Part shown: positions 1 to 64,000 of the stretch, piece after piece
How positions within the stretch are numbered: the stretch's first letter is position 1
Layout of the letters: each line of letters starts with the position of its first letter
Assembly (NCBI RefSeq): GCF_007625075.1
Contig: NZ_QMIE01000002.1
Span: forward strand, 62,001-126,000
Direction: 5' to 3'
DNA: 64,000 nucleotides
DNA from: Oceanidesulfovibrio indonesiensis
Lineage (GTDB): Bacteria > Desulfobacterota > Desulfovibrionia > Desulfovibrionales > Desulfovibrionaceae
Notes under the pieces: model-generated
Told to the model about the DNA's origin: nothing
What the model saw: only the letters and a program-made list of their open reading frames with translations
Database searches by the model: none
Program-made: the position numbers and the translations under genes

Positions 1-760
1 TAACCCCAGCCCTGTCACCAAGACTTTTTGCATACAGTCTGGCCTCTCTGGCCGCTTTTCGGCCGCGGGGTGTGCACAGTCGGCGCATCAGTTCCATGAT
101 GTAGAAAAGCACGATCCGTGTCGTATCGCAAAACGGTTTGTAATTGCTTCGGTGCGCGGGATCGTCGGGATAAATCACCTGTATGGGAGCGGACAAGATC
201 AGCAGCTTGGCCAGGGCGATTTTGAGCAAAACCTCGCTTTCCGATGCGAAGCGCTCCATCCTGAGGTTCTGCAACACATCCTTGCAGGCGTGGAGGTCGT
301 AAACCCGGAATCCGCATTGGGAGTCCTGGATGTTCTGGTGGCAGAAGGCTGAGGCCACGCTGCTGGATAAACGGTTGCCGAAGCGGCGGGCTGGAGGCAT
401 GTCCGTCAGATCGTGCATGCGGGAGCCCATAAGCAAGGCAGGGCGTTTGCGCGCGAAAAAATCCAGAAGCCTGGACAGGTCGTTTGGATCATGCTGCAGG
501 TCGCTGTCCATCGTGACGGCGGCGTCGTAGCCCTGGTCGATGGCCCATTTGAACCCGGCGCGCAAGGCTGCGCTCTTGCCTCTGTTCTCAGGAAAGCGAA
601 TGGTGTGGACCTCAGGAAACGCCCGGGCTACAGCCAGTGTTTCGTCTTGTGAACCATCGTCCACTACGAGGATGTCGAGGGAGTGCGCTCGGAGTGCCCG
701 GAGCAGGAAATCCAGAGTCGACGAGGCGTTGTAGGCGGGGATGATGACACAGGTGCGCAT
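1..760 (-). CDS. Family 2 glycosyltransferase (partial, runs off window start)
   Basis: The reading frame is open from the ATG at 760 to base 1 (253 codons) without a stop, so the C-terminus lies outside the window. The product begins MRTCVIIPAYNASSTLDFLL and contains the GT-A hallmarks VVDDGSQDET (nucleotide-sugar binding) and TMDSDLQHDP (DxD-type metal site), as in DPM1/DPG-synthase-like GT2 enzymes that act on lipid carriers. It starts 28 nt after the thioesterase stop, so it probably belongs to the same minus-strand operon as the thioesterase, acyl carrier protein and lipoprotein. The acceptor is unknown. The Shine-Dalgarno sequence is weak, so the start is less certain than the family. 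Confidence 0.85.
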   Translation of the reverse strand, partial: MRTCVIIPAYNASSTLDFLLRALRAHSLDILVVDDGSQDETLAVARAFPEVHTIRFPENRGKSAALRAGFKWAIDQGYDAAVTMDSDLQHDPNDLSRLLDFFARKRPALLMGSRMHDLTDMPPARRFGNRLSSSVASAFCHQNIQDSQCGFRVYDLHACKDVLQNLRMERFASESEVLLKIALAKLLILSAPIQVIYPDDPAHRSNYKPFCDTTRIVLFYIMELMRRLCTPRGRKAAREARLYAKSLGDRAGV

Positions 761-788
761 GTCCCAGGCCGTGCCGCGTATGTTCGAG

Positions 789-1223
789 TCAGTGCATTGT
801 TCCGACTTCAAAGTACCGCGCCAGTCTGTGGATTCTTTTTTCGAGTTCGCCTTTGAGTTTGTAGACCATGGTTCCGTTGCTTTTCAGAAGGACCTGGTGG
901 GTGCTGCCGCGGACCATGCACGTGCGGTCTTCGGCATCGACGATTTCGAAGGCGAAAACCAGCCTGGCTACGTCCTGAGGCAGCAATGTCAGGCGGACCG
1001 TTAGTTTTTGGTTGTATCGCGCCGGTGCTTTGTAATCGCATTCCAGATGGATGATCGGAGCGATGAACCCCAGATCGACCAGCTGGTTCGGCAAGAGGTC
1101 CACGGATTCCAGGACCTCGGTGCGCGCCACCTCGACATAGGCGAAGTAGTTTGCGTACCAGACCATTCCCCACTGGTCGGCTTCGTTAAACCGCACTGTG
1201 ACGTTGGTCTCGTGCCAGTGCAT
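789..1223 (-). CDS. 4HBT/YbgC-family acyl-CoA (acyl-ACP) thioesterase
   Basis: This 144-residue single hot-dog-domain protein carries the 4-hydroxybenzoyl-CoA thioesterase signature near the N-terminus (RFNEADQWGMVWYANYF, with Asp16 as the likely catalytic acid). Its length is typical of YbgC-like enzymes that hydrolyse thioesters of CoA or acyl carrier protein. It lies 14 nt downstream of an acyl carrier protein gene and 28 nt upstream of a glycosyltransferase. That context favours release or processing of an ACP-bound acyl chain over general CoA housekeeping. The family is clear; the substrate is inferred from context. Confidence 0.85.
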   Translation of the reverse strand: MHWHETNVTVRFNEADQWGMVWYANYFAYVEVARTEVLESVDLLPNQLVDLGFIAPIIHLECDYKAPARYNQKLTVRLTLLPQDVARLVFAFEIVDAEDRTCMVRGSTHQVLLKSNGTMVYKLKGELEKRIHRLARYFEVGTMH

Positions 1224-1237
1224 GCACGTGCCGTTCT

Positions 1238-1510
1238 TCAGTTTTTTTTCGATTCGATGAAATCGGCCAGCGCGCTGATGGACGCGAAAGCCTGGCGGCC
1301 AACTTCTTCATCTTCGATTTCAACGCCATAGTCCCTTTCGATCTGCACGACCAGAGTGAGGGCGTCTACTGAGTCAAGCCCGAGCCCATCATCGCCGAAA
1401 AGCGGAGCGTCATCCTGAATGTCGTGAGCCGCAACATCCTCGAGGTTGAGGCAGCTTATGACCATCTCTTTGAGTTCGTTCTTAAAACTGGTTTGCGTCA
1501 TCGTAACCAT
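1238..1510 (-). CDS. Acyl carrier protein
   Basis: The product is a 90-residue acidic helical-bundle protein with the phosphopantetheine attachment motif GLDSVDALTLV; the serine is about residue 47. DSV replaces the usual DSL, as in many specialised carrier proteins of aryl-polyene or dialkylresorcinol-type clusters. Two ATGs (1510 and 1501) are possible starts; the longer is given. It sits between a lipoprotein (10 nt upstream) and a thioesterase, so it is probably a pathway-specific carrier rather than the housekeeping AcpP. Confidence 0.85.
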   Translation of the reverse strand: MVTMTQTSFKNELKEMVISCLNLEDVAAHDIQDDAPLFGDDGLGLDSVDALTLVVQIERDYGVEIEDEEVGRQAFASISALADFIESKKN

Positions 1511-1520
1511 CGGGCTGTCT

Positions 1521-2156
1521 CTACTTGCCGAGCGCCTGGAGTAAGAAGTTGCCTGTCCTGTTGGCCACGGTCTGGAAGATATGGTCCAGCAGGGAGAAGG
1601 AATCGGCCGGGCTCCATGAAGCGGTTTCGCGGCAGTAGATGCGCATGGAGGGCTCGCTCTTGCCCGGTTCGTATATCTCGACCACAGCGGCGCCGGCAGC
1701 TTTGCCCGCGCCGAAGCCGACTATGAACCGCGCGCCGCGATTGCCTGGGGTGCATTCCACCACGTAGGAAACCACGCGCAGGCCGTTGGGATCCTTGGGG
1801 ACGGAGGACAGATAATTTTCAATCCCGTTCACATAGGTCTTGATGAACGGTGTGGGAGAAAAGCCCTGAATAACCGGGACGTACCGCGGAGAATCGCTGG
1901 CCTGCAGGTCTATGGTGTTGTAGCTGCGCAGGTTGGCGGCCGGGTCCTGCCAGACCAGCAGGTTGGGCGCGCCCTTGACCATGCCCTGGATATAGGCGTC
2001 CGCATTGAAGCCGTGGTCCGGGAAGTCGGCGATCGTCTTAACCTGGGCGGGGGCCGGGGCGGCAGCAGCGCTGCCTGCGGTTTGCTTCTTGCAGCCGGCG
2101 ACAGCGAGAGCCATAACCATGAGCACCAGGATGACGGCAGTGGAAAGCTTTTTCAC
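1521..2156 (-). CDS. Exported lipoprotein, DUF4410-like
   Basis: This 211-residue product starts at a GTG preceded by GAGGA at 6 nt spacing. It has a lipoprotein signal peptide with lipobox LAVAGC (Cys22) followed by an Ala/Pro-rich linker. The C-terminal half contains the glycine-rich stretch GARFIVGFGAGKAAGAAVVE, which resembles DUF4410 lipoproteins. It should be anchored in a membrane after lipidation. It is the first gene of the minus-strand operon with ACP, thioesterase and glycosyltransferase. Its function is unknown; a role in envelope delivery of the acylated product is only inferred from the operon. Confidence 0.65.
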   Translation of the reverse strand: MKKLSTAVILVLMVMALAVAGCKKQTAGSAAAAPAPAQVKTIADFPDHGFNADAYIQGMVKGAPNLLVWQDPAANLRSYNTIDLQASDSPRYVPVIQGFSPTPFIKTYVNGIENYLSSVPKDPNGLRVVSYVVECTPGNRGARFIVGFGAGKAAGAAVVEIYEPGKSEPSMRIYCRETASWSPADSFSLLDHIFQTVANRTGNFLLQALGK

Positions 2157-2406
2157 ATTGTTCCTCGCAGCTGAAGGTTTTGCCCGGGCGGTATTGTTCC
2201 AAATGACGAAACAGACAGGTCAAGGCCGACACATGTGACTGAAGTCAGGGCAAACGCAAGAAATAACGATATCGAGGCCAGGGAATACCCCAACGCGAGC
2301 TTTGTTGTCAACTCGCCGTGCTTGAGGATTGTGTAAATATTCAGGATATATATCTTGGGGGCGCAGCGACCGGGGCCCTGTGCCGACCACCAGGGATAAG
2401 GAAGAA

Positions 2407-2434
2407 AAAGGCGCCACCCGTAGGCGGCGCCTTT
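2407..2434 (-). terminator. Rho-independent terminator of the glycerol ABC operon
   Basis: Perfect 9-bp inverted repeat AAAGGCGCC / GGCGCCTTT around a 10-nt loop. On the minus strand it is followed by TTTTCTTC. It lies 27 nt beyond the glpV stop and closes the minus-strand glp operon. Confidence 0.8.
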
Positions 2435-2460
2435 GCGCTTATGGAATGAGATTGGAGGGG

Positions 2461-4209
<1,749 letters not shown>

Positions 4210-4270
4210 AGCCACCTCCTAGCGCATTGCAGGTTGTTGGAATTACGCCATGGTAAGTGTGTCATTAAAA

Positions 4271-4299
4271 ACGTGTATTACAACTATTCTGTTACACGT
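4271..4299 (-). terminator. Possible attenuator between glpU and glpV
   Basis: Inverted repeat ACGTGTA / TACACGT (7 bp, 15-nt loop). On the minus strand the 3' arm runs directly into TTTTTA. It lies in the 111-nt gap between the glpU stop and glpV. The stem is AT-rich and weak, so partial termination or an RNA-processing/stability hairpin is as likely as full termination. Confidence 0.4.
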
Positions 4300-4320
4300 C
4301 CAAAGAAGAATTGCATATCG

Positions 4321-4599
4321 TTAGCCCCACCGGAGCATTGCCGCCAGAAAAGCCAGCGCAAGCGCCAGCCCGATCCACAAGGATAGATGCGTGAGCCCGA
4401 CCCAGGCCAGCAGGATGTACGCGCCGCCCAGAAGACCCATGAAGAGCCTGTCCCCTCGGGTAGTGGTCAAGGGCAGGAGCCCCCGCCGGGGCACGGTGGG
4501 AGAAACGACCTCCCACACGGCCATTATCGTGAGCAGCACTCCGATGAAGATGAAGAATCCGGCAGTAACCGGTGTCCATGCCATCCATTCGAAATCCAT
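4321..4599 (-). CDS. glpU: GlpU-like small membrane subunit (DUF2160)
   Basis: This 92-residue protein has two or three hydrophobic segments (residues about 8-30, 50-68 and 70-90) and no catalytic motif. It matches the DUF2160 type of small membrane protein found in glycerol ABC operons as GlpU. It lies 18 nt after glpQ with an AGGGAGG ribosome binding site. In R. leguminosarum glpU belongs to the glycerol transport operon but its biochemical role is not defined. The assignment rests on size, membrane character and exact position between the permease and binding-protein genes. Confidence 0.75.
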   Translation of the reverse strand: MDFEWMAWTPVTAGFFIFIGVLLTIMAVWEVVSPTVPRRGLLPLTTTRGDRLFMGLLGGAYILLAWVGLTHLSLWIGLALALAFLAAMLRWG

Positions 4600-4617
4600 G
4601 GTCGCGGCCTCCCTTGC

Positions 4618-5421
4618 TTAGACGCGGCCCAGGGCGAAGCCCTTTGCCAGGTGGTTGCGCACGAACCAGATGACCAGCGCGCCGGGCACGATGGTCAGAA
4701 TGCCGGCGGCGGCCAGAAGTCCCCAGTCGAGCCCCGTGGCGCTCACGGTCCGCGTCATGGTCGCGGCTATGGGCTTGGCGTTCGTGGTGGTCAGGGTGCG
4801 CGCCAGCAGGAGCTCCACCCAGCTGAACATGAAGCAGAAGAAAGCAGTGACGCCGATGCCGGCGCGGATGAGCGGCAGGAAAATGGTGATGAAGAAGCGG
4901 GGGAAACTGTAGCCGTCGATGAAGGCCGTCTCGTCGATTTCCTTGGGAACGCCGGACATGAAGCCTTCCAGAATCCAGACCGCGAGCGGCACGTTGAACA
5001 GGCAGTGGGACAGAGCCACCGCGATGTGCGTGTCGATGAGGCCGAAAGTGGAGTAGAGTTGGAAAAATGGCAGCAGGAAGACTGCCGGCGGCGCCATACG
5101 GTTGGTAAGCAGCCAGAAGAAGACGTGCTTGTCGCCGATGAACCGGTAGCGCGAAAAGGCATACGCCGCCGGCAGCGCGGTGACGAGCGAGATGATCGTG
5201 TTGAGCGTTACGTAGATGATGGAGTTGATGTAGCCCGAGTACCAGGAAGGATCACTGAATATTTTGAGATAATTGGCAAAGGTCGGATTCTCGGGGTACA
5301 GGGAGAAGGCTCCCAGGATGTCCGCGTTGGTGCGCAGGGACATGTTGAGCATCCAGTAGATGGGCAGAATCAGGAGCAGCAGGTAGATGATCAGCCCGAC
5401 GTGTTTCTTTTGCAGTCTCAT
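4618..5421 (-). CDS. glpQ: Glycerol ABC transporter permease GlpQ
   Basis: This 267-residue inner-membrane permease of the MalG type has six predicted transmembrane helices and the cytoplasmic EAA loop (EIDETAFIDGYSFPRFF) that contacts the ATPase subunits. The start is the ATG at 5421, which overlaps the glpP stop (ATGA), indicating translational coupling; longer upstream extensions of the frame run through glpP and are not real. It would pair with GlpP to form the glycerol channel. Confidence 0.88.
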   Translation of the reverse strand: MRLQKKHVGLIIYLLLLILPIYWMLNMSLRTNADILGAFSLYPENPTFANYLKIFSDPSWYSGYINSIIYVTLNTIISLVTALPAAYAFSRYRFIGDKHVFFWLLTNRMAPPAVFLLPFFQLYSTFGLIDTHIAVALSHCLFNVPLAVWILEGFMSGVPKEIDETAFIDGYSFPRFFITIFLPLIRAGIGVTAFFCFMFSWVELLLARTLTTTNAKPIAATMTRTVSATGLDWGLLAAAGILTIVPGALVIWFVRNHLAKGFALGRV

Positions 5422-6290
5422 CCTTTGTCTCCCGTTCCAACGGCTTGCAGTGCTTGATAGAAAAGGAAGCAGAACAGCAGCACGATGAGGAAGTAAATCA
5501 GGGAGAAGGCCGCAGCCGGTCCCAGATCGAACTGCCCCACGGCGACCTTCACCAGATAGATGGACAGGAAGGTTGTGGAGTTGCCGGGTCCTCCACCTGT
5601 GAGGACGAAGGGTTCCGCGTAGATAAGGAAGCTGTCCATGAAGCGCAGAAGCAGCGCTATGGTGAGCACGCCTCGCATCTTGGGCAGCTGGATGTAGCGA
5701 AACACGGCCCAGCGGGAGGCTCCGTCGATCTTCGCCGCCTGGTAGTATGCCTCGGGAATGGCCCGCAGGCCGGCATATGCGAGCAATGCAACCAGCGGCG
5801 TCCAGTGCCAGACTTCCATGAGCATCACCGTTATCCAGGCGTCCAGGGGGCTGCCTGTGTGGTCGAACGGTATGCCCGCGCTGTTGATGAGCGCGCCCAT
5901 GAGGCCGATGTCCGGCCTGGTGAAGATGATCCAGATAGTGCCGATGACGTTCCACGGAATGAGCAGGGGCAGTGCCAGCAGCACCAGCACCAGAGAGGCG
6001 GTCCAGCCCTTTTTGGGCATGGCCAGGGCGATGAGCACGCCCAGCGGCATCTCGATGAGCAGCACCAGGCCAGAGAACATGAACTGCCGCCAGAGCGCGG
6101 CGTGGAGGCGTTCGTCGTGCAGCACCTCGCGGAACCACTCCGCGCCGATGAAGAATCGCTGGCCAGGGCCGAAGATGTCCTGCACCGAGTAGTTCACCAC
6201 CGTCATCAAGGGGATGATGGCGCTGAACGCCACGATGACGAAAACGGGTATGACCAGGAACCAGGCTCTGTTGTTGTCCCATTTGACCAT
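5418..6290 (-). CDS. glpP: Glycerol ABC transporter permease GlpP
   Basis: This 290-residue MalF-type permease starts at the ATG at 6290 (MVKWDNNRAWF), 5 nt after the glpT stop. It shows six hydrophobic segments and an EAA loop (EAYYQAAKIDGASRWAVFRY). It partners GlpQ in the membrane and is energised by GlpS and GlpT. Gene overlap with glpQ and tight spacing to glpT support a single transcript. Confidence 0.88.
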   Translation of the reverse strand: MVKWDNNRAWFLVIPVFVIVAFSAIIPLMTVVNYSVQDIFGPGQRFFIGAEWFREVLHDERLHAALWRQFMFSGLVLLIEMPLGVLIALAMPKKGWTASLVLVLLALPLLIPWNVIGTIWIIFTRPDIGLMGALINSAGIPFDHTGSPLDAWITVMLMEVWHWTPLVALLAYAGLRAIPEAYYQAAKIDGASRWAVFRYIQLPKMRGVLTIALLLRFMDSFLIYAEPFVLTGGGPGNSTTFLSIYLVKVAVGQFDLGPAAAFSLIYFLIVLLFCFLFYQALQAVGTGDKG

Positions 6291-6295
6291 GTCGC

Positions 6296-7387
<1,092 letters not shown>

Positions 7388-7426
7388 GTATTGCTCCCTT
7401 CCCTTTACTCGGCCTGCGGAGTCCGC

Positions 7427-8503
7427 CTAGTCCAGCGCCGGGGACCTGGTGAGATGGCCGGTCTCGTCGAAGACATAGAAACATCTGGGCTGCACGTACA
7501 CGTGGATGAGGCTGCCGCCCTTGTACTGGTGCACGCCTTCTTCCTCCAGCACCAGGGACCTGTTGCGGTAGTGGAAATGGACGAAAGTCTGCGACCCGTT
7601 GATCTCGGCCAGTTCGACGGTGGAGGCGATTTCGATGTCCTCGTCGGTCTGGCGGTGCGTGGAAAAATGGTGCGAACGGATGCCGAAAGTATAGGGTCCG
7701 GCGGGCAGGTCGCGCAGGTGGCCGGTGAGCGGGAAGCGAATGCCAATGCGCAGCTGGGCCTCGCCTTCGCCAACGTCGGCGTGGATGAAGTTGATGGGCG
7801 GGTCGCTGAAGACTTCGGCGACTTTCATTGTGGCCGGCTTCTGGTAGACCTCGCTGGTGGGGCCGGATTGCAGGATGCGGCCCTCATGCATGACGATAAT
7901 GTTGCCGCCCAGCATGAGCGCTTCGGTGGGCTCCGTGGTGGTGTAGACTACGATGGACTCGCGTTTGGCGAAGATTGAAAGCAGCTCTTGGCGTAGTTCC
8001 TCGCGCAGTTTGTAGTCCAGGTTCACCAGCGGCTCGTCGAGAAGCAGCAGGCCGGTTTCGTTCACCAGGGCGCGGGCAATGGCCGTGCGTTGCTGCTGGC
8101 CGCCGGAAAGCTCCACGGGAAGCCGGTCGAGCAGATGGTCGATATGCAGGATGGAGGCTACGCGGCGGACGCGTTTGTCCACCTCGTCCTTGGGCAGTCC
8201 GCGCAGCGGAGAAGCGATGTTCTTATAAATGGAAAGGGACGGATAGTTGATGAACTGCTGGTAGACCATGGCCACGTCGCGCTTGCGCACGGACATGCCC
8301 GTCACGTCCTTGTCGTCCACCAGGACAGCCCCTTTGTTGGTGGGGCGATCCAGGCCGGCCATGACACGGAGCAGCGTGGTTTTTCCGGCAAGTGTGCGGC
8401 CCAGGACCACGTACCGGGAACCGGGGTGCAACTCGAGATTGATGTTCTCGAGGTAAATTTCCTGATCAACGACCCTGTCGACGTCTTTGAGCACAAGCCC
8501 CAT
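7427..8503 (-). CDS. glpS: Glycerol ABC transporter ATP-binding protein GlpS
   Basis: This 358-residue MalK-like ABC ATPase has an unusual but functional-looking Walker A (GRTLAGKTT), a canonical signature (LSGGQQQR) and a Walker B with the catalytic Glu (LLLLDEP). The H-loop histidine is absent: VVYTTTEPTEAL replaces the usual VTHDxxEA. The C-terminal third is a TOBE-like domain. It is the first transport gene after glpR, with CGAAA repeats (8607-8640) in front of it, and lies 39 nt before glpT. It would contribute the intact signature to the active site built on the GlpT Walker motifs. Confidence 0.87.
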   Translation of the reverse strand: MGLVLKDVDRVVDQEIYLENINLELHPGSRYVVLGRTLAGKTTLLRVMAGLDRPTNKGAVLVDDKDVTGMSVRKRDVAMVYQQFINYPSLSIYKNIASPLRGLPKDEVDKRVRRVASILHIDHLLDRLPVELSGGQQQRTAIARALVNETGLLLLDEPLVNLDYKLREELRQELLSIFAKRESIVVYTTTEPTEALMLGGNIIVMHEGRILQSGPTSEVYQKPATMKVAEVFSDPPINFIHADVGEGEAQLRIGIRFPLTGHLRDLPAGPYTFGIRSHHFSTHRQTDEDIEIASTVELAEINGSQTFVHFHYRNRSLVLEEEGVHQYKGGSLIHVYVQPRCFYVFDETGHLTRSPALD

Positions 8504-8597
8504 TGAACGTTCCCCTCGGCTGGTTCCGGCAAGGAGTTAAGCAAGGCTGATCGGTTTGTTTCGGGTTGGTTTCAATTTGATAACATCGACATGAATT

Positions 8598-8640
8598 TTT
8601 CTCAATCGAAAGCGAAAGCGAAAATGAGAAAAAAACGAAA
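8598..8640. promoter_or_regulatory. Candidate GlpR operator upstream of glpS
   Basis: Between glpR and glpS lie CGAAA pentamers at 8607, 8613, 8619 and 8636; the first three are spaced exactly 6 bp. The leading 15 bases, TTTCTCAATCGAAAG (8598-8612), recur with one mismatch at 9694-9708 in front of glpA. DeoR-family repressors commonly bind short direct repeats of this kind. Binding by GlpR is inferred from position and recurrence. Confidence 0.55.
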
Positions 8641-8664
8641 AAAAACGCAGTGCGGACCGGATCC

Positions 8665-9528
8665 CTATGCCGGGGGCTGGGCCACGAAGAGTTGCACGTT
8701 CGCCCGCTCCAGCGCCTCGGTCAGGGGTTGTGGGGGCATGAGGTCCGTGAACAGCGCGTCGATGTCCTCAAGCGTCCCCATGCGAACCATGGCGTTGCGG
8801 CCGAACTTGGAATGGTCAGCCACCAGATACACCTTCCGCGAGTTCTCGATAATCGCCTGGGCGGCGCGCACTTCGCGGTAGTCATAATCCAGCAGGGTGC
8901 CGTCCAGGTCGATGCCGCTGATGCCGATGATGCCGTAGTCGGCCTTGAACTGGCCGATGAAGTCGATGGCGGACTCGCCCACGATGCCGCAGTCCCGGTG
9001 GCGCACAAGGCCGCCGGCCACCAGGGTTTCGATGTTCTCGTTGCCGCGCAGGATGGTGGCCACGTTGAGATTGTTCGTGATGACCCGCAACCGCTCATGC
9101 CCGTGCAGGGCCTTGGCGACTTCTTCGGTGGTGGTGCCGATGTTGATGAACAGGGAAGCTCTCGAAGGAATATTCTCCGCCACCATTCGGGCAATGCGCT
9201 GCTTCTCTGCCTGGTAGAGTATCTGCCGGTTGGAGTAGTCCAGGTTCTCGGTGCTGAAAGTCATTCCCACGCCGCCGTGGTGGCGCTGGACCAGGCCCTT
9301 TGCGCACAGGGTGTTGATGTCCCGGCGCACGGTCTGGGGAGTGACGTTGAAGGTGCCCGCCAGGTCCTGAACCGTGACGAATCCCTGTTCCTGGATGATG
9401 TCGAACATCTGCTTGTGGCGTTTGACGACGGAGGCGTGTTTGACGTCCTGGTGGAATGCCTGCTCGCGGCTGGTGGGAAGGTGGCAGGAGCTGCCTTCGA
9501 CAAGAGGCGGAACCCGGTTTTGAGGCAT
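8665..9528 (-). CDS. glpR: DeoR-family glycerol-3-phosphate regulon repressor GlpR
   Basis: This 287-residue repressor has an N-terminal DeoR helix-turn-helix at about residues 36-92 (FVTVQDLAGTFNVTPQTVRR) and a C-terminal DeoRC sugar-phosphate sensor domain with the IGTTTEEVAKAL phosphate-binding loop. An N-terminal extension of about 35 residues precedes the HTH, so an internal start is possible. The gene sits between the importer genes, read in the same direction, and the divergent glpA operon, the classic place for a local regulator. Glycerol-3-phosphate as inducer is inferred from the family and context. Confidence 0.85.
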   Translation of the reverse strand: MPQNRVPPLVEGSSCHLPTSREQAFHQDVKHASVVKRHKQMFDIIQEQGFVTVQDLAGTFNVTPQTVRRDINTLCAKGLVQRHHGGVGMTFSTENLDYSNRQILYQAEKQRIARMVAENIPSRASLFINIGTTTEEVAKALHGHERLRVITNNLNVATILRGNENIETLVAGGLVRHRDCGIVGESAIDFIGQFKADYGIIGISGIDLDGTLLDYDYREVRAAQAIIENSRKVYLVADHSKFGRNAMVRMGTLEDIDALFTDLMPPQPLTEALERANVQLFVAQPPA

Positions 9529-9617
9529 ACGGATATCCCTGGATTGTTTTCAGTTATGAAAAAATAAAACCATTTTGTGTTCTTTTCCGAAAAAAAATAA
9601 TGACGATATATGCGCTC

Positions 9618-9638
9618 TATGGTACCTTCTTTACCATA
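9618..9638. promoter_or_regulatory. Inverted repeat in the glpR-glpA intergenic region
   Basis: Perfect 7-bp dyad TATGGTA-N7-TACCATA, about 90 bp upstream of glpR and about 240 bp upstream of glpA. It could be an operator for either promoter; the protein binding it is unknown. Confidence 0.4.
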
Positions 9639-9693
9639 AAAGACGCCGGATTGTAACTTGTGTCAGGAAAAAGGCATACGCTGTGAGCGATGA

Positions 9694-9708
9694 TTTCTCA
9701 ACCGAAAG
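9694..9708. promoter_or_regulatory. Second copy of the candidate GlpR operator, upstream of glpA
   Basis: TTTCTCAACCGAAAG matches 14 of 15 bases of the element in front of glpS (8598-8612). It is followed by TTTTCG and TTCG half-site-like words up to 9728. Placement in the glpA leader supports common control of uptake and oxidation genes. Confidence 0.5.
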
Positions 9709-9875
9709 ATAAAGGTTTTCGTTTTCTTCGCATACTGTGATTTGGTTCGTCTGTAGTGGGCGATTCCCGATGCCGGGCGATTGCTCCTTCCATGTGTGGG
9801 GCATCTCTCAGAACCCGGAACATGCGGGGCCGGATCGGGCGTCAACCCGGCGCAGGGCGCGAGAAGGAGGCGGCA

Positions 9876-11468
9876 GTGGAGAAAGGCCTGAAGCCTGAAG
9901 CCGCGCGAGTCTTGATCATAGGCGGCGGCGTGACCGGAACCGGGCTGGCTCGCGACCTCGCCCTGCGGGGCGTCCCGAGTCTGCTCGTGGAAAAGCGCGA
10001 CCTGGCTGCCGGCGCATCCGGAGGCAATCACGGCCTGCTGCACAGCGGCGCCCGCTACGTGGGCTCCGACCCCGAAGCTGCGCGGGAGTGCATGGAAGAA
10101 TCCACGCTGCTCAAACGCCTCGCCCCCCACTGTATAGAGGATACGAAAGGCCTTTTCGTCGCTGTTGCAGGTGACGACGAGCAATACGTCGCCGAGTTTC
10201 CCAGGCTCTGCGCAAATGTTGGGCTGCCGGCAAAGGAGCTGGACCCCAAAACCGCGCGCGTCATGGAGCCTTGTCTCTCTGAGGATGTGATCGCCGCCTA
10301 CGAGGTCCGGGACGCCACCGTGGATCCGTTCATGCTTTGCCTGGACAACATGAGCCAGGCGCGCAGCATGGGCGCGCAGATGCTGCGCAACACCAGGGTG
10401 ACCGCGTTCCACGTGGACGGCGGGGCCATTCGCAAGGTTTTGCTGCGCAACGAAAGGAACGGCGAGGAATTTACCCTCGAACCAGAACTCGTCATCAACG
10501 CCTCGGGCGCGTGGGCCGGGTTCATCACGAGCATGGCCGGCGTGCCGCTGTCCGTGGTGCATTCTCAGGGAACCCTCGTCATCACGCAGGACCGCCTCTC
10601 CACTCGCGTCATCAACCGCCTGCGCATGGCTTCGGACGCGGACATACTCGTGCCCGGCGGCTCGGTCTCCATCCTCGGCACCACCTCGGTGCGCATCGAC
10701 GATCCGGACGAATGCCGGCCCACGGTGGAAGAGGTGGACCAGATGCTCGACGACGCAACGGCCATGGTCCCCATTCTGGAAAACACCCGCTACATCCGCG
10801 CGTACGCCGGCGTGCGACCCCTGGTGGCCGAAACGGACGAAAACGGCGGCGCGGGGAACGGCGACAATGGCGATCGATCCGTGAGCCGCGGCTACACCCT
10901 GATCGATCATGCGAAACAGGGCGTGGAAAATTTCATCACCATCACCGGCGGCAAGCTCACCACATACCGATTCATGGCCGAGAAGGCCGGGGATCTGGCC
11001 TGCCGCAAGCTGGGCGTGGACGCGCCGTGTCTGACCCGGACCGAACCTTTGCCCCCTTCGGATGCGGGACGCTGGACCGATCCCGGCGTAGCCGCCCGCA
11101 CCTGGGTTGATCGCGCCGAGGAAGGACAGGTGATCCTTTGCGAGTGCGAGATGGTCTCCAGCGGCGTGGTCGATTTCATGATGCGCGAACTTGAACAGAA
11201 CCAGGATCTGTCGGCCCTGAGCGCCATGAACGTGCGCAGCCGTGTGGGCAAGGGGCCGTGCCAGGGCTGCTTCTGCGGACCGCGCATCACCGCCCATCTG
11301 TATGATGAAGGTTGGATGTCCGCCGGGCGTGGACTGGGCGAGCTCAAGGAATTCATCAATCGTCGTTGGCGCGGCAAGGAACCAGTCCTTTGGGGAGTGC
11401 CGCTGCAACAGGCAGAGCTCCAGGAAGCGTTGCTCTGCGGCATGCTGGAACTGGAGCGGGAGTTCTGA
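9876..11468 (+). CDS. glpA: Anaerobic glycerol-3-phosphate dehydrogenase subunit A
   Basis: The 530-residue flavoprotein oxidises sn-glycerol-3-phosphate to dihydroxyacetone phosphate (E. coli GlpA is about 540 residues). An N-terminal Rossmann FAD site is visible (VLIIGGGVTGTGLARDLAL), followed by the DAO fold. Near the C-terminus is a BFD-like cysteine set (CECEM, then PCQGCFCG) that would bind a [2Fe-2S] cluster. The GTG at 9876 is chosen because AAGGAGG precedes it by 5 nt; the longer frame to 9756 lacks this. It heads the plus-strand operon glpA-glpB-membrane subunit-HdrB-like subunit. Confidence 0.9.
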   Translation: MEKGLKPEAARVLIIGGGVTGTGLARDLALRGVPSLLVEKRDLAAGASGGNHGLLHSGARYVGSDPEAARECMEESTLLKRLAPHCIEDTKGLFVAVAGDDEQYVAEFPRLCANVGLPAKELDPKTARVMEPCLSEDVIAAYEVRDATVDPFMLCLDNMSQARSMGAQMLRNTRVTAFHVDGGAIRKVLLRNERNGEEFTLEPELVINASGAWAGFITSMAGVPLSVVHSQGTLVITQDRLSTRVINRLRMASDADILVPGGSVSILGTTSVRIDDPDECRPTVEEVDQMLDDATAMVPILENTRYIRAYAGVRPLVAETDENGGAGNGDNGDRSVSRGYTLIDHAKQGVENFITITGGKLTTYRFMAEKAGDLACRKLGVDAPCLTRTEPLPPSDAGRWTDPGVAARTWVDRAEEGQVILCECEMVSSGVVDFMMRELEQNQDLSALSAMNVRSRVGKGPCQGCFCGPRITAHLYDEGWMSAGRGLGELKEFINRRWRGKEPVLWGVPLQQAELQEALLCGMLELEREF

Positions 11469-11526
11469 TCCCGGCGTCGCCGGACTGTATCAACCCTGGC
11501 CAACGGGCCAAAGGATGCGAGCACCT

Positions 11527-12882
11527 ATGCCCACCGCGAGCACCATGAAACGCCGTGACCCGGACTGCTCCTGCGATCTTATGGTCGTGGGCGCCGGCAT
11601 GGCCGGCATGGCCGCGGCCTTGTTCGCTTCGGCGCGTGGGCTTTCCGTGGCCCAGGCCGGCGGTCTCGGCGGCATAGACTTCAGCACCGGCATGCTCGAC
11701 CTGCTCGGCATGCATCCGGCTACGCAGAATCGCGACGTGGATGACCCCTGGCGGGCGCTGGAAGAACTCGCGCATGACGAGCCGCATCACCCGTATGCGT
11801 TCGTCGCACAGCAGGATATCCGCGCCGCCTTCGACGAGTTCACGAATTTTCTCGCCCGGGCAGGCTTGCCGTACGAAGGATACGCGGACAGAAACGCCGA
11901 CGTGCTCACCTCCCTGGGCACGAAAAAGCGCACGTACCGCGCGCCGCGCTCCATGTGGGCCGGGGTGCAGGCCATGCACAAGAAGCTGCCCTGCCTCGTG
12001 GTGGACTTCAAGGGCCTCAAGGGATTCAGCGGTCGCCAGATCCGGGAGATTCGCGGCGCGGACTGGCCGAAACTGCGCGCGGTGCGGATACAGTTCCCCG
12101 GTTGCGCCGGCGAGTTGTATCCGGAGCATCTGGCCTGGTCTCTCACCGAGATGGATGTGGCGGACATGCTGGCCGACGCCGTGGCCGAACACGTGCGCGA
12201 GGCCCAGGCCGTGGGATTCCCGGCCGTGCTCGGTCTGTACGCCGCGCCGGAGCATGCGCCCGGGAATTCCGGAAAGGGCGACGTCCGGCCCGGGGTCTAT
12301 GATGTCCTTGCCCGGTTGCAGTCGCGCCTTGGTGTGCCGGTCTTCGAGATTCCGACCCTGCCGCCGTCCATGGCGGGGCTGCGGTTGCGCGCTGCCTTCG
12401 AGACGTTTTTGCAGCCGGCCGGCGTGCGCATGTATCCGCAAAAGCTCGTCTCGGAGTGGGAGCGTCTGGCCGACGGGGATTTTCGTCTGCACATCGCCGG
12501 CGCAGGCGACGGCGGCACGGAAGCCATCGTCCATGCGAAGGGGGTCATCCTCGCCGGCGGCCGGTTCTTCGGCAAGGGGCTTGTGGCGGACAGGCACGCC
12601 GTGCGCGAACCGCTCTTCGGCTTGCCGGTGCTCCAGCCCCACAACCGGGCCGAGTGGCATCGCGATGACTTTTTCGATCCGCGGGGACACCCGCTGAACA
12701 GAACCGGCGTGGAAGTGGATAAGCGGCTGCGGCCGCTCTCGGAAAACGGCCGCCCCGCATTCTCCAATCTGTTCGCGGCCGGCTCCATTCTGGCGCACCA
12801 GGACTGGATGCGCGCCAAATGCGGCGCAGGACTGGCAATCGCCACGGCGTACGCCGCCGTGCAGTCGTTTCTGGACAGGTAG
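11527..12882 (+). CDS. glpB: Anaerobic glycerol-3-phosphate dehydrogenase subunit B
   Basis: The 451-residue second flavoprotein subunit has a dinucleotide-binding N-terminus (LMVVGAGMAGMAAALFASAR) and a C-terminal FAD-contact region (LFAAGSILAHQDW). E. coli GlpB is about 420 residues. The start at 11527 is uncertain; ATGs at 11515 and 11545 are in frame and no strong ribosome binding site separates them. It follows glpA by 58 nt and should form the soluble GlpAB catalytic dimer that hands electrons to the downstream Fe-S/heme subunits. Confidence 0.85.
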   Translation: MPTASTMKRRDPDCSCDLMVVGAGMAGMAAALFASARGLSVAQAGGLGGIDFSTGMLDLLGMHPATQNRDVDDPWRALEELAHDEPHHPYAFVAQQDIRAAFDEFTNFLARAGLPYEGYADRNADVLTSLGTKKRTYRAPRSMWAGVQAMHKKLPCLVVDFKGLKGFSGRQIREIRGADWPKLRAVRIQFPGCAGELYPEHLAWSLTEMDVADMLADAVAEHVREAQAVGFPAVLGLYAAPEHAPGNSGKGDVRPGVYDVLARLQSRLGVPVFEIPTLPPSMAGLRLRAAFETFLQPAGVRMYPQKLVSEWERLADGDFRLHIAGAGDGGTEAIVHAKGVILAGGRFFGKGLVADRHAVREPLFGLPVLQPHNRAEWHRDDFFDPRGHPLNRTGVEVDKRLRPLSENGRPAFSNLFAAGSILAHQDWMRAKCGAGLAIATAYAAVQSFLDR

Positions 12883-12949
12883 ACCGCCGGCGTAGTTCGC
12901 CGACGCATGGCGTGAACATACAACGGGATGTGGCACGGATAGAGTGTCC

Positions 12950-14722
12950 ATGGATTTTCTAACTGGAGGCCTACTCATCGCCCTCGCTGTATGCCTGGTC
13001 GGATTCGTCCTGAGAGTCCGGCGCTGGCTGCACGGCAGGGCACCAATCAGCAGCGGGGCCCACGAACCCCCGACCCGAGCGACCTGCCCAAAGAAGACCG
13101 ACGACAACGACCGTCGAAGACGGGGGATCTTCCGGTACGTCTCGGCCTTCTCGCTCGACGTGCTTTTCCAGGCGCACCTGGCACGGGCCAGTGTAACGCG
13201 CTGGATCATGCATTTCCTCCTGTTCGCAGGGTTCGTGGGCCTACTGCTTATGCACGCCATGGACGGTGTGTTCTCGTACGCCGTCCTTCCTTCCTATGAA
13301 CCCACGCTGGACCCGTACCAGTGGCTGCGCAACCTTTTCGGCGTCATGGTCCTCCTCGGCGTCGGGGCAGCTGCGTATCGGCGGTTCACCATTACCGGCC
13401 TCAAGCGCACCACCAGGCGAGACGACTGGTTCGCCCTGGCAATCATCGCGGGCATCGTGCTTTCCGGATTTCTGCTCGAAAGCGCCAAGATCGTGTCCGA
13501 GCGAGTGTACGAACGCATGGTGGCGGATTACTTCGCAAGCGACGACGCGGCAGAGCTCGCCGGTCTCAGGATGGTCTGGGAAGAGGAGTACGGCGTGGTC
13601 TTTTCCGAATCCGCACCCCAGCCCCTGTCCGATGCCGTGGACATGAGCCGGGAGGAGCTGCTTGCCCTGGGCCGTGAGGTTAACGACTTTGTCTGCGTGT
13701 CCTGCCATTCGGACACTGCGTCCGCCTTCGTATCCTATCCCGTGTCTCGCGCCCTCATCCCCGTAGCGCCGGTGCTGGATGGAGCGGGTGGGGTGAACGC
13801 GCTGTGGTATCTCCACGTGCTGTTCTGTTTCGCGGGCATCGTGTACCTGCCGTTCGGAAAGATGGCGCATGTTTTCCTGACGCCGCTCAATCTGCTGGTG
13901 CAGCCGACGCGCCCCAGGCCGGAGCGGGGCGGAGATATCCAGGCCTGCGGTGGGGATGATTCCGAGACGATGCGCGCCATCGGCGTGGACGCCTGCATGC
14001 ACTGCGGTATGTGCAGTGAGCATTGCAGCGTGGCCGCGTCCTATGCCGTGCTCGGCACCAAAGACATCCTGCCTTCGGAGAAGCTGAGCAGTCTGAAACG
14101 CGCGAAGACGGAAGGACTGGAGGACGCGGACGCCTTCATCTTTGCCGAGGGCAGCTTCATATGCACCGAATGCCACCGCTGCACCGACGTGTGCCCGGCA
14201 CGCATCGATTTGCAGGACCTCTGGATATCTTCAAAGCGTGCGCTTGCGGCAGGTGAGAGGGGCGGCCGCGGGGAGCCGCACCGGCAGATCGCCCGGTATA
14301 CGGCAGGGCAGTGGGCCGCCAGGTTCGCAGGCGGCAAGCTCCACGCCACGGTCCCGGAGGAAGTTGCGCGGCCTGTGATGCTTGCCGATAGTCCGCAAAC
14401 GTTCTGGGCCTGTGTGCAATGCACCACCTGTACCAACGTCTGTCCCGTGGTGGCCGCGGCCGAGGATCCGGTGCTGGAGCTGGATCTGACCCCGCAACAG
14501 ATAATGAACATGCTGCGTATGGGCCTGAAGGACCACGTTCTCGGCGCGCGCATGGTCTGGAGCTGCGTCACCTGCTACAAGTGCCAGGAGCACTGCCCCC
14601 AGGGAGTGCGCGTTGCCGATACGCTTTTCGAACTGCGCAACATCGCCACGGCGCGGCTCCGGCACGAAGCTATGCACGGCGCTGCGGGCGACCCCGACAA
14701 CAAGCAGGGAGACGGCGCGTGA
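12950..14722 (+). CDS. Membrane heme b/c and Fe-S subunit (HdrE/NarI-HdrC-like fusion) of the G3P dehydrogenase
   Basis: The 590-residue product joins five predicted transmembrane helices (N-terminal 300 residues, NarI/HdrE-like with histidines in TM2 and TM5) to a cytoplasmic Fe-S domain. A heme c motif CVSCH lies in the TM4-TM5 loop, which the positive-inside pattern of the other loops places in the periplasm. The Fe-S part has four cysteine sets: CMHCGMCSEHC, CTECHRCTDVCP, CVQCTTCTNVCP and CVTCYKCQEHCP. GlpC is normally one soluble Fe-S/CCG protein; here its role seems split between this subunit and the overlapping downstream gene. It probably connects GlpAB to menaquinone and/or periplasmic cytochromes. 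Confidence 0.8.
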   Translation: MDFLTGGLLIALAVCLVGFVLRVRRWLHGRAPISSGAHEPPTRATCPKKTDDNDRRRRGIFRYVSAFSLDVLFQAHLARASVTRWIMHFLLFAGFVGLLLMHAMDGVFSYAVLPSYEPTLDPYQWLRNLFGVMVLLGVGAAAYRRFTITGLKRTTRRDDWFALAIIAGIVLSGFLLESAKIVSERVYERMVADYFASDDAAELAGLRMVWEEEYGVVFSESAPQPLSDAVDMSREELLALGREVNDFVCVSCHSDTASAFVSYPVSRALIPVAPVLDGAGGVNALWYLHVLFCFAGIVYLPFGKMAHVFLTPLNLLVQPTRPRPERGGDIQACGGDDSETMRAIGVDACMHCGMCSEHCSVAASYAVLGTKDILPSEKLSSLKRAKTEGLEDADAFIFAEGSFICTECHRCTDVCPARIDLQDLWISSKRALAAGERGGRGEPHRQIARYTAGQWAARFAGGKLHATVPEEVARPVMLADSPQTFWACVQCTTCTNVCPVVAAAEDPVLELDLTPQQIMNMLRMGLKDHVLGARMVWSCVTCYKCQEHCPQGVRVADTLFELRNIATARLRHEAMHGAAGDPDNKQGDGA

Positions 14723-15606
14723 AGTACGCATGGTTCCCGGGCTGCAAGATTCCCTTCCACCAGCCGCAGTATGGCGAGGCCTCGCGCGCCGTGTGCCGTG
14801 CGCTGGGCCTCGATCTCGTAGACATCGAGTTCGGCTGCTGCGGCTATCCGGTCCGGCACCAGAGCTTCGAGGCGTCGGTTCTCTCCTCGGCGCGGAATCT
14901 CGCCTTGGCAGCGGCCGAAGGGCTGCCCATCCTCACGCCCTGCAAGTGCTGCTACGGCAACCTGCGTCACGCGGCCTACTGGCTGGAGCGCAACATCGAG
15001 CTGCGGCGACTCATCGATAATTGGCTTGCCGAGGAAGGCCTGCAACTCCCCGAAGACGCCGCGGATTTTCCCGAGTCCGTGCATCTGCTCACCGCGCTGG
15101 ACCGCGACGTGGGAGCGCAGAGTATCGTCGATCAGACAGCGACGCCGCTGACCGGGCTCAAGGTGGCGGCGCACTATGGCTGCCATGCCCTGCGGCCGGG
15201 CAACGTGACGCGCTTCGACAATCCGTTGCAGCCCACCATTTTCGAGCGGCTCGTGGAGGCGACCGGGGCCACGGCAGTGTACTGGCCCATGCGGCTGGAG
15301 TGCTGCGGCAATCCGCTGTTCGGCAAGGACGACCGCATGGCGCTCAAGCTGGCGCGCAAGAAGCTCGTGGACGCCAGGACAGCCGGCGCGGACGTGCTCT
15401 GCACGGCATGCACGTATTGCCAGCTTCAGTTCGACACGCACCGGGAACTGCTGCACGAATTCATGCCGCTTGAGGGGGCGCCGGCGTCTGTGCTGTATCC
15501 ACAGCTTCTCGGGCTGGCCCTTGGCCTGGACCGGGAGACTCTGGGTCTGCAACGCAATGTCACGGACTGGACGAATTGCCTGGGCTCCGGCGGCCGGGAG
15601 CCATAG
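14719..15606 (+). CDS. HdrB/GlpC-type CCG-domain subunit
   Basis: The 295-residue protein contains two cysteine-rich CCG domains: CKIP..CCGYP..PCKCCYGN in the first half and YGCHALRPG..LECCGNP..CTACTYC in the second. This is the arrangement of HdrB and of the GlpC C-terminus, which bind noncubane Fe-S clusters. It starts at a GTG overlapping the previous stop (GTGA), so the two are coupled. Together they replace a single GlpC and complete the electron output arm of the G3P dehydrogenase. Confidence 0.85.
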   Translation: MKYAWFPGCKIPFHQPQYGEASRAVCRALGLDLVDIEFGCCGYPVRHQSFEASVLSSARNLALAAAEGLPILTPCKCCYGNLRHAAYWLERNIELRRLIDNWLAEEGLQLPEDAADFPESVHLLTALDRDVGAQSIVDQTATPLTGLKVAAHYGCHALRPGNVTRFDNPLQPTIFERLVEATGATAVYWPMRLECCGNPLFGKDDRMALKLARKKLVDARTAGADVLCTACTYCQLQFDTHRELLHEFMPLEGAPASVLYPQLLGLALGLDRETLGLQRNVTDWTNCLGSGGREP

Positions 15607-15624
15607 GTTCCCCAATTTTTGGGG

Positions 15625-15671
15625 CCAGGGAGCAATGATCCCAGGTGGGTGCCCGAGGGCAAAGCCCTCGG
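15625..15671 (+). repeat. Hairpin repeat copy A, upstream of glpK
   Basis: A 47-nt element matching 40 of 47 positions with 17509-17555. It carries an imperfect hairpin (CCAGGGAGC / GATCCCAGG) followed by a perfect one (CCGAGGGC-AAA-GCCCTCGG). It resembles the CCAGGG...CCCTGG-type intergenic repeats common in Desulfovibrio genomes. Confidence 0.6.
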
Positions 15672-15768
15672 ACAGGAAGGGCGTAGCTCTTTCCATTTGT
15701 CCTGCCATTCCGTAGGTGTGGTGATGAAACGGGAACGTTGGTTTTCGAGTGATACGAAGGAGAGTGCC

Positions 15769-17280
15769 ATGGCCAAATATATCGGAGCAGTCGATCAGGG
15801 GACCACGAGCAGCCGGTTCATCATTTTCGATCAGCGCGGACGCATCGTGACACTGGACCAGAAAGAGCACAGGCAGATTTTCCCGCAGCCGGGCTGGGTG
15901 GAGCACGACGCTCTGGAGATATGGGACAACACGCAGGAGGTCATCCGCGGGGCGCTGGCCAAGGCCGGACTCAAAGGAAAGGACCTCGCCGCCATCGGCA
16001 TAACCAACCAGCGCGAGACACTGCTGGTGTGGGACAAGCGCACGGGCAAGCCCTACTACAACGCCATTGTCTGGCAGTGCACGCGTTCTCACGAGATCTG
16101 CAAGCAACTCATCGCCGAGGGCGGGCAGGACCGATTCCGCGAGAAGACCGGGCTGCCCGTGGCCACCTACTTCAGCGGGCCGAAGATCAAATGGGTGCTG
16201 GACAACGTGGACGGCGCGCGCAAGGCTGTGGAGGACGGCTCGGCCATCATCGGCACCATGGAGACATGGATCATCTGGCAGCTCACCGGCGGAGCCAAGG
16301 GCGGTGCACACGTGACCGACGTGACAAACGCCAGCCGCACCATGCTCATGAACCTGCACACCCTGGACTGGGACGACGAAATTCTGGGCATTCTCGGCAT
16401 CCCGCGGCAGGGGCTGCCCCGCATCGTGCCGTCCAGCGATTCGGAATCCTGGGGCCCTACGGAGGAGGACGGCCCGCTCAAGGCGCGTATCCCGGTGTGC
16501 GGCGCCCTGGGCGACCAGCAAGCCGCTCTGGTGGGGCAGGCCTGCTTCAGGAAAGGCGAGGCCAAGAACACCTATGGCACGGGCTGTTTCCTGCTGCTCA
16601 ACACAGGCGAGACTCCGGTGCCTTCGAACCATGGGCTCGTCACCACGCTCGCCTACCAGGTTCGCGGGGAAAAGCCCGTGTACTGCCTGGAGGGCTCCAT
16701 CGCCATCGCCGGGGCTCTGGTGCAGTGGGTGCGCGACAACCTCGGCCTTATCCAGACCGCACCGGAGATCGAAGATCTGGCTAAAGAAGTGGACGACAAC
16801 GGCGGCGTGTACGTGGTGCCGGCTTTTCAGGGGCTGTTCGCCCCTTACTGGCGGCCGGACGCCCGCGGGGTGATGTGCGGTTTGACGCGCTACGCCAACA
16901 AGCACCACATCGCACGCGCCGTGCTGGAAGCCACGGCCTATCAGACCAAGGACATCGTCGAAGCCATGAACAAAGATTCCAGCGTGGCGCTCAGCCGGCT
17001 CAAGGTGGATGGCGGCATGGTGGCCAACGACCTGCTCATGCAGCTCCAGGCCGACGTGCTCGACGTGCCGGTGATCCGGCCCAAAGTGTCGGAGACGACC
17101 TGCCTGGGCGCGGCGTACGCAGCTGGCCTGGCCGTGGGCTTCTGGAGCAATCTGGACGAGCTGCGCCAGAACTGGGAAGAAGACAAGACCTGGGAGTCCC
17201 GGATGAGCGAGGAAGACCGCGCAGCAGGCTACGCCATGTGGGGCAAGGCCGTGGAGCGGACATTGAATTGGCTGGAATAA
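15769..17280 (+). CDS. glpK: Glycerol kinase
   Basis: The 503-residue FGGY-family kinase phosphorylates glycerol to sn-glycerol-3-phosphate (E. coli GlpK is 502 residues). The N-terminal phosphate loop [13 protein letters not shown], the substrate region QCTRS, the ADP-site [11 protein letters not shown] and the C-terminal [15 protein letters not shown] are all intact. The start follows AAGGAG by 6 nt. It lies between the GlpAB-type and GlpD-type dehydrogenases and supplies their shared substrate. Confidence 0.96.
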
Positions 17281-17304
17281 CTTCTATACTAGTACATATT
17301 ATTA

Positions 17305-17420
17305 CTGGGAGCAGAAAATTCTTACATTTTCGCGCCCCAGTTATAAGGACGGCCACGCTCCAGGCGGGGCCACGCGGCGAACGCCGCGGGAGCAAGGAGT
17401 TTAAAATTTCTTGCTCCCAG
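17305..17420. mobile_element. Possible MITE (116 bp, TA-flanked, terminal inverted repeats)
   Basis: The element begins CTGGGAGCA and ends with its complement TGCTCCCAG. About 14 of the terminal 16 bases pair, with one A/G swap region. It is flanked on both sides by TA, the target duplication of Tc1/IS630-type elements, and has no coding capacity. Its right part also forms a 9-bp hairpin (GGGAGCAAG / CTTGCTCCC, 17388-17418) that may help end glpK transcription. Confidence 0.4.
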
Positions 17421-17508
17421 TAGTATCACTGGCCGGTCCGGCTCGCACATTCTCGAATGCGCCTCCGGCGGCCAGGGAATCAGTGATCCCCAGGACCCCT
17501 GATCGGGT

Positions 17509-17555
17509 CCAGGGAGCTATGCTCCCTGGTGGGAGTCCGAGGGAAAAGCCCTCGA
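17509..17555 (+). repeat. Hairpin repeat copy B, upstream of glpD
   Basis: Second copy of the 47-nt two-hairpin element. The first hairpin is perfect here (CCAGGGAGC-TAT-GCTCCCTGG). Two more small hairpins precede it (17471-17508), so glpD has a run of four hairpins in its leader, ending 31 nt before the start codon. Confidence 0.6.
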
Positions 17556-17585
17556 TAGTGACGTATAATTAAGTGGAGGATTCAA

Positions 17586-19145
17586 ATGGACAGGCAAGCC
17601 ATGCTCCAGGCGGTCGAGCAGGAGCTGGGATATTGGGACATCGTCATCATCGGCGGCGGGGCCACTGGCCTGGGCGTTGCCGTGGACGCCGCCTCGCGCG
17701 GCTATTCGACGCTGCTTCTGGAGCAGCACGACTTCTCCAAGGGAACGTCCAGCCGCTCCACCAAGCTCGTGCACGGCGGGGTGCGTTATCTGCGCCAGGG
17801 CAACATCTCCCTGGTGCTGGAGGCGCTGAACGAGCGCGGGCTCATGCGCCAGAACGCGCCGCATCTGGTGACGCACCAGGCCTTCCTGGTGCCCAACTAC
17901 GACTGGTGGGACGGCCCGTTCTACGGCGCCGGCCTGCGCGTGTACGACATGCTCGCCGGCAAGCTGGGGCTGGGACCGTCCAAGCGCGTTTCCAAGGAGG
18001 AGACCCTGCGACGCATCCCCACCCTGCGGGGCACGGGCCTCAAGGGCGGCGTGGTCTACTACGACGGCCAGTTCGACGACTCGCGTCTGGCCATCAACCT
18101 GGCCCAGACCGCGGCCGACCACGGCGGCGTGCTCGTGAACTACATGCAGGTCACGGGCCTGATGAAAGCCGGCGACATGGTCAACGGCGTCATCGCCGTG
18201 GATCAGGAGACAGGCAGAGAGCAGCACATCTTCGGCCGCGTTGTGGTCAACGCCACCGGCGTCTTTACCGACAGCGTGCTGCGCATGGACGATCCGGAAG
18301 CCCATCGGATCATCAAACCGAGCCAAGGCGTGCACATAATTCTGGAAAAGGAGTTCCTGCCCGGCAACACGGCCATCATGGTGCCGCAGACCGAGGACGG
18401 CCGCGTCCTTTTCGCCGTGCCCTGGCACGGCAAAGCGGTGGTGGGCACAACGGACACCCCGGTGGACGAGCCCAGCCTGGAGCCCAAGCCCCTGGACGAG
18501 GAAGTGGAGTTCATCCTGAGCCACGCCGCCAAGTACATGGCCAAGGCGCCCACCCGCGCGGACGTGAAGAGCGTGTTCGCCGGCCTGCGCCCCCTCGTGG
18601 AGCCCGGCGGCGGCAAGACCACCTCGTCCATCGCGCGCGACCATTTTCTCGTCGTCTCGCCCACGGGGCTGGTCACCATCACCGGCGGCAAGTGGACCAC
18701 CTACCGCAAGATGGCCCAGGAGACCGTGGACAACGCCGTGCTCATCGCCGGGCTGGAGGAAAAGCCCTGCGTGACAAAGCATTTGCGCGTACACGGCTGG
18801 CTGAAACACGTGGACCAGAGTGACCCGCTGCATGTGTATGGTTCGGACGAGCCGCTGATCCGGAACCTCGTGGAGACCAATCCCGAACTGGGCGAGCCGC
18901 TGCACGACAACCTTCCGTATATCAAGGCGGAAGTTGTGTGGGCCGTAATGAACGAAATGGCCCGGACCGTGGAGGACGTGCTGAGCCGCCGCACGAGGGC
19001 GCTGCTTCTGGACGCCGAGGCGAGCATCGAATGCGCGCCCGATGTGGCCCGCCTCATGGCCGGGACCATGGGCAAGGACGACGCCTGGGTCGAGGCGCAA
19101 GTGAAGGAGTACAAAGAACTGGCCGCCGGATATGTGATCAATTAG
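17586..19145 (+). CDS. glpD: FAD-dependent glycerol-3-phosphate dehydrogenase GlpD
   Basis: The 519-residue membrane-associated flavoenzyme is of the GlpD/GlpO type. It has an N-terminal FAD site (IVIIGGGATGLGVAVDAASR), the substrate motif SSRSTKLVHGGVRYL and the C-terminal domain typical of GlpD. It is distinct from GlpA: it lacks the BFD-like cysteines and passes electrons straight to quinone in known relatives. GGAGG lies 6 nt before the ATG. Presence of both GlpAB-type and GlpD-type enzymes in one regulon suggests use under different redox conditions. Confidence 0.94.
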   Translation: MDRQAMLQAVEQELGYWDIVIIGGGATGLGVAVDAASRGYSTLLLEQHDFSKGTSSRSTKLVHGGVRYLRQGNISLVLEALNERGLMRQNAPHLVTHQAFLVPNYDWWDGPFYGAGLRVYDMLAGKLGLGPSKRVSKEETLRRIPTLRGTGLKGGVVYYDGQFDDSRLAINLAQTAADHGGVLVNYMQVTGLMKAGDMVNGVIAVDQETGREQHIFGRVVVNATGVFTDSVLRMDDPEAHRIIKPSQGVHIILEKEFLPGNTAIMVPQTEDGRVLFAVPWHGKAVVGTTDTPVDEPSLEPKPLDEEVEFILSHAAKYMAKAPTRADVKSVFAGLRPLVEPGGGKTTSSIARDHFLVVSPTGLVTITGGKWTTYRKMAQETVDNAVLIAGLEEKPCVTKHLRVHGWLKHVDQSDPLHVYGSDEPLIRNLVETNPELGEPLHDNLPYIKAEVVWAVMNEMARTVEDVLSRRTRALLLDAEASIECAPDVARLMAGTMGKDDAWVEAQVKEYKELAAGYVIN

Positions 19146-19167
19146 CAGCTTCCCCCCTGACCATTCC

Positions 19168-19198
19168 GTGAAGGCCGTGCGTTTCGTGCGGCCTTCAC
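19168..19198 (+). terminator. Terminator after glpD
   Basis: A 10-bp perfect stem (GTGAAGGCCG / CGGCCTTCAC) with an 11-nt loop, followed by the pyrimidine-rich GTCTTCCCTTTC. It lies 22 nt after the glpD stop and closes the glp cluster. Confidence 0.65.
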
Positions 19199-19353
19199 GT
19201 CTTCCCTTTCAAGCCTTTCTCACCCTGCAAAGCTCCCAACGCGCGCAGACAGCGTCAAGGGGCAGTCCGTACGTTCGAATACCCCATTGCATTACTCCTT
19301 TTCCCGTGCAATTCTGCGGCAAATCGTTTTCCGACAGCCCAATGGAGGTGGCT

Positions 19354-20340
19354 ATGGGAACTGGCAACGAGGCAGCCGTTCGATTGAAGATGCTGAACAA
19401 AATGATCCTGGTGCGGCGGTTCGAGAACCAGATCACAGAGCTGGCCGCCGAGCAGGGCCGGTTGCCGGGAATGCAGATTCTGGCGACCGGGCAGGAGGCG
19501 GCCGTGGGGGTTGTGCTCGCGTTGCGGACGGAGGACGTCATAGTCACCAACCACCGCAGCCATGCCCATCTGCTGGCCAAGGGGGCTGATCCCAGGGCGC
19601 TCATGGCTGAAATCATGGGCAAGGAAACCGGCGTGAACCACGGCAAGTCCGGCACGCTGCATCTCATTGTGCCGGAGGTGAACGCGCTGATGACCTCCAC
19701 GGTGGTCGGGGCCAGCCCGCCCCTGGCGGCCGGCGCCGCTTTCGCGCAGCAGTATACGGGCAGCGATGCCATCACCGCGGTCTTCTTCGGCGACGGCGCC
19801 GCGGCCGAGGGCTCGGTGCACGAGGCCATGAACCTGGCCGGCGTCTGGAAGCTGCCGCTTCTTTTTGTCTGCGAGAACAACTGCTGGGCCGGGGCCCAGA
19901 GCTTCGACGTGCATTGCTCGACCGGCAACATCGCCTCCCGTGCGGTTTCCTACGGCATGCCCGGCGAGTTGGTGAACGGCAACGACACCGATGAGGTGTA
20001 CGAGACGGCCTCCCGGCTGTCCGCCCGCTGCCGGGAAGGCGGGGGCCCTGCGCTCATGGAGCTGGCCACCTACCGCATGCGCGGCCACGGGGAGTACGAC
20101 AGGCAACACTACGTGGACCCGGCCGAGATCGAGGAATGGGCTGCGCGCGACCCCATCCTGCTGTATCGCGAGCGGCTCATCGAGGCAGGCGTGGCCACGG
20201 CCGAGCAGATCGACGCCATGGACGAGGAGGCCGGCCGAATCGTCGCCGAGGCGTTGCGTTTTGCCGAGGACAGTCCCTACCCAGCGCCCGAGGCCGCCCT
20301 GGACCATGTGTGGGCCGAGGCCGGCGCGAAGATTTATTAG
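19354..20340 (+). CDS. Thiamine-diphosphate dehydrogenase E1 component, alpha subunit (acetoin/pyruvate type)
   Basis: The 328-residue E1-alpha subunit of the 2-oxo-acid/acetoin dehydrogenase family has the ThDP/Mg motif GDGAAAEGSVHEAMNLA...NN and the phosphorylation-loop-like YRMRGHGEYD. The ATG at 19354 follows GGAGG by 5 nt; an ATG at 19342 overlaps that site. It pairs with the next gene as an alpha2beta2 E1. No lipoyl E2 or E3 lies nearby, so the substrate (acetoin, pyruvate or another 2-oxo acid) is open and partner subunits must be encoded elsewhere. Confidence 0.88.
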   Translation: MGTGNEAAVRLKMLNKMILVRRFENQITELAAEQGRLPGMQILATGQEAAVGVVLALRTEDVIVTNHRSHAHLLAKGADPRALMAEIMGKETGVNHGKSGTLHLIVPEVNALMTSTVVGASPPLAAGAAFAQQYTGSDAITAVFFGDGAAAEGSVHEAMNLAGVWKLPLLFVCENNCWAGAQSFDVHCSTGNIASRAVSYGMPGELVNGNDTDEVYETASRLSARCREGGGPALMELATYRMRGHGEYDRQHYVDPAEIEEWAARDPILLYRERLIEAGVATAEQIDAMDEEAGRIVAEALRFAEDSPYPAPEAALDHVWAEAGAKIY

Positions 20341-20353
20341 GAGGAGCCGACCA

Positions 20354-21331
20354 ATGCGCGAGCTGCATACCGGTATTGCGATTCGTGAGGCCCTGACCCT
20401 GGCCATGGAGATGGACGAGCGGGTCTTCGTCGCCGGCGAGGGCGTCGGCGTCTCCATCCACGACAACCCGATCATGCCGACGCACGGGCTGCTGGAGCAG
20501 TTCGGCGAACGACGGGTGAAGGATACTCCGGTCAGCGAGGCGGCCATTGCCGGCCTGGCCGTGGGCGCGTCCAACATGGGGCTCTTGCCCGTTGTGGAGA
20601 TCATGTTCTTCCCGTTCATCACCCTGGCTTCGGACATGCTGGTGAACCACGCCGCCAAGCTACGCTACCTGAGCGGCGGCAAAAGCGGATTCCCGCTCAC
20701 CGTTCGCGTGAAGGCGGGCATGGGATTTCAGGCCGGTTGCCAGCACTCGCACAACCTGGAGGCGTGGATGGCGCACGCGCCGGGGCTCAAGGTGACGTTC
20801 GCCTCCACTCCGGCGGACGCCAAGGGGCTTTTGCTCTCGGCCATCTTCGATCCCGATCCGGTGATCGTTGTGGAGGAGATGGGGCTCTATTTCATGCAGG
20901 GCGAGGTGCCAGATGGGGACGTGCGCGTGCCCCTGGGCAAGGCCCGCACCGTGCGGCCCGGCATGGACGCCACTGTGGTGGCCTACGGCGGCGCTGTTTA
21001 TGCGGCGCTGGCTGCTGCCGAGACGTTGCAGGAAGAGGGCGTGAGCCTGGAGGTCATCGACCTGCGCACCCTCGTGCCTTTGGACAAGGATGCCGTGCTC
21101 GAATCGCTCGGCCGTACGGGCCGGCTCGTCACGGTGCACGATGCGAACAAGTTCTGCGGATTCGGGGCGGAGCTGGCCGCCATCGCTGCGGAGGAGGGCT
21201 TCGCTTCCCTGAAGGCGCCGGTGCGCCGAGTGGCTGCGCCCAATACGCCAGTGCCGTTCACCCCGCCGCAGGAGCAGTTCTACAAGCCCGGGGCCGAGGA
21301 TATCGTGCAGGCGGTGAGGTCGATTTTGTAG
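20354..21331 (+). CDS. Thiamine-diphosphate dehydrogenase E1 component, beta subunit
   Basis: The 325-residue E1-beta (transketolase central and C-terminal domains) starts MRELHTGIAIREAL. It shows family features GEGVGV..., DTPVSEAAIAGLAVG and the C-terminal VIDLRTLVPLD. AGGAGG overlaps the stop codon of the alpha gene at 9 nt spacing, so the two are cotranscribed. Closest functional types are acetoin dehydrogenase AcoB and PdhB; the sequence alone does not separate them. Confidence 0.88.
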   Translation: MRELHTGIAIREALTLAMEMDERVFVAGEGVGVSIHDNPIMPTHGLLEQFGERRVKDTPVSEAAIAGLAVGASNMGLLPVVEIMFFPFITLASDMLVNHAAKLRYLSGGKSGFPLTVRVKAGMGFQAGCQHSHNLEAWMAHAPGLKVTFASTPADAKGLLLSAIFDPDPVIVVEEMGLYFMQGEVPDGDVRVPLGKARTVRPGMDATVVAYGGAVYAALAAAETLQEEGVSLEVIDLRTLVPLDKDAVLESLGRTGRLVTVHDANKFCGFGAELAAIAAEEGFASLKAPVRRVAAPNTPVPFTPPQEQFYKPGAEDIVQAVRSIL

Positions 21332-21509
21332 AGGCCATGCTCAGGCCTCTCTCGTCATCTGGAAGCCTCACCAGCCGCACGTGTGCAAAGCGCACGGCTT
21401 TGTGCTCCAAGACGTGGTGTTGCGCATTGGCGGGTGTTGCACTTCGGCCAGAAGGATTCCGGGAGGATGATTCCGTATCTTCACCGATTCCAGGTATTTT
21501 TCAGGATGA

Positions 21510-21544
21510 GCGAACAGGATTCTGGACTTCAGAACCCTGTTCGC
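21510..21544 (+). terminator. Strong hairpin between the E1 genes and the epimerase
   Basis: GCGAACAGG-a-TTCTG / CAGAA-c-CCTGTTCGC: 14 paired bases with one internal mismatch and a 5-nt loop, followed by AATAATTT. It probably separates the E1 operon from the polysaccharide genes. A weaker hairpin (AGAGGCC / GGCCTCT) lies at 21330-21350. Confidence 0.5.
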
Positions 21545-21736
21545 AATAATTTAGTATCCTAGGCACCGTGCGATGTGTGCGCGTAGTGGCAAGGGGGGGC
21601 GTGCACATCTGAAACGGTTCGGCCGCGGTATTAAGCCTGAGGGAATTGAGGCAGTAAACCTTCGGGCCGCCGTGAACTCCCCCCGGCGCGACTTCGTGCC
21701 ACGACGTTCATTTCATCAACATGAGAAGGGGGGGGG

Positions 21737-22777
21737 ATGCCATCCATCGTCGACGTCGAGCGGGCTGTTCAAAAAAATCCACGCCGGTGGCTCGTCACAG
21801 GGGTTGCCGGTTTCATCGGCTCCAATATCCTGCAGCGGCTTCTGGAACTCGGGCAGGTGGTCACAGGGTTGGACAATCTGTCAGCCGGCCATCTCGCCAA
21901 CCTGGACGAGGTCCGTTCATTGGTCGGGCCGGAGGCGTGGAGTCGCTTCACGTTCATCAAGGGTGATATCCGCGATCCCCGGACGTGCGCGGCGGTCTGC
22001 GCCGGTGCGGATTACGTGCTGCACCAGGCGGCGTTGGGCTCGGTGCCGCTTTCCATAGAGGATCCCGTAGAAGCGCATGGATCCAATCTGACGGGCTTCC
22101 TGCATATGCTCATCGCCAGTCGCGAGGCCGGGGCGCGCACGTTCGTCTACGCCGCTTCGAGCGCGACCTACGGCGACGGGCCCGGTCTTCCCAAGACCGA
22201 AGACATGGTCGGCGAGCCCCTTTCGCCATACGCCGTGACTAAATACGCCAACGAACTGTACGCCAGGGTCTTCAACACCCTCTATGGCATGCGCACCGTG
22301 GGGCTGCGGTACTTCAACGTGTTCGGGCAGCGTCAGGACCCCAACGGCGCTTACGCCGCGGTCATTCCAGCGTGGTTTGCGGCTCTCATCAATGGAGATT
22401 CGGCCGTGGTGAACGGCGACGGCGAGACGACAAGGGATTTCTGCCATGTGGACAACGTGGTGCAGGCCAATCTGCTCGCGGCGCTCTCGCTGGACGATGC
22501 CGCAGCCGGGGAGGTGTACAACATCGCCTGCGGCCGGAGCACTACGCTCAACGAGCTGTATCGTTTCATACAAAACGAGGTGGCGGCCCTTGTGCCGGCG
22601 GCGGCGCAGGCAAAACTGGAGTATCGCGACTTCCGTCCAGGCGACGTACGCCACTCTCTGGCAAGCATCGACAAGGCGCAGCAACGGCTCGGCTATGCCG
22701 TGTCAGTGGATGTGGAGGAAGGTTTGAAAAGGGCGACACCATGGTACGTGAAACGGCTTTCCAAGGTGCATGTATGA
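21737..22777 (+). CDS. UDP-N-acetylglucosamine 4-epimerase (WbpP/PelX-like)
   Basis: The 346-residue extended SDR enzyme has the NAD site TGVAGFIGSN, the catalytic SPYAVTKY and the blocks YAASSATYGDGPGLPK and LRYFNVFGQRQDPNGAYAAV, which closely match Pseudomonas WbpP. It would interconvert UDP-GlcNAc and UDP-GalNAc. Its place just upstream of a Pel-like operon fits supply of UDP-GalNAc for Pel, as PelX does in some pseudomonads. The start codon abuts a nine-G tract (21728-21736) that occupies the ribosome binding site position. Confidence 0.9.
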   Translation: MPSIVDVERAVQKNPRRWLVTGVAGFIGSNILQRLLELGQVVTGLDNLSAGHLANLDEVRSLVGPEAWSRFTFIKGDIRDPRTCAAVCAGADYVLHQAALGSVPLSIEDPVEAHGSNLTGFLHMLIASREAGARTFVYAASSATYGDGPGLPKTEDMVGEPLSPYAVTKYANELYARVFNTLYGMRTVGLRYFNVFGQRQDPNGAYAAVIPAWFAALINGDSAVVNGDGETTRDFCHVDNVVQANLLAALSLDDAAAGEVYNIACGRSTTLNELYRFIQNEVAALVPAAAQAKLEYRDFRPGDVRHSLASIDKAQQRLGYAVSVDVEEGLKRATPWYVKRLSKVHV

Positions 22778-23767
22778 GGAACTGGCCGCTGCGATGCGAA
22801 CTGTCTCGACGAAAGATGTTTTCCGATTATAGCCGGTGGCGCAAACAGGATTTTTGCTGGCGATGGAATTTTGGTCATCATTTCGGGCTTGAGATAAAAT
22901 TCGGTAACTGAAAAATCCTCATATCCATCCCTGATGCAATGGTAAATTCACTATGACGACACAACAACGGTGCTGCGTTCTTGCAAGTGCGTCCAAGATG
23001 GTTTTTGTGAAAATGGTGTGACCAGACGACATGTAGGGGTGACGGTGGTTTTTTCGTCTGCATGAGAGCGGAAATCAGAAATTGTCATAATTTAAAGTTA
23101 TATGGTTGCAGTGTATTGCAATGTAAATTCGATGTCCGGAAAGTTGGCCAGAAGACCATATCTTGAAAAAGTGTGTGTATTCTCTGGAAGCAGGAAGCAG
23201 TCCATGTGTAGATGGCTTTATCTTTTCAATACCTTAGTGGTGTAGAATTCCCGGCCATTGTGCTGGATGCTGAATAATACCTGTTTATATACCCAGTGTG
23301 GAGTTTACAAATAATCGACATTTTGTGTATAAATATAATAATTGATCCATAGTGACTGGCCAGCGGCTCCTTATGCTCAGAGACATTCGCTCGTTATGAC
23401 AAACAGGACGAGCGGGACCGCAACTGAGACATTTCGCATCACCGTTAAGTCCAGCCACCATGTGACCAAGCTTCCGGTTGGTTTGTCGCTTTTCGTTTCA
23501 GGGGGGGACAATGCGGCGATCTGTATCTTCCGGTGCTTTCCCGGCGTATTCGCTTTTGGTGTGCAGGACTCGATGCGTGCATAGAGCCATTGAGGCGGTG
23601 CAACGTGTTTTGTCCTGCGAGCCCTGCAGGGCGGCCGGGTTGTCGCTGTGCAGTCCGGCGTCCAGCCGGACGTCTTGGCGGGTGACCACGCCCGCGTCTT
23701 TTTCTGGTTCATCCAGCACCCTCCCTGTTCCGTTCGGAATCATCTTACATTCGGAGGGCATGGCCTC
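22778..23767. other. Long non-coding leader before the Pel-like operon
   Basis: About 990 bases without a convincing gene. The part at 22,900-23,345 is distinctly AT-richer than the rest of the window. Near the operon, two hairpins are visible: GTCCGGC / GCCGGAC (23653-23671) and GCGGG / CCCGC (23678-23695). The second is followed by GTCTTTTTCT. This arrangement could act as a terminator or attenuator 63 nt before the first Pel gene. A frame starting at 23511 (131 codons overlapping the Pel gene) has no family resemblance and is not counted. Confidence 0.5.
23678..23705 (+). terminator. Possible attenuator in the Pel operon leader
   Basis: Stem GCGGG / CCCGC followed by GTCTTTTTCT, preceded by a second hairpin at 23653-23671. 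The short stem makes efficiency doubtful, but the position in a long leader suggests conditional termination. Confidence 0.35.
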
Positions 23768-25883
23768 ATGGTACCCGCTTTCCCGGCCCGTTTGGGCTGC
23801 AGGGGTTTTCTCGTTGTTGTCGCAGTGGCGTGCATGGTTTTGTGCGCATCCATCTGTTTGGCGGAGGACGTAAGCGCCAGCGGTTCGTTGCCTCGCCACA
23901 TTCTGGTCTTCTATATCGGCGGTGACGATCAGTCCGCAGACGACAATTTCTTCAGGAACGGCTTGCAGATGGTCGCGAATTACTACGGCTATCTCGTGGA
24001 GTATCGAGACGCTCGGATTCGCCCCCTGCCGCGACCTGAAGAGATGAAAGAATATGCCGCAGTGGCCACCACGTTCTACTCAGGTGCGATGCCGGCTCCG
24101 GATACGTTCAACGAATGGCTGCTCGCGCAATCCGTAGCCGGAAAGAAGCTCATGATTCTGGGGTCGTTGGCCAGCGCGCTACCGGGCGAGCCGCAGGAGA
24201 AGGCGAGCACGGTCGACCGCATCTACGCGCGTCTCGGGCTGGAGTCGCGGCCCGGGTATACGACGGTGCGCAGCCTGCTCCGATACGCCAACCAGGACGA
24301 GCAGCTTGTGGGGTTTGAGCGCTCGTTGCCGCAGCCACCCATCCTGTACGCGAACATCAACGCCGACCCCGATACGACCAGAACTCTGGTTTCCGTTGAA
24401 AGGACCGACAAGCCCGGCGATCCGGGGGGCAATGGCGGCGGTCAGCCCGGCGGGCAGCTTCGCAGCCATCGAATATCTGGGCTGGGAAGACCCGGTAACG
24501 CATGACCGCAAGTGGTATGTCGATCCCTTCGCCTTCTTCGAGCTCAGCATAATGTCCACTGAGGAATCGTTGCCGGCGTTCGTGCCGGCCATGCTCAACG
24601 GAGTTCGCCTGGCCTTCACGCATGTGGATGGCGACGCCTTCAACGGCTTCACCAACATCAAGAAGGGCAGTTCATGCGCCGAGGTCCTGCTCGAAGAGAT
24701 ATTCATGCGCTACGACCTGCCGTTCACGGTCTCGGTCATCGTTGCCGAGCTTGATCCGGCGATCAAGGGAAACCAGGCGGCCATGGATGTGGCGCGGAAG
24801 ATATTCGCGCTGCCGAACGTGGAACCGGCCTCCCACACATACAGCCACCCGTACGTCTGGAATCCGGAAGGCGAGATCCTGGACGAAAGCTACGGCCGAT
24901 ACGCATACACCATTCCGGGCTACACGTTCGATCCACACAAGGAGATCGTCTATTCGTCCCAGTGGATCGAAGAACACCTCACGCCCCCGGGGAAGCCGTG
25001 CCGCGTGCTTCTCTGGTCGGGCAACTGCGCCCCCTTGGCTGAGCAGATAGACATTGCCGACGAAGCGGGCCTCCTCCACATGAACGGAGGGGATACAGTA
25101 TACGACGCCATGCACCAGTCCCTGTTCAACGTGGCCCCGCCGTACCGCTACGTGAAAGGCCGGTACCAAGTTTACACAGGGCAGGCCAACGAGAACATCC
25201 TGACCGATCTGTGGACACACCCGTACTCGGGGTATCGCGACATCGTCAAAACCATGGAGCGCACCGGAAGCCCCCGTCTTCTGTCTCCTGTGAATCCTTA
25301 CTACCACTTCTACAGTGCGGAGAGAGAAGCTTCCCTGTCTTCGCTGCACACTGTGTACGAGTGGCTGCTCAAGCAGGAACTCGCCCACGTCTACGCCTCC
25401 ACGTGGATACGCGCCGTTCGCGGTTTCGTGACCGCCAAGGTGTCCCGGCAGGCATCCAACCGGTACGTTCTGAGCGACTATGGCGAGTGCCGTACGGTGC
25501 GCTTCGGAAAGGATTCCCCTGATCCGGATCTCGATGCGTCCAGCGGGATCATCGGCTTCAATCGCACCGAGGAAGGGCTCTTCGTGTTCATCGATCCTAT
25601 CGCCGAATCCGCAACAGTGGTCCTGGCGGAAACGGGCAAGGCCATCCCACACCTGCGGCGGGCAAGCGGCAGAGTGGAGGGGTATTCCTCGCAGGGTGGC
25701 GCCGTGTCCCTGGAATATCGCGGCCATGAGCCCGGCTTTGTGGAACTGGCCGGCTTCGAGCCCGGGAGCATGTTGCAGGTCAGGCATGGCGCCGGGGCGC
25801 CGCAGGCGTTGGCCAGCGACAAGGAAGGCATGATCCGTCTGGAAGGCGTGCCGGCAGGAAATATGGAGGTACGGATCCAATGA
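23768..25883 (+). CDS. PelA-like polysaccharide deacetylase (DUF2194-like), frameshifted
   Basis: A single protein of about 704 residues is split over two frames. The first (23768 on) has a signal peptide (ending near ICLA) and starts at an ATG 9 nt after GGAGGG. The second ends at 25883. They join at six Gs (24424-24429); with five Gs the frame reads PGAMAAVSPAGSFAAIEYLG without interruption. The second part carries CE4-like metal and catalytic motifs THVDGD (about 24620) and SHTYSHP (about 24831), as in the PelA deacetylase domain that removes acetyl groups from GalNAc polymers. The PelA hydrolase domain is absent and appears as a separate gene at 35242. The break could be a sequencing error, transcriptional slippage or a real mutation. 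Confidence 0.75.
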
Positions 25884-28800
25884 TCGTCAAACCACGCACC
25901 ATAATCATTTTCGCCGTGCTCGTTGCGGCGGTGACATACGCCACATTGCCCGGCAAGCGGCAAATGCTGGAGCTGCTGCGGGACAGCGGCGAACTGGACC
26001 TCGCCTATGAGAGAATTCGCGAAAGCGGTGGCGATGACGAAGATTTCGGCATGCTCGTCACCAAAGCCGGCATCTACGAAAGAAAGGGGGAGACGGACCG
26101 CGCCGTGGAGTGCCTGGAAAAGGCCCTCGAACTCAATCCGTCCAACCTGACGGCCCTGCGGCAGATAGTGCAGTTCCTCATATGGGGCCAACGAGGCGAT
26201 GAAGCGCTGCCGTACCTCGAACGCATACTGCTCATTACGCCGAACGATCCGGAGGTGCTGCATCAGCTCACGGGGCTGTATTTCAAGCACGACATGGAGG
26301 TGGAGGCCAGCTCGACCCTGGCGCAGTATATTCTCGCCGTGGGCAGCCCTGGGGCTGACGTGGCCAGGCATGGGCGGGGCGAGGCCGAGTATGTATTCCC
26401 CAGCCAGGTCCGGCCCGTGTTGAAACATCTTGCGCAAAGGCGGCTGGAGGAAGGACCGGACGTGCTGCGCGATCAGGCCATGCGCGGCATTTACGGTCTG
26501 CTTCAGAACTATATCGAAAAGGTGAAGGAAGGGCATCCGCCCGATCTTTTCGAACAACGCTCCCTCGTGCTGGAGCAGTATGTGTCCGCCGGCCTGTTCG
26601 ATGAGGCCGAGGCGCTTGCCCACTCATGGGACGAGCAACTGCGCGCCGGCACCATGCACCAGGAGCGATACGGACTTCTTCTTGTCTGGAGCGGCGTTCC
26701 GGAGATCGGGTCCGAGTATCTCATGGCGCTTGCCGAGAAGGGCGAGCCGGATGTGAAGCTGTATTCCGCAGCCTTTGAGGCAAGTCTGGCCGCAAAGGAT
26801 TTCGGGCTCGCCGAGCAATGCCTTGATGTCTTGTCTGGTTTCGACAGGGCCGGAGTGCACGTACGGAAGATTGCGGATCTGCAAAGCTCGATCGGCCGCA
26901 ACACCGAAGCGGCGCAGAAGTACATGGACATCATCGTTTCCGGCCAGGGAAGCGAGAAAGACATGAACCGGATGCTGAAGCTGGCCATCTGGTCCGACAA
27001 CGCCACGGTCATCCGGCAGGCCGCAGAGCTTGCCGAACGCGACGCCGTCATCTCCACGCCCACGCGCGAACTCGTTGCCGAATCGTGGCTGGCCATTTCG
27101 GAACCCGAGCGCGCCTATCCGCATATCGATGCGTTGTTCAAGGTCTCCGGCAACATCGGCTACGCCATGGAAATGCTGGACGCCGCCAGCTATTCGAAAG
27201 ATCCAGCCCTGGTGGAGAAGGCGTTGGGCAGCCTGCTCGACGATCCGGACTCCGGCATAGAACCTTCATTGAAAAACGCCTCCGCGAACGATCTCGAACG
27301 CGTTCTGCAGCTTTCGCTCTGGTCGGATAATGCGACACTTATCCGACGCGGCGCCGAGATCGTGGAGCAGCATGAGAGCCTGGACCTGGCCATGCGCGAA
27401 CTCGTTGCGGAGTCGTGGCTGGCCGTTCAGGAGCCGGAGCGGGCCTTCCCGCAGTTCGAGGCGCTTTACCATTCCTCTGGAAAACCCAGGTACATGCAGC
27501 GCATGCTGGATGCGGCCAGCTACTCAAAAGCTCCTGATTTCACGCAGCAAGCTATCGACAAGGTTCTCAGCAAAACTCCCGAAGCAGGAGTCGATTTCTC
27601 TGCAGGGGCATCGGAAGCGGATTACGAACGAGTGCTTCAGATGGCCGTCTGGTCTGAGAACGCGACGCTTATTCGCCGCGGCGCCGAGATTGTCGGGCAA
27701 CGGGAAGATATTTCCAGAAAAACACGCGACGTGCTTGCCCAGGCCTGGATCGTTCTCAATGAACTGGAGCAGGCCTATGCGGAGTTGAAGGCGTTGTATG
27801 AGGAATCGGGAGAACAGAAATACGTGCTCCGCATGCTCGAAGTTGCCGAAAGCACCAATGATGTGCAGCTCAAGGAAGCGATCCTTGACACTGTCCTGGC
27901 CGAGCTTCCAAACGATCTGGCCATGCTTCGCCGCGCGGCCGGGGATTATGTGGACGCCGGCCGACCGGCAGCGGCTCTGCCCTTGTTGCGGCATGTCGCG
28001 CATGATTCGGGCACGGCCGAAGACAGCCTTGCCTACCTGGACGCGGCGGCCAGCGTTGGCGACGTGGAGTCGGTGTTCGATGCGATCCGCATGGCCGAAA
28101 AGGCTCGCAGCCAGCTCAAGCCGGGATCGGAGCAGGCCCGGAACCTCCAGCGCAGCATAGCGGAGGCGTACGGCAGTGTCGGTCAGCACAGCAGCGGAGC
28201 CGAACAGCTCGCACGGTACTCCGATCAGCATCCATACAACCACAGGGCTGCAATCGTTGCGGCGGAGGCGGCCGACGGCGCGGGACTCACCGAGTTGGCC
28301 ATTCGCATGTACGAGCGTGCCCGCGACTTGACGCCGGATTCCCCCGTGATCCGTCTCCTGCTGGCCGAACGCTACTCCTGGGTTGGGCGCGAGGACGACG
28401 AAGCCGCCGAGTACGTGAATCTGGAACAGCTGGGCGAACTGCCGCCCAAAGCCCGCCTGGTGCTCGGCAGGAGGGCGTTCCGGCATGACTTATGGGAAGA
28501 GACGCTCCGCTATCTGGAGCCGCTGCACACCGAGGGGGCGCTGGATCGATTCGACGTGTTCCTGATGGCCATGGCGCAGGACAGGGTCGGGCGGCACATG
28601 GAGGCCGAGGCTGCCTACCTGAGGCTTGCCGAGGAGCATGCCATGGACGCCGATTTTCTGGTCGAGCTGGGCGCGGAAGCGTACTTCACCGGCGCGATGA
28701 AGAGGGCTGTGGTGATTTTCCTTAAGGCGCTCGAAACGGCTCCCGGCCAGCCAGCGGCCCTCAAGGGGCTCGGCCTGGCGTACTCGGGCCTGGGCGAGAG

Positions 28801-28975
28801 GCAATCCGCCATCGATGCTCTGCGTCGATACCTGCAAGGACGGCCGGACGATCCGGAAGCGCACTACATGTTGGCCGGTCTCTACGAAAACTCGGGCATG
28901 GCCGACAGCGCAAGCCAGGAATACCGCACAACGCTGGATATCCTTTACTCGGAATACACGGGGGGTGGATCATGA
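25880..28975 (+). CDS. Large membrane-anchored TPR protein, PelB-scaffold-like
   Basis: The 1031-residue protein has an N-terminal membrane anchor (residues about 8-24) and TPR repeats at both ends, so most of it should be periplasmic. The middle holds three tandem repeats of exactly 110 codons. The start overlaps the previous stop (ATGA). In Pseudomonas, PelB combines a periplasmic TPR scaffold with an outer-membrane barrel; here the scaffold is present but no beta-barrel domain is visible. It may organise the deacetylase and hydrolase in the periplasm. The PelB relationship is inferred from context, not from sequence identity. Confidence 0.75.
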   Translation: MIVKPRTIIIFAVLVAAVTYATLPGKRQMLELLRDSGELDLAYERIRESGGDDEDFGMLVTKAGIYERKGETDRAVECLEKALELNPSNLTALRQIVQFLIWGQRGDEALPYLERILLITPNDPEVLHQLTGLYFKHDMEVEASSTLAQYILAVGSPGADVARHGRGEAEYVFPSQVRPVLKHLAQRRLEEGPDVLRDQAMRGIYGLLQNYIEKVKEGHPPDLFEQRSLVLEQYVSAGLFDEAEALAHSWDEQLRAGTMHQERYGLLLVWSGVPEIGSEYLMALAEKGEPDVKLYSAAFEASLAAKDFGLAEQCLDVLSGFDRAGVHVRKIADLQSSIGRNTEAAQKYMDIIVSGQGSEKDMNRMLKLAIWSDNATVIRQAAELAERDAVISTPTRELVAESWLAISEPERAYPHIDALFKVSGNIGYAMEMLDAASYSKDPALVEKALGSLLDDPDSGIEPSLKNASANDLERVLQLSLWSDNATLIRRGAEIVEQHESLDLAMRELVAESWLAVQEPERAFPQFEALYHSSGKPRYMQRMLDAASYSKAPDFTQQAIDKVLSKTPEAGVDFSAGASEADYERVLQMAVWSENATLIRRGAEIVGQREDISRKTRDVLAQAWIVLNELEQAYAELKALYEESGEQKYVLRMLEVAESTNDVQLKEAILDTVLAELPNDLAMLRRAAGDYVDAGRPAAALPLLRHVAHDSGTAEDSLAYLDAAASVGDVESVFDAIRMAEKARSQLKPGSEQARNLQRSIAEAYGSVGQHSSGAEQLARYSDQHPYNHRAAIVAAEAADGAGLTELAIRMYERARDLTPDSPVIRLLLAERYSWVGREDDEAAEYVNLEQLGELPPKARLVLGRRAFRHDLWEETLRYLEPLHTEGALDRFDVFLMAMAQDRVGRHMEAEAAYLRLAEEHAMDADFLVELGAEAYFTGAMKRAVVIFLKALETAPGQPAALKGLGLAYSGLGERQSAIDALRRYLQGRPDDPEAHYMLAGLYENSGMADSASQEYRTTLDILYSEYTGGGS
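26963..27952 (+). repeat. Three tandem 110-codon repeats inside the TPR gene
   Basis: Copies start at 26963 (MNRMLKLAIWSDNATVIRQA), 27293 (LERVLQLSLWSDNATLIRRG) and 27623 (YERVLQMAVWSENATLIRRG), a spacing of exactly 330 bases each. Further matched blocks are RELVAESWLA, PERAYPH/PERAFPQ and MLDAASYSK. The third copy is the most diverged. Confidence 0.85.
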
Positions 28976-29736
28976 GAAGGTCCCCGCTTTCACTGGCTGC
29001 GGTTTTCGTCTGCCTCGTGCTGCATTTTTCCGCCGTCACGGCGCTGGCGCAACCTGCGCTCTTCGTGCCGGACAAGGGGAAACGCAATGTGCCGTTCGCC
29101 TTCAGCCCTCGGGAGCGAGGACTCATGAGGGCGCATGTCCTGGAGCGAAACCAACGCACGGCCGAGGCGCTTGCCGTGTACGAGTCTCTGCGTGTGGACA
29201 GCCCGAACGACCGTGAAGTGTTCGATGCGTATGTCGACGCTTTGCTGCGGCTGAAGCGCACGAGCGAGGCGCAACGGATCCTGGCGGACTGGCTCAGGAC
29301 GCACCCCGATTCGGCCGAAGCGAACAAGCGCATGGCTGAAACATATGCTGCAGCACGCAACCCGGCTCTGGCTCTTGAGTATTACGAACGCGCGATGCGC
29401 ATTGCTGAGTCCGGGGGCCGCAGGCTTGACCCCGATGTGCTGGAAGGCCTTGGCTACGCGCTCTGGAGTCTGGAACGGACGACCGAAGCGTTGCTCCGGT
29501 TCAACGAGCTTGCGGCGATTCGGCCGAACGACGCGGGAGTGTCGCGGGCAATCCGCGATTTGTGCCGGCAGCGCCGTACCCAGTACGTGTCCAGATGGAG
29601 TCCGTATTCGACGGATGATCTCTGTCCGAAGACCAGCTTCTGGGGTCTCGGCTCGAGCGACGATCAACCTTCCGTGGCTTCCCGGCACGAAAGTGCGGAG
29701 ACGGTCGAGCCTGTGCAGAGCGTCTCGACGCCGTAA
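28972..29736 (+). CDS. Exported TPR protein of the Pel-like operon
   Basis: The 254-residue protein has a signal peptide (cleavage near ALAQ) and four or five TPR units between residues 45 and 190, then a Ser-rich tail without known domains. The ATG overlaps the upstream stop (ATGA). With the larger TPR protein it may form the periplasmic scaffold that in other Pel systems is part of PelB. No enzymatic motif is present. Confidence 0.7.
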   Translation: MRRSPLSLAAVFVCLVLHFSAVTALAQPALFVPDKGKRNVPFAFSPRERGLMRAHVLERNQRTAEALAVYESLRVDSPNDREVFDAYVDALLRLKRTSEAQRILADWLRTHPDSAEANKRMAETYAAARNPALALEYYERAMRIAESGGRRLDPDVLEGLGYALWSLERTTEALLRFNELAAIRPNDAGVSRAIRDLCRQRRTQYVSRWSPYSTDDLCPKTSFWGLGSSDDQPSVASRHESAETVEPVQSVSTP

Positions 29737-29781
29737 TCGTGCCTCGGCACGTGCACCTCTATCTTGAATGGAGTCGTCATT

Positions 29782-31251
29782 ATGCGATCGGAACTGTCAA
29801 TCATGAGTCAGGCCCCCGCGGCGCCGCCTGCGGAAATGGCGCTGGACGCCCCCATGGAGTCCGCCGCCCGGAAAGTGGGGCAGGGGAGTTTCTTCGTCAT
29901 CACGGAAATCATTCTCGGGCTTGGAGCGATCACGCTGGTCAACTTCCTGTTGTTTCAGGATAATCTCGGGTTTCTGAATGTCGCGCCGCATCCGTACTGG
30001 CTGGTGGTCCTGCTCATTCCGATCCGATATGGCCTCGTCGGCGGCATCGTTGCGGGAGCAAGCTCTGCTCTGCTGCATATGACCTTCCAGAGTATGCAGA
30101 TTCCGGGGGTGTCCATACTGGAAATGAGCGGGTACCAATTCTGGGGTCTGCCGCTTTTCTTTCTGTTAACCGGAACTGTCCTCGGAGAGGTGCGTCAATC
30201 CCAGCTCATGCGGGAGAAAAGGTTGACCGTGGAGTATGCGGACCTGAGCGACATGCATGAGCGTTTGCAGCAACAATACAGAGCGCTCAGCGATGCAAAG
30301 GAAGAAGTGGACAGCCGCATCGTCTCTCAGGAGCAGACCCTTTCCACCCTGTACGAGTCTGCACAGGCGCTTCGTTCTCTGGAGGAAAAGCAGATATATC
30401 CTTCTGTGCTGGAGTTGCTGCGAAAATACGTCCATGTCCGCCGTTCCTCGATCTACCTGTACCAGGAGGGAAGGTTCATTCTTGCTGCGTGGATCGGCGA
30501 AGGCGCTCCGCCTCCGGACGAGTATGCAGCAGGCGACAACATGATGACCCGTGCGGTGCGCCTCGGCAAAGCGCAGACTCTCAACAGCGAGTTGTTTTCG
30601 GAGCACCGGCCGGAAGGACTGCTCATCAGCGCGCCGGTGAACGATATCGTCACGGGTCGTGTTTTCGGGGTGCTCAACGTGGAAGACATGCCGTTCCTCA
30701 AGTTCAACCCCGGGAACATCAAGCTTGTCTCGCTGCTGGCGGATTGGTGCGGTTCAAGCCTGTCCAGCGCACGTCTGCACCAGGAGACCCGGGCCAAGCT
30801 CATTACGGACGAGATCATCCATGCGTACACGCCCGAGTATCTGCGGACCCGCCTGAACGAGGAATATCTGCGAGCGCAACGCTACAAACTGCCGCTGTCG
30901 GTGGTCGGGTTGCGGCTGCAAGGGCTGGACAAGCTCAAGCGCGAGGTCCGGGAAGATGCGCTGCTCGCCTTCAGTCTGGCTCTGAAGGCCAAGATCCGGG
31001 CCATGGACCTGCTGTTTCTGCGCGACCACGACGGCGGATTCGCATTGATTCTGCCGAATACCACGCAGGAGGACGCCAAGACCGTGGCGACCAACATTCT
31101 GAAGAAGTTTGAGTCGCTGACAGAAGCGTCAGGTTCGAACCTGTCGCGTGTCAGAATCCGCGCCGGCATTGCAGGATATTCCGATGCGCTGAAGGATCCT
31201 GGAACGTTGCTTGAGACGGCTGCGAAGGGGGCGGACCATGATCGCAGCTGA
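29782..31251 (+). CDS. pelD: PelD-like c-di-GMP receptor, inner membrane
   Basis: The 489-residue protein has four N-terminal transmembrane helices, a coiled coil (about residues 145-190), a GAF domain (about 200-340) and a degenerate GGDEF domain. The active-site motif is replaced by HDGGF, so it should not make c-di-GMP. An RxxD inhibitory-site motif (RAMD, residues 406-409) precedes it, as in PelD, which binds c-di-GMP to activate Pel synthesis. ATG 29782 follows GGAG at 8 nt; a TTG at 29764 is less likely. The next gene overlaps by 14 nt. Confidence 0.88.
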   Translation: MRSELSIMSQAPAAPPAEMALDAPMESAARKVGQGSFFVITEIILGLGAITLVNFLLFQDNLGFLNVAPHPYWLVVLLIPIRYGLVGGIVAGASSALLHMTFQSMQIPGVSILEMSGYQFWGLPLFFLLTGTVLGEVRQSQLMREKRLTVEYADLSDMHERLQQQYRALSDAKEEVDSRIVSQEQTLSTLYESAQALRSLEEKQIYPSVLELLRKYVHVRRSSIYLYQEGRFILAAWIGEGAPPPDEYAAGDNMMTRAVRLGKAQTLNSELFSEHRPEGLLISAPVNDIVTGRVFGVLNVEDMPFLKFNPGNIKLVSLLADWCGSSLSSARLHQETRAKLITDEIIHAYTPEYLRTRLNEEYLRAQRYKLPLSVVGLRLQGLDKLKREVREDALLAFSLALKAKIRAMDLLFLRDHDGGFALILPNTTQEDAKTVATNILKKFESLTEASGSNLSRVRIRAGIAGYSDALKDPGTLLETAAKGADHDRS

Positions 31252-32359
31252 CACTACGCCCATGAAATCGGCGCGGACGTGCAGGGTTGGCGTGCGCGGA
31301 CGTTTGATACTCGCCTGCCTGGCCGCCACCGGCGTGGAAGGTCTCGCTGTCTGGACCTGGATTTTTCATGGCAGAGCAGGGGGAATCGTGCTCGCTCTGG
31401 TGCTTCATTGCGCGCAGGCGGCGATTCTCTGGCTCGCAGCGCCCAGCGTTGGGGAAGACGAGGAGCAGACGCACGCATCGTACCGGCTTGCTGCGGTTCT
31501 CGCGTTCTTTCTGCCAGGGCTGGGAGCTCCCGGAGCACTCGGGGCGGCTCTCGGGCAGGTCGTGATGCGGCCCAGGGGGCTGGCGTGCGACTTCGAGCAG
31601 CGGCCCCTGCTTGCTGAAGAAGAGCAGCGGCCCGCTGCACCGGACTCGCTTTTCCGATTCCTGCTGGATGAGCTGTCCACCGAGCCGATCGCTGACATCG
31701 TCTGTTGCCAGGATTCACAGCTCAAGCGGGGAGCCATCAAACTTCTTCGAGAGCGGGGCGGACCCGAAGCGGTTCAGTTGATTCAGCGGTTCATGCACGA
31801 CACCGACGCCGAGGTCAGGCTGTACGCCCACACGGCGCTGGTTCGCATGCAGGAACAGATGTCCGACAGGATCGACGCCGCGGAGCGGAAAGCGGAAACG
31901 GGAGACATCGAGGCCCTGCTTTCTCTGGCGCAACATTACAGGGCGTATGCCGAAAGCGGATTGCCCGATGATATCCTGGCCGGATATTACATGAACCAGG
32001 CCTGCTCGGCGCTGCAACGGGCGCACAAGAAGGCTCCGGACGACACGGGCCTTCTGCTTCGCCTGGGCGAGGCGCTGCTCGATGCGGGACGATACGCCGA
32101 AGCGCGGGAAAGCCTGGAGCGCGCAACCCGCGACCCTGCGCTCTCCCTCGAAGCCCACCTGCTTCTCTGCCGGCTCCACTACGAATGCCGGGACCTCGCC
32201 GCGCTTGCCAAACAGGCGCACGTCATGCGGTCCCTGGGCTCGCCACTGTCCGAGGACGCCGACAAGATCGCTCTGTTCAGATTCTGGTCGCATCCGCATC
32301 CGGCGCCGTTCAATCCCCTCGGTGAACCAGGCAACTCCGGCAGGGAGGCTTCCGCATGA
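31238..32359 (+). CDS. pelE: PelE-like membrane/TPR protein
   Basis: The 373-residue protein has two N-terminal hydrophobic hairpins (about residues 18-60 and 80-105) followed by a HEAT/TPR-like helical domain (from about residue 140). This matches PelE, an inner-membrane protein that partners PelD and the glycosyltransferase PelF. It begins inside the end of pelD and ends in an ATGA overlap with pelF. Identification rests on architecture plus invariant gene order D-E-F-G. Confidence 0.8.
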   Translation: MIAADTTPMKSARTCRVGVRGRLILACLAATGVEGLAVWTWIFHGRAGGIVLALVLHCAQAAILWLAAPSVGEDEEQTHASYRLAAVLAFFLPGLGAPGALGAALGQVVMRPRGLACDFEQRPLLAEEEQRPAAPDSLFRFLLDELSTEPIADIVCCQDSQLKRGAIKLLRERGGPEAVQLIQRFMHDTDAEVRLYAHTALVRMQEQMSDRIDAAERKAETGDIEALLSLAQHYRAYAESGLPDDILAGYYMNQACSALQRAHKKAPDDTGLLLRLGEALLDAGRYAEARESLERATRDPALSLEAHLLLCRLHYECRDLAALAKQAHVMRSLGSPLSEDADKIALFRFWSHPHPAPFNPLGEPGNSGREASA

Positions 32360-33852
32360 CCCACGACGTCTGCTTCATCCTGGAAGGAACGTACCCTTTC
32401 GTCTCGGGCGGCGTCTCCTCCTGGGTTCATTCACTGGTCAAGGCGCTCCCGGAAATCAACTTCACGGCGTTGTGCATCATGCCGTCCAGGGAGCAGCGCC
32501 TGGAAGTGAAGTACGTCCTTCCGAGGAACTTCCGTGATTACGAGGTGTTTTATCTCCACGACCCGGGAGAGGGGGAAAATGGCGGCGGCAAAAAGCTGAC
32601 CGCCGACGCCATGCCCGCCTTGCGCAGGCTCCACGAAGGCCTGGGAAACGGCGGCCTCTCCGCATTCGAGAATGTCGTCCGGCTTTTCCGGTCGGGCGGC
32701 ATGTCCATACAGGAACTCATGCACGGCAAGAAGGCATGGGACCTGTTGCTTTCCCAGTACGGCATCGACTCCAGCGATGATTCGTTCATAGACTACTTCT
32801 GGACATACCGCATTTCGCATCTGCCCTTGTTCCGGGTGCTCCAGGCGAATCTGCCCGACGCCAGGGTGTACCATTCCCTGTCCACGGGATACGCCGGCGT
32901 GCTCGGAGCAATCGCGCACATTGTCACGGAGCGTCCGTTCCTGCTCACGGAGCACGGCATCTACTTCAAGGAACGGCGCATCGAGATTGCGCAGGCCGAC
33001 TGGATATTCTCCCAGAAAAGCAGACACGCCCGGCCGGAGCGCGACCTCAACAGGCTCCACGGGCTATGGATGCGGATATTCCAGAGCTTCAGCCTGATCT
33101 CCTACCATTATGCAGAGCGTATATTCACACTGTTCGAGGGCAACCGGGAGACCGAGATCGCAGACGGCGCCGATCCCGACAAGATCGAGGTGCTGCCCAA
33201 CGCCATTGCGCCCGAGCGGTTCTACAACATGCGGGGGAAGAAAGGCGGCATCGCAGGCAAAGACCCTCTGGTCATCGGGTTTGTCGGTCGCATAGTGCCA
33301 ATCAAGGATCTTAAGACGTTCATCAGAGCCATCAAGATCGTTGCGATGCGGCTCGGCAGAATCGAAGTGCGCATCATGGGGCCGACGGATGAGGACCCCT
33401 CGTATGCCATCGCCTGTCGGGAACTGGTGCGCGAACTGGGCTTGCAGGACGTGGTCCGCTTTCTGGGCAAGGTGGATGTGAAGGACCATTATCCGGAACT
33501 GGACCTCCTTGTGCTCACCAGCATGAGCGAGGCGCAGCCGCTGGTGCTGCTGGAAGCGCCGTGCGCGGGCATACCGTGCGTGGCCACGGATGTGGGCGCC
33601 TGCCGGGAACTGCTGGAAGGCAGGAACACCGAGGACAGGGCCCTGGGGCCTTCGGGAATGATCTCCAGACCCGCCGACCCCATTGACACAGCGCGCTGCA
33701 TAGCCGGAATCCTCGGCGACCCGGAGTTGTGGGAAGCCATGTCCGAAGCGGGGCGCAAACGCGTCGTCCGGTACTACAGCGCCCACGATCTGTATGAGCG
33801 ATACGAGACCGTCTACCGGGAGCACATGGCCCGCGAGACGCAGGAGGTCTGA
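32356..33852 (+). CDS. pelF: PelF-like GT4 glycosyltransferase
   Basis: This 498-residue cytosolic retaining glycosyltransferase (GT-B fold, family GT4) has an N-terminal acceptor domain starting DVCFILEGTYPFVSGGVSSW, which is typical of PelF. The C-terminal nucleotide-sugar site includes GFVGRIVPIKDLKTFIRA and the EX7E-like SEAQPLVLLEA. PelF polymerises the Pel chain from UDP-sugars, and the upstream epimerase would supply UDP-GalNAc. Start and stop overlap or abut the neighbouring genes. Confidence 0.92.
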   Translation: MTHDVCFILEGTYPFVSGGVSSWVHSLVKALPEINFTALCIMPSREQRLEVKYVLPRNFRDYEVFYLHDPGEGENGGGKKLTADAMPALRRLHEGLGNGGLSAFENVVRLFRSGGMSIQELMHGKKAWDLLLSQYGIDSSDDSFIDYFWTYRISHLPLFRVLQANLPDARVYHSLSTGYAGVLGAIAHIVTERPFLLTEHGIYFKERRIEIAQADWIFSQKSRHARPERDLNRLHGLWMRIFQSFSLISYHYAERIFTLFEGNRETEIADGADPDKIEVLPNAIAPERFYNMRGKKGGIAGKDPLVIGFVGRIVPIKDLKTFIRAIKIVAMRLGRIEVRIMGPTDEDPSYAIACRELVRELGLQDVVRFLGKVDVKDHYPELDLLVLTSMSEAQPLVLLEAPCAGIPCVATDVGACRELLEGRNTEDRALGPSGMISRPADPIDTARCIAGILGDPELWEAMSEAGRKRVVRYYSAHDLYERYETVYREHMARETQEV

Positions 33853-33856
33853 GACA

Positions 33857-35245
33857 ATGGCTGGAATCGGATTCGAGCTCAGAAAGATGCTGGAGAAAGA
33901 CTCGTACTTCCACGATCTCGTGGCGTTTTCCTATGCGGCGCTGTTGTCCTCCGGCCCGTGGGTGCTTTCGATTCTCTGCCTCGCGGTGCTGGGTTTCTAC
34001 CGGACCACGGGCCTGACGCTCTCGGAGCACGAGGTTTTCCGCTCCACGGTCATCTACACGTACGCCTTCTCGCTGATTTTCACCGGCGTGTCGCAACTCG
34101 TGGTCACCCGGTATCTGGCGGATCAGCTCTATGTGAAGGAGCATCGCTACACCATGCGCACCCTGTGCACGAGCGCGTGCCTGACGCTGGTCGTGGGAGC
34201 GCCCGTGGCTGTGCTGTTCTATCTGCCGTTCCAGCTTTCGGCGCTCTACAAGTTCTTTGCGGTGCTGGCGTTCCTCGTGGTCTGTCTCATCTGGCTGGCA
34301 ATGGTCTTCCTCTCCGTAATCAAGGACTACAACAGCATAGCGCTGGGGTTCTTCGTAGGTTCGGCATGCAGTGTGGCCGGGGCCATGTATCTGAAAGGCC
34401 CCATGGGTATGGAAGGGTATCTGCTCGGCTTCGTCATCGGTCAGGCCGTGATTTTCTTCTGGTTGTTTTCGAGGTTGCTTGCCGAGTTTCCCGACGCGCC
34501 GGCGTGGGACCGCGGTCTGATGCGCTACTTCCTCAGCCATTGGGAGCTTCCGGTTATCGGCCTTGCCTACAACCTGGGCATATGGATGGACAAGATCGTC
34601 TTCTGGGTGGCGGACGAAGGCGCGCGAACCATACGTCCGTATCTTGTGACCCACGATCTGTACGAGGGGCCGGTCTTCGTAGCCTATCTGACGGTGGTGC
34701 CCGCCCTCGCCATTTTCCTGCTCAAGATGGAGACGCGTTTCTACGAGTGCTATCGGCGCTACTACGCCAGAGTCGTGGAGAAGAGCAGCTTCGCCAGCAT
34801 CCTCCGCGAAAAGGAGCAGATGGTGGACGTGCTGAAGAAGGGCTTCCGCGAGGTGCTCATACTCCAGGGCGCCGTCACCGCGCTGTGCATGATCTTCGCT
34901 CCGGGGCTGGCTCAGGTCTTTCGGTTCGATCCCCTGCAGATGCCCATTCTGCGCATCGCCTTCATGGGGGCGTTTTTCCAGGTGCTGCTCATCATATGCA
35001 TCGTCGTGTTGTTTTACTTCGATCTGCGACGGGATGTCCTGGCTGTCGCCATAGCCTTCGTTCTTTCCAACGCTGCGCTCACCTGGTGGACCATCCAGCA
35101 GGGTCTCGGCTACTACGGTTATGGGTATTGCTATGCATGTCTGATCTCCCTCGTTCTGGCGTTCAGCCTCCTTTCCCGCGCCCTCGACTCGCTCGAGTAC
35201 CTGACGTTCACCAAGCAGCCGGCATTTGCAAGGCGACGTCCATGA
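33857..35245 (+). CDS. pelG: PelG-like polysaccharide transporter
   Basis: The 462-residue integral membrane protein has about twelve transmembrane helices and the N-terminal signature MAGIGFELRKML...FSYAALLSSGPW of PelG (MOP/MATE-like exporter superfamily). It should move the growing Pel polymer across the inner membrane with PelD, PelE and PelF. It starts 4 nt after pelF and overlaps the next gene by ATGA. Confidence 0.92.
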   Translation: MAGIGFELRKMLEKDSYFHDLVAFSYAALLSSGPWVLSILCLAVLGFYRTTGLTLSEHEVFRSTVIYTYAFSLIFTGVSQLVVTRYLADQLYVKEHRYTMRTLCTSACLTLVVGAPVAVLFYLPFQLSALYKFFAVLAFLVVCLIWLAMVFLSVIKDYNSIALGFFVGSACSVAGAMYLKGPMGMEGYLLGFVIGQAVIFFWLFSRLLAEFPDAPAWDRGLMRYFLSHWELPVIGLAYNLGIWMDKIVFWVADEGARTIRPYLVTHDLYEGPVFVAYLTVVPALAIFLLKMETRFYECYRRYYARVVEKSSFASILREKEQMVDVLKKGFREVLILQGAVTALCMIFAPGLAQVFRFDPLQMPILRIAFMGAFFQVLLIICIVVLFYFDLRRDVLAVAIAFVLSNAALTWWTIQQGLGYYGYGYCYACLISLVLAFSLLSRALDSLEYLTFTKQPAFARRRP

Positions 35246-36171
35246 ACATATTTGTGTTTCGGTTCCTCGTCTCGATAGTCGCCCTGGCCGGACTCAGCCT
35301 TGCCACGCACTGCGGATGCTCCAAACATATGACGCAAGTACCCACCGAGCCCAAAATCAAAAGCTGGGTCTACTGGCTCCAGAACCCCGACATCGAGAAA
35401 ATCGCCTCGTCCGAGGGCGACGTCGTTGTCATTGACTACTCAAGCAACGGCCGCGACAAGAAAGCGTTCACTCCTGCGGAGGTTGCCCTGCTCAAGGGGC
35501 GTATCGTGCTCGCGTATCTTTCCATCGGCGAGGCCGAGGCATACCGCTTCTACTGGAAGCAGGCATGGAAGAACGAGCCGCCGGAGTTCCTCGGCCCTGA
35601 GAACCCTGACTGGCCCGGCAACTACAAGGTGCGCTACTGGCAGGAGGCATGGTGGGATACAGCTCTGCAGCCCTATCTGGACCGCATCCTCGCTGCCGGC
35701 TTCGACGGCGTCTACCTGGACATCATTGATGCATACTGGTTCTGGCACGAGGAGGGCCGCGACCTCCGGCAGGCGGCGGACGAGATGGTCGCCCTGGTGC
35801 AGCGGATTGCCGCCTATACGAGCGCGCGCAGCGAACGGCCGTTTCTGATCTGCCCGCAAAACGGCCTTCCCCTGCTGGAAGACGCTTCCCCGGCAACCGC
35901 CAGACGGTTCCTCGATACCGCCGACCTCTTTGGCGAGGAAAGCCTGTTCTTCAACATCTACAGCCTCGATGACCAGCATGCGCGGCTCAGACAGGTCCGA
36001 CGCGCACTGGACGCGGGCAAGACTGTGCTGAGCGTGGAGTACATAGGGCCCGAACGGGTGCAGGAATACCGGCGCCGGGCTGCCTCCTACAGAGGCCTCG
36101 TTCCTTTTGCCGCAGATCCGGACGCAAAGCTCGCCTCCCTGCCGCGTCACGGCGTCGGCAGCGCTGACTGA
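35242..36171 (+). CDS. GH114 endo-alpha-1,4-polygalactosaminidase-like hydrolase (detached PelA hydrolase domain)
   Basis: The 309-residue exported protein has a signal sequence with a possible lipobox (LATHCGC). Its single TIM-barrel domain belongs to the GH114/TM1410 family: WVYWLQNPD, YLSIGEAEAYRFYW and the catalytic-strand DGVYLDIIDAY are visible. In P. aeruginosa this fold is the N-terminal half of PelA; here it is a separate last gene, translationally coupled to pelG. It would cleave galactosaminogalactan-type chains. Confidence 0.85.
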   Translation: MNIFVFRFLVSIVALAGLSLATHCGCSKHMTQVPTEPKIKSWVYWLQNPDIEKIASSEGDVVVIDYSSNGRDKKAFTPAEVALLKGRIVLAYLSIGEAEAYRFYWKQAWKNEPPEFLGPENPDWPGNYKVRYWQEAWWDTALQPYLDRILAAGFDGVYLDIIDAYWFWHEEGRDLRQAADEMVALVQRIAAYTSARSERPFLICPQNGLPLLEDASPATARRFLDTADLFGEESLFFNIYSLDDQHARLRQVRRALDAGKTVLSVEYIGPERVQEYRRRAASYRGLVPFAADPDAKLASLPRHGVGSAD

Positions 36172-36326
36172 CGCAGGGGACATGCAGTTGGTGCAGCTGA
36201 TGGCTCCCACGCAGAACCTGACGGGCAGGCGGGGATCAGCCGTGCTGTACTGTGTTGGTTTCATGTTCCAGGTGTTTACGCGTGACGGAATGTTTGTTAC
36301 AGGATGTCTGTAACGGAGGTTCCGTC

Positions 36327-37466
36327 ATGCCCAATCCTTTTCGCCAGGAAGCACTGCAACCGGACGCCCTGTTCTGCAACAGGGTTGGCGAACAGCGCCG
36401 GCTCAAGGACGCCGCCGAGTCCGGCCAGAACGTGCTGCTGCATTCGCCGCGGCGCTACGGCAAGACTTCGCTCTGCCGCAAGGTGCAGCACACCCTGAAC
36501 GATGCAGGCTACGCCTGCGTGTTCGTGGACTTTTTCGGTGTGGACGGGGTAGAGGAGATCGCCCGGCGTCTGGCGCGTGCGGTCGCAGTGGCCATCCACA
36601 GCCGCCAACCCCTCTGGGACAAAGGCAGGCGCTGGCTCTCCGCCTGGAAGAGCTTCCGGCTGGTGCTTCTGCCTGCGAGCGATGGTTCGTTCGACATAGG
36701 GGTGGAGAAGGCGCGGTTGTCCGCGGATCCGCGAACTCTCCTGGACGATATGCTCCAGGATCTGGCCGAATTCGTCCGGGGCGGGCATTACCCCTGCCAC
36801 GTGGTTTTCGACGAATTCCAGGAAATAACCCGTCTTCGGGAGGCGGCGCTGGTGGAGGGGCTCATCCGCGGCGCGATCCAGGGGCTGGAGTGCTCGTTCG
36901 TCTTTGCCGGCAGCCGCCGCGGTATTCTGAAAGCCATGTTTCAGGACAGGACCAGGCCGTTCTTCCAGTCGGCAACGCCAATGGAGCTGCCGCCGTTGCC
37001 CACTGCGGATGCGGTTGCGTATCTGCGCGAACAGTTCGCGCGTGGCGGCCGGGAGATATCCGAGGACGCGGCGGGGATGATCGTGGATAAGGCCAGCAAC
37101 CATCCGTATTACATCCAGCATGTGGCCAGCGACGCCTACGCCGTCAGCGAGGAGGTGGTGGGGCCGGAAGAGATCGAGCAGGCGTACGAACTCACCACGA
37201 ACGCGTGCGTGCCGCTGTTCGAGGCCACGTTGACCGGCCTGACGCCGCAGCAGATAGGGGTGCTCCGGTCCGTGGCGCAGCACCAGCCGACCGAGCTCTC
37301 GGGCAAAGGGTTCTCCCAGGCCACGGGGCTGCAGCCGTCAAGTATCGCCTACTCGCGCAAGAAGCTCCTGGAGGAGGACCTCATCGAAAGGCGCATGGAC
37401 CGCTGGCGGGTGGTGGACCCGGTGTTCGAAGACTGGCTCCGGCGGCAGGCTCCCGATATCCACTAA
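36327..37466 (+). CDS. Archaeal-type AAA ATPase (PF01637-like)
   Basis: The 379-residue STAND/AAA ATPase has Walker A HSPRRYGKTSL (about residue 40), Walker B HVVFDEFQEI and a sensor-like FAGSRRG; a C-terminal winged helix is likely (TPQQIGVLRSVAQHQ...). GGAGG lies 7 nt before the ATG at 36327. It stands alone after the Pel-like operon with a 155-nt gap and a hairpin behind it. Family members often associate with mobile or defence-type loci, but nothing here assigns a function. Confidence 0.8.
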   Translation: MPNPFRQEALQPDALFCNRVGEQRRLKDAAESGQNVLLHSPRRYGKTSLCRKVQHTLNDAGYACVFVDFFGVDGVEEIARRLARAVAVAIHSRQPLWDKGRRWLSAWKSFRLVLLPASDGSFDIGVEKARLSADPRTLLDDMLQDLAEFVRGGHYPCHVVFDEFQEITRLREAALVEGLIRGAIQGLECSFVFAGSRRGILKAMFQDRTRPFFQSATPMELPPLPTADAVAYLREQFARGGREISEDAAGMIVDKASNHPYYIQHVASDAYAVSEEVVGPEEIEQAYELTTNACVPLFEATLTGLTPQQIGVLRSVAQHQPTELSGKGFSQATGLQPSSIAYSRKKLLEEDLIERRMDRWRVVDPVFEDWLRRQAPDIH

Positions 37467-37467
37467 G

Positions 37468-37496
37468 CTGGAAAGACGCAAGCATGATCTTTCCAG
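37468..37496 (+). terminator. Hairpin after the AAA ATPase gene
   Basis: A 9-bp stem CTGGAAAGA / TCTTTCCAG with an 11-nt loop, directly after the stop. No T-run follows, so Rho-independent action is uncertain. Confidence 0.4.
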
Positions 37497-37629
37497 GTGG
37501 ATGCGTTGCTTTCAAGTCGTTCCCCCTCGATTTTTCGTCTGAGCCCGAGGTGCTTCTCTTTGGACCTCATGCCTGAAACAGCATGGAAGGGGTGCGCGCC
37601 GGACCATCGGGAAAAGACGCTGGGGCTGT

Positions 37630-38235
37630 TCAGGGAAAGATCGCTTCGGCCTGCTCCTGGCGCAGTTCTCTGGTCGTGCGCTCCATGTACTGCAACACGT
37701 CCTGCACCTCATCGAGATCCTCGGGCAGGTGGGGCTGCAGGGCTACGTTGAGGGACTGCTCCACCTCCCCCATCTGCCGCAGGAACAGCAGGTAGTTGGA
37801 GCGGGTGCGGTAGGCCGAGCGGATGAGATCCTCCACGCTCTCCCCGGAGGCGCTCAGGAGGTCGCGGTAGTGCTCGGCAAGCAGGCTGATGAAGGCGCGG
37901 TACTGCGTCATGGCCTGCTCCGGCGTGGCGGATTCGGCGCACAAGGCATCGATGAACGCCGGGTCCATGCTGTTCTCCGTGAGCGGATCCTCGCCCCGGC
38001 GCAGGCGCTCCCACACGGCGTCCAGCGTGTGCCGGCGGCTCTGCATATAGCCTTCCTTGAACAGCGCTCGGCCTTCCTTGGCTCGGTTCAGCCGGTAGAA
38101 ATGGAGCACGAAGATGACCGGGATGAGAATCATCCAGACGTGGACGGTGGGTTGGACCACCATCTTGTGCGCCATGCGGTTGGCGAAGTCCAGTTCGTGT
38201 TCCAGAATCAAGTCTCGATTTGCGTCAAGAGTCAT
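37630..38235 (-). CDS. Unknown single-pass membrane protein
   Basis: The 201-residue protein (start ATG 38235) has one hydrophobic segment at about residues 28-47 (VHVWMILIPVIFVLHFYRLN) and a long soluble, mostly helical C-terminal domain rich in charged residues. I do not recognise a family. It is convergent with the AAA ATPase gene and divergent from the TRAP genes, so context gives no function. Codon use looks like the rest of the window. Confidence 0.6.
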   Translation of the reverse strand: MTLDANRDLILEHELDFANRMAHKMVVQPTVHVWMILIPVIFVLHFYRLNRAKEGRALFKEGYMQSRRHTLDAVWERLRRGEDPLTENSMDPAFIDALCAESATPEQAMTQYRAFISLLAEHYRDLLSASGESVEDLIRSAYRTRSNYLLFLRQMGEVEQSLNVALQPHLPEDLDEVQDVLQYMERTTRELRQEQAEAIFP

Positions 38236-38670
38236 GGTGCACCAGGATTCGTTTTGTTGAATATTCGTGGCGTCTACCTTCCACACGCTGGAGAAGGCAC
38301 GCCCGGGGTGATCTGCTGCTTCGGCGCCGCCGTGTGCGCCGGTTGGAGCATGAGGGAGGCCATGGCTGGAGTCAAGACCTAGTTGGCCTTGCATCCATGC
38401 GAGCGGGAGTGGCGTCTTGGTGACCTGACAATGCAACGGTGTAATGAGTCCGGGATTCATGTCTTGCGTGCCTGCGAAATGTTCCGGCCAAAGGTGTTCG
38501 GAACCGGAGGCAAAGCAGGTTGCATGGCCGCCGTGCGTCACGGTCTCGGTTTCTGCCGGGGCAATACGCTGCCGGACCAGTCGAGGCGCGACTTGTACGA
38601 GGTTGCCAACGTCGCAGATTCTTTTTAATCACAAACGTTCCCGACCGAACCCATGACCAGGAGATACGCC
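38236..38670. other. Intergenic region before the TRAP transporter
   Basis: The 435 bases between divergent genes contain no convincing ORF. They presumably hold the promoters of both. I looked for a GG-N10-GC sigma-54 element, common before dctP genes, and did not find one. Confidence 0.4.
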
Positions 38671-39654
38671 ATGCGCCGTGTCCTCAGACTCGCGAGCATC
38701 ACTCTGTTTGTCGTGTGCCTCACCGCGTCCGCCGCATTCGCCATGGAAATCAAGCTCGGCATCGTCACCACACCGGGATCTGCCCAGTACATCGTGGCCG
38801 AGAAGTTCAAGGAGCTGGTGGAGGAGCGCTCCGGAGGCGACATCACGGTCTCCATCTTCCACAGCGCCTCCCTGGGCAACGAGACCGAGATTTTGCAGCA
38901 GATCCAGATGAACGCCGTGAATATGGGCGTGATCACCCTCGGGCCGTTCGATGCTTTCGTGCCTGAGGTCAAGGTGGTCAATTTTCCCTTCCTGTTCAGG
39001 GACTACGACCATGTGAGCGAGATACTGGACGGTCCGCTGGGCCAGGAAGTGCTCGACGCCCTGGAGAAAGCAGGGTTCAAGGGGCTGGCCTTCTCGGAAA
39101 ACGGGTTCCGCAATCTCACCAACAACAAGCGGCCCGTGCACTCGGTGGAGGATGTCGCCGGCCTCAAGATTCGCGTCATGGAGAGCGCTCTGCACAAAGA
39201 GCTTTGGCGCGTGCTGGGGGCGAACCCCACGCCCATGGGCTGGCCCATCTACTCGGAGCTGGAGCAGGGCGTGATCGACGGCCAGGAGAATCCCGTGAGC
39301 GTTCTCAAGGTCTTCAAGCTTTTCGAGGTCCAGAAGTATCTGAGCCTGACCGGCCATGTGTACTCCGCGCATATCGATGTGGCCAACCTGAACTGGTTCA
39401 ACGGCCTGAACGAGGGCGTGCAGACCATGCTCCAGGAAGCCATGTACGAAGCCGCCGTGCATCAACGCAACTGGAACCGCGAGAACGAGGCCGGCTTCCT
39501 GGCGGAGTTGGAAAGGGAAGGCATGATCGTGGACAAGGATCCGGACAAGGCATCCTTCCGGGCCAAGGCCGTGGAACTGAAGGGCATGGACCTGTTTACC
39601 AGGGATCCGGCCACTGCCGAGCTGCTGGACAGGTTCCTGGAAGCCACCAGGTAG
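38671..39654 (+). CDS. dctP: TRAP transporter solute-binding protein DctP
   Basis: The 327-residue periplasmic DctP-family receptor has a signal peptide ending AAFA. The conserved ligand-arginine region is LKIRVMES and the C-terminal helix EAMYEAAVHQR is typical. The ATG at 38671 follows AGGAG by 7 nt and is preferred over the ATG at 38653. It heads dctPQM. Family ligands are small organic acids; which one cannot be told from the sequence. Confidence 0.9.
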   Translation: MRRVLRLASITLFVVCLTASAAFAMEIKLGIVTTPGSAQYIVAEKFKELVEERSGGDITVSIFHSASLGNETEILQQIQMNAVNMGVITLGPFDAFVPEVKVVNFPFLFRDYDHVSEILDGPLGQEVLDALEKAGFKGLAFSENGFRNLTNNKRPVHSVEDVAGLKIRVMESALHKELWRVLGANPTPMGWPIYSELEQGVIDGQENPVSVLKVFKLFEVQKYLSLTGHVYSAHIDVANLNWFNGLNEGVQTMLQEAMYEAAVHQRNWNRENEAGFLAELEREGMIVDKDPDKASFRAKAVELKGMDLFTRDPATAELLDRFLEATR

Positions 39655-39760
39655 CTTTCCGCAATCTGCCGGGGGAGGGCGATGCGTCCTCCCCCCTTGC
39701 ACTCCAGGCTATCCAACTCACAACGCCCGCAGGGAAATCATTCGCACGACCGAAGGCCCC

Positions 39761-40309
39761 ATGCGCATCGTACGCATCCTCACCCGCATCAGCGATTTCG
39801 TGAACACCGCGGCCGAATGGGCGCTCGGCCTGCTCGGCTTTTCCATGGCCGCCGTCATCGGGTTGCAGGTCTTCTTCCGCTACGCGCTCAACGACTCCCT
39901 GTTCTGGAGCGAGGAGCTGGGCCGGCTCATTCTGGTCTGGCTCACCTTCCTGGGTGCGAGCGTGGCCTACAAACGCGGGGCGCACATCGGCGTGGATGCA
40001 CTGGTCAACGCGCTGCCGTCCGCGGGCAGGCGGCTTGCGAGCATCGCCGCCACGTGCGTCGGGTTGTTCCTGTTCTCCATTCTGGCGTGGAAGGGCTTTG
40101 AGTTCCTGGACTTCATCAAGTTCCAGCAGACCACATCCCTGGGCGTGAGCAAGCGGGTGCCGTTCCTCATGGTGCCTGTGGGCGGAGCCATCATGCTGCT
40201 GCACGGCATCGCGTTCCTGGCGCGAGACGTTTTTGCCTGGGAAGACCCTGCGCAGGCATGCACGGTGATTCAGGAAGGCGAGGCGTCGGACGAGGAGGGC
40301 AGGGCGTGA
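39761..40309 (+). CDS. dctQ: TRAP transporter small membrane subunit DctQ
   Basis: The 182-residue protein has four transmembrane helices and the DctQ signature FFRYALNDSLFWSEELGRL and FLGASVAYKRGAHIGVD. It bridges the binding protein and the large permease in TRAP systems. It follows dctP by 106 nt and ends in a TGATG overlap with dctM. Confidence 0.9.
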   Translation: MRIVRILTRISDFVNTAAEWALGLLGFSMAAVIGLQVFFRYALNDSLFWSEELGRLILVWLTFLGASVAYKRGAHIGVDALVNALPSAGRRLASIAATCVGLFLFSILAWKGFEFLDFIKFQQTTSLGVSKRVPFLMVPVGGAIMLLHGIAFLARDVFAWEDPAQACTVIQEGEASDEEGRA

Positions 40310-41583
40310 TGACGGGTCTGCTCTTTGCCTTGCTGGCGCTGCTGTTTCTGCTGAACACGCCCATCGCCATAGCCATCGGCGCAGCCACCACCGCGGCGTT
40401 TCTCATCAAGGGCGACGCGAACATGATGCTCGTGGCGCAGCGCATGTACGGGGGGGCGGACTCTTTCCCGCTCATGGCTGTGCCCTTGTTCATGACGGCC
40501 GGCGTGCTCATGGAATCAGGCGGTATCTCCCGGCGTCTGGTGGCGTTTGCCGAGAGCCTGGTTGGCTGGCTGCCCGGCGGACTGGCCGCGGTTGCCATCG
40601 TCTCGGCCATGTTCTTCGCCGGCATTTCCGGCTCGGCCGCGGCGGATACGGCGGCTGTGGGAGCCATCCTCATTCCGGCCATGGTCAGGAACGGCTACAG
40701 TCGGCATTACGCCGGCGCGGTGCAGGCCGCAGCCGGATCCATCGGCGTGATCATCCCGCCGTCCATACCCATGATCATCTTCGGGGTGCTCACGGGTGCG
40801 TCAATCGGCAAGCTGTTCGCGGCAGGCATCCTGCCTGGCCTGCTCATCGGCTTTTCGCTCATCGTGGTGGCGCTGTTCATTGCCAGACGGCAGGGCTTCA
40901 CCAACCGCACGCCGTTCGCCTGGAGCAGGGTGTGGCGGACCGGCAAACGCGCCATCCTCGCCCTCGGCGCACCGCTGCTCATTCTCGGCGGCATTCTCGG
41001 CGGCATCTTCACGGCCACGGAATCCGCAGCGGTGGCGGTCATCTATGCCCTTGTGGTGGGCTTGGCCATTTACAGGGAACTGGATCTCAAATCGCTGCCG
41101 CGTCTGTTCATCAACGCCGGGGTCACGGCCAGCGTCATCATGTTCATCATCACTCAGGCCACGGTGTTCTCGTGGTTTCTGACCATCGAGCAGATCCCGC
41201 AGGCAATAGCCGGCGCCGTGCTGGGACTCACGGACAACCCGCTGCTGCTCCTGCTGCTGGTGAACTGCGTGCTGCTGGTGGCGGGCACATTCCTGGAGAC
41301 TACGGCGGCGCTCATTCTGCTGGTGCCGGTGATAACCCCCATGCTGCCGGCTCTGGGCATCGACATCGTGCAACTCGGGGCCATCGTGGTCACCAACCTG
41401 GCCATCGGCATGCTCACCCCGCCTCTGGGCATATGCCTCATCGTGAGCTGCGGGCTCAGCGAAAGCCCGCTGACCCGCATCAGCCGGAGCGTTCTGCCGT
41501 TCCTGGCCGCGCTGCTCGTCAACCTGCTGCTCATCACGTTCTGGTCGCCACTGACCATGTGGATTCCGTCCATGCTCGACTGA
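40309..41583 (+). CDS. dctM: TRAP transporter large permease DctM
   Basis: The 424-residue ion-coupled permease has about twelve to thirteen transmembrane segments and family blocks FAGISGSAAADTAAVG, IPPSIPMIIFGVLTG and TFLETTAALILLVPV. It starts in the dctQ stop codon (TGATG), so it is translationally coupled. It would drive sodium-dependent uptake of the DctP ligand. Confidence 0.93.
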   Translation: MTGLLFALLALLFLLNTPIAIAIGAATTAAFLIKGDANMMLVAQRMYGGADSFPLMAVPLFMTAGVLMESGGISRRLVAFAESLVGWLPGGLAAVAIVSAMFFAGISGSAAADTAAVGAILIPAMVRNGYSRHYAGAVQAAAGSIGVIIPPSIPMIIFGVLTGASIGKLFAAGILPGLLIGFSLIVVALFIARRQGFTNRTPFAWSRVWRTGKRAILALGAPLLILGGILGGIFTATESAAVAVIYALVVGLAIYRELDLKSLPRLFINAGVTASVIMFIITQATVFSWFLTIEQIPQAIAGAVLGLTDNPLLLLLLVNCVLLVAGTFLETTAALILLVPVITPMLPALGIDIVQLGAIVVTNLAIGMLTPPLGICLIVSCGLSESPLTRISRSVLPFLAALLVNLLLITFWSPLTMWIPSMLD

Positions 41584-41630
41584 TTCGGTGCGACTGGTTC
41601 GCCACTCGGAGTTCATGTCATTCCATGGTG

Positions 41631-41667
41631 TTGACATACCTGATTCTCCACAGTATATGCGCAGTGA
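41631..41667 (+). promoter_or_regulatory. arsR promoter with overlapping candidate operator
   Basis: TTGACA (41631-41636), 17-bp spacer, then TATATG (41654-41659). TGCGCAGTGA (41658-41667) overlaps the -10 box and AAATGATTGT follows at 41671-41680. Both words also occur next to each other upstream of the permease at 48992. Repression by the ArsR protein it drives is inferred. Confidence 0.6.
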
Positions 41668-41689
41668 CTAAAATGATTGTCGAGGTCTC

Positions 41690-41977
41690 ATGATCGATTC
41701 TGAAAAACAGGCCCGCATATTCAAGGTGCTCTCGGTGAGCACGCGCGTGCGGATGCTTGAGATGCTGAAGCACCGTTCCTTCTGCGTGAACGCCCTGGCC
41801 AAGATGCTGGACATCACGCCGTCTGCCGTGTCGCAGCATCTGCGGGTTTTGAGGGATGCGGACCTCGTCATTGCGGACAAGGAGGGGTACTTCGTTCATT
41901 ACCGGGTCAACGAGCAGACCATGGCGGAGTGGCGAACTGTTGCGGACAATTTGTTCAAGATTCCCAAGGGACTGTGA
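41690..41977 (+). CDS. ArsR-family transcriptional regulator
   Basis: The 95-residue winged-helix protein covers the HTH DITPSAVSQHLRVLRDADLV and the wing YFVHYRVNEQTM. A cysteine at about residue 32 (SFCVNALA) precedes the HTH; the ELCVCDL metal box of ArsR is not fully present. It probably represses its own operon (Cys-rich protein and ABC exporter) and perhaps the convergent redox operon. The effector, a metal ion, metalloid or redox signal, is unknown. Confidence 0.85.
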   Translation: MIDSEKQARIFKVLSVSTRVRMLEMLKHRSFCVNALAKMLDITPSAVSQHLRVLRDADLVIADKEGYFVHYRVNEQTMAEWRTVADNLFKIPKGL

Positions 41978-42039
41978 CCCTCTCTTTTTTTCTGAACTAA
42001 AACAGTTTCCGCGCGGAAACTTAATCAAAGGAGGATGAG

Positions 42040-42183
42040 ATGGACAAGAAAGAAGCATGTTGTTGCCAGAAACCCGATCAACTCAAAGGAAAGCCGCAGG
42101 AGTGCTCGCCCGAGCAGATCAAGAAATGCCACGGCGACGATCCCACCCATCCGTGCGACACGAACAAGAGCACCAAGGAGTAG
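42040..42183 (+). CDS. Small cysteine-rich protein (47 residues)
   Basis: The short frame starts at an ATG 5 nt after AAGGAGG (42028-42034), a strong ribosome binding site, and ends at TAG 42183. The product starts MDKKEACCCQKPDQLKG and has six cysteines (7, 8, 9, 22, 30, 39) and histidines at 31 and 37 in CSPEQIKKCHG and HPC. Density of thiols and lack of a signal peptide suggest a cytosolic metal- or metalloid-binding protein. It lies between arsR and the ABC exporter. I cannot assign a named family with certainty. Confidence 0.75.
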   Translation: MDKKEACCCQKPDQLKGKPQECSPEQIKKCHGDDPTHPCDTNKSTKE

Positions 42184-42300
42184 CATCTCCCTAAGACCGG
42201 CCTTCGCTGGGAATGCATGTTTTATGGTTATCCCCGGTGGAGGCCGGCCTCGTCCGCACCGACGCAGAAACCATATTAAGAGATTGGAAGGAGTGGCAGG

Positions 42301-43281
42301 ATGACAGACGAAGCCGTCGTGGTGGAGAACCTGACCAAGCGGTTCGGCGACGTACAGGCCGTGGACGGGGTCTCGTTCAACGTCCGCCAGGGAGAGCTCT
42401 TCGGGTTTCTCGGCCCGAACGGCGCCGGCAAGACCACCACCATCAACATGCTCACCGGACTGGCGCGCCCGGATGCCGGATCGTTCCGCATCTGCGGCGT
42501 GGATTGCGCCCGGAATCCCCGGGCAGCCCAGCGCCTTATCGGTGTGGTGCCGGACGAGAGCAACCTGTACCCGGAGCTCACCGGGTTCGAAAACCTCTGC
42601 TTCTGCGCAGCCCTGTATGGCATGCGCATGGAGGAGCGCCAGGCCCGAGCCCGGTCTCTCCTGAAGGATTTCGACCTGGAGCACGCGGCGGAGCGCAAGT
42701 TCGGGGGGTACTCCAAGGGGATGAAGCGCAAGTTGACCATTGCCGCCGGGATAATCCACAAGCCGGATATTCTCTTTCTCGACGAACCAACCACGGGCAT
42801 CGATGTGGCCAGCGCCAGGCAGCTCAGGCAGCTCGTGTCCGAACTGCACGATGCCGGAACCACCATCTTCCTGACCACGCACTACATCGAGGAGGCGGAG
42901 CGGCTCTGCAACCGCATCGCATTTATCGTATCCGGCCGCATCGTGCGCATCGATTCTGTAGAGCACCTGGTCCAACCGCTCCAGGCGCGGCACGTACTGC
43001 AAATCACCAGCGAGGAGACATTGACCGGCGATCTGCGGACGGTCCTTGTCAAAGCGTTTCCCGAGCTCGAAGTCTCGCCGCCCGGCCAGAACACGGTCCG
43101 GGTTGAGGCCGACGAGCCCGTGCGCGTGGGGCCGCTCGTGCGCCTTCTAGAAGATTACGGTGTCACGGTCTCGGAGGCCCGGCGCATACGCCCGTCGCTC
43201 GAGGATGTGTTTGTCCGGATCACTGGCATCGAGACCAACATGATGCGCAACGAGAAGGAATCGAAGGGGGCACGGCAGTGA
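42301..43281 (+). CDS. ABC-2 type exporter, ATP-binding protein
   Basis: The 326-residue ABC ATPase of the DRA/NodI type has Walker A GPNGAGKTT, signature YSKGMKRKL (variant of LSGGQ) and Walker B ILFLDEPTTG, with switch histidine TTHY. A C-terminal extension follows, as in drug and polyketide exporters. AAGGAG lies 9 nt upstream. It pairs with the overlapping permease gene. With ArsR and the Cys-rich protein, export of a thiol-reactive metal, metalloid or conjugate is a reasonable inference. Confidence 0.87.
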   Translation: MTDEAVVVENLTKRFGDVQAVDGVSFNVRQGELFGFLGPNGAGKTTTINMLTGLARPDAGSFRICGVDCARNPRAAQRLIGVVPDESNLYPELTGFENLCFCAALYGMRMEERQARARSLLKDFDLEHAAERKFGGYSKGMKRKLTIAAGIIHKPDILFLDEPTTGIDVASARQLRQLVSELHDAGTTIFLTTHYIEEAERLCNRIAFIVSGRIVRIDSVEHLVQPLQARHVLQITSEETLTGDLRTVLVKAFPELEVSPPGQNTVRVEADEPVRVGPLVRLLEDYGVTVSEARRIRPSLEDVFVRITGIETNMMRNEKESKGARQ

Positions 43282-44015
43282 AGCGGCTAATCGCCTACTG
43301 GAGCATACTGGTCAAGGACATGCGGACCTATTACCTGAAGCCGCCGAACGTCAGCTGGGGCCTGATCTTTCCGCTGGCGTGGACCGGCATGTTCTTCATC
43401 CGGTCCGGGAGCGGCCTGGAGAGCGTGCCGCAGCTGCTGCCCGGGGTTGTGGCCATCTCCATCCTGTTCGGAACCACCTCCATGCTTGCGGTGACAGTGA
43501 CCTTCGAGAAGAAGAACCGCTCCTTCGAACGGCTGCTGCTTGCGCCCATCCCGTTCGAGCTGCTGATGTTCGCCAAGACGAGCGGGGCTATTCTTTTCGG
43601 CGTGGCCAATGCCTTCGTGCCCGTAGCCATGGCCTTGTTCCTGACCGATCTTGCGCATGTGGACTGGGCGCTTTTCGTGCCGGCCGTTGTCCTTATCGCC
43701 GTGGCCTCGACATTCCTGGGCCTGTTCATCGCCGTGGCGGTCAGCGAGGTGTTCGAAGCGCAGACGTTCTCCAATTTTTTCCGCTTCCCCATGATCTTCC
43801 TGTGCGGTCTCTTCTTCCCCATAGAGAAGCTGCCCGTTCTGCTCAAGCCGCTGTCATATGTACTGCCGCTGACATATGGTGTGGACGTGCTCCACGGTTC
43901 GGTGCACGGCGAGCACATGATGCCCTTTGCGCTGGATCTGATCGTGCTCGGTATCTTCTGCGCGGGCCTGTTCATAATGAGCCTGCGCAACATCAGGAGG
44001 CGGTGGATTGCGTGA
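43278..44015 (+). CDS. ABC-2 type exporter, permease
   Basis: The 245-residue membrane protein has six hydrophobic helices and the ABC-2 family motif FFRFPMIFLCGLFFPIEKLP before the last helices. The GTG start overlaps the ATPase stop (GTGA). It ends 98 nt from the convergent MauE/DoxX gene. Confidence 0.87.
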   Translation: MKRLIAYWSILVKDMRTYYLKPPNVSWGLIFPLAWTGMFFIRSGSGLESVPQLLPGVVAISILFGTTSMLAVTVTFEKKNRSFERLLLAPIPFELLMFAKTSGAILFGVANAFVPVAMALFLTDLAHVDWALFVPAVVLIAVASTFLGLFIAVAVSEVFEAQTFSNFFRFPMIFLCGLFFPIEKLPVLLKPLSYVLPLTYGVDVLHGSVHGEHMMPFALDLIVLGIFCAGLFIMSLRNIRRRWIA

Positions 44016-44113
44016 GGGGGAGAGTCAGCGGTGCGGCGGCGACACATTTGGGAAGTGAGATATGCTCTTCGCAAAAACAGAACGGAGCGAGAGATTGACG
44101 GGCAGGTCGCCGG

Positions 44114-44593
44114 TCATGACGCAGGCGATCTCCTTCTCCTTCTCATCCGGAGGCAGAGCGCGGCGCCCAGGCCCATCAGCACGAAGAGCCCGTCCCGCAT
44201 GATGTACCAGGATGCGTGGTACGTGGTCGACGAAGGGCTTGTCGAGAAGCAGCCGCAACTTATGTCGAGGCCGCGCCATGCGTTGAATATCAACGTGACC
44301 CAGAACGTGAGGAGCAGTCCGTTGACAAGGAGCAACGCGCCATCGAGGAACAAACCGGCAATCAACAGAATGCCGAGTATCAGCTCCAGCCATGGCAGGA
44401 TGATCGCCGTGATGTTGACGAGCGCCTCCGGCAGCACGCGGTAGTCCCGGATTATCAGCGCGAACTCGGCAGGATGCAGCAGCTTGTCCATGCTGGCGTA
44501 GATGAAGATGAAGGCCAGGCCCAGCCTGAGCACGCGGTCGGTGTATTTGAGAATCCGGTGTCGGTCCACTGGATTCGTTCCTGCGTTCGCCAT
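44114..44593 (-). CDS. MauE/DoxX-family membrane protein
   Basis: The 159-residue protein has four transmembrane helices and the MauE/DoxX features GLAFIFIYASMDKLLHPAEF and a CGC motif (DISCGCFS). Relatives take part in methylamine dehydrogenase maturation or in membrane thiol redox chemistry. It ends the minus-strand operon, 6 nt after the rhodanese gene, and could exchange electrons or sulfur with its partners. Exact role unknown. Confidence 0.78.
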   Translation of the reverse strand: MANAGTNPVDRHRILKYTDRVLRLGLAFIFIYASMDKLLHPAEFALIIRDYRVLPEALVNITAIILPWLELILGILLIAGLFLDGALLLVNGLLLTFWVTLIFNAWRGLDISCGCFSTSPSSTTYHASWYIMRDGLFVLMGLGAALCLRMRRRRRSPAS

Positions 44594-44599
44594 ATCGCG

Positions 44600-45079
44600 C
44601 TACGCCCCGGTCTCTATGGGAAGGCCCTCGTTTTTCCACAGAGTCCACCCGTTTTTCAGGACATATACGTTGTCGAAGCCTTTCTCTTCCAGCAGATCCG
44701 CAAGTTCGTGGCTGAGCGGGCAGCGTTCGCCGTCGCAGTAGGTGATGATTGCTTCCTTGCCCTGTAGCTGCGGTTCGATCTCCTCGAAAAGATACGCAAA
44801 ATCTTCCACCGGAACCGACAAGGAGTTCTGGATGTGACCGGCTTCGTATTCGAACTGCGAACGGGCGTCCAGAAAAACGGCGCGGTTGGTCATGAAGAGC
44901 AGAGCGGCGTCCTTGAGGGCAATCTCGCCGCTCGCCTCGTCAAAGGTGACGGCGCTTTCCTGTCCGGCATGCAGGACGGGCAGCCCGTCAGGCCGGATAG
45001 CGTTCACGCCAAGGGCGAGCAGGGCGGAAACGACGAGAATGCAGGACGCCTGCACGGCTGTCCTTGTGATCCAATGCAT
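44600..45079 (-). CDS. Membrane-anchored rhodanese-like sulfurtransferase
   Basis: The 159-residue protein has an N-terminal signal anchor (residues about 9-27) and one rhodanese domain (FLDARSQFEYEAGHIQNSLS) with active-site loop YCDGERCPLS. The cysteine is in the catalytic position, so persulfide or selenide transfer is possible. It lies 14 nt after the UshA-like gene. A periplasmic location next to thioredoxin, CcdA and a selenoprotein suggests sulfur or selenium transfer outside the cytoplasm. Confidence 0.85.
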   Translation of the reverse strand: MHWITRTAVQASCILVVSALLALGVNAIRPDGLPVLHAGQESAVTFDEASGEIALKDAALLFMTNRAVFLDARSQFEYEAGHIQNSLSVPVEDFAYLFEEIEPQLQGKEAIITYCDGERCPLSHELADLLEEKGFDNVYVLKNGWTLWKNEGLPIETGA

Positions 45080-45093
45080 GTGTTGACTCCCGA

Positions 45094-45955
45094 TTAGTTT
45101 TGCATCAATTCGAGCACCGTCAAGGAGCTTGGAATGCTGTCATACAGGGAATGCGAGGCTGCCATGACATCCATACCCAGGGCCCAGTGGCCGCCTTCGG
45201 CTCCGGGCAGAATGAGGATGTCGATCATGGCAACAGTGGCTCCCTTGGTGTAGGGCCGCACCCATATCGTTTGGCCCGGTGCGTTCTGCCTGCCGGAAAA
45301 GCCCCTGCCTGGCCCGCTTCCCAGCAGAATATCCAGCGCGTCAGGGTTTCTTTGCAGAAAGGATTCCTCGTACGCGGCGCCCCACAGGCTCAGACCGATC
45401 ACAATGGTGGCGTCTTGCCGGGCTGTTTGCGCCGCTTTGAGTATTTTCGGTTCAAACCTGGCGTAAGTCGGATCGCTCAGGCCCTTTTCGTATGGAAACA
45501 CAATCAACGCAACAGTCGCGGAATTTTTTACCAGCATCTCCACGCGGGCATCGCGGGAAAGGCTCAACCATTCCGGAGGAAGCGACAGACCGAGCTTCTC
45601 CAGCCAGGCAATTTCTTCAGAATTAATAAGGCCGTAGTCATAACCAAGAGCCTCATACAGCGCAAAGATGTTTCTGGGCGCATATGCGGAAGCCGGCTCT
45701 CCCGCCAGGGACAGGAACTCGAATCCTCCCCCCGAGTCTCAGCGAATTTTCCGGACCCGCCGTTTGCTTCAGGTCGTGCATGAGCGTGGCCCGCCGGACA
45801 ACGCCGCCGATTGTCGTGCTGCCTCATGTCGGACAGGGGTGGAAGTTGCCGAAGGTGTTCGCCGTATACAGGATGCTGATAGCGGGTTGAGCCGCGATGC
45901 TGTCGGCTGCGGAGCAGAGCCATATCAAGCAAAAGGCGAGAACAATCCTGGGCAT
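45094..45955 (-). CDS. UshA-like selenoprotein with in-frame UGA, frameshifted at a G6 tract
   Basis: GGAGG precedes the ATG at 45955 by 5 nt. A signal peptide is followed by ILYTANTFGNFHPCPT-UGA-GSTTIGGVVRR. The UGA is codon 44 (45824-45826), and the frame stays open for 40 codons after it, in place of CPxCG-like family motifs of UshA/metallophosphatase-related proteins. A hairpin follows the UGA. The frame then breaks at six Gs (45728-45733); with five Gs it continues LGGGFEFLSLAGEP...to the stop at 45094, about 286 residues in all. The downstream half contains ALYEALGYDYGLINSEE. I infer a periplasmic selenoprotein of the UshA-like type that works with thioredoxin, CcdA and rhodanese. Dual interruption could also mean a pseudogene. 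Confidence 0.7.
45797..45823 (-). promoter_or_regulatory. Candidate bacterial SECIS hairpin
   Basis: Eight bases after the UGA, GACAA pairs with TTGTC around a nine-base loop (TCGGCGGCG). The position directly 3' of the UGA, in the coding region, is where bacterial SECIS elements occur. The stem is short (5 bp), so structure prediction is needed. Confidence 0.5.
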
Positions 45956-45967
45956 CATTGCCTCCAG

Positions 45968-46669
45968 CTACGAGAAAAACGGTTGTACGACGAAATACAG
46001 GCCCAGCAGTCCGACTATAACTCCCGCCACACGACGGAACACCATGCCGCCGCGCTGCCATGCGCTGTTGGCGAGAAAGCGTTTGACCAGGGCCGTTGAA
46101 CTGCCGGCTATGGCGATGGGAATGCAGTGTCCGATGCCGAAAAGCACGATGAAGATGATGCCAGTAAGGACTTCGCCCTGCACGGTGATGATGGCAAGAA
46201 TCGGCGCGATAAAACCGAACGTGCACGAACCGGACAGCACCCCGTAGGCCAGACCGAGAAAGAACGCGCCAGAAAGCCCCTTGACCTTGAGCCTGGCCAT
46301 GAGCCCGCCCGACATGGAGCAGCGGCCGACTCCCAGCATGTCCAGCGCGATCCAGAGCAGTATGACTCCCACGACGATGGTCCAGTAGGGACCGACATCG
46401 CCGAGCATGCGGCCCAGCAGCGAGCAGATCACGCCGATGGCCGCGATGGTAATGAACAGTCCGGTGGTGAACAGCACGGCGTACAGCGTGGCCTTGCGTC
46501 CTTCGACCTCGCGTTCCTGCCCGGCGACATATCCGACGATGAGCGGAATGGAGGCGATATGGCAGGGGCTGAAGAGCACGCTCACCGCACCCCAGAGAAA
46601 GCAGCCGAGCGCGCCAAGAAGCAGGCCGCTGCCTATCCAGGAGTTGATTACGAGGAAAACCTGGTCCAC
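45968..46669 (-). CDS. CcdA/DsbD-like thiol electron transporter
   Basis: The 233-residue membrane protein has six helices and the paired cysteines of CcdA in FSPCHIAS and GSCTFGFIAP. It would move reducing equivalents from cytoplasmic thioredoxin to periplasmic thiol proteins. The GTG start lies 4 nt after the thioredoxin stop and the gene ends 12 nt before the UshA-like gene. Its likely clients are the adjacent anchored thioredoxin, rhodanese and selenoprotein. Confidence 0.88.
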   Translation of the reverse strand: MDQVFLVINSWIGSGLLLGALGCFLWGAVSVLFSPCHIASIPLIVGYVAGQEREVEGRKATLYAVLFTTGLFITIAAIGVICSLLGRMLGDVGPYWTIVVGVILLWIALDMLGVGRCSMSGGLMARLKVKGLSGAFFLGLAYGVLSGSCTFGFIAPILAIITVQGEVLTGIIFIVLFGIGHCIPIAIAGSSTALVKRFLANSAWQRGGMVFRRVAGVIVGLLGLYFVVQPFFS

Positions 46670-46673
46670 GCGG

Positions 46674-47153
46674 TTACTCCACGCCCAATTCTATCAGCTT
46701 GGCCTCGATGGCGTCCTTGTCCATAAAGCCTTCATGGCGCATGCGCTCCTTGCCCTCGGCATCGTAGAAAATCTGTGTGGGAATGGCTCGCAGACCGAAC
46801 TCCGGTGTGACGTCCGGATTTTCCCAGACATCGATGAAAACAATGGCGGCGCGGCCTTCGTACTCCTGAGACAACTCCTTGAGGATCGGCGCCATCATTC
46901 TGCAGGGAATGCAGGACTTGGCGCCAAGATCCACCATGGTGACCATGCCCGGCACAGGCACCTGCTGCGGTTCTCCGGAAATCAATTCCGCAGCAGAGGG
47001 TGTGCTCGCGTTCGAAGACGACGCTGCCGGTGCGGCTGCTTCTGTTGACGGAGCCGTTACCGGTGCCGGGGCGCCGGCATCCGTCTGCATGTAGAACGCA
47101 GCGCCGCCCAGCGCGAAGACGGCGAGTGCCAAGACGATGATGACCTTTTTCAT
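46674..47153 (-). CDS. Membrane-anchored periplasmic thioredoxin
   Basis: The 159-residue protein starts MKKVIIVLALAVFALGG, an uncleaved or cleaved signal anchor. An Ala/Ser/Pro-rich linker (about residues 28-65) and a thioredoxin fold with active site KSCIPCRMM follow. cis-Pro is in RAIPTQIFY. AGGAG precedes ATG 47153. It is translationally close to ccdA, a standard reductant pair. Confidence 0.88.
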   Translation of the reverse strand: MKKVIIVLALAVFALGGAAFYMQTDAGAPAPVTAPSTEAAAPAASSSNASTPSAAELISGEPQQVPVPGMVTMVDLGAKSCIPCRMMAPILKELSQEYEGRAAIVFIDVWENPDVTPEFGLRAIPTQIFYDAEGKERMRHEGFMDKDAIEAKLIELGVE

Positions 47154-47438
47154 ACCGTGAGAGCTCCTGAGGCAAAGTCGTCGAAACAGTCTGAGACCAC
47201 TGCCGATCTGGTTGAAATGAAAGTAGAATAACCAGGGGTTTGGGGGGTGTTTCGACCCATTGCCGGATACTGGTTGCACATGTCAGGAGACCCGTGGTTG
47301 ACGACCAAGGTCACCCAAAGCCTTTGCGTCTGTTTGCGCCGCAGATCAGGCCGGGCTATTTCGCTCCAATATTTCGCACGGAGGTGTGGTCCCGGCTTGG
47401 GGCGTTCGCGACGCCGGAATAAAACAGAGTGCGAACGG
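47154..47438. other. Gap between the two halves of the redox operon
   Basis: 285 bases between the small thioredoxin stop and the anchored thioredoxin start contain no convincing gene. A separate promoter for the thioredoxin-CcdA-selenoprotein group may lie here. I see no clear terminator. Confidence 0.4.
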
Positions 47439-47672
47439 TCAGCCGAGAATCTTCTTGAGTTCGGCCAAGGAAGGCGCCTTGCCCACTACCTTGACCTCGC
47501 CGTCAACGACCAGGGCGGGGGTGGTCATTACGCCATACTGCATCATGTCCGACACGTTGGTGACTTTTTCCAGCTCATATTCCAGACCGAGTTCGTTCGC
47601 CACGGTCTCCACATCCTTCTTCAGTTTTTCACATTTGGGGCAGCCCGGTCCCAGGACGAGAATCCTTTTCAT
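47439..47672 (-). CDS. Small thioredoxin (Thioredoxin_3, redox-active disulfide protein)
   Basis: The 77-residue glutaredoxin-size protein has the active site GPGCPKCEKL near the N-terminus and cis-Pro in VMTTPALVVDG. It matches the family of small archaeal-like thioredoxins commonly encoded beside DUF318/ArsP permeases. It follows the permease by 18 nt and probably reduces or delivers a thiol-bound substrate to it. Confidence 0.87.
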   Translation of the reverse strand: MKRILVLGPGCPKCEKLKKDVETVANELGLEYELEKVTNVSDMMQYGVMTTPALVVDGEVKVVGKAPSLAELKKILG

Positions 47673-47690
47673 ATCAATCTCCTTGGTGGT

Positions 47691-48992
47691 TCAGGAAACG
47701 AGGTTTCCGTAAATTACTCCACTGAGCGTGGCCATCACTATGACCAGCGTCACGAAAACAGCGGTTTTCCGTGTGCCCATCACGCTGCGGATCACCAGCA
47801 TGTTGGGCAGGCTCAGGGCCGGTCCGGCCAGCAGCGGCGCCAGGGCCGGGCCCTGTCCCATGCCGTTGCCGATGAGCCCCTGGAGAATGGGCACCTCGGT
47901 CAGCGTGGCGAAATACATGAACGCGCCGGCAAAGGACGCCACGAAGTTCGACAGCAGGGAATTGCCGCCCACGGCTGCGGCCACCCAATCGGAGGGTATC
48001 AGCCCCTCGGCGCCCGGGCGGCCCAGCAGGGCGCCGGCAATGAGCACGCCGTACAGCAGCAGCGGCATGATCTGCTTGGCGAATCCCCAGCTCTGGCCGA
48101 ACCATTCCCCTAACTCGTCTTCTCTGGTGCTGGTGAGAACGCTGAGGCCAATGACGCCGGCCACGAAGGCGATCTGCGGCGAGTCCGGAAACACCAGCCC
48201 CAGAATGAGGGCGGGCAGAGCGGCCAATACGCCGTGCCGCAGGGTGACCCCGAACCAGGCGATCAATGCGCCGGCGAATCCCAGGGCGAAAAACGTGGTG
48301 ATGAGCCACTTGTTGCTGTAGATGCCGGCCCACACCCCGGTGTCCTCGGCCGGGGCGCCCCAGTTCGCAAACACCAGCACGCCGATCATGGTGGTGAAAT
48401 ACACGGAGGTCTGCCACAGAGGGCGCGTGACCTCGGGTTCGGGCATCTCGGCCATCTTCGCGGCCTTCTCGCACTCCTCCTTGCGGTAGATGAAGTGCAT
48501 GAGAAGACCGATGATGATGCTGAAGACGATGGCGCCCACGGCGCGGGCCAGTCCGAGCTGCGGTCCGAGGATGCGCGCGGTGAGGATGATGGCAAGGATG
48601 TTGATGGCCGGACCAGAGTAGAGAAACGCCGCCGCGGGTCCGAGGCCGGCGCCCATGCGGTAGATGCCGGCGAACAGAGGCAGGATGGTGCAGGAACACA
48701 CCGCCAGCACCGAACCTGAACATGCCGCCACGCCGTATGCGCAGACCTTGTTGGCCGTGGGGCCGAGGTATTTCATCACCGACGCCTGGCTGACAAACAC
48801 CCCCACGGCGCCTGCAATGAAAAACGCCGGCACCAGGCAGAGCAGCACATGCTCCTGCGCATACCACTTCACCAGATGGAGCGCCTCGAACACGGCGGTG
48901 TTGAATCGCTCCCAACCCAATGGAAGGTAGAAGCAAGCCAAAAAAACGCCAACCATTATGGCGAGCGGTTTCCATTCCTTTTTCCAGAACAT
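47691..48992 (-). CDS. DUF318/UPF0718 (ArsP-like) permease
   Basis: The 433-residue membrane protein has about ten helices. The family block FVSQASVMKYLGP...GSVLAVCSCTILPLFAGIY with a CSC motif and FLYSGPAINILAIILTAR is intact, and a second half repeats the fold. ArsP relatives export trivalent organoarsenicals; others are of unknown substrate. The ATG at 48992 is chosen; frames to 49154 extend beyond the family start. It is the first gene of the minus-strand redox operon and shares promoter words with arsR. Confidence 0.85.
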   Translation of the reverse strand: MFWKKEWKPLAIMVGVFLACFYLPLGWERFNTAVFEALHLVKWYAQEHVLLCLVPAFFIAGAVGVFVSQASVMKYLGPTANKVCAYGVAACSGSVLAVCSCTILPLFAGIYRMGAGLGPAAAFLYSGPAINILAIILTARILGPQLGLARAVGAIVFSIIIGLLMHFIYRKEECEKAAKMAEMPEPEVTRPLWQTSVYFTTMIGVLVFANWGAPAEDTGVWAGIYSNKWLITTFFALGFAGALIAWFGVTLRHGVLAALPALILGLVFPDSPQIAFVAGVIGLSVLTSTREDELGEWFGQSWGFAKQIMPLLLYGVLIAGALLGRPGAEGLIPSDWVAAAVGGNSLLSNFVASFAGAFMYFATLTEVPILQGLIGNGMGQGPALAPLLAGPALSLPNMLVIRSVMGTRKTAVFVTLVIVMATLSGVIYGNLVS

Positions 48993-49333
48993 GCAGGCCT
49001 TTCCTTTGACTGACACTTTCATTTTACGCCAAATGATTGTGCGCAGTAATTCGCAGAGCAGTTCAACTGTCGTAAATGGCGGTGCGTCGGTCGTGCCGAA
49101 ACGGGTGCGACGAGAGACGTAACGCGCCAAAGGGATGCATCCCGTTGACAGCAAGGCGGAACGGTTGGCATTTTCGCCAATCGATGTGACTATAGGATTT
49201 CAGCCCCGGTGTGTCAACGCCGATCAGCCCCAAAGGGTGGGCTGCGCTGGCGTGGGTAAAGCAGGACGTGTTCAGGCGTCCGCGAACCAGGCGCAGTAAG
49301 AGTCTTTGTTCGGCCGCGTAAGATGCCCTTTCA
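48993..49333. other. Intergenic region between prfC and the permease
   Basis: 341 bases without a gene. They include the 3' flank of prfC and the permease promoter region with the shared words at 49031-49049. Confidence 0.4.
49031..49049. promoter_or_regulatory. Candidate ArsR operator upstream of the permease
   Basis: AAATGATTGT (49031-49040) directly joined to TGCGCAGTAA (49040-49049). Both words, the second with one change, occur in the arsR promoter (41658-41680). It lies 39-57 bp upstream of the permease start. Confidence 0.5.
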
Positions 49334-50953
49334 TCAGTGGGCGCAGGTGACGCACTCCCGGGTGTCAGCGAATTCGATGTCCGGCCAGTCTTCCTTGGTG
49401 CGCTCCAGGTGCCAGTCGCTGTTGAACAGCATGGCCAGGTAGTCGTCGGCGTCCTTGACCATGGCGCGGGAGTGCAGATCCGTGAGCCGCCGCAAGGCGT
49501 TCTTGTTTCCGCCGTTGAGCCAGCGCACCGTGTAGTAGGGCGAGTGCTCGTAGCGGACGTCCACATTGTATTCGCCGGCAAGCCGGGCGGCGATGATCTC
49601 GAACTGGAGCACGCCGATGGCGCCGAGAATGTAATCGCGGCCTGTGAGCGGCCGGAAGTACTGGATGGCGCCTTCTTCGGTGAGCTGAGTGAGTCCCTTT
49701 TCCAGTTGCTTGGCCTTGAACGGGTCTTTCAGGATGATGCGGCGGAAGAAATCCGGCGCGAAGTGCGGAATGCCGGGGAACTCGAGGGGCTCGTCGCTGT
49801 AGAGGGTGTCTCCCACGCGGATGGAACCGTGGTTGGGCAGGCCGATGACGTCGCCTGGCCATGCCTCCTCCACGCCGGTGCGGTCCTGGGCCATGAAGAT
49901 GATGGCGTTGGCCGCCTTGAAGGATTTGCCGAGCCGCCTGTTCTGTAGTTTCATGCCGCGATTGAACCGCCCTGAGCAGATGCGGACGAAAGCGATCCTG
50001 TCGCGGTGGGCCGGGTCCATGTTCGCCTGGACTTTGAACACGACGCCGGAGAACTGTTCTTCGAGCGGCGAGATTTCACGCGTCGCGGCTTTCCGCGGTT
50101 TGGGAGCGGGTGCCAGTTCGGCGAAGCCGTCAAGCAGTTCCCGGACCCCGAAGTTGTTGATGGCGCTTCCGAAGAAAACGGGCGTCTGCAGGCCGGCCAG
50201 GTAGCGCTCTTTGTCGAATGGGTATCCGGCTCCCTCCAGCAGTTCGATTTCATTGCGCAGGTCGTCGGCGGCCTCGCCGATAAGCTCATCCAGGGCAGGA
50301 TCGTCGAGCCCCTGTATCATGACCGCCTCGCGCGGACGCTTGCTCTTGTTGCCTTCCGGCCGGAAAAAGCGGATCGAGCCTTGCCGGATATCGTACACGC
50401 CCTGGAACGACTTCCCCATGCCGATGGGCCAGGACATGGGAGCGCACTCGATGCCGAGGTTCTGCTCGATGTCGTCCAGGAGCTCCAGGGGGGTGCGTCC
50501 TTCGCGGTCCAGCTTGTTGATGAAGGTGATGATGGGCGTACTGCGCATGCGGCACACCTCCATCAGCTTCCTGGTCTGGGTCTCCACGCCCTTGACGCTG
50601 TCTATGACCATGAGCGCGGAGTCCACGGCCGTGAGCACGCGATATGTATCCTCGGAAAAGTCCTGGTGGCCGGGGGTGTCCAGCAGGTTCATGGAAAACC
50701 CGTCGTACTCGAAGTTCATCACCGACGACGTGACGGAGATGCCGCGCTGTCGTTCGATCTCCATCCAGTCGGACGTCGCGTGCGTCGAGGCTTTCTTGGC
50801 TTTGACCGACCCTGCGAGGTGGATGGCGCCGCCGAAGAGCAGAAGCTTTTCTGTCAGCGTGGTCTTGCCGGCGTCCGGGTGGCTGATGATGGCAAAAGTC
50901 CGGCGGCGTTGCACTTCACGCCGTATCTGTGTTGCAAAGGCAGTGTTCTGCAT
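49334..50953 (-). CDS. prfC: Peptide chain release factor 3
   Basis: The 539-residue GTPase recycles RF1/RF2 from the ribosome after peptide release (E. coli RF3 is 529 residues). G1 [11 protein letters not shown]3 [14 protein letters not shown] and G4 NKLDREG are intact, as is the C-terminal domain. Start ATG 50953 ([10 protein letters not shown]); an upstream TTG is less likely. Monocistronic, unrelated to its neighbours. Confidence 0.96.
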
Positions 50954-51530
50954 AGGAAATCCCAATGTTCAATGCTGTAAGGATGGAATGCCTCTTGTAC
51001 ATGCAGTGGATGCACAAAAAGGCGTCGATCGAAGAAAGTGGTGGCGTGAGGGTTGGTTACATTGGGATCTCGTGTTTCTTCAGATATGCAGACGGCCAGG
51101 AGGCGAACAATAGTTGGTCCATGTTGCGTGTCTGATGTGGTGCGTTGATGTCGAAAGGCGGAACGCTGTTGTCTGCGACCATGACCCTTTCGACGGCTAG
51201 CTGAAGCAAAAAAACACGTAGCGCAGGCAGGACGAGGCCACGGCTGCAGCGTCGCAAATCCAGGCCGCAAGAATATTGCGGGACAGTGGTATCTGCTTGA
51301 TGGGGTGGCCCGATCGGCCCAGGCGTGTGGCGAAACAGGCAATGCCCGGTGCGCAAACATGCAGGGCTGTCGTCGCCGGAAGGCCCGGCCACCCTTAGCC
51401 CTACAGCCGGAGCATATCCGACGTGTCCTCCCGACATTGAACGCGCCGGGAATATGCGACACGAGGAATGTGATGTCAACGACCGAACCCGCTGTCGGAC
51501 GGTCCATACGTACCAGCCGGCTACAAGCTC
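50954..51530. other. Intergenic region between prfC and the P-type ATPase
   Basis: 577 bases without a convincing gene. Frames on both strands (for example 51057-51479 minus) show no domain, no consistent codon use and no ribosome binding site. It should contain the prfC promoter. Confidence 0.5.
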
Positions 51531-54221
51531 TTATCCCGACCTGCCATGCACCCTGAACGCCTTGAGGATTTCGTCGACCACCAGGATGGATGACCCGGCG
51601 AGCACGCACAGGAACCAGTCGCCGGCGCTCAGAGCGACCGTGCCGAATATGGTTCGGCCGAGCTCAAGGTACACCGTGCCGAGTTGGAGCACGAGCGCCG
51701 CGCCGACCCCTGCCAGAAGCCACTTGTTGCCGAACAGCCCCACGGAGAATATGGAGCGGCAGCACGAGCGGGCGTTGAAAGCCTGGAACCACTGAAACGC
51801 CGCCAGAGTGGTGAAGGCGATCGTCATTGCGTATTCTTCCCCGTTGTGACTCGCATATTTGTACATCGCCAGAACCCCGACAGCCATGACCGGCGCGAGC
51901 AGCAGGATGCGCCGCAGCGTCCGCATGTCCAGGATGCCTTCCTTCGGGGGACGCGGTTTGGCGCTCAGGACGTCTTCGTGCCGGGGCTCGATGCCCAGAG
52001 GCACGGTGCATACGCCGTCCGTGATGAGGTTGATCCAGAGGATCATGACTGCCGTGACCGGCAAGGGCATGCCCAGAACCAGCGCGGCCGCGAGGGTGAT
52101 AATTTCCCCCAGATTCGTGGTGAGCAGAAAGAACACCACACGGCGCAGGTTGTTGAAGATGGTCCGGCCTTCTTCAACCGCGGACAGGATGGTCGCGAAG
52201 TTGTCGTCGGTGAGCACCATGTCGGATGCTTCGCGCGCGACCTCGGACCCTGTCTGCCCCATGGCCACGCCTATGCCGGCATTTTTCAGTGTGGGGGCGT
52301 CGTTCACGCCGTCGCCGGTCATGGCGACGATTTCGCCCTGCGCCTGGAGGGCCTTCATGATGCGCAGCTTGTGTTGGGGGGAAACCCGGGCGTAGACATT
52401 CGACTCTCTCACGGACTTGTCGAGCTCCTCGTCGCTCATGCTCTCCACGGCCTTGCCGGTGATGACACGTTCCTGCTCCTCGCCGATGCCGGTCTTGTAG
52501 GCAATGGCGCGGGCAGTGGAGGCATGGTCTCCCGTGAGCATGATAACGCGGATGCCCGCCCGGTGCGCGTCCTCGATAGCCTGTATGGCGGATTCGCGCG
52601 GCGGGTCCATGATTCCCCAGAATCCGGCCAGGGTGAGCCCTTGTCGGACATCTTCTTTGGAGACGCCGTCCTTCCCCGGCTCGAAAGCGCGCCACGCCCC
52701 GGCCACGACGCGCAGGCCATCGCCGGCCATGTCGTGGTTGATTTCCTCCAGCCGGGCCTTCCAGTCCTCGTCGATCTCGACGGATTCCCCGTTGACAAGA
52801 ATATGGGAGCAGAACTCGAGAATCCGTTCCGGAGCTCCCTTGACAAGCAACAGACTTTGATCGTCCTCGGGAAATTCATGCAAGGTGGCCATGTATTGCC
52901 GTTTGCTGGAGAACGGTATGTCCGCCTCCCGCGGGTACTCTTCCTGCAGTTTCTCGTAATCGACCCCAACCTTTGCCGCCGCGGAAAGCAAGGCACCTTC
53001 AGTCGGCGTCCCCTTCACCTGCCAGGCGCCGGTGTCTTCATCCTCAGCCAGGTCCGCATCGTTGTTCAGGGCGCCGATGCGCATGAGGAACTCCAGGTCC
53101 TCGCGGTTCTCGACCTCTCCTTCCTCCAGCGGGCGGATGTCGCCTGCCGGTGAGTATCCTTTGCCCTCGACCTCGTACATGTGGCCGCCGGCCCACACGC
53201 GGACGGTCGTCATCTGGTTCTTGGTGATGGTCCCGGTCTTGTCCGAGCATATGACGGTCGTCGAGCCGAGTGTTTCCACGGCCGGAAGCCGCCGTATGAC
53301 GGCATTGCGATCCGCCATGCGACGCACGCCCAGGGCGAGCGTCACACTGATGACTGCGGGCAGGCCCTCCGGAATGGCGGATACGGCCACAGCCACTGAA
53401 TAGAGAATCATTTCAACAAGCTCGTATCCGCGCAACCATCCCAGGCCGAATACGCCCAAGGCGAGCAGAATGGCGGCCCCGCCGATGTAAATGGAAAGAT
53501 GGCCGAGCCGGCGTTGCAGGGGGGTCTGTTCTCGTTCGGCCGAATGCACCTCGCCGGCGATCTCGCCGATGGCCGTGTCCATTCCCGTGGCCGTGACCAT
53601 CGCCCGTCCGCGGCCGTCCGTCACCAGGGTGGACATGAACACCATGTTGGTCCTGTCGGCCAGCGTCGCGTCCTTCTCTATGTCTCCGGGGTGCTTGGCT
53701 ACCGGTTCGGATTCACCGGTCAATGAGGACTCGTCCACCATCAGGCCGGAAGCGGAAAGCATGCGGGCGTCCGCAGCGACCCGGTCCCCGCGGCCGAGCA
53801 CCAGGACGTCGCCCGGAACCACCTTGGTTGCGGCCACTTCGTGGATGGAGCCGTTGCGCAATACGCGGGCCCTGGGGGCAGACAGGCCGCGGAGCGCCTC
53901 CAGCGCCTTTTCCGCCCGCCACTGCTGCGCCACGCCGAGTATTGTATTGAGCACGACGACTGCGGCGATGACAGCGGAATCTATGTATTTTCCTGCCACA
54001 AGGGAGACGATCGCTGCGGCGAAGAGCAAGTAGATGAGCGGACTTTTCAGCTGTTCGATAATATGCGCCAACAGGCCGTGGCCCTCTTCGCCCTTGAGTT
54101 CGTTTGCGCCGAATCGTTCGACGCGCTGCTTGGCCGCTTCCTGGTCGAGACCGTCCGCACTGGACTCGAGCTTTTCGAACAGTTCGTCTGTCGGGATTGT
54201 ATGCCAGGCCGTACTATCCAT
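51531..54221 (-). CDS. Calcium-type P2 cation-transporting ATPase
   Basis: The 896-residue P-type ATPase has the phosphorylation motif CSDKTGTITKNQMT, the actuator TGES (SSLTGESEPV) and hinge MTGDGVNDAP. Ion-site residues match SERCA/PMR1-type pumps: PEGLPAV in TM4, TTNLGEI in TM5 and NLITDG in TM6. An N-terminal cation-ATPase domain is present. Ca2+ (or Mn2+) efflux is likely. The ATG at 54221 follows AGGAG by 7 nt. It is transcribed away from the DUF488 gene. Confidence 0.9.
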   Translation of the reverse strand: MDSTAWHTIPTDELFEKLESSADGLDQEAAKQRVERFGANELKGEEGHGLLAHIIEQLKSPLIYLLFAAAIVSLVAGKYIDSAVIAAVVVLNTILGVAQQWRAEKALEALRGLSAPRARVLRNGSIHEVAATKVVPGDVLVLGRGDRVAADARMLSASGLMVDESSLTGESEPVAKHPGDIEKDATLADRTNMVFMSTLVTDGRGRAMVTATGMDTAIGEIAGEVHSAEREQTPLQRRLGHLSIYIGGAAILLALGVFGLGWLRGYELVEMILYSVAVAVSAIPEGLPAVISVTLALGVRRMADRNAVIRRLPAVETLGSTTVICSDKTGTITKNQMTTVRVWAGGHMYEVEGKGYSPAGDIRPLEEGEVENREDLEFLMRIGALNNDADLAEDEDTGAWQVKGTPTEGALLSAAAKVGVDYEKLQEEYPREADIPFSSKRQYMATLHEFPEDDQSLLLVKGAPERILEFCSHILVNGESVEIDEDWKARLEEINHDMAGDGLRVVAGAWRAFEPGKDGVSKEDVRQGLTLAGFWGIMDPPRESAIQAIEDAHRAGIRVIMLTGDHASTARAIAYKTGIGEEQERVITGKAVESMSDEELDKSVRESNVYARVSPQHKLRIMKALQAQGEIVAMTGDGVNDAPTLKNAGIGVAMGQTGSEVAREASDMVLTDDNFATILSAVEEGRTIFNNLRRVVFFLLTTNLGEIITLAAALVLGMPLPVTAVMILWINLITDGVCTVPLGIEPRHEDVLSAKPRPPKEGILDMRTLRRILLLAPVMAVGVLAMYKYASHNGEEYAMTIAFTTLAAFQWFQAFNARSCCRSIFSVGLFGNKWLLAGVGAALVLQLGTVYLELGRTIFGTVALSAGDWFLCVLAGSSILVVDEILKAFRVHGRSG

Positions 54222-54525
54222 ATCTCGCTCCTCGGTATTGTTCAGAAGCCAGATTAACAGAAAAGGGCAGGATGGTTCCACTGTTCGGCTGTGTTTTCGG
54301 AAAGAACCCCGAAACGCTGAAACTGTGCGGGCGGACGTCGCAAGCTGGTCGGCCTGGTTAACGATCAGTAAATGTTCGAAAACTCCCCTTGACCTTGCGG
54401 GCGTGCGGGAGGATTGTACAATGCCGAATTACCCAGAAACAGGCACGCGCAGTGTGGGCGGCTGCGCAAAATGAACAACTTGGCGCTTTGATTACAACCT
54501 CAGTGTATTGAAAGTCGGAGGGCTT

Positions 54526-54882
54526 GTGGCAACGGTGAACATCAGGCGAGTGTACGAAGACCCGCAGCCGGACGACGGCGTACGCGTGCTGGTGGACCGG
54601 GTGTGGCCCAGGGGACTGACAAAGGACAGGGTGCAGGCGGACAAATGGATGAAGGACATCGCCCCGAGCTCCAAGCTGCGCAAGTGGTTCGGCCACGATC
54701 CCGAAAAATGGGATGAGTTCAGGGAGCGCTACTTCCTGGAACTTGACGACAAACCGGAGCTCGTGGAGGAACTGCGAAAAATGCTCCGCTCCTCCACTGT
54801 CACGCTGCTGTATTCGGCCAAGGATGTCGATTACAATCAGGCCGTGGCCCTCCGGGAATACCTGGAGAACAAGCGAGGCTGA
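54526..54882 (+). CDS. DUF488 family protein (YeaO-like)
   Basis: The 118-residue protein has the DUF488 blocks VYEDPQPDDGVRVLVDRVWP, KDRVQADKWMKDIAPS and KWFGHDPEKWDEFRERY. GGAGGG lies 3 nt before the GTG at 54526; a TTG at 54508 and a GTG at 54535 are alternatives. Function of the family is unsettled. It is divergent from the P-ATPase gene. Confidence 0.82.
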   Translation: MATVNIRRVYEDPQPDDGVRVLVDRVWPRGLTKDRVQADKWMKDIAPSSKLRKWFGHDPEKWDEFRERYFLELDDKPELVEELRKMLRSSTVTLLYSAKDVDYNQAVALREYLENKRG

Positions 54883-54958
54883 CAGCGCAGGGCAGGCCTG
54901 AAATCGCTCCCCGCGTTGCGGTCTCGCAGTGAATCCAAACAAATGAAAGGAGTATGTG

Positions 54959-55501
54959 ATGCAGTATCGTATCGTGTTCTCGCTCGCCCTTGTCGCCGTA
55001 GCGTTGTACGCATTGCCGGCACGGGCGCAGGAGTGCGCCACGCAGGACGAGTGCGCCCGGCTCATCGAATCGCTTACGGACGGCGCCGTCCTCATGGAGG
55101 GCAAAAGCGCCATTCAGAGCGTGAGAGTGAACGGCTGCGATTTCGTGCGGCAGTACACGCAGATCGCCGATGGGTGCGAGGGTGAGGATTACCAGTTCGA
55201 ACAAACGGATGCGGGTTCTTTTACAATGCTGTCAAGTGCGTCCGTCATGCGACACAAGGACAACGCGGTCAGCCTGCTGTTCCGCCCCGACGCCGTGCAG
55301 CGGCACCGCTATTGCGAGGAGTGCCGGGTGCAGGAACGGACCATTCGCGATGCGGGCATGACGCTGCCGGCGGTGAACCCGCAGAATGCTCAGCGCCTGG
55401 CCGCGACTGTCTCGCGTCTGGCCAGGCTGTGCGGCGCGCAGGACGTGAATCAGTCCGATCCGGTGACCACCGAGGAAACACGGGTCCGGGGGACGGAATA
55501 G
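54959..55501 (+). CDS. Exported hypothetical protein
   Basis: The 180-residue protein has a signal peptide with cleavage near ARAQ. Eight cysteines follow in the mature part (CATQDEC, NGC, DGC, YCEEC, LC), so disulfides are likely. AAAGGAG precedes ATG 54959 by 7 nt. I do not recognise the family. Convergent with the next exported protein. Confidence 0.65.
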   Translation: MQYRIVFSLALVAVALYALPARAQECATQDECARLIESLTDGAVLMEGKSAIQSVRVNGCDFVRQYTQIADGCEGEDYQFEQTDAGSFTMLSSASVMRHKDNAVSLLFRPDAVQRHRYCEECRVQERTIRDAGMTLPAVNPQNAQRLAATVSRLARLCGAQDVNQSDPVTTEETRVRGTE

Positions 55502-55611
55502 AAGCATCCTGCCTCGACAAATTGACGGAATTCAATCGTAAAGATGCGAGCGGCCGGCCCCGACAAGGGCGCCGGCCGTGCATCCCACTGCATGCGAAGA
55601 AGCGGAATGCG

Positions 55612-56070
55612 CTACTCGCCAGTGGCCAGCGGTTCGAACCCAACCGCTTTCGGATCCCACTTCATGGTCCTGGTGGTCATCTGCTCGCCCACGGTAACGG
55701 ACATCGTGTTGGAAATACCTTCATAGGTGGCTGTTACAGTATATGCGCCTTCGGGCAGGTCCGCCATGAACCAGGGGCCCTTGGAGATCACGTCCAAAAC
55801 CGGCTCACCGCTTCTTGTGATGATGACGCCGACGTCGCCGAGGTACTGCCCGCTCTCCAGCGCGAAGACGAGCTTGAGGTTGAACTCATCCTCCATGGCG
55901 CGCATGGCGTCGCGCTGGCTCTTGCCGAACCCGCCGCTGACGGCTCGGCATTCGGATACGAAGTCATAGGTAATCATGAGGCAACGGCTCGGATCCTGCG
56001 CGGATGCAGGATACGCAAGTCCGATTACAAAGATACACGCCAGAATGGAAAGGGATACTCGCTTCAACAT
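55612..56070 (-). CDS. Exported hypothetical protein with a beta-sandwich-like domain
   Basis: The 152-residue protein has a signal peptide ending PASAQ. The mature part shows alternating hydrophobic strands (GVIITRSGEPVLDVISKG, AYTVTATYEGISNTMSVTV), like carboxypeptidase-regulatory or Ig-type folds. AAGGAG precedes ATG 56070 by 8 nt. Function unknown. Confidence 0.65.
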   Translation of the reverse strand: MLKRVSLSILACIFVIGLAYPASAQDPSRCLMITYDFVSECRAVSGGFGKSQRDAMRAMEDEFNLKLVFALESGQYLGDVGVIITRSGEPVLDVISKGPWFMADLPEGAYTVTATYEGISNTMSVTVGEQMTTRTMKWDPKAVGFEPLATGE

Positions 56071-56194
56071 ACGAACACTCCTTGAGTGTGCTTTCTTGAA
56101 ATCCACGATTTCGTGGATAGTTGCATGTAAAGGAAGGGCGTTCAGCTGGCCTCAGGCAGAGTGTGCAAAACTGGTGTAAGCCAGATGGGATTGA

Positions 56195-56365
56195 TTACAT
56201 CCTTCTTCCTCGGCCCATGTGCACCACCAGCGACACAATGAAAAGGATAAGGAAAATGAAGAACAGTATCTTGGCAATGCCTGCAGAAGCGGCAGCCACG
56301 CCGCTGAAGCCGAAAACGCCAGCCACAAGCGCGATAATGAGAAAGGTGATTACCCAACCGAGCAT
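56195..56365 (-). CDS. DUF1328 (YtjA-family) small membrane protein
   Basis: The 56-residue product reads [20 protein letters not shown] at the start, then [20 protein letters not shown], and ends MGRGRRM. It has two transmembrane helices and matches YtjA in size and sequence pattern. AAGGAG lies 6 nt upstream. Family members are common, often stress-induced, and of unknown function. Confidence 0.85.
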
Positions 56366-57030
56366 TTCAGTTCTCCTTGTTGTGTCTGATTCGGTTCACA
56401 TGGAACTCGGGTGTATCCACACAATGCGCATCATGAAGGATAATATGGATTTGACAGGACAGCGTATGTCAGTAAGGCGGCGCAATTCTTATCGGATATC
56501 GTCTTACATCGTGGGTAGGCAGTGGGGATGCTGCAGTGAAGCGCTGCGCGGGAGGGATGAGAGGCCAAAAATGGCCAGGTAGGGCGGAAGTGGCTTTGCG
56601 AATCTTACGAAAGTCAATAAACTGGTTTCTCCATGTTGTTAAAGTGTATGTATGTCAGTACGTTGATGGGGTGTCTGAAAGGCGCTTCCACTTTGCGCCA
56701 TTTTCCTGTACCCATTTCATCCCCTGATCGCAGCAAGACGTTTCGCGCGAGCCTTGCATTTTGCTTCCCGCACGTCTGCCATCGAACCAGAGGAAGTGCT
56801 CTCGGGTCCTGCAAGAAGCCCGTGCAGCGCGTTGATTTTCAGCCCCTCAGGGGCGGTCGCGCCATCAGCGATGCTCCGCTTCTGGCTCCTGTCTCAAGGG
56901 GGCGTACGCGAGGCAGCCTGCATTTTCAGTCTCATTATGCTGAAATACTTTGATTTTGACGTGGACAGCATATGGCATTATACAATTTCATCCATTCATA
57001 GATCACTTCGTTCGTCAGTGGGAGTCGCTC
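56366..57030. other. Intergenic region before glutamate synthase
   Basis: 665 bases with no convincing gene. Short frames on both strands lack ribosome binding sites and domain character. It should contain the promoter of the glutamate synthase operon and of ytjA. I recognise no riboswitch. Confidence 0.4.
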
Positions 57031-58161
57031 ATGTGTCGATTGTTTTCACTCACCAGCCGGGACCCTGTCTCACCAATGCTGGCCATCAACGCCCTGAACG
57101 TCATGAAGGAAGGGCACGACGGTTCCGGAGTCGGCCTTTGTCTGCGCGGTCTGGGTGGGCCTTTCGGAGAAATGAAAGAAGCCCCCATCCTTTCGGGTAT
57201 TTTTACCGAGGCCGGCCTCAAGCGTCTGTCGCAGGTCTCGGCAGATATCGGGCTGGATCCTAAGTACAGCATGACCTTCACGCCTAAGACGCCGCCCCCT
57301 CCCGGCACGCCGAAACGGGGCACCTACCTGGCCCGGGCCTTTGATATCCCGGATGCATGGAAGGGTCTTGCGCCCGAAGAGCTGGCGCGTGAGTATACGC
57401 GATTCCGCCTCATGCTGCGCACCACGGGTGAGGAACAGGGCGACATGCAGGTGTTCAGCTTCTGGCCGGACACCCTGATGGTGAAGGAAGTGGGCGATCC
57501 CATGGAGGTGGCCGCGTACCTGGGCCTGGACAACAAGGATCTGGTGGCGAGGCAAATTCTCGCCCAGGGCCGCCAGAACACCAACTACGCAATCAATCTC
57601 TATGCCTGCCACCCGTTCTTCATCCAGGGCGTCTGCTCCATGACCAACGGTGAGAACACTGCGTTCATCCCGATTCGCGAGTACCTTGCCTCGCGCGGGG
57701 TTGATGGATACTGCGGCTACCAGTCCGACTCCGAAGTGTTCGCGCACATCCTGCACTACACGGTCAATCGCCTCGGCCTCGACCTGGAATACTACAAGCA
57801 CGTCATTACGCCGCTTACGAACGAGGAGCTCGATGGCCATCCCGACCGGGAAAACCTGGTCCGGCTCAAGCAGGCCTGCCGCAAGCTGGTCATCGACGGC
57901 CCGAACTGCGTGATCGGCTGCCTTCCCGACGGCTCCATGTTCATGTGCCAGGACCGCAAGAAACTCCGGCCCGGCGTGGTGGGCGGCAAGCCCGGCGTTT
58001 TCGCCTTCTCCTCGGAGATATGCGGTCTCAACGCGGCGATTCCGGACCGTGATACTTCCAAAGACTTCCAACCCATGCATCTCGATACGGCCATCGTCCG
58101 TCCCGACTGCCAGGAGGTGACCATATGCAGCCAACTGCAGGCCTTGCCCCATCTTCATTAA
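57031..58161 (+). CDS. Glutamate synthase, glutamine amidotransferase subunit (GltB domain 1)
   Basis: The 376-residue class II amidotransferase begins MCRLFSLTSRDP, so Cys2 becomes the N-terminal nucleophile after Met removal. It releases ammonia from glutamine. In E. coli this is the first domain of GltB; here, as in archaea and many Desulfovibrio, it is a separate protein. GGGAG precedes the ATG; the frame upstream of 57031 is not real because the Cys must be residue 2. The next gene overlaps by 37 nt. Confidence 0.9.
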   Translation: MCRLFSLTSRDPVSPMLAINALNVMKEGHDGSGVGLCLRGLGGPFGEMKEAPILSGIFTEAGLKRLSQVSADIGLDPKYSMTFTPKTPPPPGTPKRGTYLARAFDIPDAWKGLAPEELAREYTRFRLMLRTTGEEQGDMQVFSFWPDTLMVKEVGDPMEVAAYLGLDNKDLVARQILAQGRQNTNYAINLYACHPFFIQGVCSMTNGENTAFIPIREYLASRGVDGYCGYQSDSEVFAHILHYTVNRLGLDLEYYKHVITPLTNEELDGHPDRENLVRLKQACRKLVIDGPNCVIGCLPDGSMFMCQDRKKLRPGVVGGKPGVFAFSSEICGLNAAIPDRDTSKDFQPMHLDTAIVRPDCQEVTICSQLQALPHLH

Positions 58162-59759
58162 GCCTCAAGGATCTCCCCTGGCAGATTGATTGGGACATCC
58201 ATACCTGCACCCTCTGCGGACGGTGCACGGCGGTCTGCCCGGTGAACGCCATCGAACTCGGCGTTTTCCGCAAGCGCGAACTCCACGCCAAGCCCGGCAT
58301 TCCGGAAAAGCCGACCAACACCTATACGATCTACCACGGCATCCGCCAGCGCACGGACCCGGCCTACCGGTGCATCGGCTGCGCCATGTGCAACATGGTC
58401 TGCCCGAACAATTCCATCCGGCCGCGCAAGCTCGCCGAGAGCCCCATGCTCTGGTACCACCACAACCGTGGCGGCCAGCCCCGTACCCGCGGCGGCCGGC
58501 GCAACGAAAGCGGCAGCCTGCTGGACCAGCTCAAGTTCATCCGCATCTCCATGCTCACAGACCCGGCTTTGGACGCTGGCCGCCACGAATTCGAACTCAA
58601 GACGCTGCTGGGCCGAATCCTGCCGCCGGAAGAGGAACTCAAGGCGCTCAAGGAAAACGGCTGGACCCCGCCGGTGCGCGAGATATACCCGCTGATCATC
58701 GGCGGCATGTCCTTCGGCGCGCTCTCCCCCAACATGTGGGAAGGCCTCATCATGGGCGTCACCTACCTCAACGAGGAGATGGGCATTCCGGCGCGCATTT
58801 CCACGGGAGAGGGCGGCTGTCCGCCCCGGCTTCTGCGCTCGCGGTTTATCAAATACGTCATCCTGCAGATCGCCAGCGGCTACTTCGGCTGGGACGAGAT
58901 CATCCGCGCCATTCCGGAAATGCAGGAAGACCCCTGCGCCGTGGAGATCAAGTACGGCCAGGGCGCCAAGCCCGGCGACGGCGGCCTGCTCATGTGGTAC
59001 AAGGTCAACAAACTCATTTCGGCGTTGCGCGGCGTGCCGCAGGGCGTGAGCCTGCCCAGTCCGCCCACGCATCAGACCAAGTACTCAATCGAGGAAGCCG
59101 TGGCGAAGATGATCCAGTCCATGTACATGGCCTGGGGCTTCCGCGTGCCCGTGTACCCCAAGATATCCGCCTCCAGCACTTCGCTGGCCGTGCTCAACAA
59201 CCTGGTGCGCAATCCCTACGCCGCGGCCCTCGGCGTGGACGGCGAGGACGGCGGCACCGGCGCGGCATACAACGTCTCCATCAACCACATGGGCCATCCC
59301 ATCGCCAGCAACCTGCGCGACTGCTACCTGAATCTGGTGGCGCAGGGCCGGCAGAACGAGATACCGATCATCGCGGGCGGCGGCATCGGCAAGAACGGCA
59401 ACCTCGCCGCCAACGCAGCTTCGCTCATCATGCTGGGTGCCAGCGCCGTTCAGGTAGGCAAGTACATGATGCAGGCCGCGGCCGGCTGCGTGGGCTCCGA
59501 GGCTGACCGCTGCAACATCTGCAACATCGGTCTGTGCCCCAAAGGCATCACCTCCCAGGACCCGCGCATCTACCGCCGGCTGGATCCGGAAAAGGTGGCA
59601 GAGCGGGTTGTGGACGTCTACCTGTCCTTTGATACGGAAATGCGCAAGATATTCGCGCCCCTGGGACGGTCCACCTCCCTGCCCATCGGCATGTCCGACG
59701 CATTGGGCATTGCGGACAAGGACGCCGCCGAGCGGCTGCAGATAAAGTACGTGGTGTAG
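58125..59759 (+). CDS. Glutamate synthase, FMN/Fe-S synthase subunit (GltB domain 2)
   Basis: The 544-residue subunit has two [4Fe-4S] sites in its first 110 residues (CTLCGRCTAVCP, CIGCAMCNMVCP). The FMN-binding glutamate synthase barrel follows (PLIIGGMSFGALSPNMWEG, GEDGGTGAAYN, AGGGIGKNGNLAANAA) and CNICNIGLCPKG near the end. It converts 2-oxoglutarate and ammonia to glutamate. AGGAGGTGA lies 4 nt before the ATG, inside the upstream gene. Confidence 0.94.
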   Translation: MQPTAGLAPSSLSLKDLPWQIDWDIHTCTLCGRCTAVCPVNAIELGVFRKRELHAKPGIPEKPTNTYTIYHGIRQRTDPAYRCIGCAMCNMVCPNNSIRPRKLAESPMLWYHHNRGGQPRTRGGRRNESGSLLDQLKFIRISMLTDPALDAGRHEFELKTLLGRILPPEEELKALKENGWTPPVREIYPLIIGGMSFGALSPNMWEGLIMGVTYLNEEMGIPARISTGEGGCPPRLLRSRFIKYVILQIASGYFGWDEIIRAIPEMQEDPCAVEIKYGQGAKPGDGGLLMWYKVNKLISALRGVPQGVSLPSPPTHQTKYSIEEAVAKMIQSMYMAWGFRVPVYPKISASSTSLAVLNNLVRNPYAAALGVDGEDGGTGAAYNVSINHMGHPIASNLRDCYLNLVAQGRQNEIPIIAGGGIGKNGNLAANAASLIMLGASAVQVGKYMMQAAAGCVGSEADRCNICNIGLCPKGITSQDPRIYRRLDPEKVAERVVDVYLSFDTEMRKIFAPLGRSTSLPIGMSDALGIADKDAAERLQIKYVV

Positions 59760-62123
59760 GTGAGTCACTCCACGCAACACTCAAGACGCTTCGAGCTGAA
59801 CATGGGAAATCCCGTCACGATACACGGTTTGGATAACGGCCAGCGGGTCGAGTCGCGAATCCTCGAAGAGCGCATCCAACGCGCCGTTCTCCAGGGTGCG
59901 CGAGAGCTCGTCATAGAGGCCTGCGGTCAGCACGGTCTGGGTGGTCGTCTCTGGATATCCAAAGACGAGCCCATCACCATCACCATCAACGGTTCCGCCG
60001 GACAGCGCGTCGGGTCCATGGGTTTCCCCAACACCCGCATCGAGGTCATGGGGCCGGCCTCGGACGACGTGGGCTGGCTCAATGCCGGCGCCGAGGTCAT
60101 CGTCCATGGCAACGCCTCCAACGGCATCGCCAACGCCATGGCCCAGGGCAAGATCTACGTGGGCGGCAACATAGGCTCCCGCGGCATGACCATGACCAAG
60201 CGCAATCCGCGCTTCGCCCCGCCGGAACTGTGGGTCCTCGGCTCGGCCGGTGATTATTTCGCCGAATTCATGGCCGGCGGTGTGGCCGTGGTCTGCGGCT
60301 ATGAGCCCCAGAGCCCGGACAACGTGCTCGGCTATCGGCCCTGCGTAGGCATGGTGGGCGGTTCGATCTTCTTCCGCGGCCCGCACAAAGGGTTCTCTAC
60401 GGTGGACGCCCACGAGAAACCCATTACGGACGAGGACTGGGAGTGGCTCACCGCCAACATGCGCACATATCTGGAGGCCGTCGGCAGGCCCGAGCTTTAC
60501 GACATCCTCGCAGTGCGCACGGACTGGCAGCTCATAAAGGCCAAAAGTCCGCTGGAGAAGAAGGGCGCGCCCCGGCGTTCCATCAGCGAATTTCGCCAGC
60601 AGGTCTGGGAACCCGGTCTGGGAGGCGGCCTCATTGACGACCTCGTTGAAATAGACCGCAGCCCCATCCCGCTCATTCCCACCGGGCTGATGCGCCGCTT
60701 CGTGCCGCTCTGGGAGAATCACAAGCGCATCGCTCCGTGTGAGCAGAGCTGCCCCACGGGCATGCCCGTGCAGGAGCGCTGGCGTCTGGTGCGCGCCGGC
60801 CAGACTGACGAGGCCATGGACCTGGCGCTGGCGTACACGCCGTTCCCGGCCACGGTGTGCGGCTATCTCTGCCCCAATCTGTGCATGCAGGGCTGCACTC
60901 GCGCCGCCTCCAACCTGATTCCCGTGGACATCCGGCTCATGGGCAAGCAGGGCGCTACCACCAAGGCGCCCGAGTTGCCCGAACTCTGCGGCAAGCGCGT
61001 CGCCGTCATCGGCGGCGGTCCCGGCGGCATCTCCGCTGCCTGGCAGCTGCGCCTCAAGGGCTACGACGCCGTGGTCTACGACATGGAAGAGAAGCTCGGC
61101 GGGAAAATCGCCTCGGCCATTCCGGAGAGCCGCATCCCCCGGGAAGTGGTGGAAGCCGAAATCAAGCGCGCGCAGGATGTGCTGCCCCACGTGCATCTCA
61201 AGCAGAAGCTCACGGCGGACCAGTTCATCCAGATCCGGGAAGATTACGATTTCGTGGTCCTGGCCATTGGCGCGCACAAGCCCCGCAAAATCCCCGTGCC
61301 CGGCAATGAGCGCGCCGTGACCGCGCTGGACTTCCTCCGGGAGGCCAAGAAGGACCAGGTCAATCCGGGCAAGCGCATGGTCATCATCGGCGCGGGCAAT
61401 GTGGGCTGCGACGTGGCTACAGAGGCAGCCCGCCTGGGAGCCGAGGACATCACCCTCATCGACATCCAGAAGCCGGCCGCATTCGGCAAGGAGAAGCACG
61501 AGGCCGAGGCAGTGGGCGCAAAGTTCCGCTGGCCATGCTTCACCAAGGAAATCACGGAAGAGGGCGTCGTGCTCCAGACCGGCGAGCTTCTGCCGGCGGA
61601 CACCGTGGTATTCTCCATCGGCGACGCGCCGGACGTGGAGTTCCTGCCCGATTCCATCGCTACGGACCGCGGCCACGTGACGGTGAACGAGCACTTCCAG
61701 ACCACGGACAACAAGGTGTTCGCAATTGGCGATATCGTGAAGCCGGGATTGCTCACGGACGCCATCGGTGCGGGACGCAAGGCAGCACAGGCCATAGATG
61801 ACCTGGCGAGCGGCCGTCGTCCCATGCAGGACACCCGCACCATGGTGGAGTACGATCGCATCAAGCTCGAATACTTCGATCCTCGCATCAACGCCTTCAA
61901 CACGCTGGAGCAGTGCGCAGGCGAGTGCTCCTCCTGCGGCGCGTGCCGGGACTGCGGACTGTGCGAGGCCCTGTGCCCCACGAACGCGATCTCCCGAATC
62001 CAGGAGCCGGGCAAGCGTTACGAGTACGTCTCCGACCCGGACAAGTGCATCGGCTGCGGCTTCTGCGCCGGGGCCTGTCCATGCGGCGTCTGGGAGATGG
62101 TGGAGAACACCCCCATCGAGTAA
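59760..62123 (+). CDS. Glutamate synthase GXGXG domain fused to GltD-type FAD reductase with two [4Fe-4S] clusters
   Basis: The 787-residue fusion starts with the GltB C-terminal GXGXG beta-helix (about residues 20-245). It continues with a GltD-like part: cysteine clusters CEQSCPTGMPVQERW and CGYLCPNLCMQGC, an FAD site AVIGGGPGGISAAWQL and an NAD(P) site VIIGAGNVGCDVATEAARLG. A C-terminal 2[4Fe-4S] ferredoxin (CSSCGACRDCGLCEALCP, CIGCGFCAGACPCG) closes it. The GTG at 59760 directly follows the upstream stop; ATG 59802 is an alternative start. Electron donor may be NAD(P)H or ferredoxin. Confidence 0.9.
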   Translation: MSHSTQHSRRFELNMGNPVTIHGLDNGQRVESRILEERIQRAVLQGARELVIEACGQHGLGGRLWISKDEPITITINGSAGQRVGSMGFPNTRIEVMGPASDDVGWLNAGAEVIVHGNASNGIANAMAQGKIYVGGNIGSRGMTMTKRNPRFAPPELWVLGSAGDYFAEFMAGGVAVVCGYEPQSPDNVLGYRPCVGMVGGSIFFRGPHKGFSTVDAHEKPITDEDWEWLTANMRTYLEAVGRPELYDILAVRTDWQLIKAKSPLEKKGAPRRSISEFRQQVWEPGLGGGLIDDLVEIDRSPIPLIPTGLMRRFVPLWENHKRIAPCEQSCPTGMPVQERWRLVRAGQTDEAMDLALAYTPFPATVCGYLCPNLCMQGCTRAASNLIPVDIRLMGKQGATTKAPELPELCGKRVAVIGGGPGGISAAWQLRLKGYDAVVYDMEEKLGGKIASAIPESRIPREVVEAEIKRAQDVLPHVHLKQKLTADQFIQIREDYDFVVLAIGAHKPRKIPVPGNERAVTALDFLREAKKDQVNPGKRMVIIGAGNVGCDVATEAARLGAEDITLIDIQKPAAFGKEKHEAEAVGAKFRWPCFTKEITEEGVVLQTGELLPADTVVFSIGDAPDVEFLPDSIATDRGHVTVNEHFQTTDNKVFAIGDIVKPGLLTDAIGAGRKAAQAIDDLASGRRPMQDTRTMVEYDRIKLEYFDPRINAFNTLEQCAGECSSCGACRDCGLCEALCPTNAISRIQEPGKRYEYVSDPDKCIGCGFCAGACPCGVWEMVENTPIE

Positions 62124-62191
62124 AGGACTGCGCTCCGACGCCATCCAACGCGCATACCCAGGAGCCGTCCATCCGGACGGCTCAGACTGCT

Positions 62192-62225
62192 GACAAAGCC
62201 CTCGCCAAACGGCGGGGGCTTTGTC
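62192..62225 (+). terminator. Terminator of the glutamate synthase operon
   Basis: Stem GACAAAGCCC / GGGCTTTGTC with an inner CGCC / GGCG pairing, followed by ATTTG. A second hairpin (AGCCGTCC / GGACGGCT) lies at 62162-62181. Confidence 0.75.
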
Positions 62226-62400
62226 ATTTGATCCCTGGAGCACTCTGCGTCTCCGCAGTTTCCCAAATTCTCCTCGCCTGCAGGGGGCTTGGCTTGTCTG
62301 GAAAGCGCGTACGGTCGAGTTTTCAATACGTCTGTCAACCGATGCCTTCTCTCCTCGTTGTGTACATCAGGACCCTGAATCCACTTCAAGGAGGAACATC

Positions 62401-62742
62401 ATGAAGAACTTGAAAACACTCGGCATCATGACGATGCTGCTCTCCGCCTTTCTGCTCGTTTCCGCAGGTGAAGCGTTCGCCGACAGGGGCAAGCGCGATT
62501 ACAGGCATGATCAGGACCGCCGCGGCCGCATCGAGCACCGCGCCGATTCCCACAAGAGGTACGCCCAGAAAAAGCACTACGCCAAGCGCGACTTCCGCAA
62601 GAGCCGTGGCCACGCCTACGGCAAGCCGTACTGGGCCGGCAAACCGTATTGGGCCGGCAAACCGTACTCCCGCAAGTATTGGGCGAAGCCGTATCCGTAC
62701 GGGTACAGGCCCCAGGCGCAGTTTCATCTCTGGGTAAGGTAG
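62401..62742 (+). CDS. Small exported basic, Tyr/Gly-rich protein
   Basis: The 113-residue protein has a signal peptide (cleavage near EAFA) and a highly basic mature part with Lys/Arg/His and Tyr. A tandem GKPYWA repeat occurs two and a half times around residues 74-90. AAGGAGG precedes the ATG by 6 nt. No known family; a surface or DNA/polyanion-binding role would be guesswork. Confidence 0.7.
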   Translation: MKNLKTLGIMTMLLSAFLLVSAGEAFADRGKRDYRHDQDRRGRIEHRADSHKRYAQKKHYAKRDFRKSRGHAYGKPYWAGKPYWAGKPYSRKYWAKPYPYGYRPQAQFHLWVR

Positions 62743-62775
62743 TTCTGCCTGACGAGGGCGTGTAGTATACAGCAC

Positions 62776-62814
62776 GCGGGCCGGCCGAATCCCTGGCTGC
62801 CTTAGCCGGCCCGC
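62776..62814 (+). terminator. Hairpin between the basic exported protein and the ECF sigma gene
   Basis: Perfect 10-bp stem GCGGGCCGGC / GCCGGCCCGC around a 19-nt loop. It ends 13 nt before the sigma gene. There is no T-run, so termination may be partial. Confidence 0.5.
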
Positions 62815-62827
62815 TTCACCATAGCAG

Positions 62828-63376
62828 ATGCAGAACCGCGAACGCATGGAAAAGTTCCTGGAATCCATAGAAGGCCGGGCCTATCGCATGGCCTACGCTG
62901 CGTGCGGGCACCGCGAGGACGCCTTGGACATGGTGCAGGATGCCATGTTCAGGTTCGTGGACAAGTACGCCAAACGGCCTCGCGAGGAATGGAGGCCGCT
63001 GTTCTACCGAATTCTGCAGAACCGGATAACCGACAACCACCGCCGCAGGGCGGTGCGCGACAGATGGAACGGCTTCCTCGGCGCGTTTCGGGACTCGGAC
63101 GGCGAGGCGCAGGCCGATCCGTTTCAGAGCGCTCCGGACAACGACGGCAGGACGCCGGAGCAGGCCGCGCAGGTGGGCACCGCGTTCAAGGCGTTGCAGA
63201 CGGCCCTCCAGGAGTTGCCGATACGCCAGCGGCAGGTGTTCATGCTGCGGGCCTGGGAGGAGCTCTCCATCAAGGAGGCGGCCCTCGCCATGAACTGTTC
63301 CGAGGGCTCTGTGAAGACGCATTATTCCCGCGCCGTGAAGGCGCTGCGGGATCGCTTGGGGGATCATTGGCCATGA
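62828..63376 (+). CDS. ECF-type RNA polymerase sigma factor
   Basis: The 182-residue protein has sigma region 2 (YRMAYAACGHREDALDMVQD, FYRILQNRITDNHRRR) and region 4 (LPIRQRQVFMLRAWEELSIKEAA...SVKTHYSRAVKALRDRL). It matches the group of ECF sigma factors coupled to a DUF3619/anti-sigma-like gene. ATG 62828 is used; ATG 62846 is possible. It overlaps the next gene by ATGA. Confidence 0.92.
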   Translation: MQNRERMEKFLESIEGRAYRMAYAACGHREDALDMVQDAMFRFVDKYAKRPREEWRPLFYRILQNRITDNHRRRAVRDRWNGFLGAFRDSDGEAQADPFQSAPDNDGRTPEQAAQVGTAFKALQTALQELPIRQRQVFMLRAWEELSIKEAALAMNCSEGSVKTHYSRAVKALRDRLGDHWP

Positions 63377-63846
63377 AGAACGAACGCGAATTTCTCCACG
63401 ACGTCAGACACGTGCTGGACGAGTCCGTCGACAACCTCGACGGCGCAACCCGCTCAGCGCTCACACGCTCCAGGCGCGCCGCCCTGGAACGGCACGAAGC
63501 CCGTGCCGGTGGATTCCGGCGCTGGATCCGGCCCGCCGCATTGCCGGCAGCCGGACTCGCCGCAGCTGCGGTTCTTCTGGTGATGGTTCTGCAGAACGGG
63601 GTCTCCGTGCCCCCTGAAGATTTCGTGGCTGACATTGAGATGCTCGGCGCGGAAGAGACGACTGATTTCTTTGAAAACCTGGATTTCTATTTGTGGATTT
63701 CCGAGGAAGGAACCGATGAAAAAAGTATCGATACTACTGGCTTGTTTACTACTCATGTGGCTTTCGTCGGCGGCGGCCCAGCAGTTGCGCCAGCAGGAGC
63801 CGCCAAGCATGGAGCTTCTGGAGTTCCTCGGCATGCTCGAGGATGA
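63373..63846 (+). CDS. Putative anti-sigma/DUF3619-like membrane protein
   Basis: The 157-residue product has a cytoplasmic N-terminus (MKNEREFLHDVRHVLDESVD), one transmembrane segment (about residues 52-73) and a short acidic extracytoplasmic part. The ATG overlaps the sigma stop, as expected of an anti-sigma partner. The last 40 or so residues overlap the next gene and look unlike a protein domain, so the frame may have shifted near 63716. Assignment is by position and topology. Confidence 0.6.
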   Translation: MKNEREFLHDVRHVLDESVDNLDGATRSALTRSRRAALERHEARAGGFRRWIRPAALPAAGLAAAAVLLVMVLQNGVSVPPEDFVADIEMLGAEETTDFFENLDFYLWISEEGTDEKSIDTTGLFTTHVAFVGGGPAVAPAGAAKHGASGVPRHARG

Positions 63847-63958
63847 CGACACGCGCTGGATGGTTCCATGCAGGTCGGCATGGAACCTGAAGCAGGACGG
63901 CGAACGCGGCGATGTACGCGACAGAACCAGGGAGACGGACCATGAAGCGAGCGAGTAA
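63716..63958 (+). CDS. Small exported protein downstream of the sigma factor
   Basis: The 80-residue protein has a signal peptide (MKKVSILLACLLLMWLSSAA) and a short mature part with EFLGMLEDDDTRWM. GAAGGA precedes ATG 63716. It overlaps the preceding gene by 131 nt and the next by 17 nt. Similar small exported proteins follow ECF/DUF3619 pairs in other proteobacteria; function unknown. Confidence 0.55.
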   Translation: MKKVSILLACLLLMWLSSAAAQQLRQQEPPSMELLEFLGMLEDDDTRWMVPCRSAWNLKQDGERGDVRDRTRETDHEASE

Positions 63959-64000
63959 GACGATTCGGCTATGCGTGGCCACCGCGGCGCTGCTGGTCTG
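63942..64000 (+). CDS. Exported protein, partial (runs off window end)
   Basis: ATG 63942 opens MKRASKTIRLCVATAALLV, an apparent signal peptide, to the window edge. It overlaps the previous gene by 17 nt. By operon position it could be the DUF3106-type protein that often follows DUF3619 genes, but only 19 residues are visible. Confidence 0.45.
   Translation, partial: MKRASKTIRLCVATAALLV

What the first reader, a model, noticed from the sequence alone, without database searches (positions are those of the whole stretch)
45094..45955. Probable UGA-encoded selenoprotein in a periplasmic redox operon
The minus-strand gene between ccdA and the rhodanese reads a signal peptide then FGNFHPCPT-UGA-GSTTIGG, and stays open for 40 codons beyond the UGA. 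A GACAA/TTGTC hairpin follows 8 nt after the UGA, where bacterial SECIS elements sit. CPxU-G looks like a Cys-Sec redox motif. The neighbours (thioredoxin, CcdA, rhodanese, MauE) are all thiol-redox proteins. A standard gene caller would miss this gene or report only its C-terminal part.
Basis: partly seen in the sequence, partly recalled or inferred. Interest (0 to 1): 0.85.

Follow-up and report, generated by a model that had tools for sequence, protein, structure and literature searches.

The report
Known UshA-like selenoprotein, frameshifted copy

Summary
The joined protein scores 246.5 bits (cut-off 140).

101 of 149 Desulfovibrionaceae genomes carry the family. The UGA position holds Sec (88 distinct sequences) or Cys (about 20). 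All 17 Sec-form genomes tested have selB; 8 of 12 Cys-only ones lack it. This genome has tRNA-Sec, selA and selB; selD was not found in its draft assembly.

It is a hairpin 28 nt after the UGA whose loop falls on an Arg-Arg codon pair, fixed as CGG-[C/A]GG in 80 of 88 Sec forms against 5 of 19 Cys forms. The window copy keeps it.

It is a recent pseudogene or a sequencing error; unresolved. An intact canonical copy lies elsewhere in the genome.

The fold is that of 5'-nucleotidase/SoxB, apparently without the metal ligands, so a CxxU redox role beside CcdA-thioredoxin is likely but unproven.

The parts
45094..45958 (-). UshA-like selenoprotein family 2 gene (NF049981), whole span in two frames; start ATG 45955 (GGAGG at 45965-45961, 5 nt upstream) or 45958
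45824..45826 (-). in-frame UGA, read as selenocysteine (CPT-U)
   Evidence: Sec or Cys aligned here in all clear homologues but none other seen
45783..45805 (-). SECIS hairpin with loop GGC at 45795-45793, 28 nt after the UGA
   Evidence: conserved and covarying in 80 Sec relatives; found in the window by a model built without it, 40.4 bits; folds so once the first 9-15 nt are left out
45728..45733 (-). G6 run with the +1 frameshift between the two coding pieces
   Evidence: removal of one G gives a gapless alignment to relatives
45968..46669 (-). CcdA/DsbD transmembrane protein
   Evidence: PF02683; homologues 52-80% identical in many genomes of the family
46674..47153 (-). exported thioredoxin (CIPC)
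   Evidence: PF00085
44600..45079 (-). exported rhodanese-domain protein
   Evidence: PF00581
44114..44593 (-). MauE-type membrane protein
   Evidence: PF07291
47442..47672 (-). small MTH895/ArsE-type thioredoxin, possibly part of the same cluster
   Evidence: TIGR00412 above cut-off, PF13192
47691..49154 (-). ArsP-type permease, possibly part of the same cluster
   Evidence: PF03773

Best explanation
The gene is an accessory paralogue of UshA-like selenoprotein family 2 (NF049981). UGA 45826-45824 is read as selenocysteine by SelB bound to a hairpin whose GGC loop lies 28 nt downstream. The exported protein has the catalytic-domain fold of 5'-nucleotidase/SoxB, but appears to have lost metal-binding residues and carries a Cys-Pro-Thr-Sec motif close to where they were. 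It most likely acts as a thiol/selenol oxidoreductase kept reduced by the CcdA-thioredoxin relay encoded next to it, on a sulfur carrier or disulfide in the periplasm (inferred). As assembled, this copy is broken by a +1 frameshift at a G6 run: a very recent pseudogene or a sequencing error. The intact canonical copy on contig 4 would supply the family function. Shown: family, Sec/Cys exchange, SECIS constraint, machinery except selD, frameshift, fold of the family. Inferred: redox activity, partners, substrate.
For: NF049981 246.5 bits joined, 159.8 for the C-terminal piece alone, cut-off 140. Family in 101 of 149 genomes, mostly with exactly one internal TGA. Position is Sec in 88 and Cys in about 20 distinct sequences. 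selB in 17 of 17 Sec-form genomes, 4 of 12 Cys-only ones. tRNA-Sec, selB, selA in this genome. Arg-Arg codons CGG[C/A]GG in 80 of 88 Sec forms, 8% expected from their own Arg usage, 5 of 19 in Cys forms, Fisher p 2e-8; Sec-to-Arg spacing constant in 88 of 88. Covariation: one pair kept in 80 of 80 with six pair types. Window copy keeps the element and most family-conserved residues on both sides of the frameshift. Intact second copy C4:103632-104417 with one TGA. Fold: model pLDDT 88, SoxB/CD73/UshA at Z 19-21.
Against: As assembled the reading frame is broken. selD was not found in this assembly. The covariance-model score of the window copy (40.4) is also reached by two Cys copies, so the score alone does not prove a working SECIS, and two stem positions of the window hairpin are mismatched. 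The redox mechanism rests on motif, neighbours and loss of metal ligands, not on any assay; most family members lie away from redox genes, beside release factor 2 and DapA/DapF.
Confidence: 0.9

Rival explanations
1. The frameshift is a sequencing or assembly error in a G6 run, and the gene is an intact, expressed selenoprotein gene.
For: Single lesion in a homopolymer; no other stop; conserved residues kept throughout; codon use favours the correct frame after the shift.
Against: At least six other G or C runs of six or more lie in intact long ORFs of the window.
Confidence: 0.45
2. The frameshift is real and the window copy is a very recent pseudogene; the canonical copy on contig 4 does the work.
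For: An intact family copy exists in the same genome; the genus-mate G010 has one family copy and no match to this CcdA, so the cassette is dispensable.
Against: No second lesion and high conservation, so it would have to be very young.
Confidence: 0.48
3. The frameshift is programmed (+1 ribosomal or transcriptional slippage at GGGGGGAGG), giving a doubly recoded gene.
For: G-rich slippery run; both sides conserved.
Against: Other family members match the profile in one frame; only one relative has a long G run near the site.
Confidence: 0.04
4. The UGA is an ordinary stop and the gene a truncated pseudogene with no recoding.
For: The copy is broken by a frameshift anyway, and selD was not found in the assembly.
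Against: The same UGA recurs in 88 distinct homologues with an RNA-level constraint and with selB present.
Confidence: 0.02
5. The protein is a metal-dependent phosphohydrolase or SoxB-like thiohydrolase, in which Sec serves another role than thiol redox.
For: Fold matches SoxB and 5'-nucleotidases at Z about 20.
Against: The DxH and GD metal motifs are replaced in the alignment to a solved 5'-nucleotidase (weak score); Sec exchanges with Cys in a CxxC motif.
Confidence: 0.2

Closest known systems
UshA-like (seleno)protein family 2, NCBIfam NF049981 (PMC13188914: motif CxxU, WP_420705249.1)
   Same: Whole-length profile match over cut-off once the frames are joined; CxxU motif; Sec/Cys exchange
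   Different: Accessory copy in a Trx-CcdA-rhodanese-MauE cluster rather than the usual release factor 2/MinD/DapA neighbourhood; +1 frameshift
UshA-like (seleno)protein, NCBIfam NF041198 (motif CxU; PMC2398784, PMC9312934)
   Same: Same N-terminal region and general fold type; Sec near the same place
   Different: 33 bits against a cut-off of 275; CxxU instead of CxU; about half the length
SoxB / CD73 / UshA metallophosphoesterase fold
   Same: Catalytic-domain fold, Z 19-21 over about 230 residues
   Different: No second domain in the family protein; metal motifs DxH and GD not kept; CxxU/C motif added
Tso (three-selenoprotein operon) of Haft and Tolstoy, as cited in PMC13188914
   Same: CcdA and rhodanese resemble parts of TsoB
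   Different: 49.5 and 43.7 bits against a cut-off of 805; no Tso protein over cut-off among the window proteins scanned

Membership tests
NF049981 UshA-like (seleno)protein family 2 | profile score above the curated cut-off of 140 bits | tested here: met
   246.5 bits joined; 159.8 for the C-terminal piece alone; found in the genome search
NF049981 UshA-like (seleno)protein family 2 | CxxU or CxxC motif followed by GG..RR | tested here: met
   CPTUGSTTIGGVVRRA
NF049981 UshA-like (seleno)protein family 2 | one continuous reading frame apart from the UGA | tested here: not met
   +1 frameshift at 45733-45728; hence a member by descent, not shown to be a working gene
bacterial selenoprotein gene | homologues with Cys or Sec at the UGA | tested here: met
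[quoted passage not shown]
   loop GGC, 4 bp plus further pairs after one mismatch, 28 nt, -10.3 kcal/mol
bacterial selenoprotein gene | tRNA-Sec, SelA and SelB in the genome | tested here: met
bacterial selenoprotein gene | SelD in the genome | tested here: inconclusive
   not found in a draft of 330 contigs; the genus-mate G010 has it
bacterial selenoprotein gene | selenium in the purified protein | not testable with these tools
   needs 75Se labelling or mass spectrometry
NF041198 UshA-like (CxU) | profile score above 275 bits | tested here: not met
   33.1 bits
5'-nucleotidase / UshA (as enzyme) | catalytic-domain fold | tested here: met
   Z 19-21 for a family member's model, not for the window copy itself
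5'-nucleotidase / UshA (as enzyme) | metal-binding DxH and GD motifs | tested here: not met
   NxY and G-aromatic-E in the alignment to 2z1a and 5h7w (low score, so moderate weight)
Tso operon | TsoB over its cut-off | tested here: not met
   49.5 and 43.7 bits against 805

The most novel reading that the evidence does not exclude
A nucleotidase/SoxB fold has been converted into a metal-free selenol redox protein that takes electrons from CcdA and thioredoxin to handle persulfide or disulfide carriers in the periplasm of Desulfovibrionales, with accessory paralogues that travel with cytochrome c maturation and metal-efflux genes.
Probability: 0.3. Interest if true: 0.6.

Novelty: new member of a known kind. 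Interest (0 to 1): 0.33.

Why it matters
The family is named, but no function is given in the papers read. The survey shows that it is widespread in Desulfovibrionaceae (about two thirds of sampled genomes), describes its SECIS at the RNA level, and points, through accessory copies beside CcdA, CcmF and rhodanese, to a testable thiol-redox role for a phosphatase fold. The window gene is also a caution: a gene with a true recoded codon can carry an ordinary frameshift as well.

Tried and rejected
Plasmid-borne relatives: none by tblastn. Close relatives of the window copy in genome contigs: none. A 12-sequence alignment as query: too divergent. Rfam scan of the window: no match at gathering thresholds. 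selD: searched by family at two cut-offs and with the genus-mate's protein, not found; an attempt to explain this by an assembly gap near typA gave no firm answer. Pfam has no family for this protein. Haft and Tolstoy 2025 on selenoprotein neighbourhoods is not held. First HMM seed mixed in wrong-strand translations and was rebuilt. A whole-51-nt minimum-free-energy fold of the window does not show the family hairpin and is no better than shuffles. The two alternative structures evaluated on the 51-nt element are not used, as one was written one column off.

Full report
What is in the window. On the minus strand, in order: an ArsP-type permease, a small MTH895/ArsE-type thioredoxin, a gap of about 290 bases, a periplasmic thioredoxin, CcdA, the gene of interest, an exported rhodanese and a MauE protein. 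The gene starts at ATG 45955 (GGAGG five bases upstream) or 45958. It encodes a signal peptide, ISILYTANTFGNFHPCPT, a UGA at 45826-45824, then GSTTIGGVVRRATLMHDLKQ.

What it is. The joined translation matches NCBIfam NF049981, 'UshA-like (seleno)protein family 2', with 246.5 bits over nearly the whole profile (cut-off 140). Each piece matches on its own: 2.5e-19 for the N-terminal piece, 8e-47 for the C-terminal one. The related family NF041198 reaches only 33 bits against 275. The 2026 review PMC13188914 lists NF049981 with motif CxxU as 'GenBank annotated'; a search for the accession found no other paper in the library. Older papers (PMC2398784, PMC9312934) describe the other UshA-like family, motif CxU.

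The frameshift. After residue G77 (counted from the first ATG) the frame that matches the family moves by +1, within or just after the run GGGGGGAGG that starts at 45733. Removal of one G gives LRLGGGFEF, which aligns without a gap to LVLGGGYEF of relative L067. There is no other lesion, the family's conserved residues are kept on both sides, and codon use favours the correct frame after the shift. At least six other G or C runs of six or more lie in intact long ORFs, which speaks mildly against general homopolymer error. I cannot decide between a sequencing error and a recent pseudogene.

Selenocysteine. A search of 149 genomes of the same family found the protein in 101 (36 of 44 genera), and in 162 of 297 genomes of the class. 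The residue at the UGA is Sec in 88 distinct sequences and Cys in about 20. All 17 Sec-form genomes tested have selB; of 12 Cys-only genomes 8 lack it. The window's genome has tRNA-Sec, selB and selA. No SelD was found, although the genus-mate G010 has one that is itself a selenoprotein. The assembly has 330 contigs, so a gap is possible, but this remains open.

SECIS. In Sec forms the two arginine codons ten codons after the Sec are CGG CGG or CGG AGG in 80 of 88. The genes' own Arg usage predicts 8%, and Cys forms show it in 5 of 19. The spacing is exactly ten codons in 88 of 88 Sec forms but in 15 of 19 Cys forms. Related sequences are not independent, so the p-value of 2e-8 overstates the contrast; the constancy across 36 genera does not depend on it. 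These codons form the tip of a hairpin CUGGCCC-GGC-GGGCCAG. Over 80 sequences 90.5% of its cells pair, against 32-49% when slid, and one pair is kept in all 80 with six pair types. The window copy has GUC CGG CGG GCC at that place. A model built without it finds it at E 3.4e-9, next best 0.23; two Cys copies score as high, as relics of Sec ancestors or through shared coding sequence, so the score alone is no proof. When the first 9-15 bases of the element are left out, as under a ribosome, the window RNA folds into this hairpin. It meets the bSECIS rules quoted in PMC13188914.

Context. Of 78 loci examined, 70 lie in one conserved neighbourhood: apolipoprotein N-acyltransferase, release factor 2, a MinD-like ATPase, this gene, then HU, DapA or DapF. 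The intact copy in this genome (contig 4, L020) and the single copy of G010 are of that kind. The window copy is an accessory one. Other accessory copies lie beside ccmF, a TPR protein, a heavy-metal P-type ATPase and an M23 peptidase, in L085 also with rhodanese and MauE, or, as Cys forms, in clusters of pilin-like genes (recognised by eye from the N-terminal motif). The window copy groups with the latter with modest support (0.858). The Trx-CcdA pair is common in the family, sometimes with rhodanese and MauE, but none of the other 29 loci examined has this gene between CcdA and rhodanese.

Structure and mechanism. A member from Pseudodesulfovibrio pelocollis with 25 relatives gave a confident model (pLDDT 88, pTM 0.89). 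It matches the catalytic domain of SoxB, CD73 and UshA (Z 19-21). Sequence alignment to a 5'-nucleotidase places NxY where the enzyme has the metal-binding DxH, and G-aromatic-E where it has GD (weak scores). CxxU lies in a low-confidence loop (residues 18-28) just after this first motif. From this, from the Cys exchange and from the redox neighbours I infer a thiol/selenol redox protein rather than a phosphatase. Which residues bind metal in UshA is established knowledge, not tested here. The window copy itself was not modelled.

Verdict. The selenoprotein call is right, the family is known, the SECIS is elsewhere than proposed, and this copy is frameshifted as assembled. Interest is modest. 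The open question is the function of the family.

Noticed in passing
L055, L057, L064, L065, L066, L123, L124, L125: In one genus (g25) a Cys form and a Sec form of the same protein lie in tandem, Cys form first; a natural pair for comparing Sec with Cys function.
   Followed up: partly
L020:2342-6403 and 68 of 78 loci: The canonical selenoprotein gene lies within 5 kb of the gene of release factor 2, which terminates at UGA; the neighbourhood is conserved.
   Followed up: partly
L082, L085, L086: Accessory Sec copies next to ccmF, a TPR protein and a heavy-metal P-type ATPase, with a MerR regulator in L082 and relaxase-like or transposase-like genes nearby.
   Followed up: partly
L098, L101, L103, L105: Accessory Cys copies inside clusters of pilin-like genes with an AAA ATPase carrying a peptidoglycan-binding domain.
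   Followed up: no
L185:4001-4769 (Salidesulfovibrio brasiliensis JCM 12178): The canonical gene of this draft genome also loses frame shortly after the Sec motif, so frameshifts in this family may reflect draft-sequence errors.
   Followed up: no
whole genome of the window (G000): selD was not found although tRNA-Sec, selA and selB are present; the genus-mate has a Sec-containing SelD between a LysR-type regulator gene and typA.
   Followed up: partly
L127:6180-6443 (minus): A Trx-CcdA-rhodanese-MauE operon is followed by a longer UshA-like protein with PACGG instead of CPxU.
   Followed up: no
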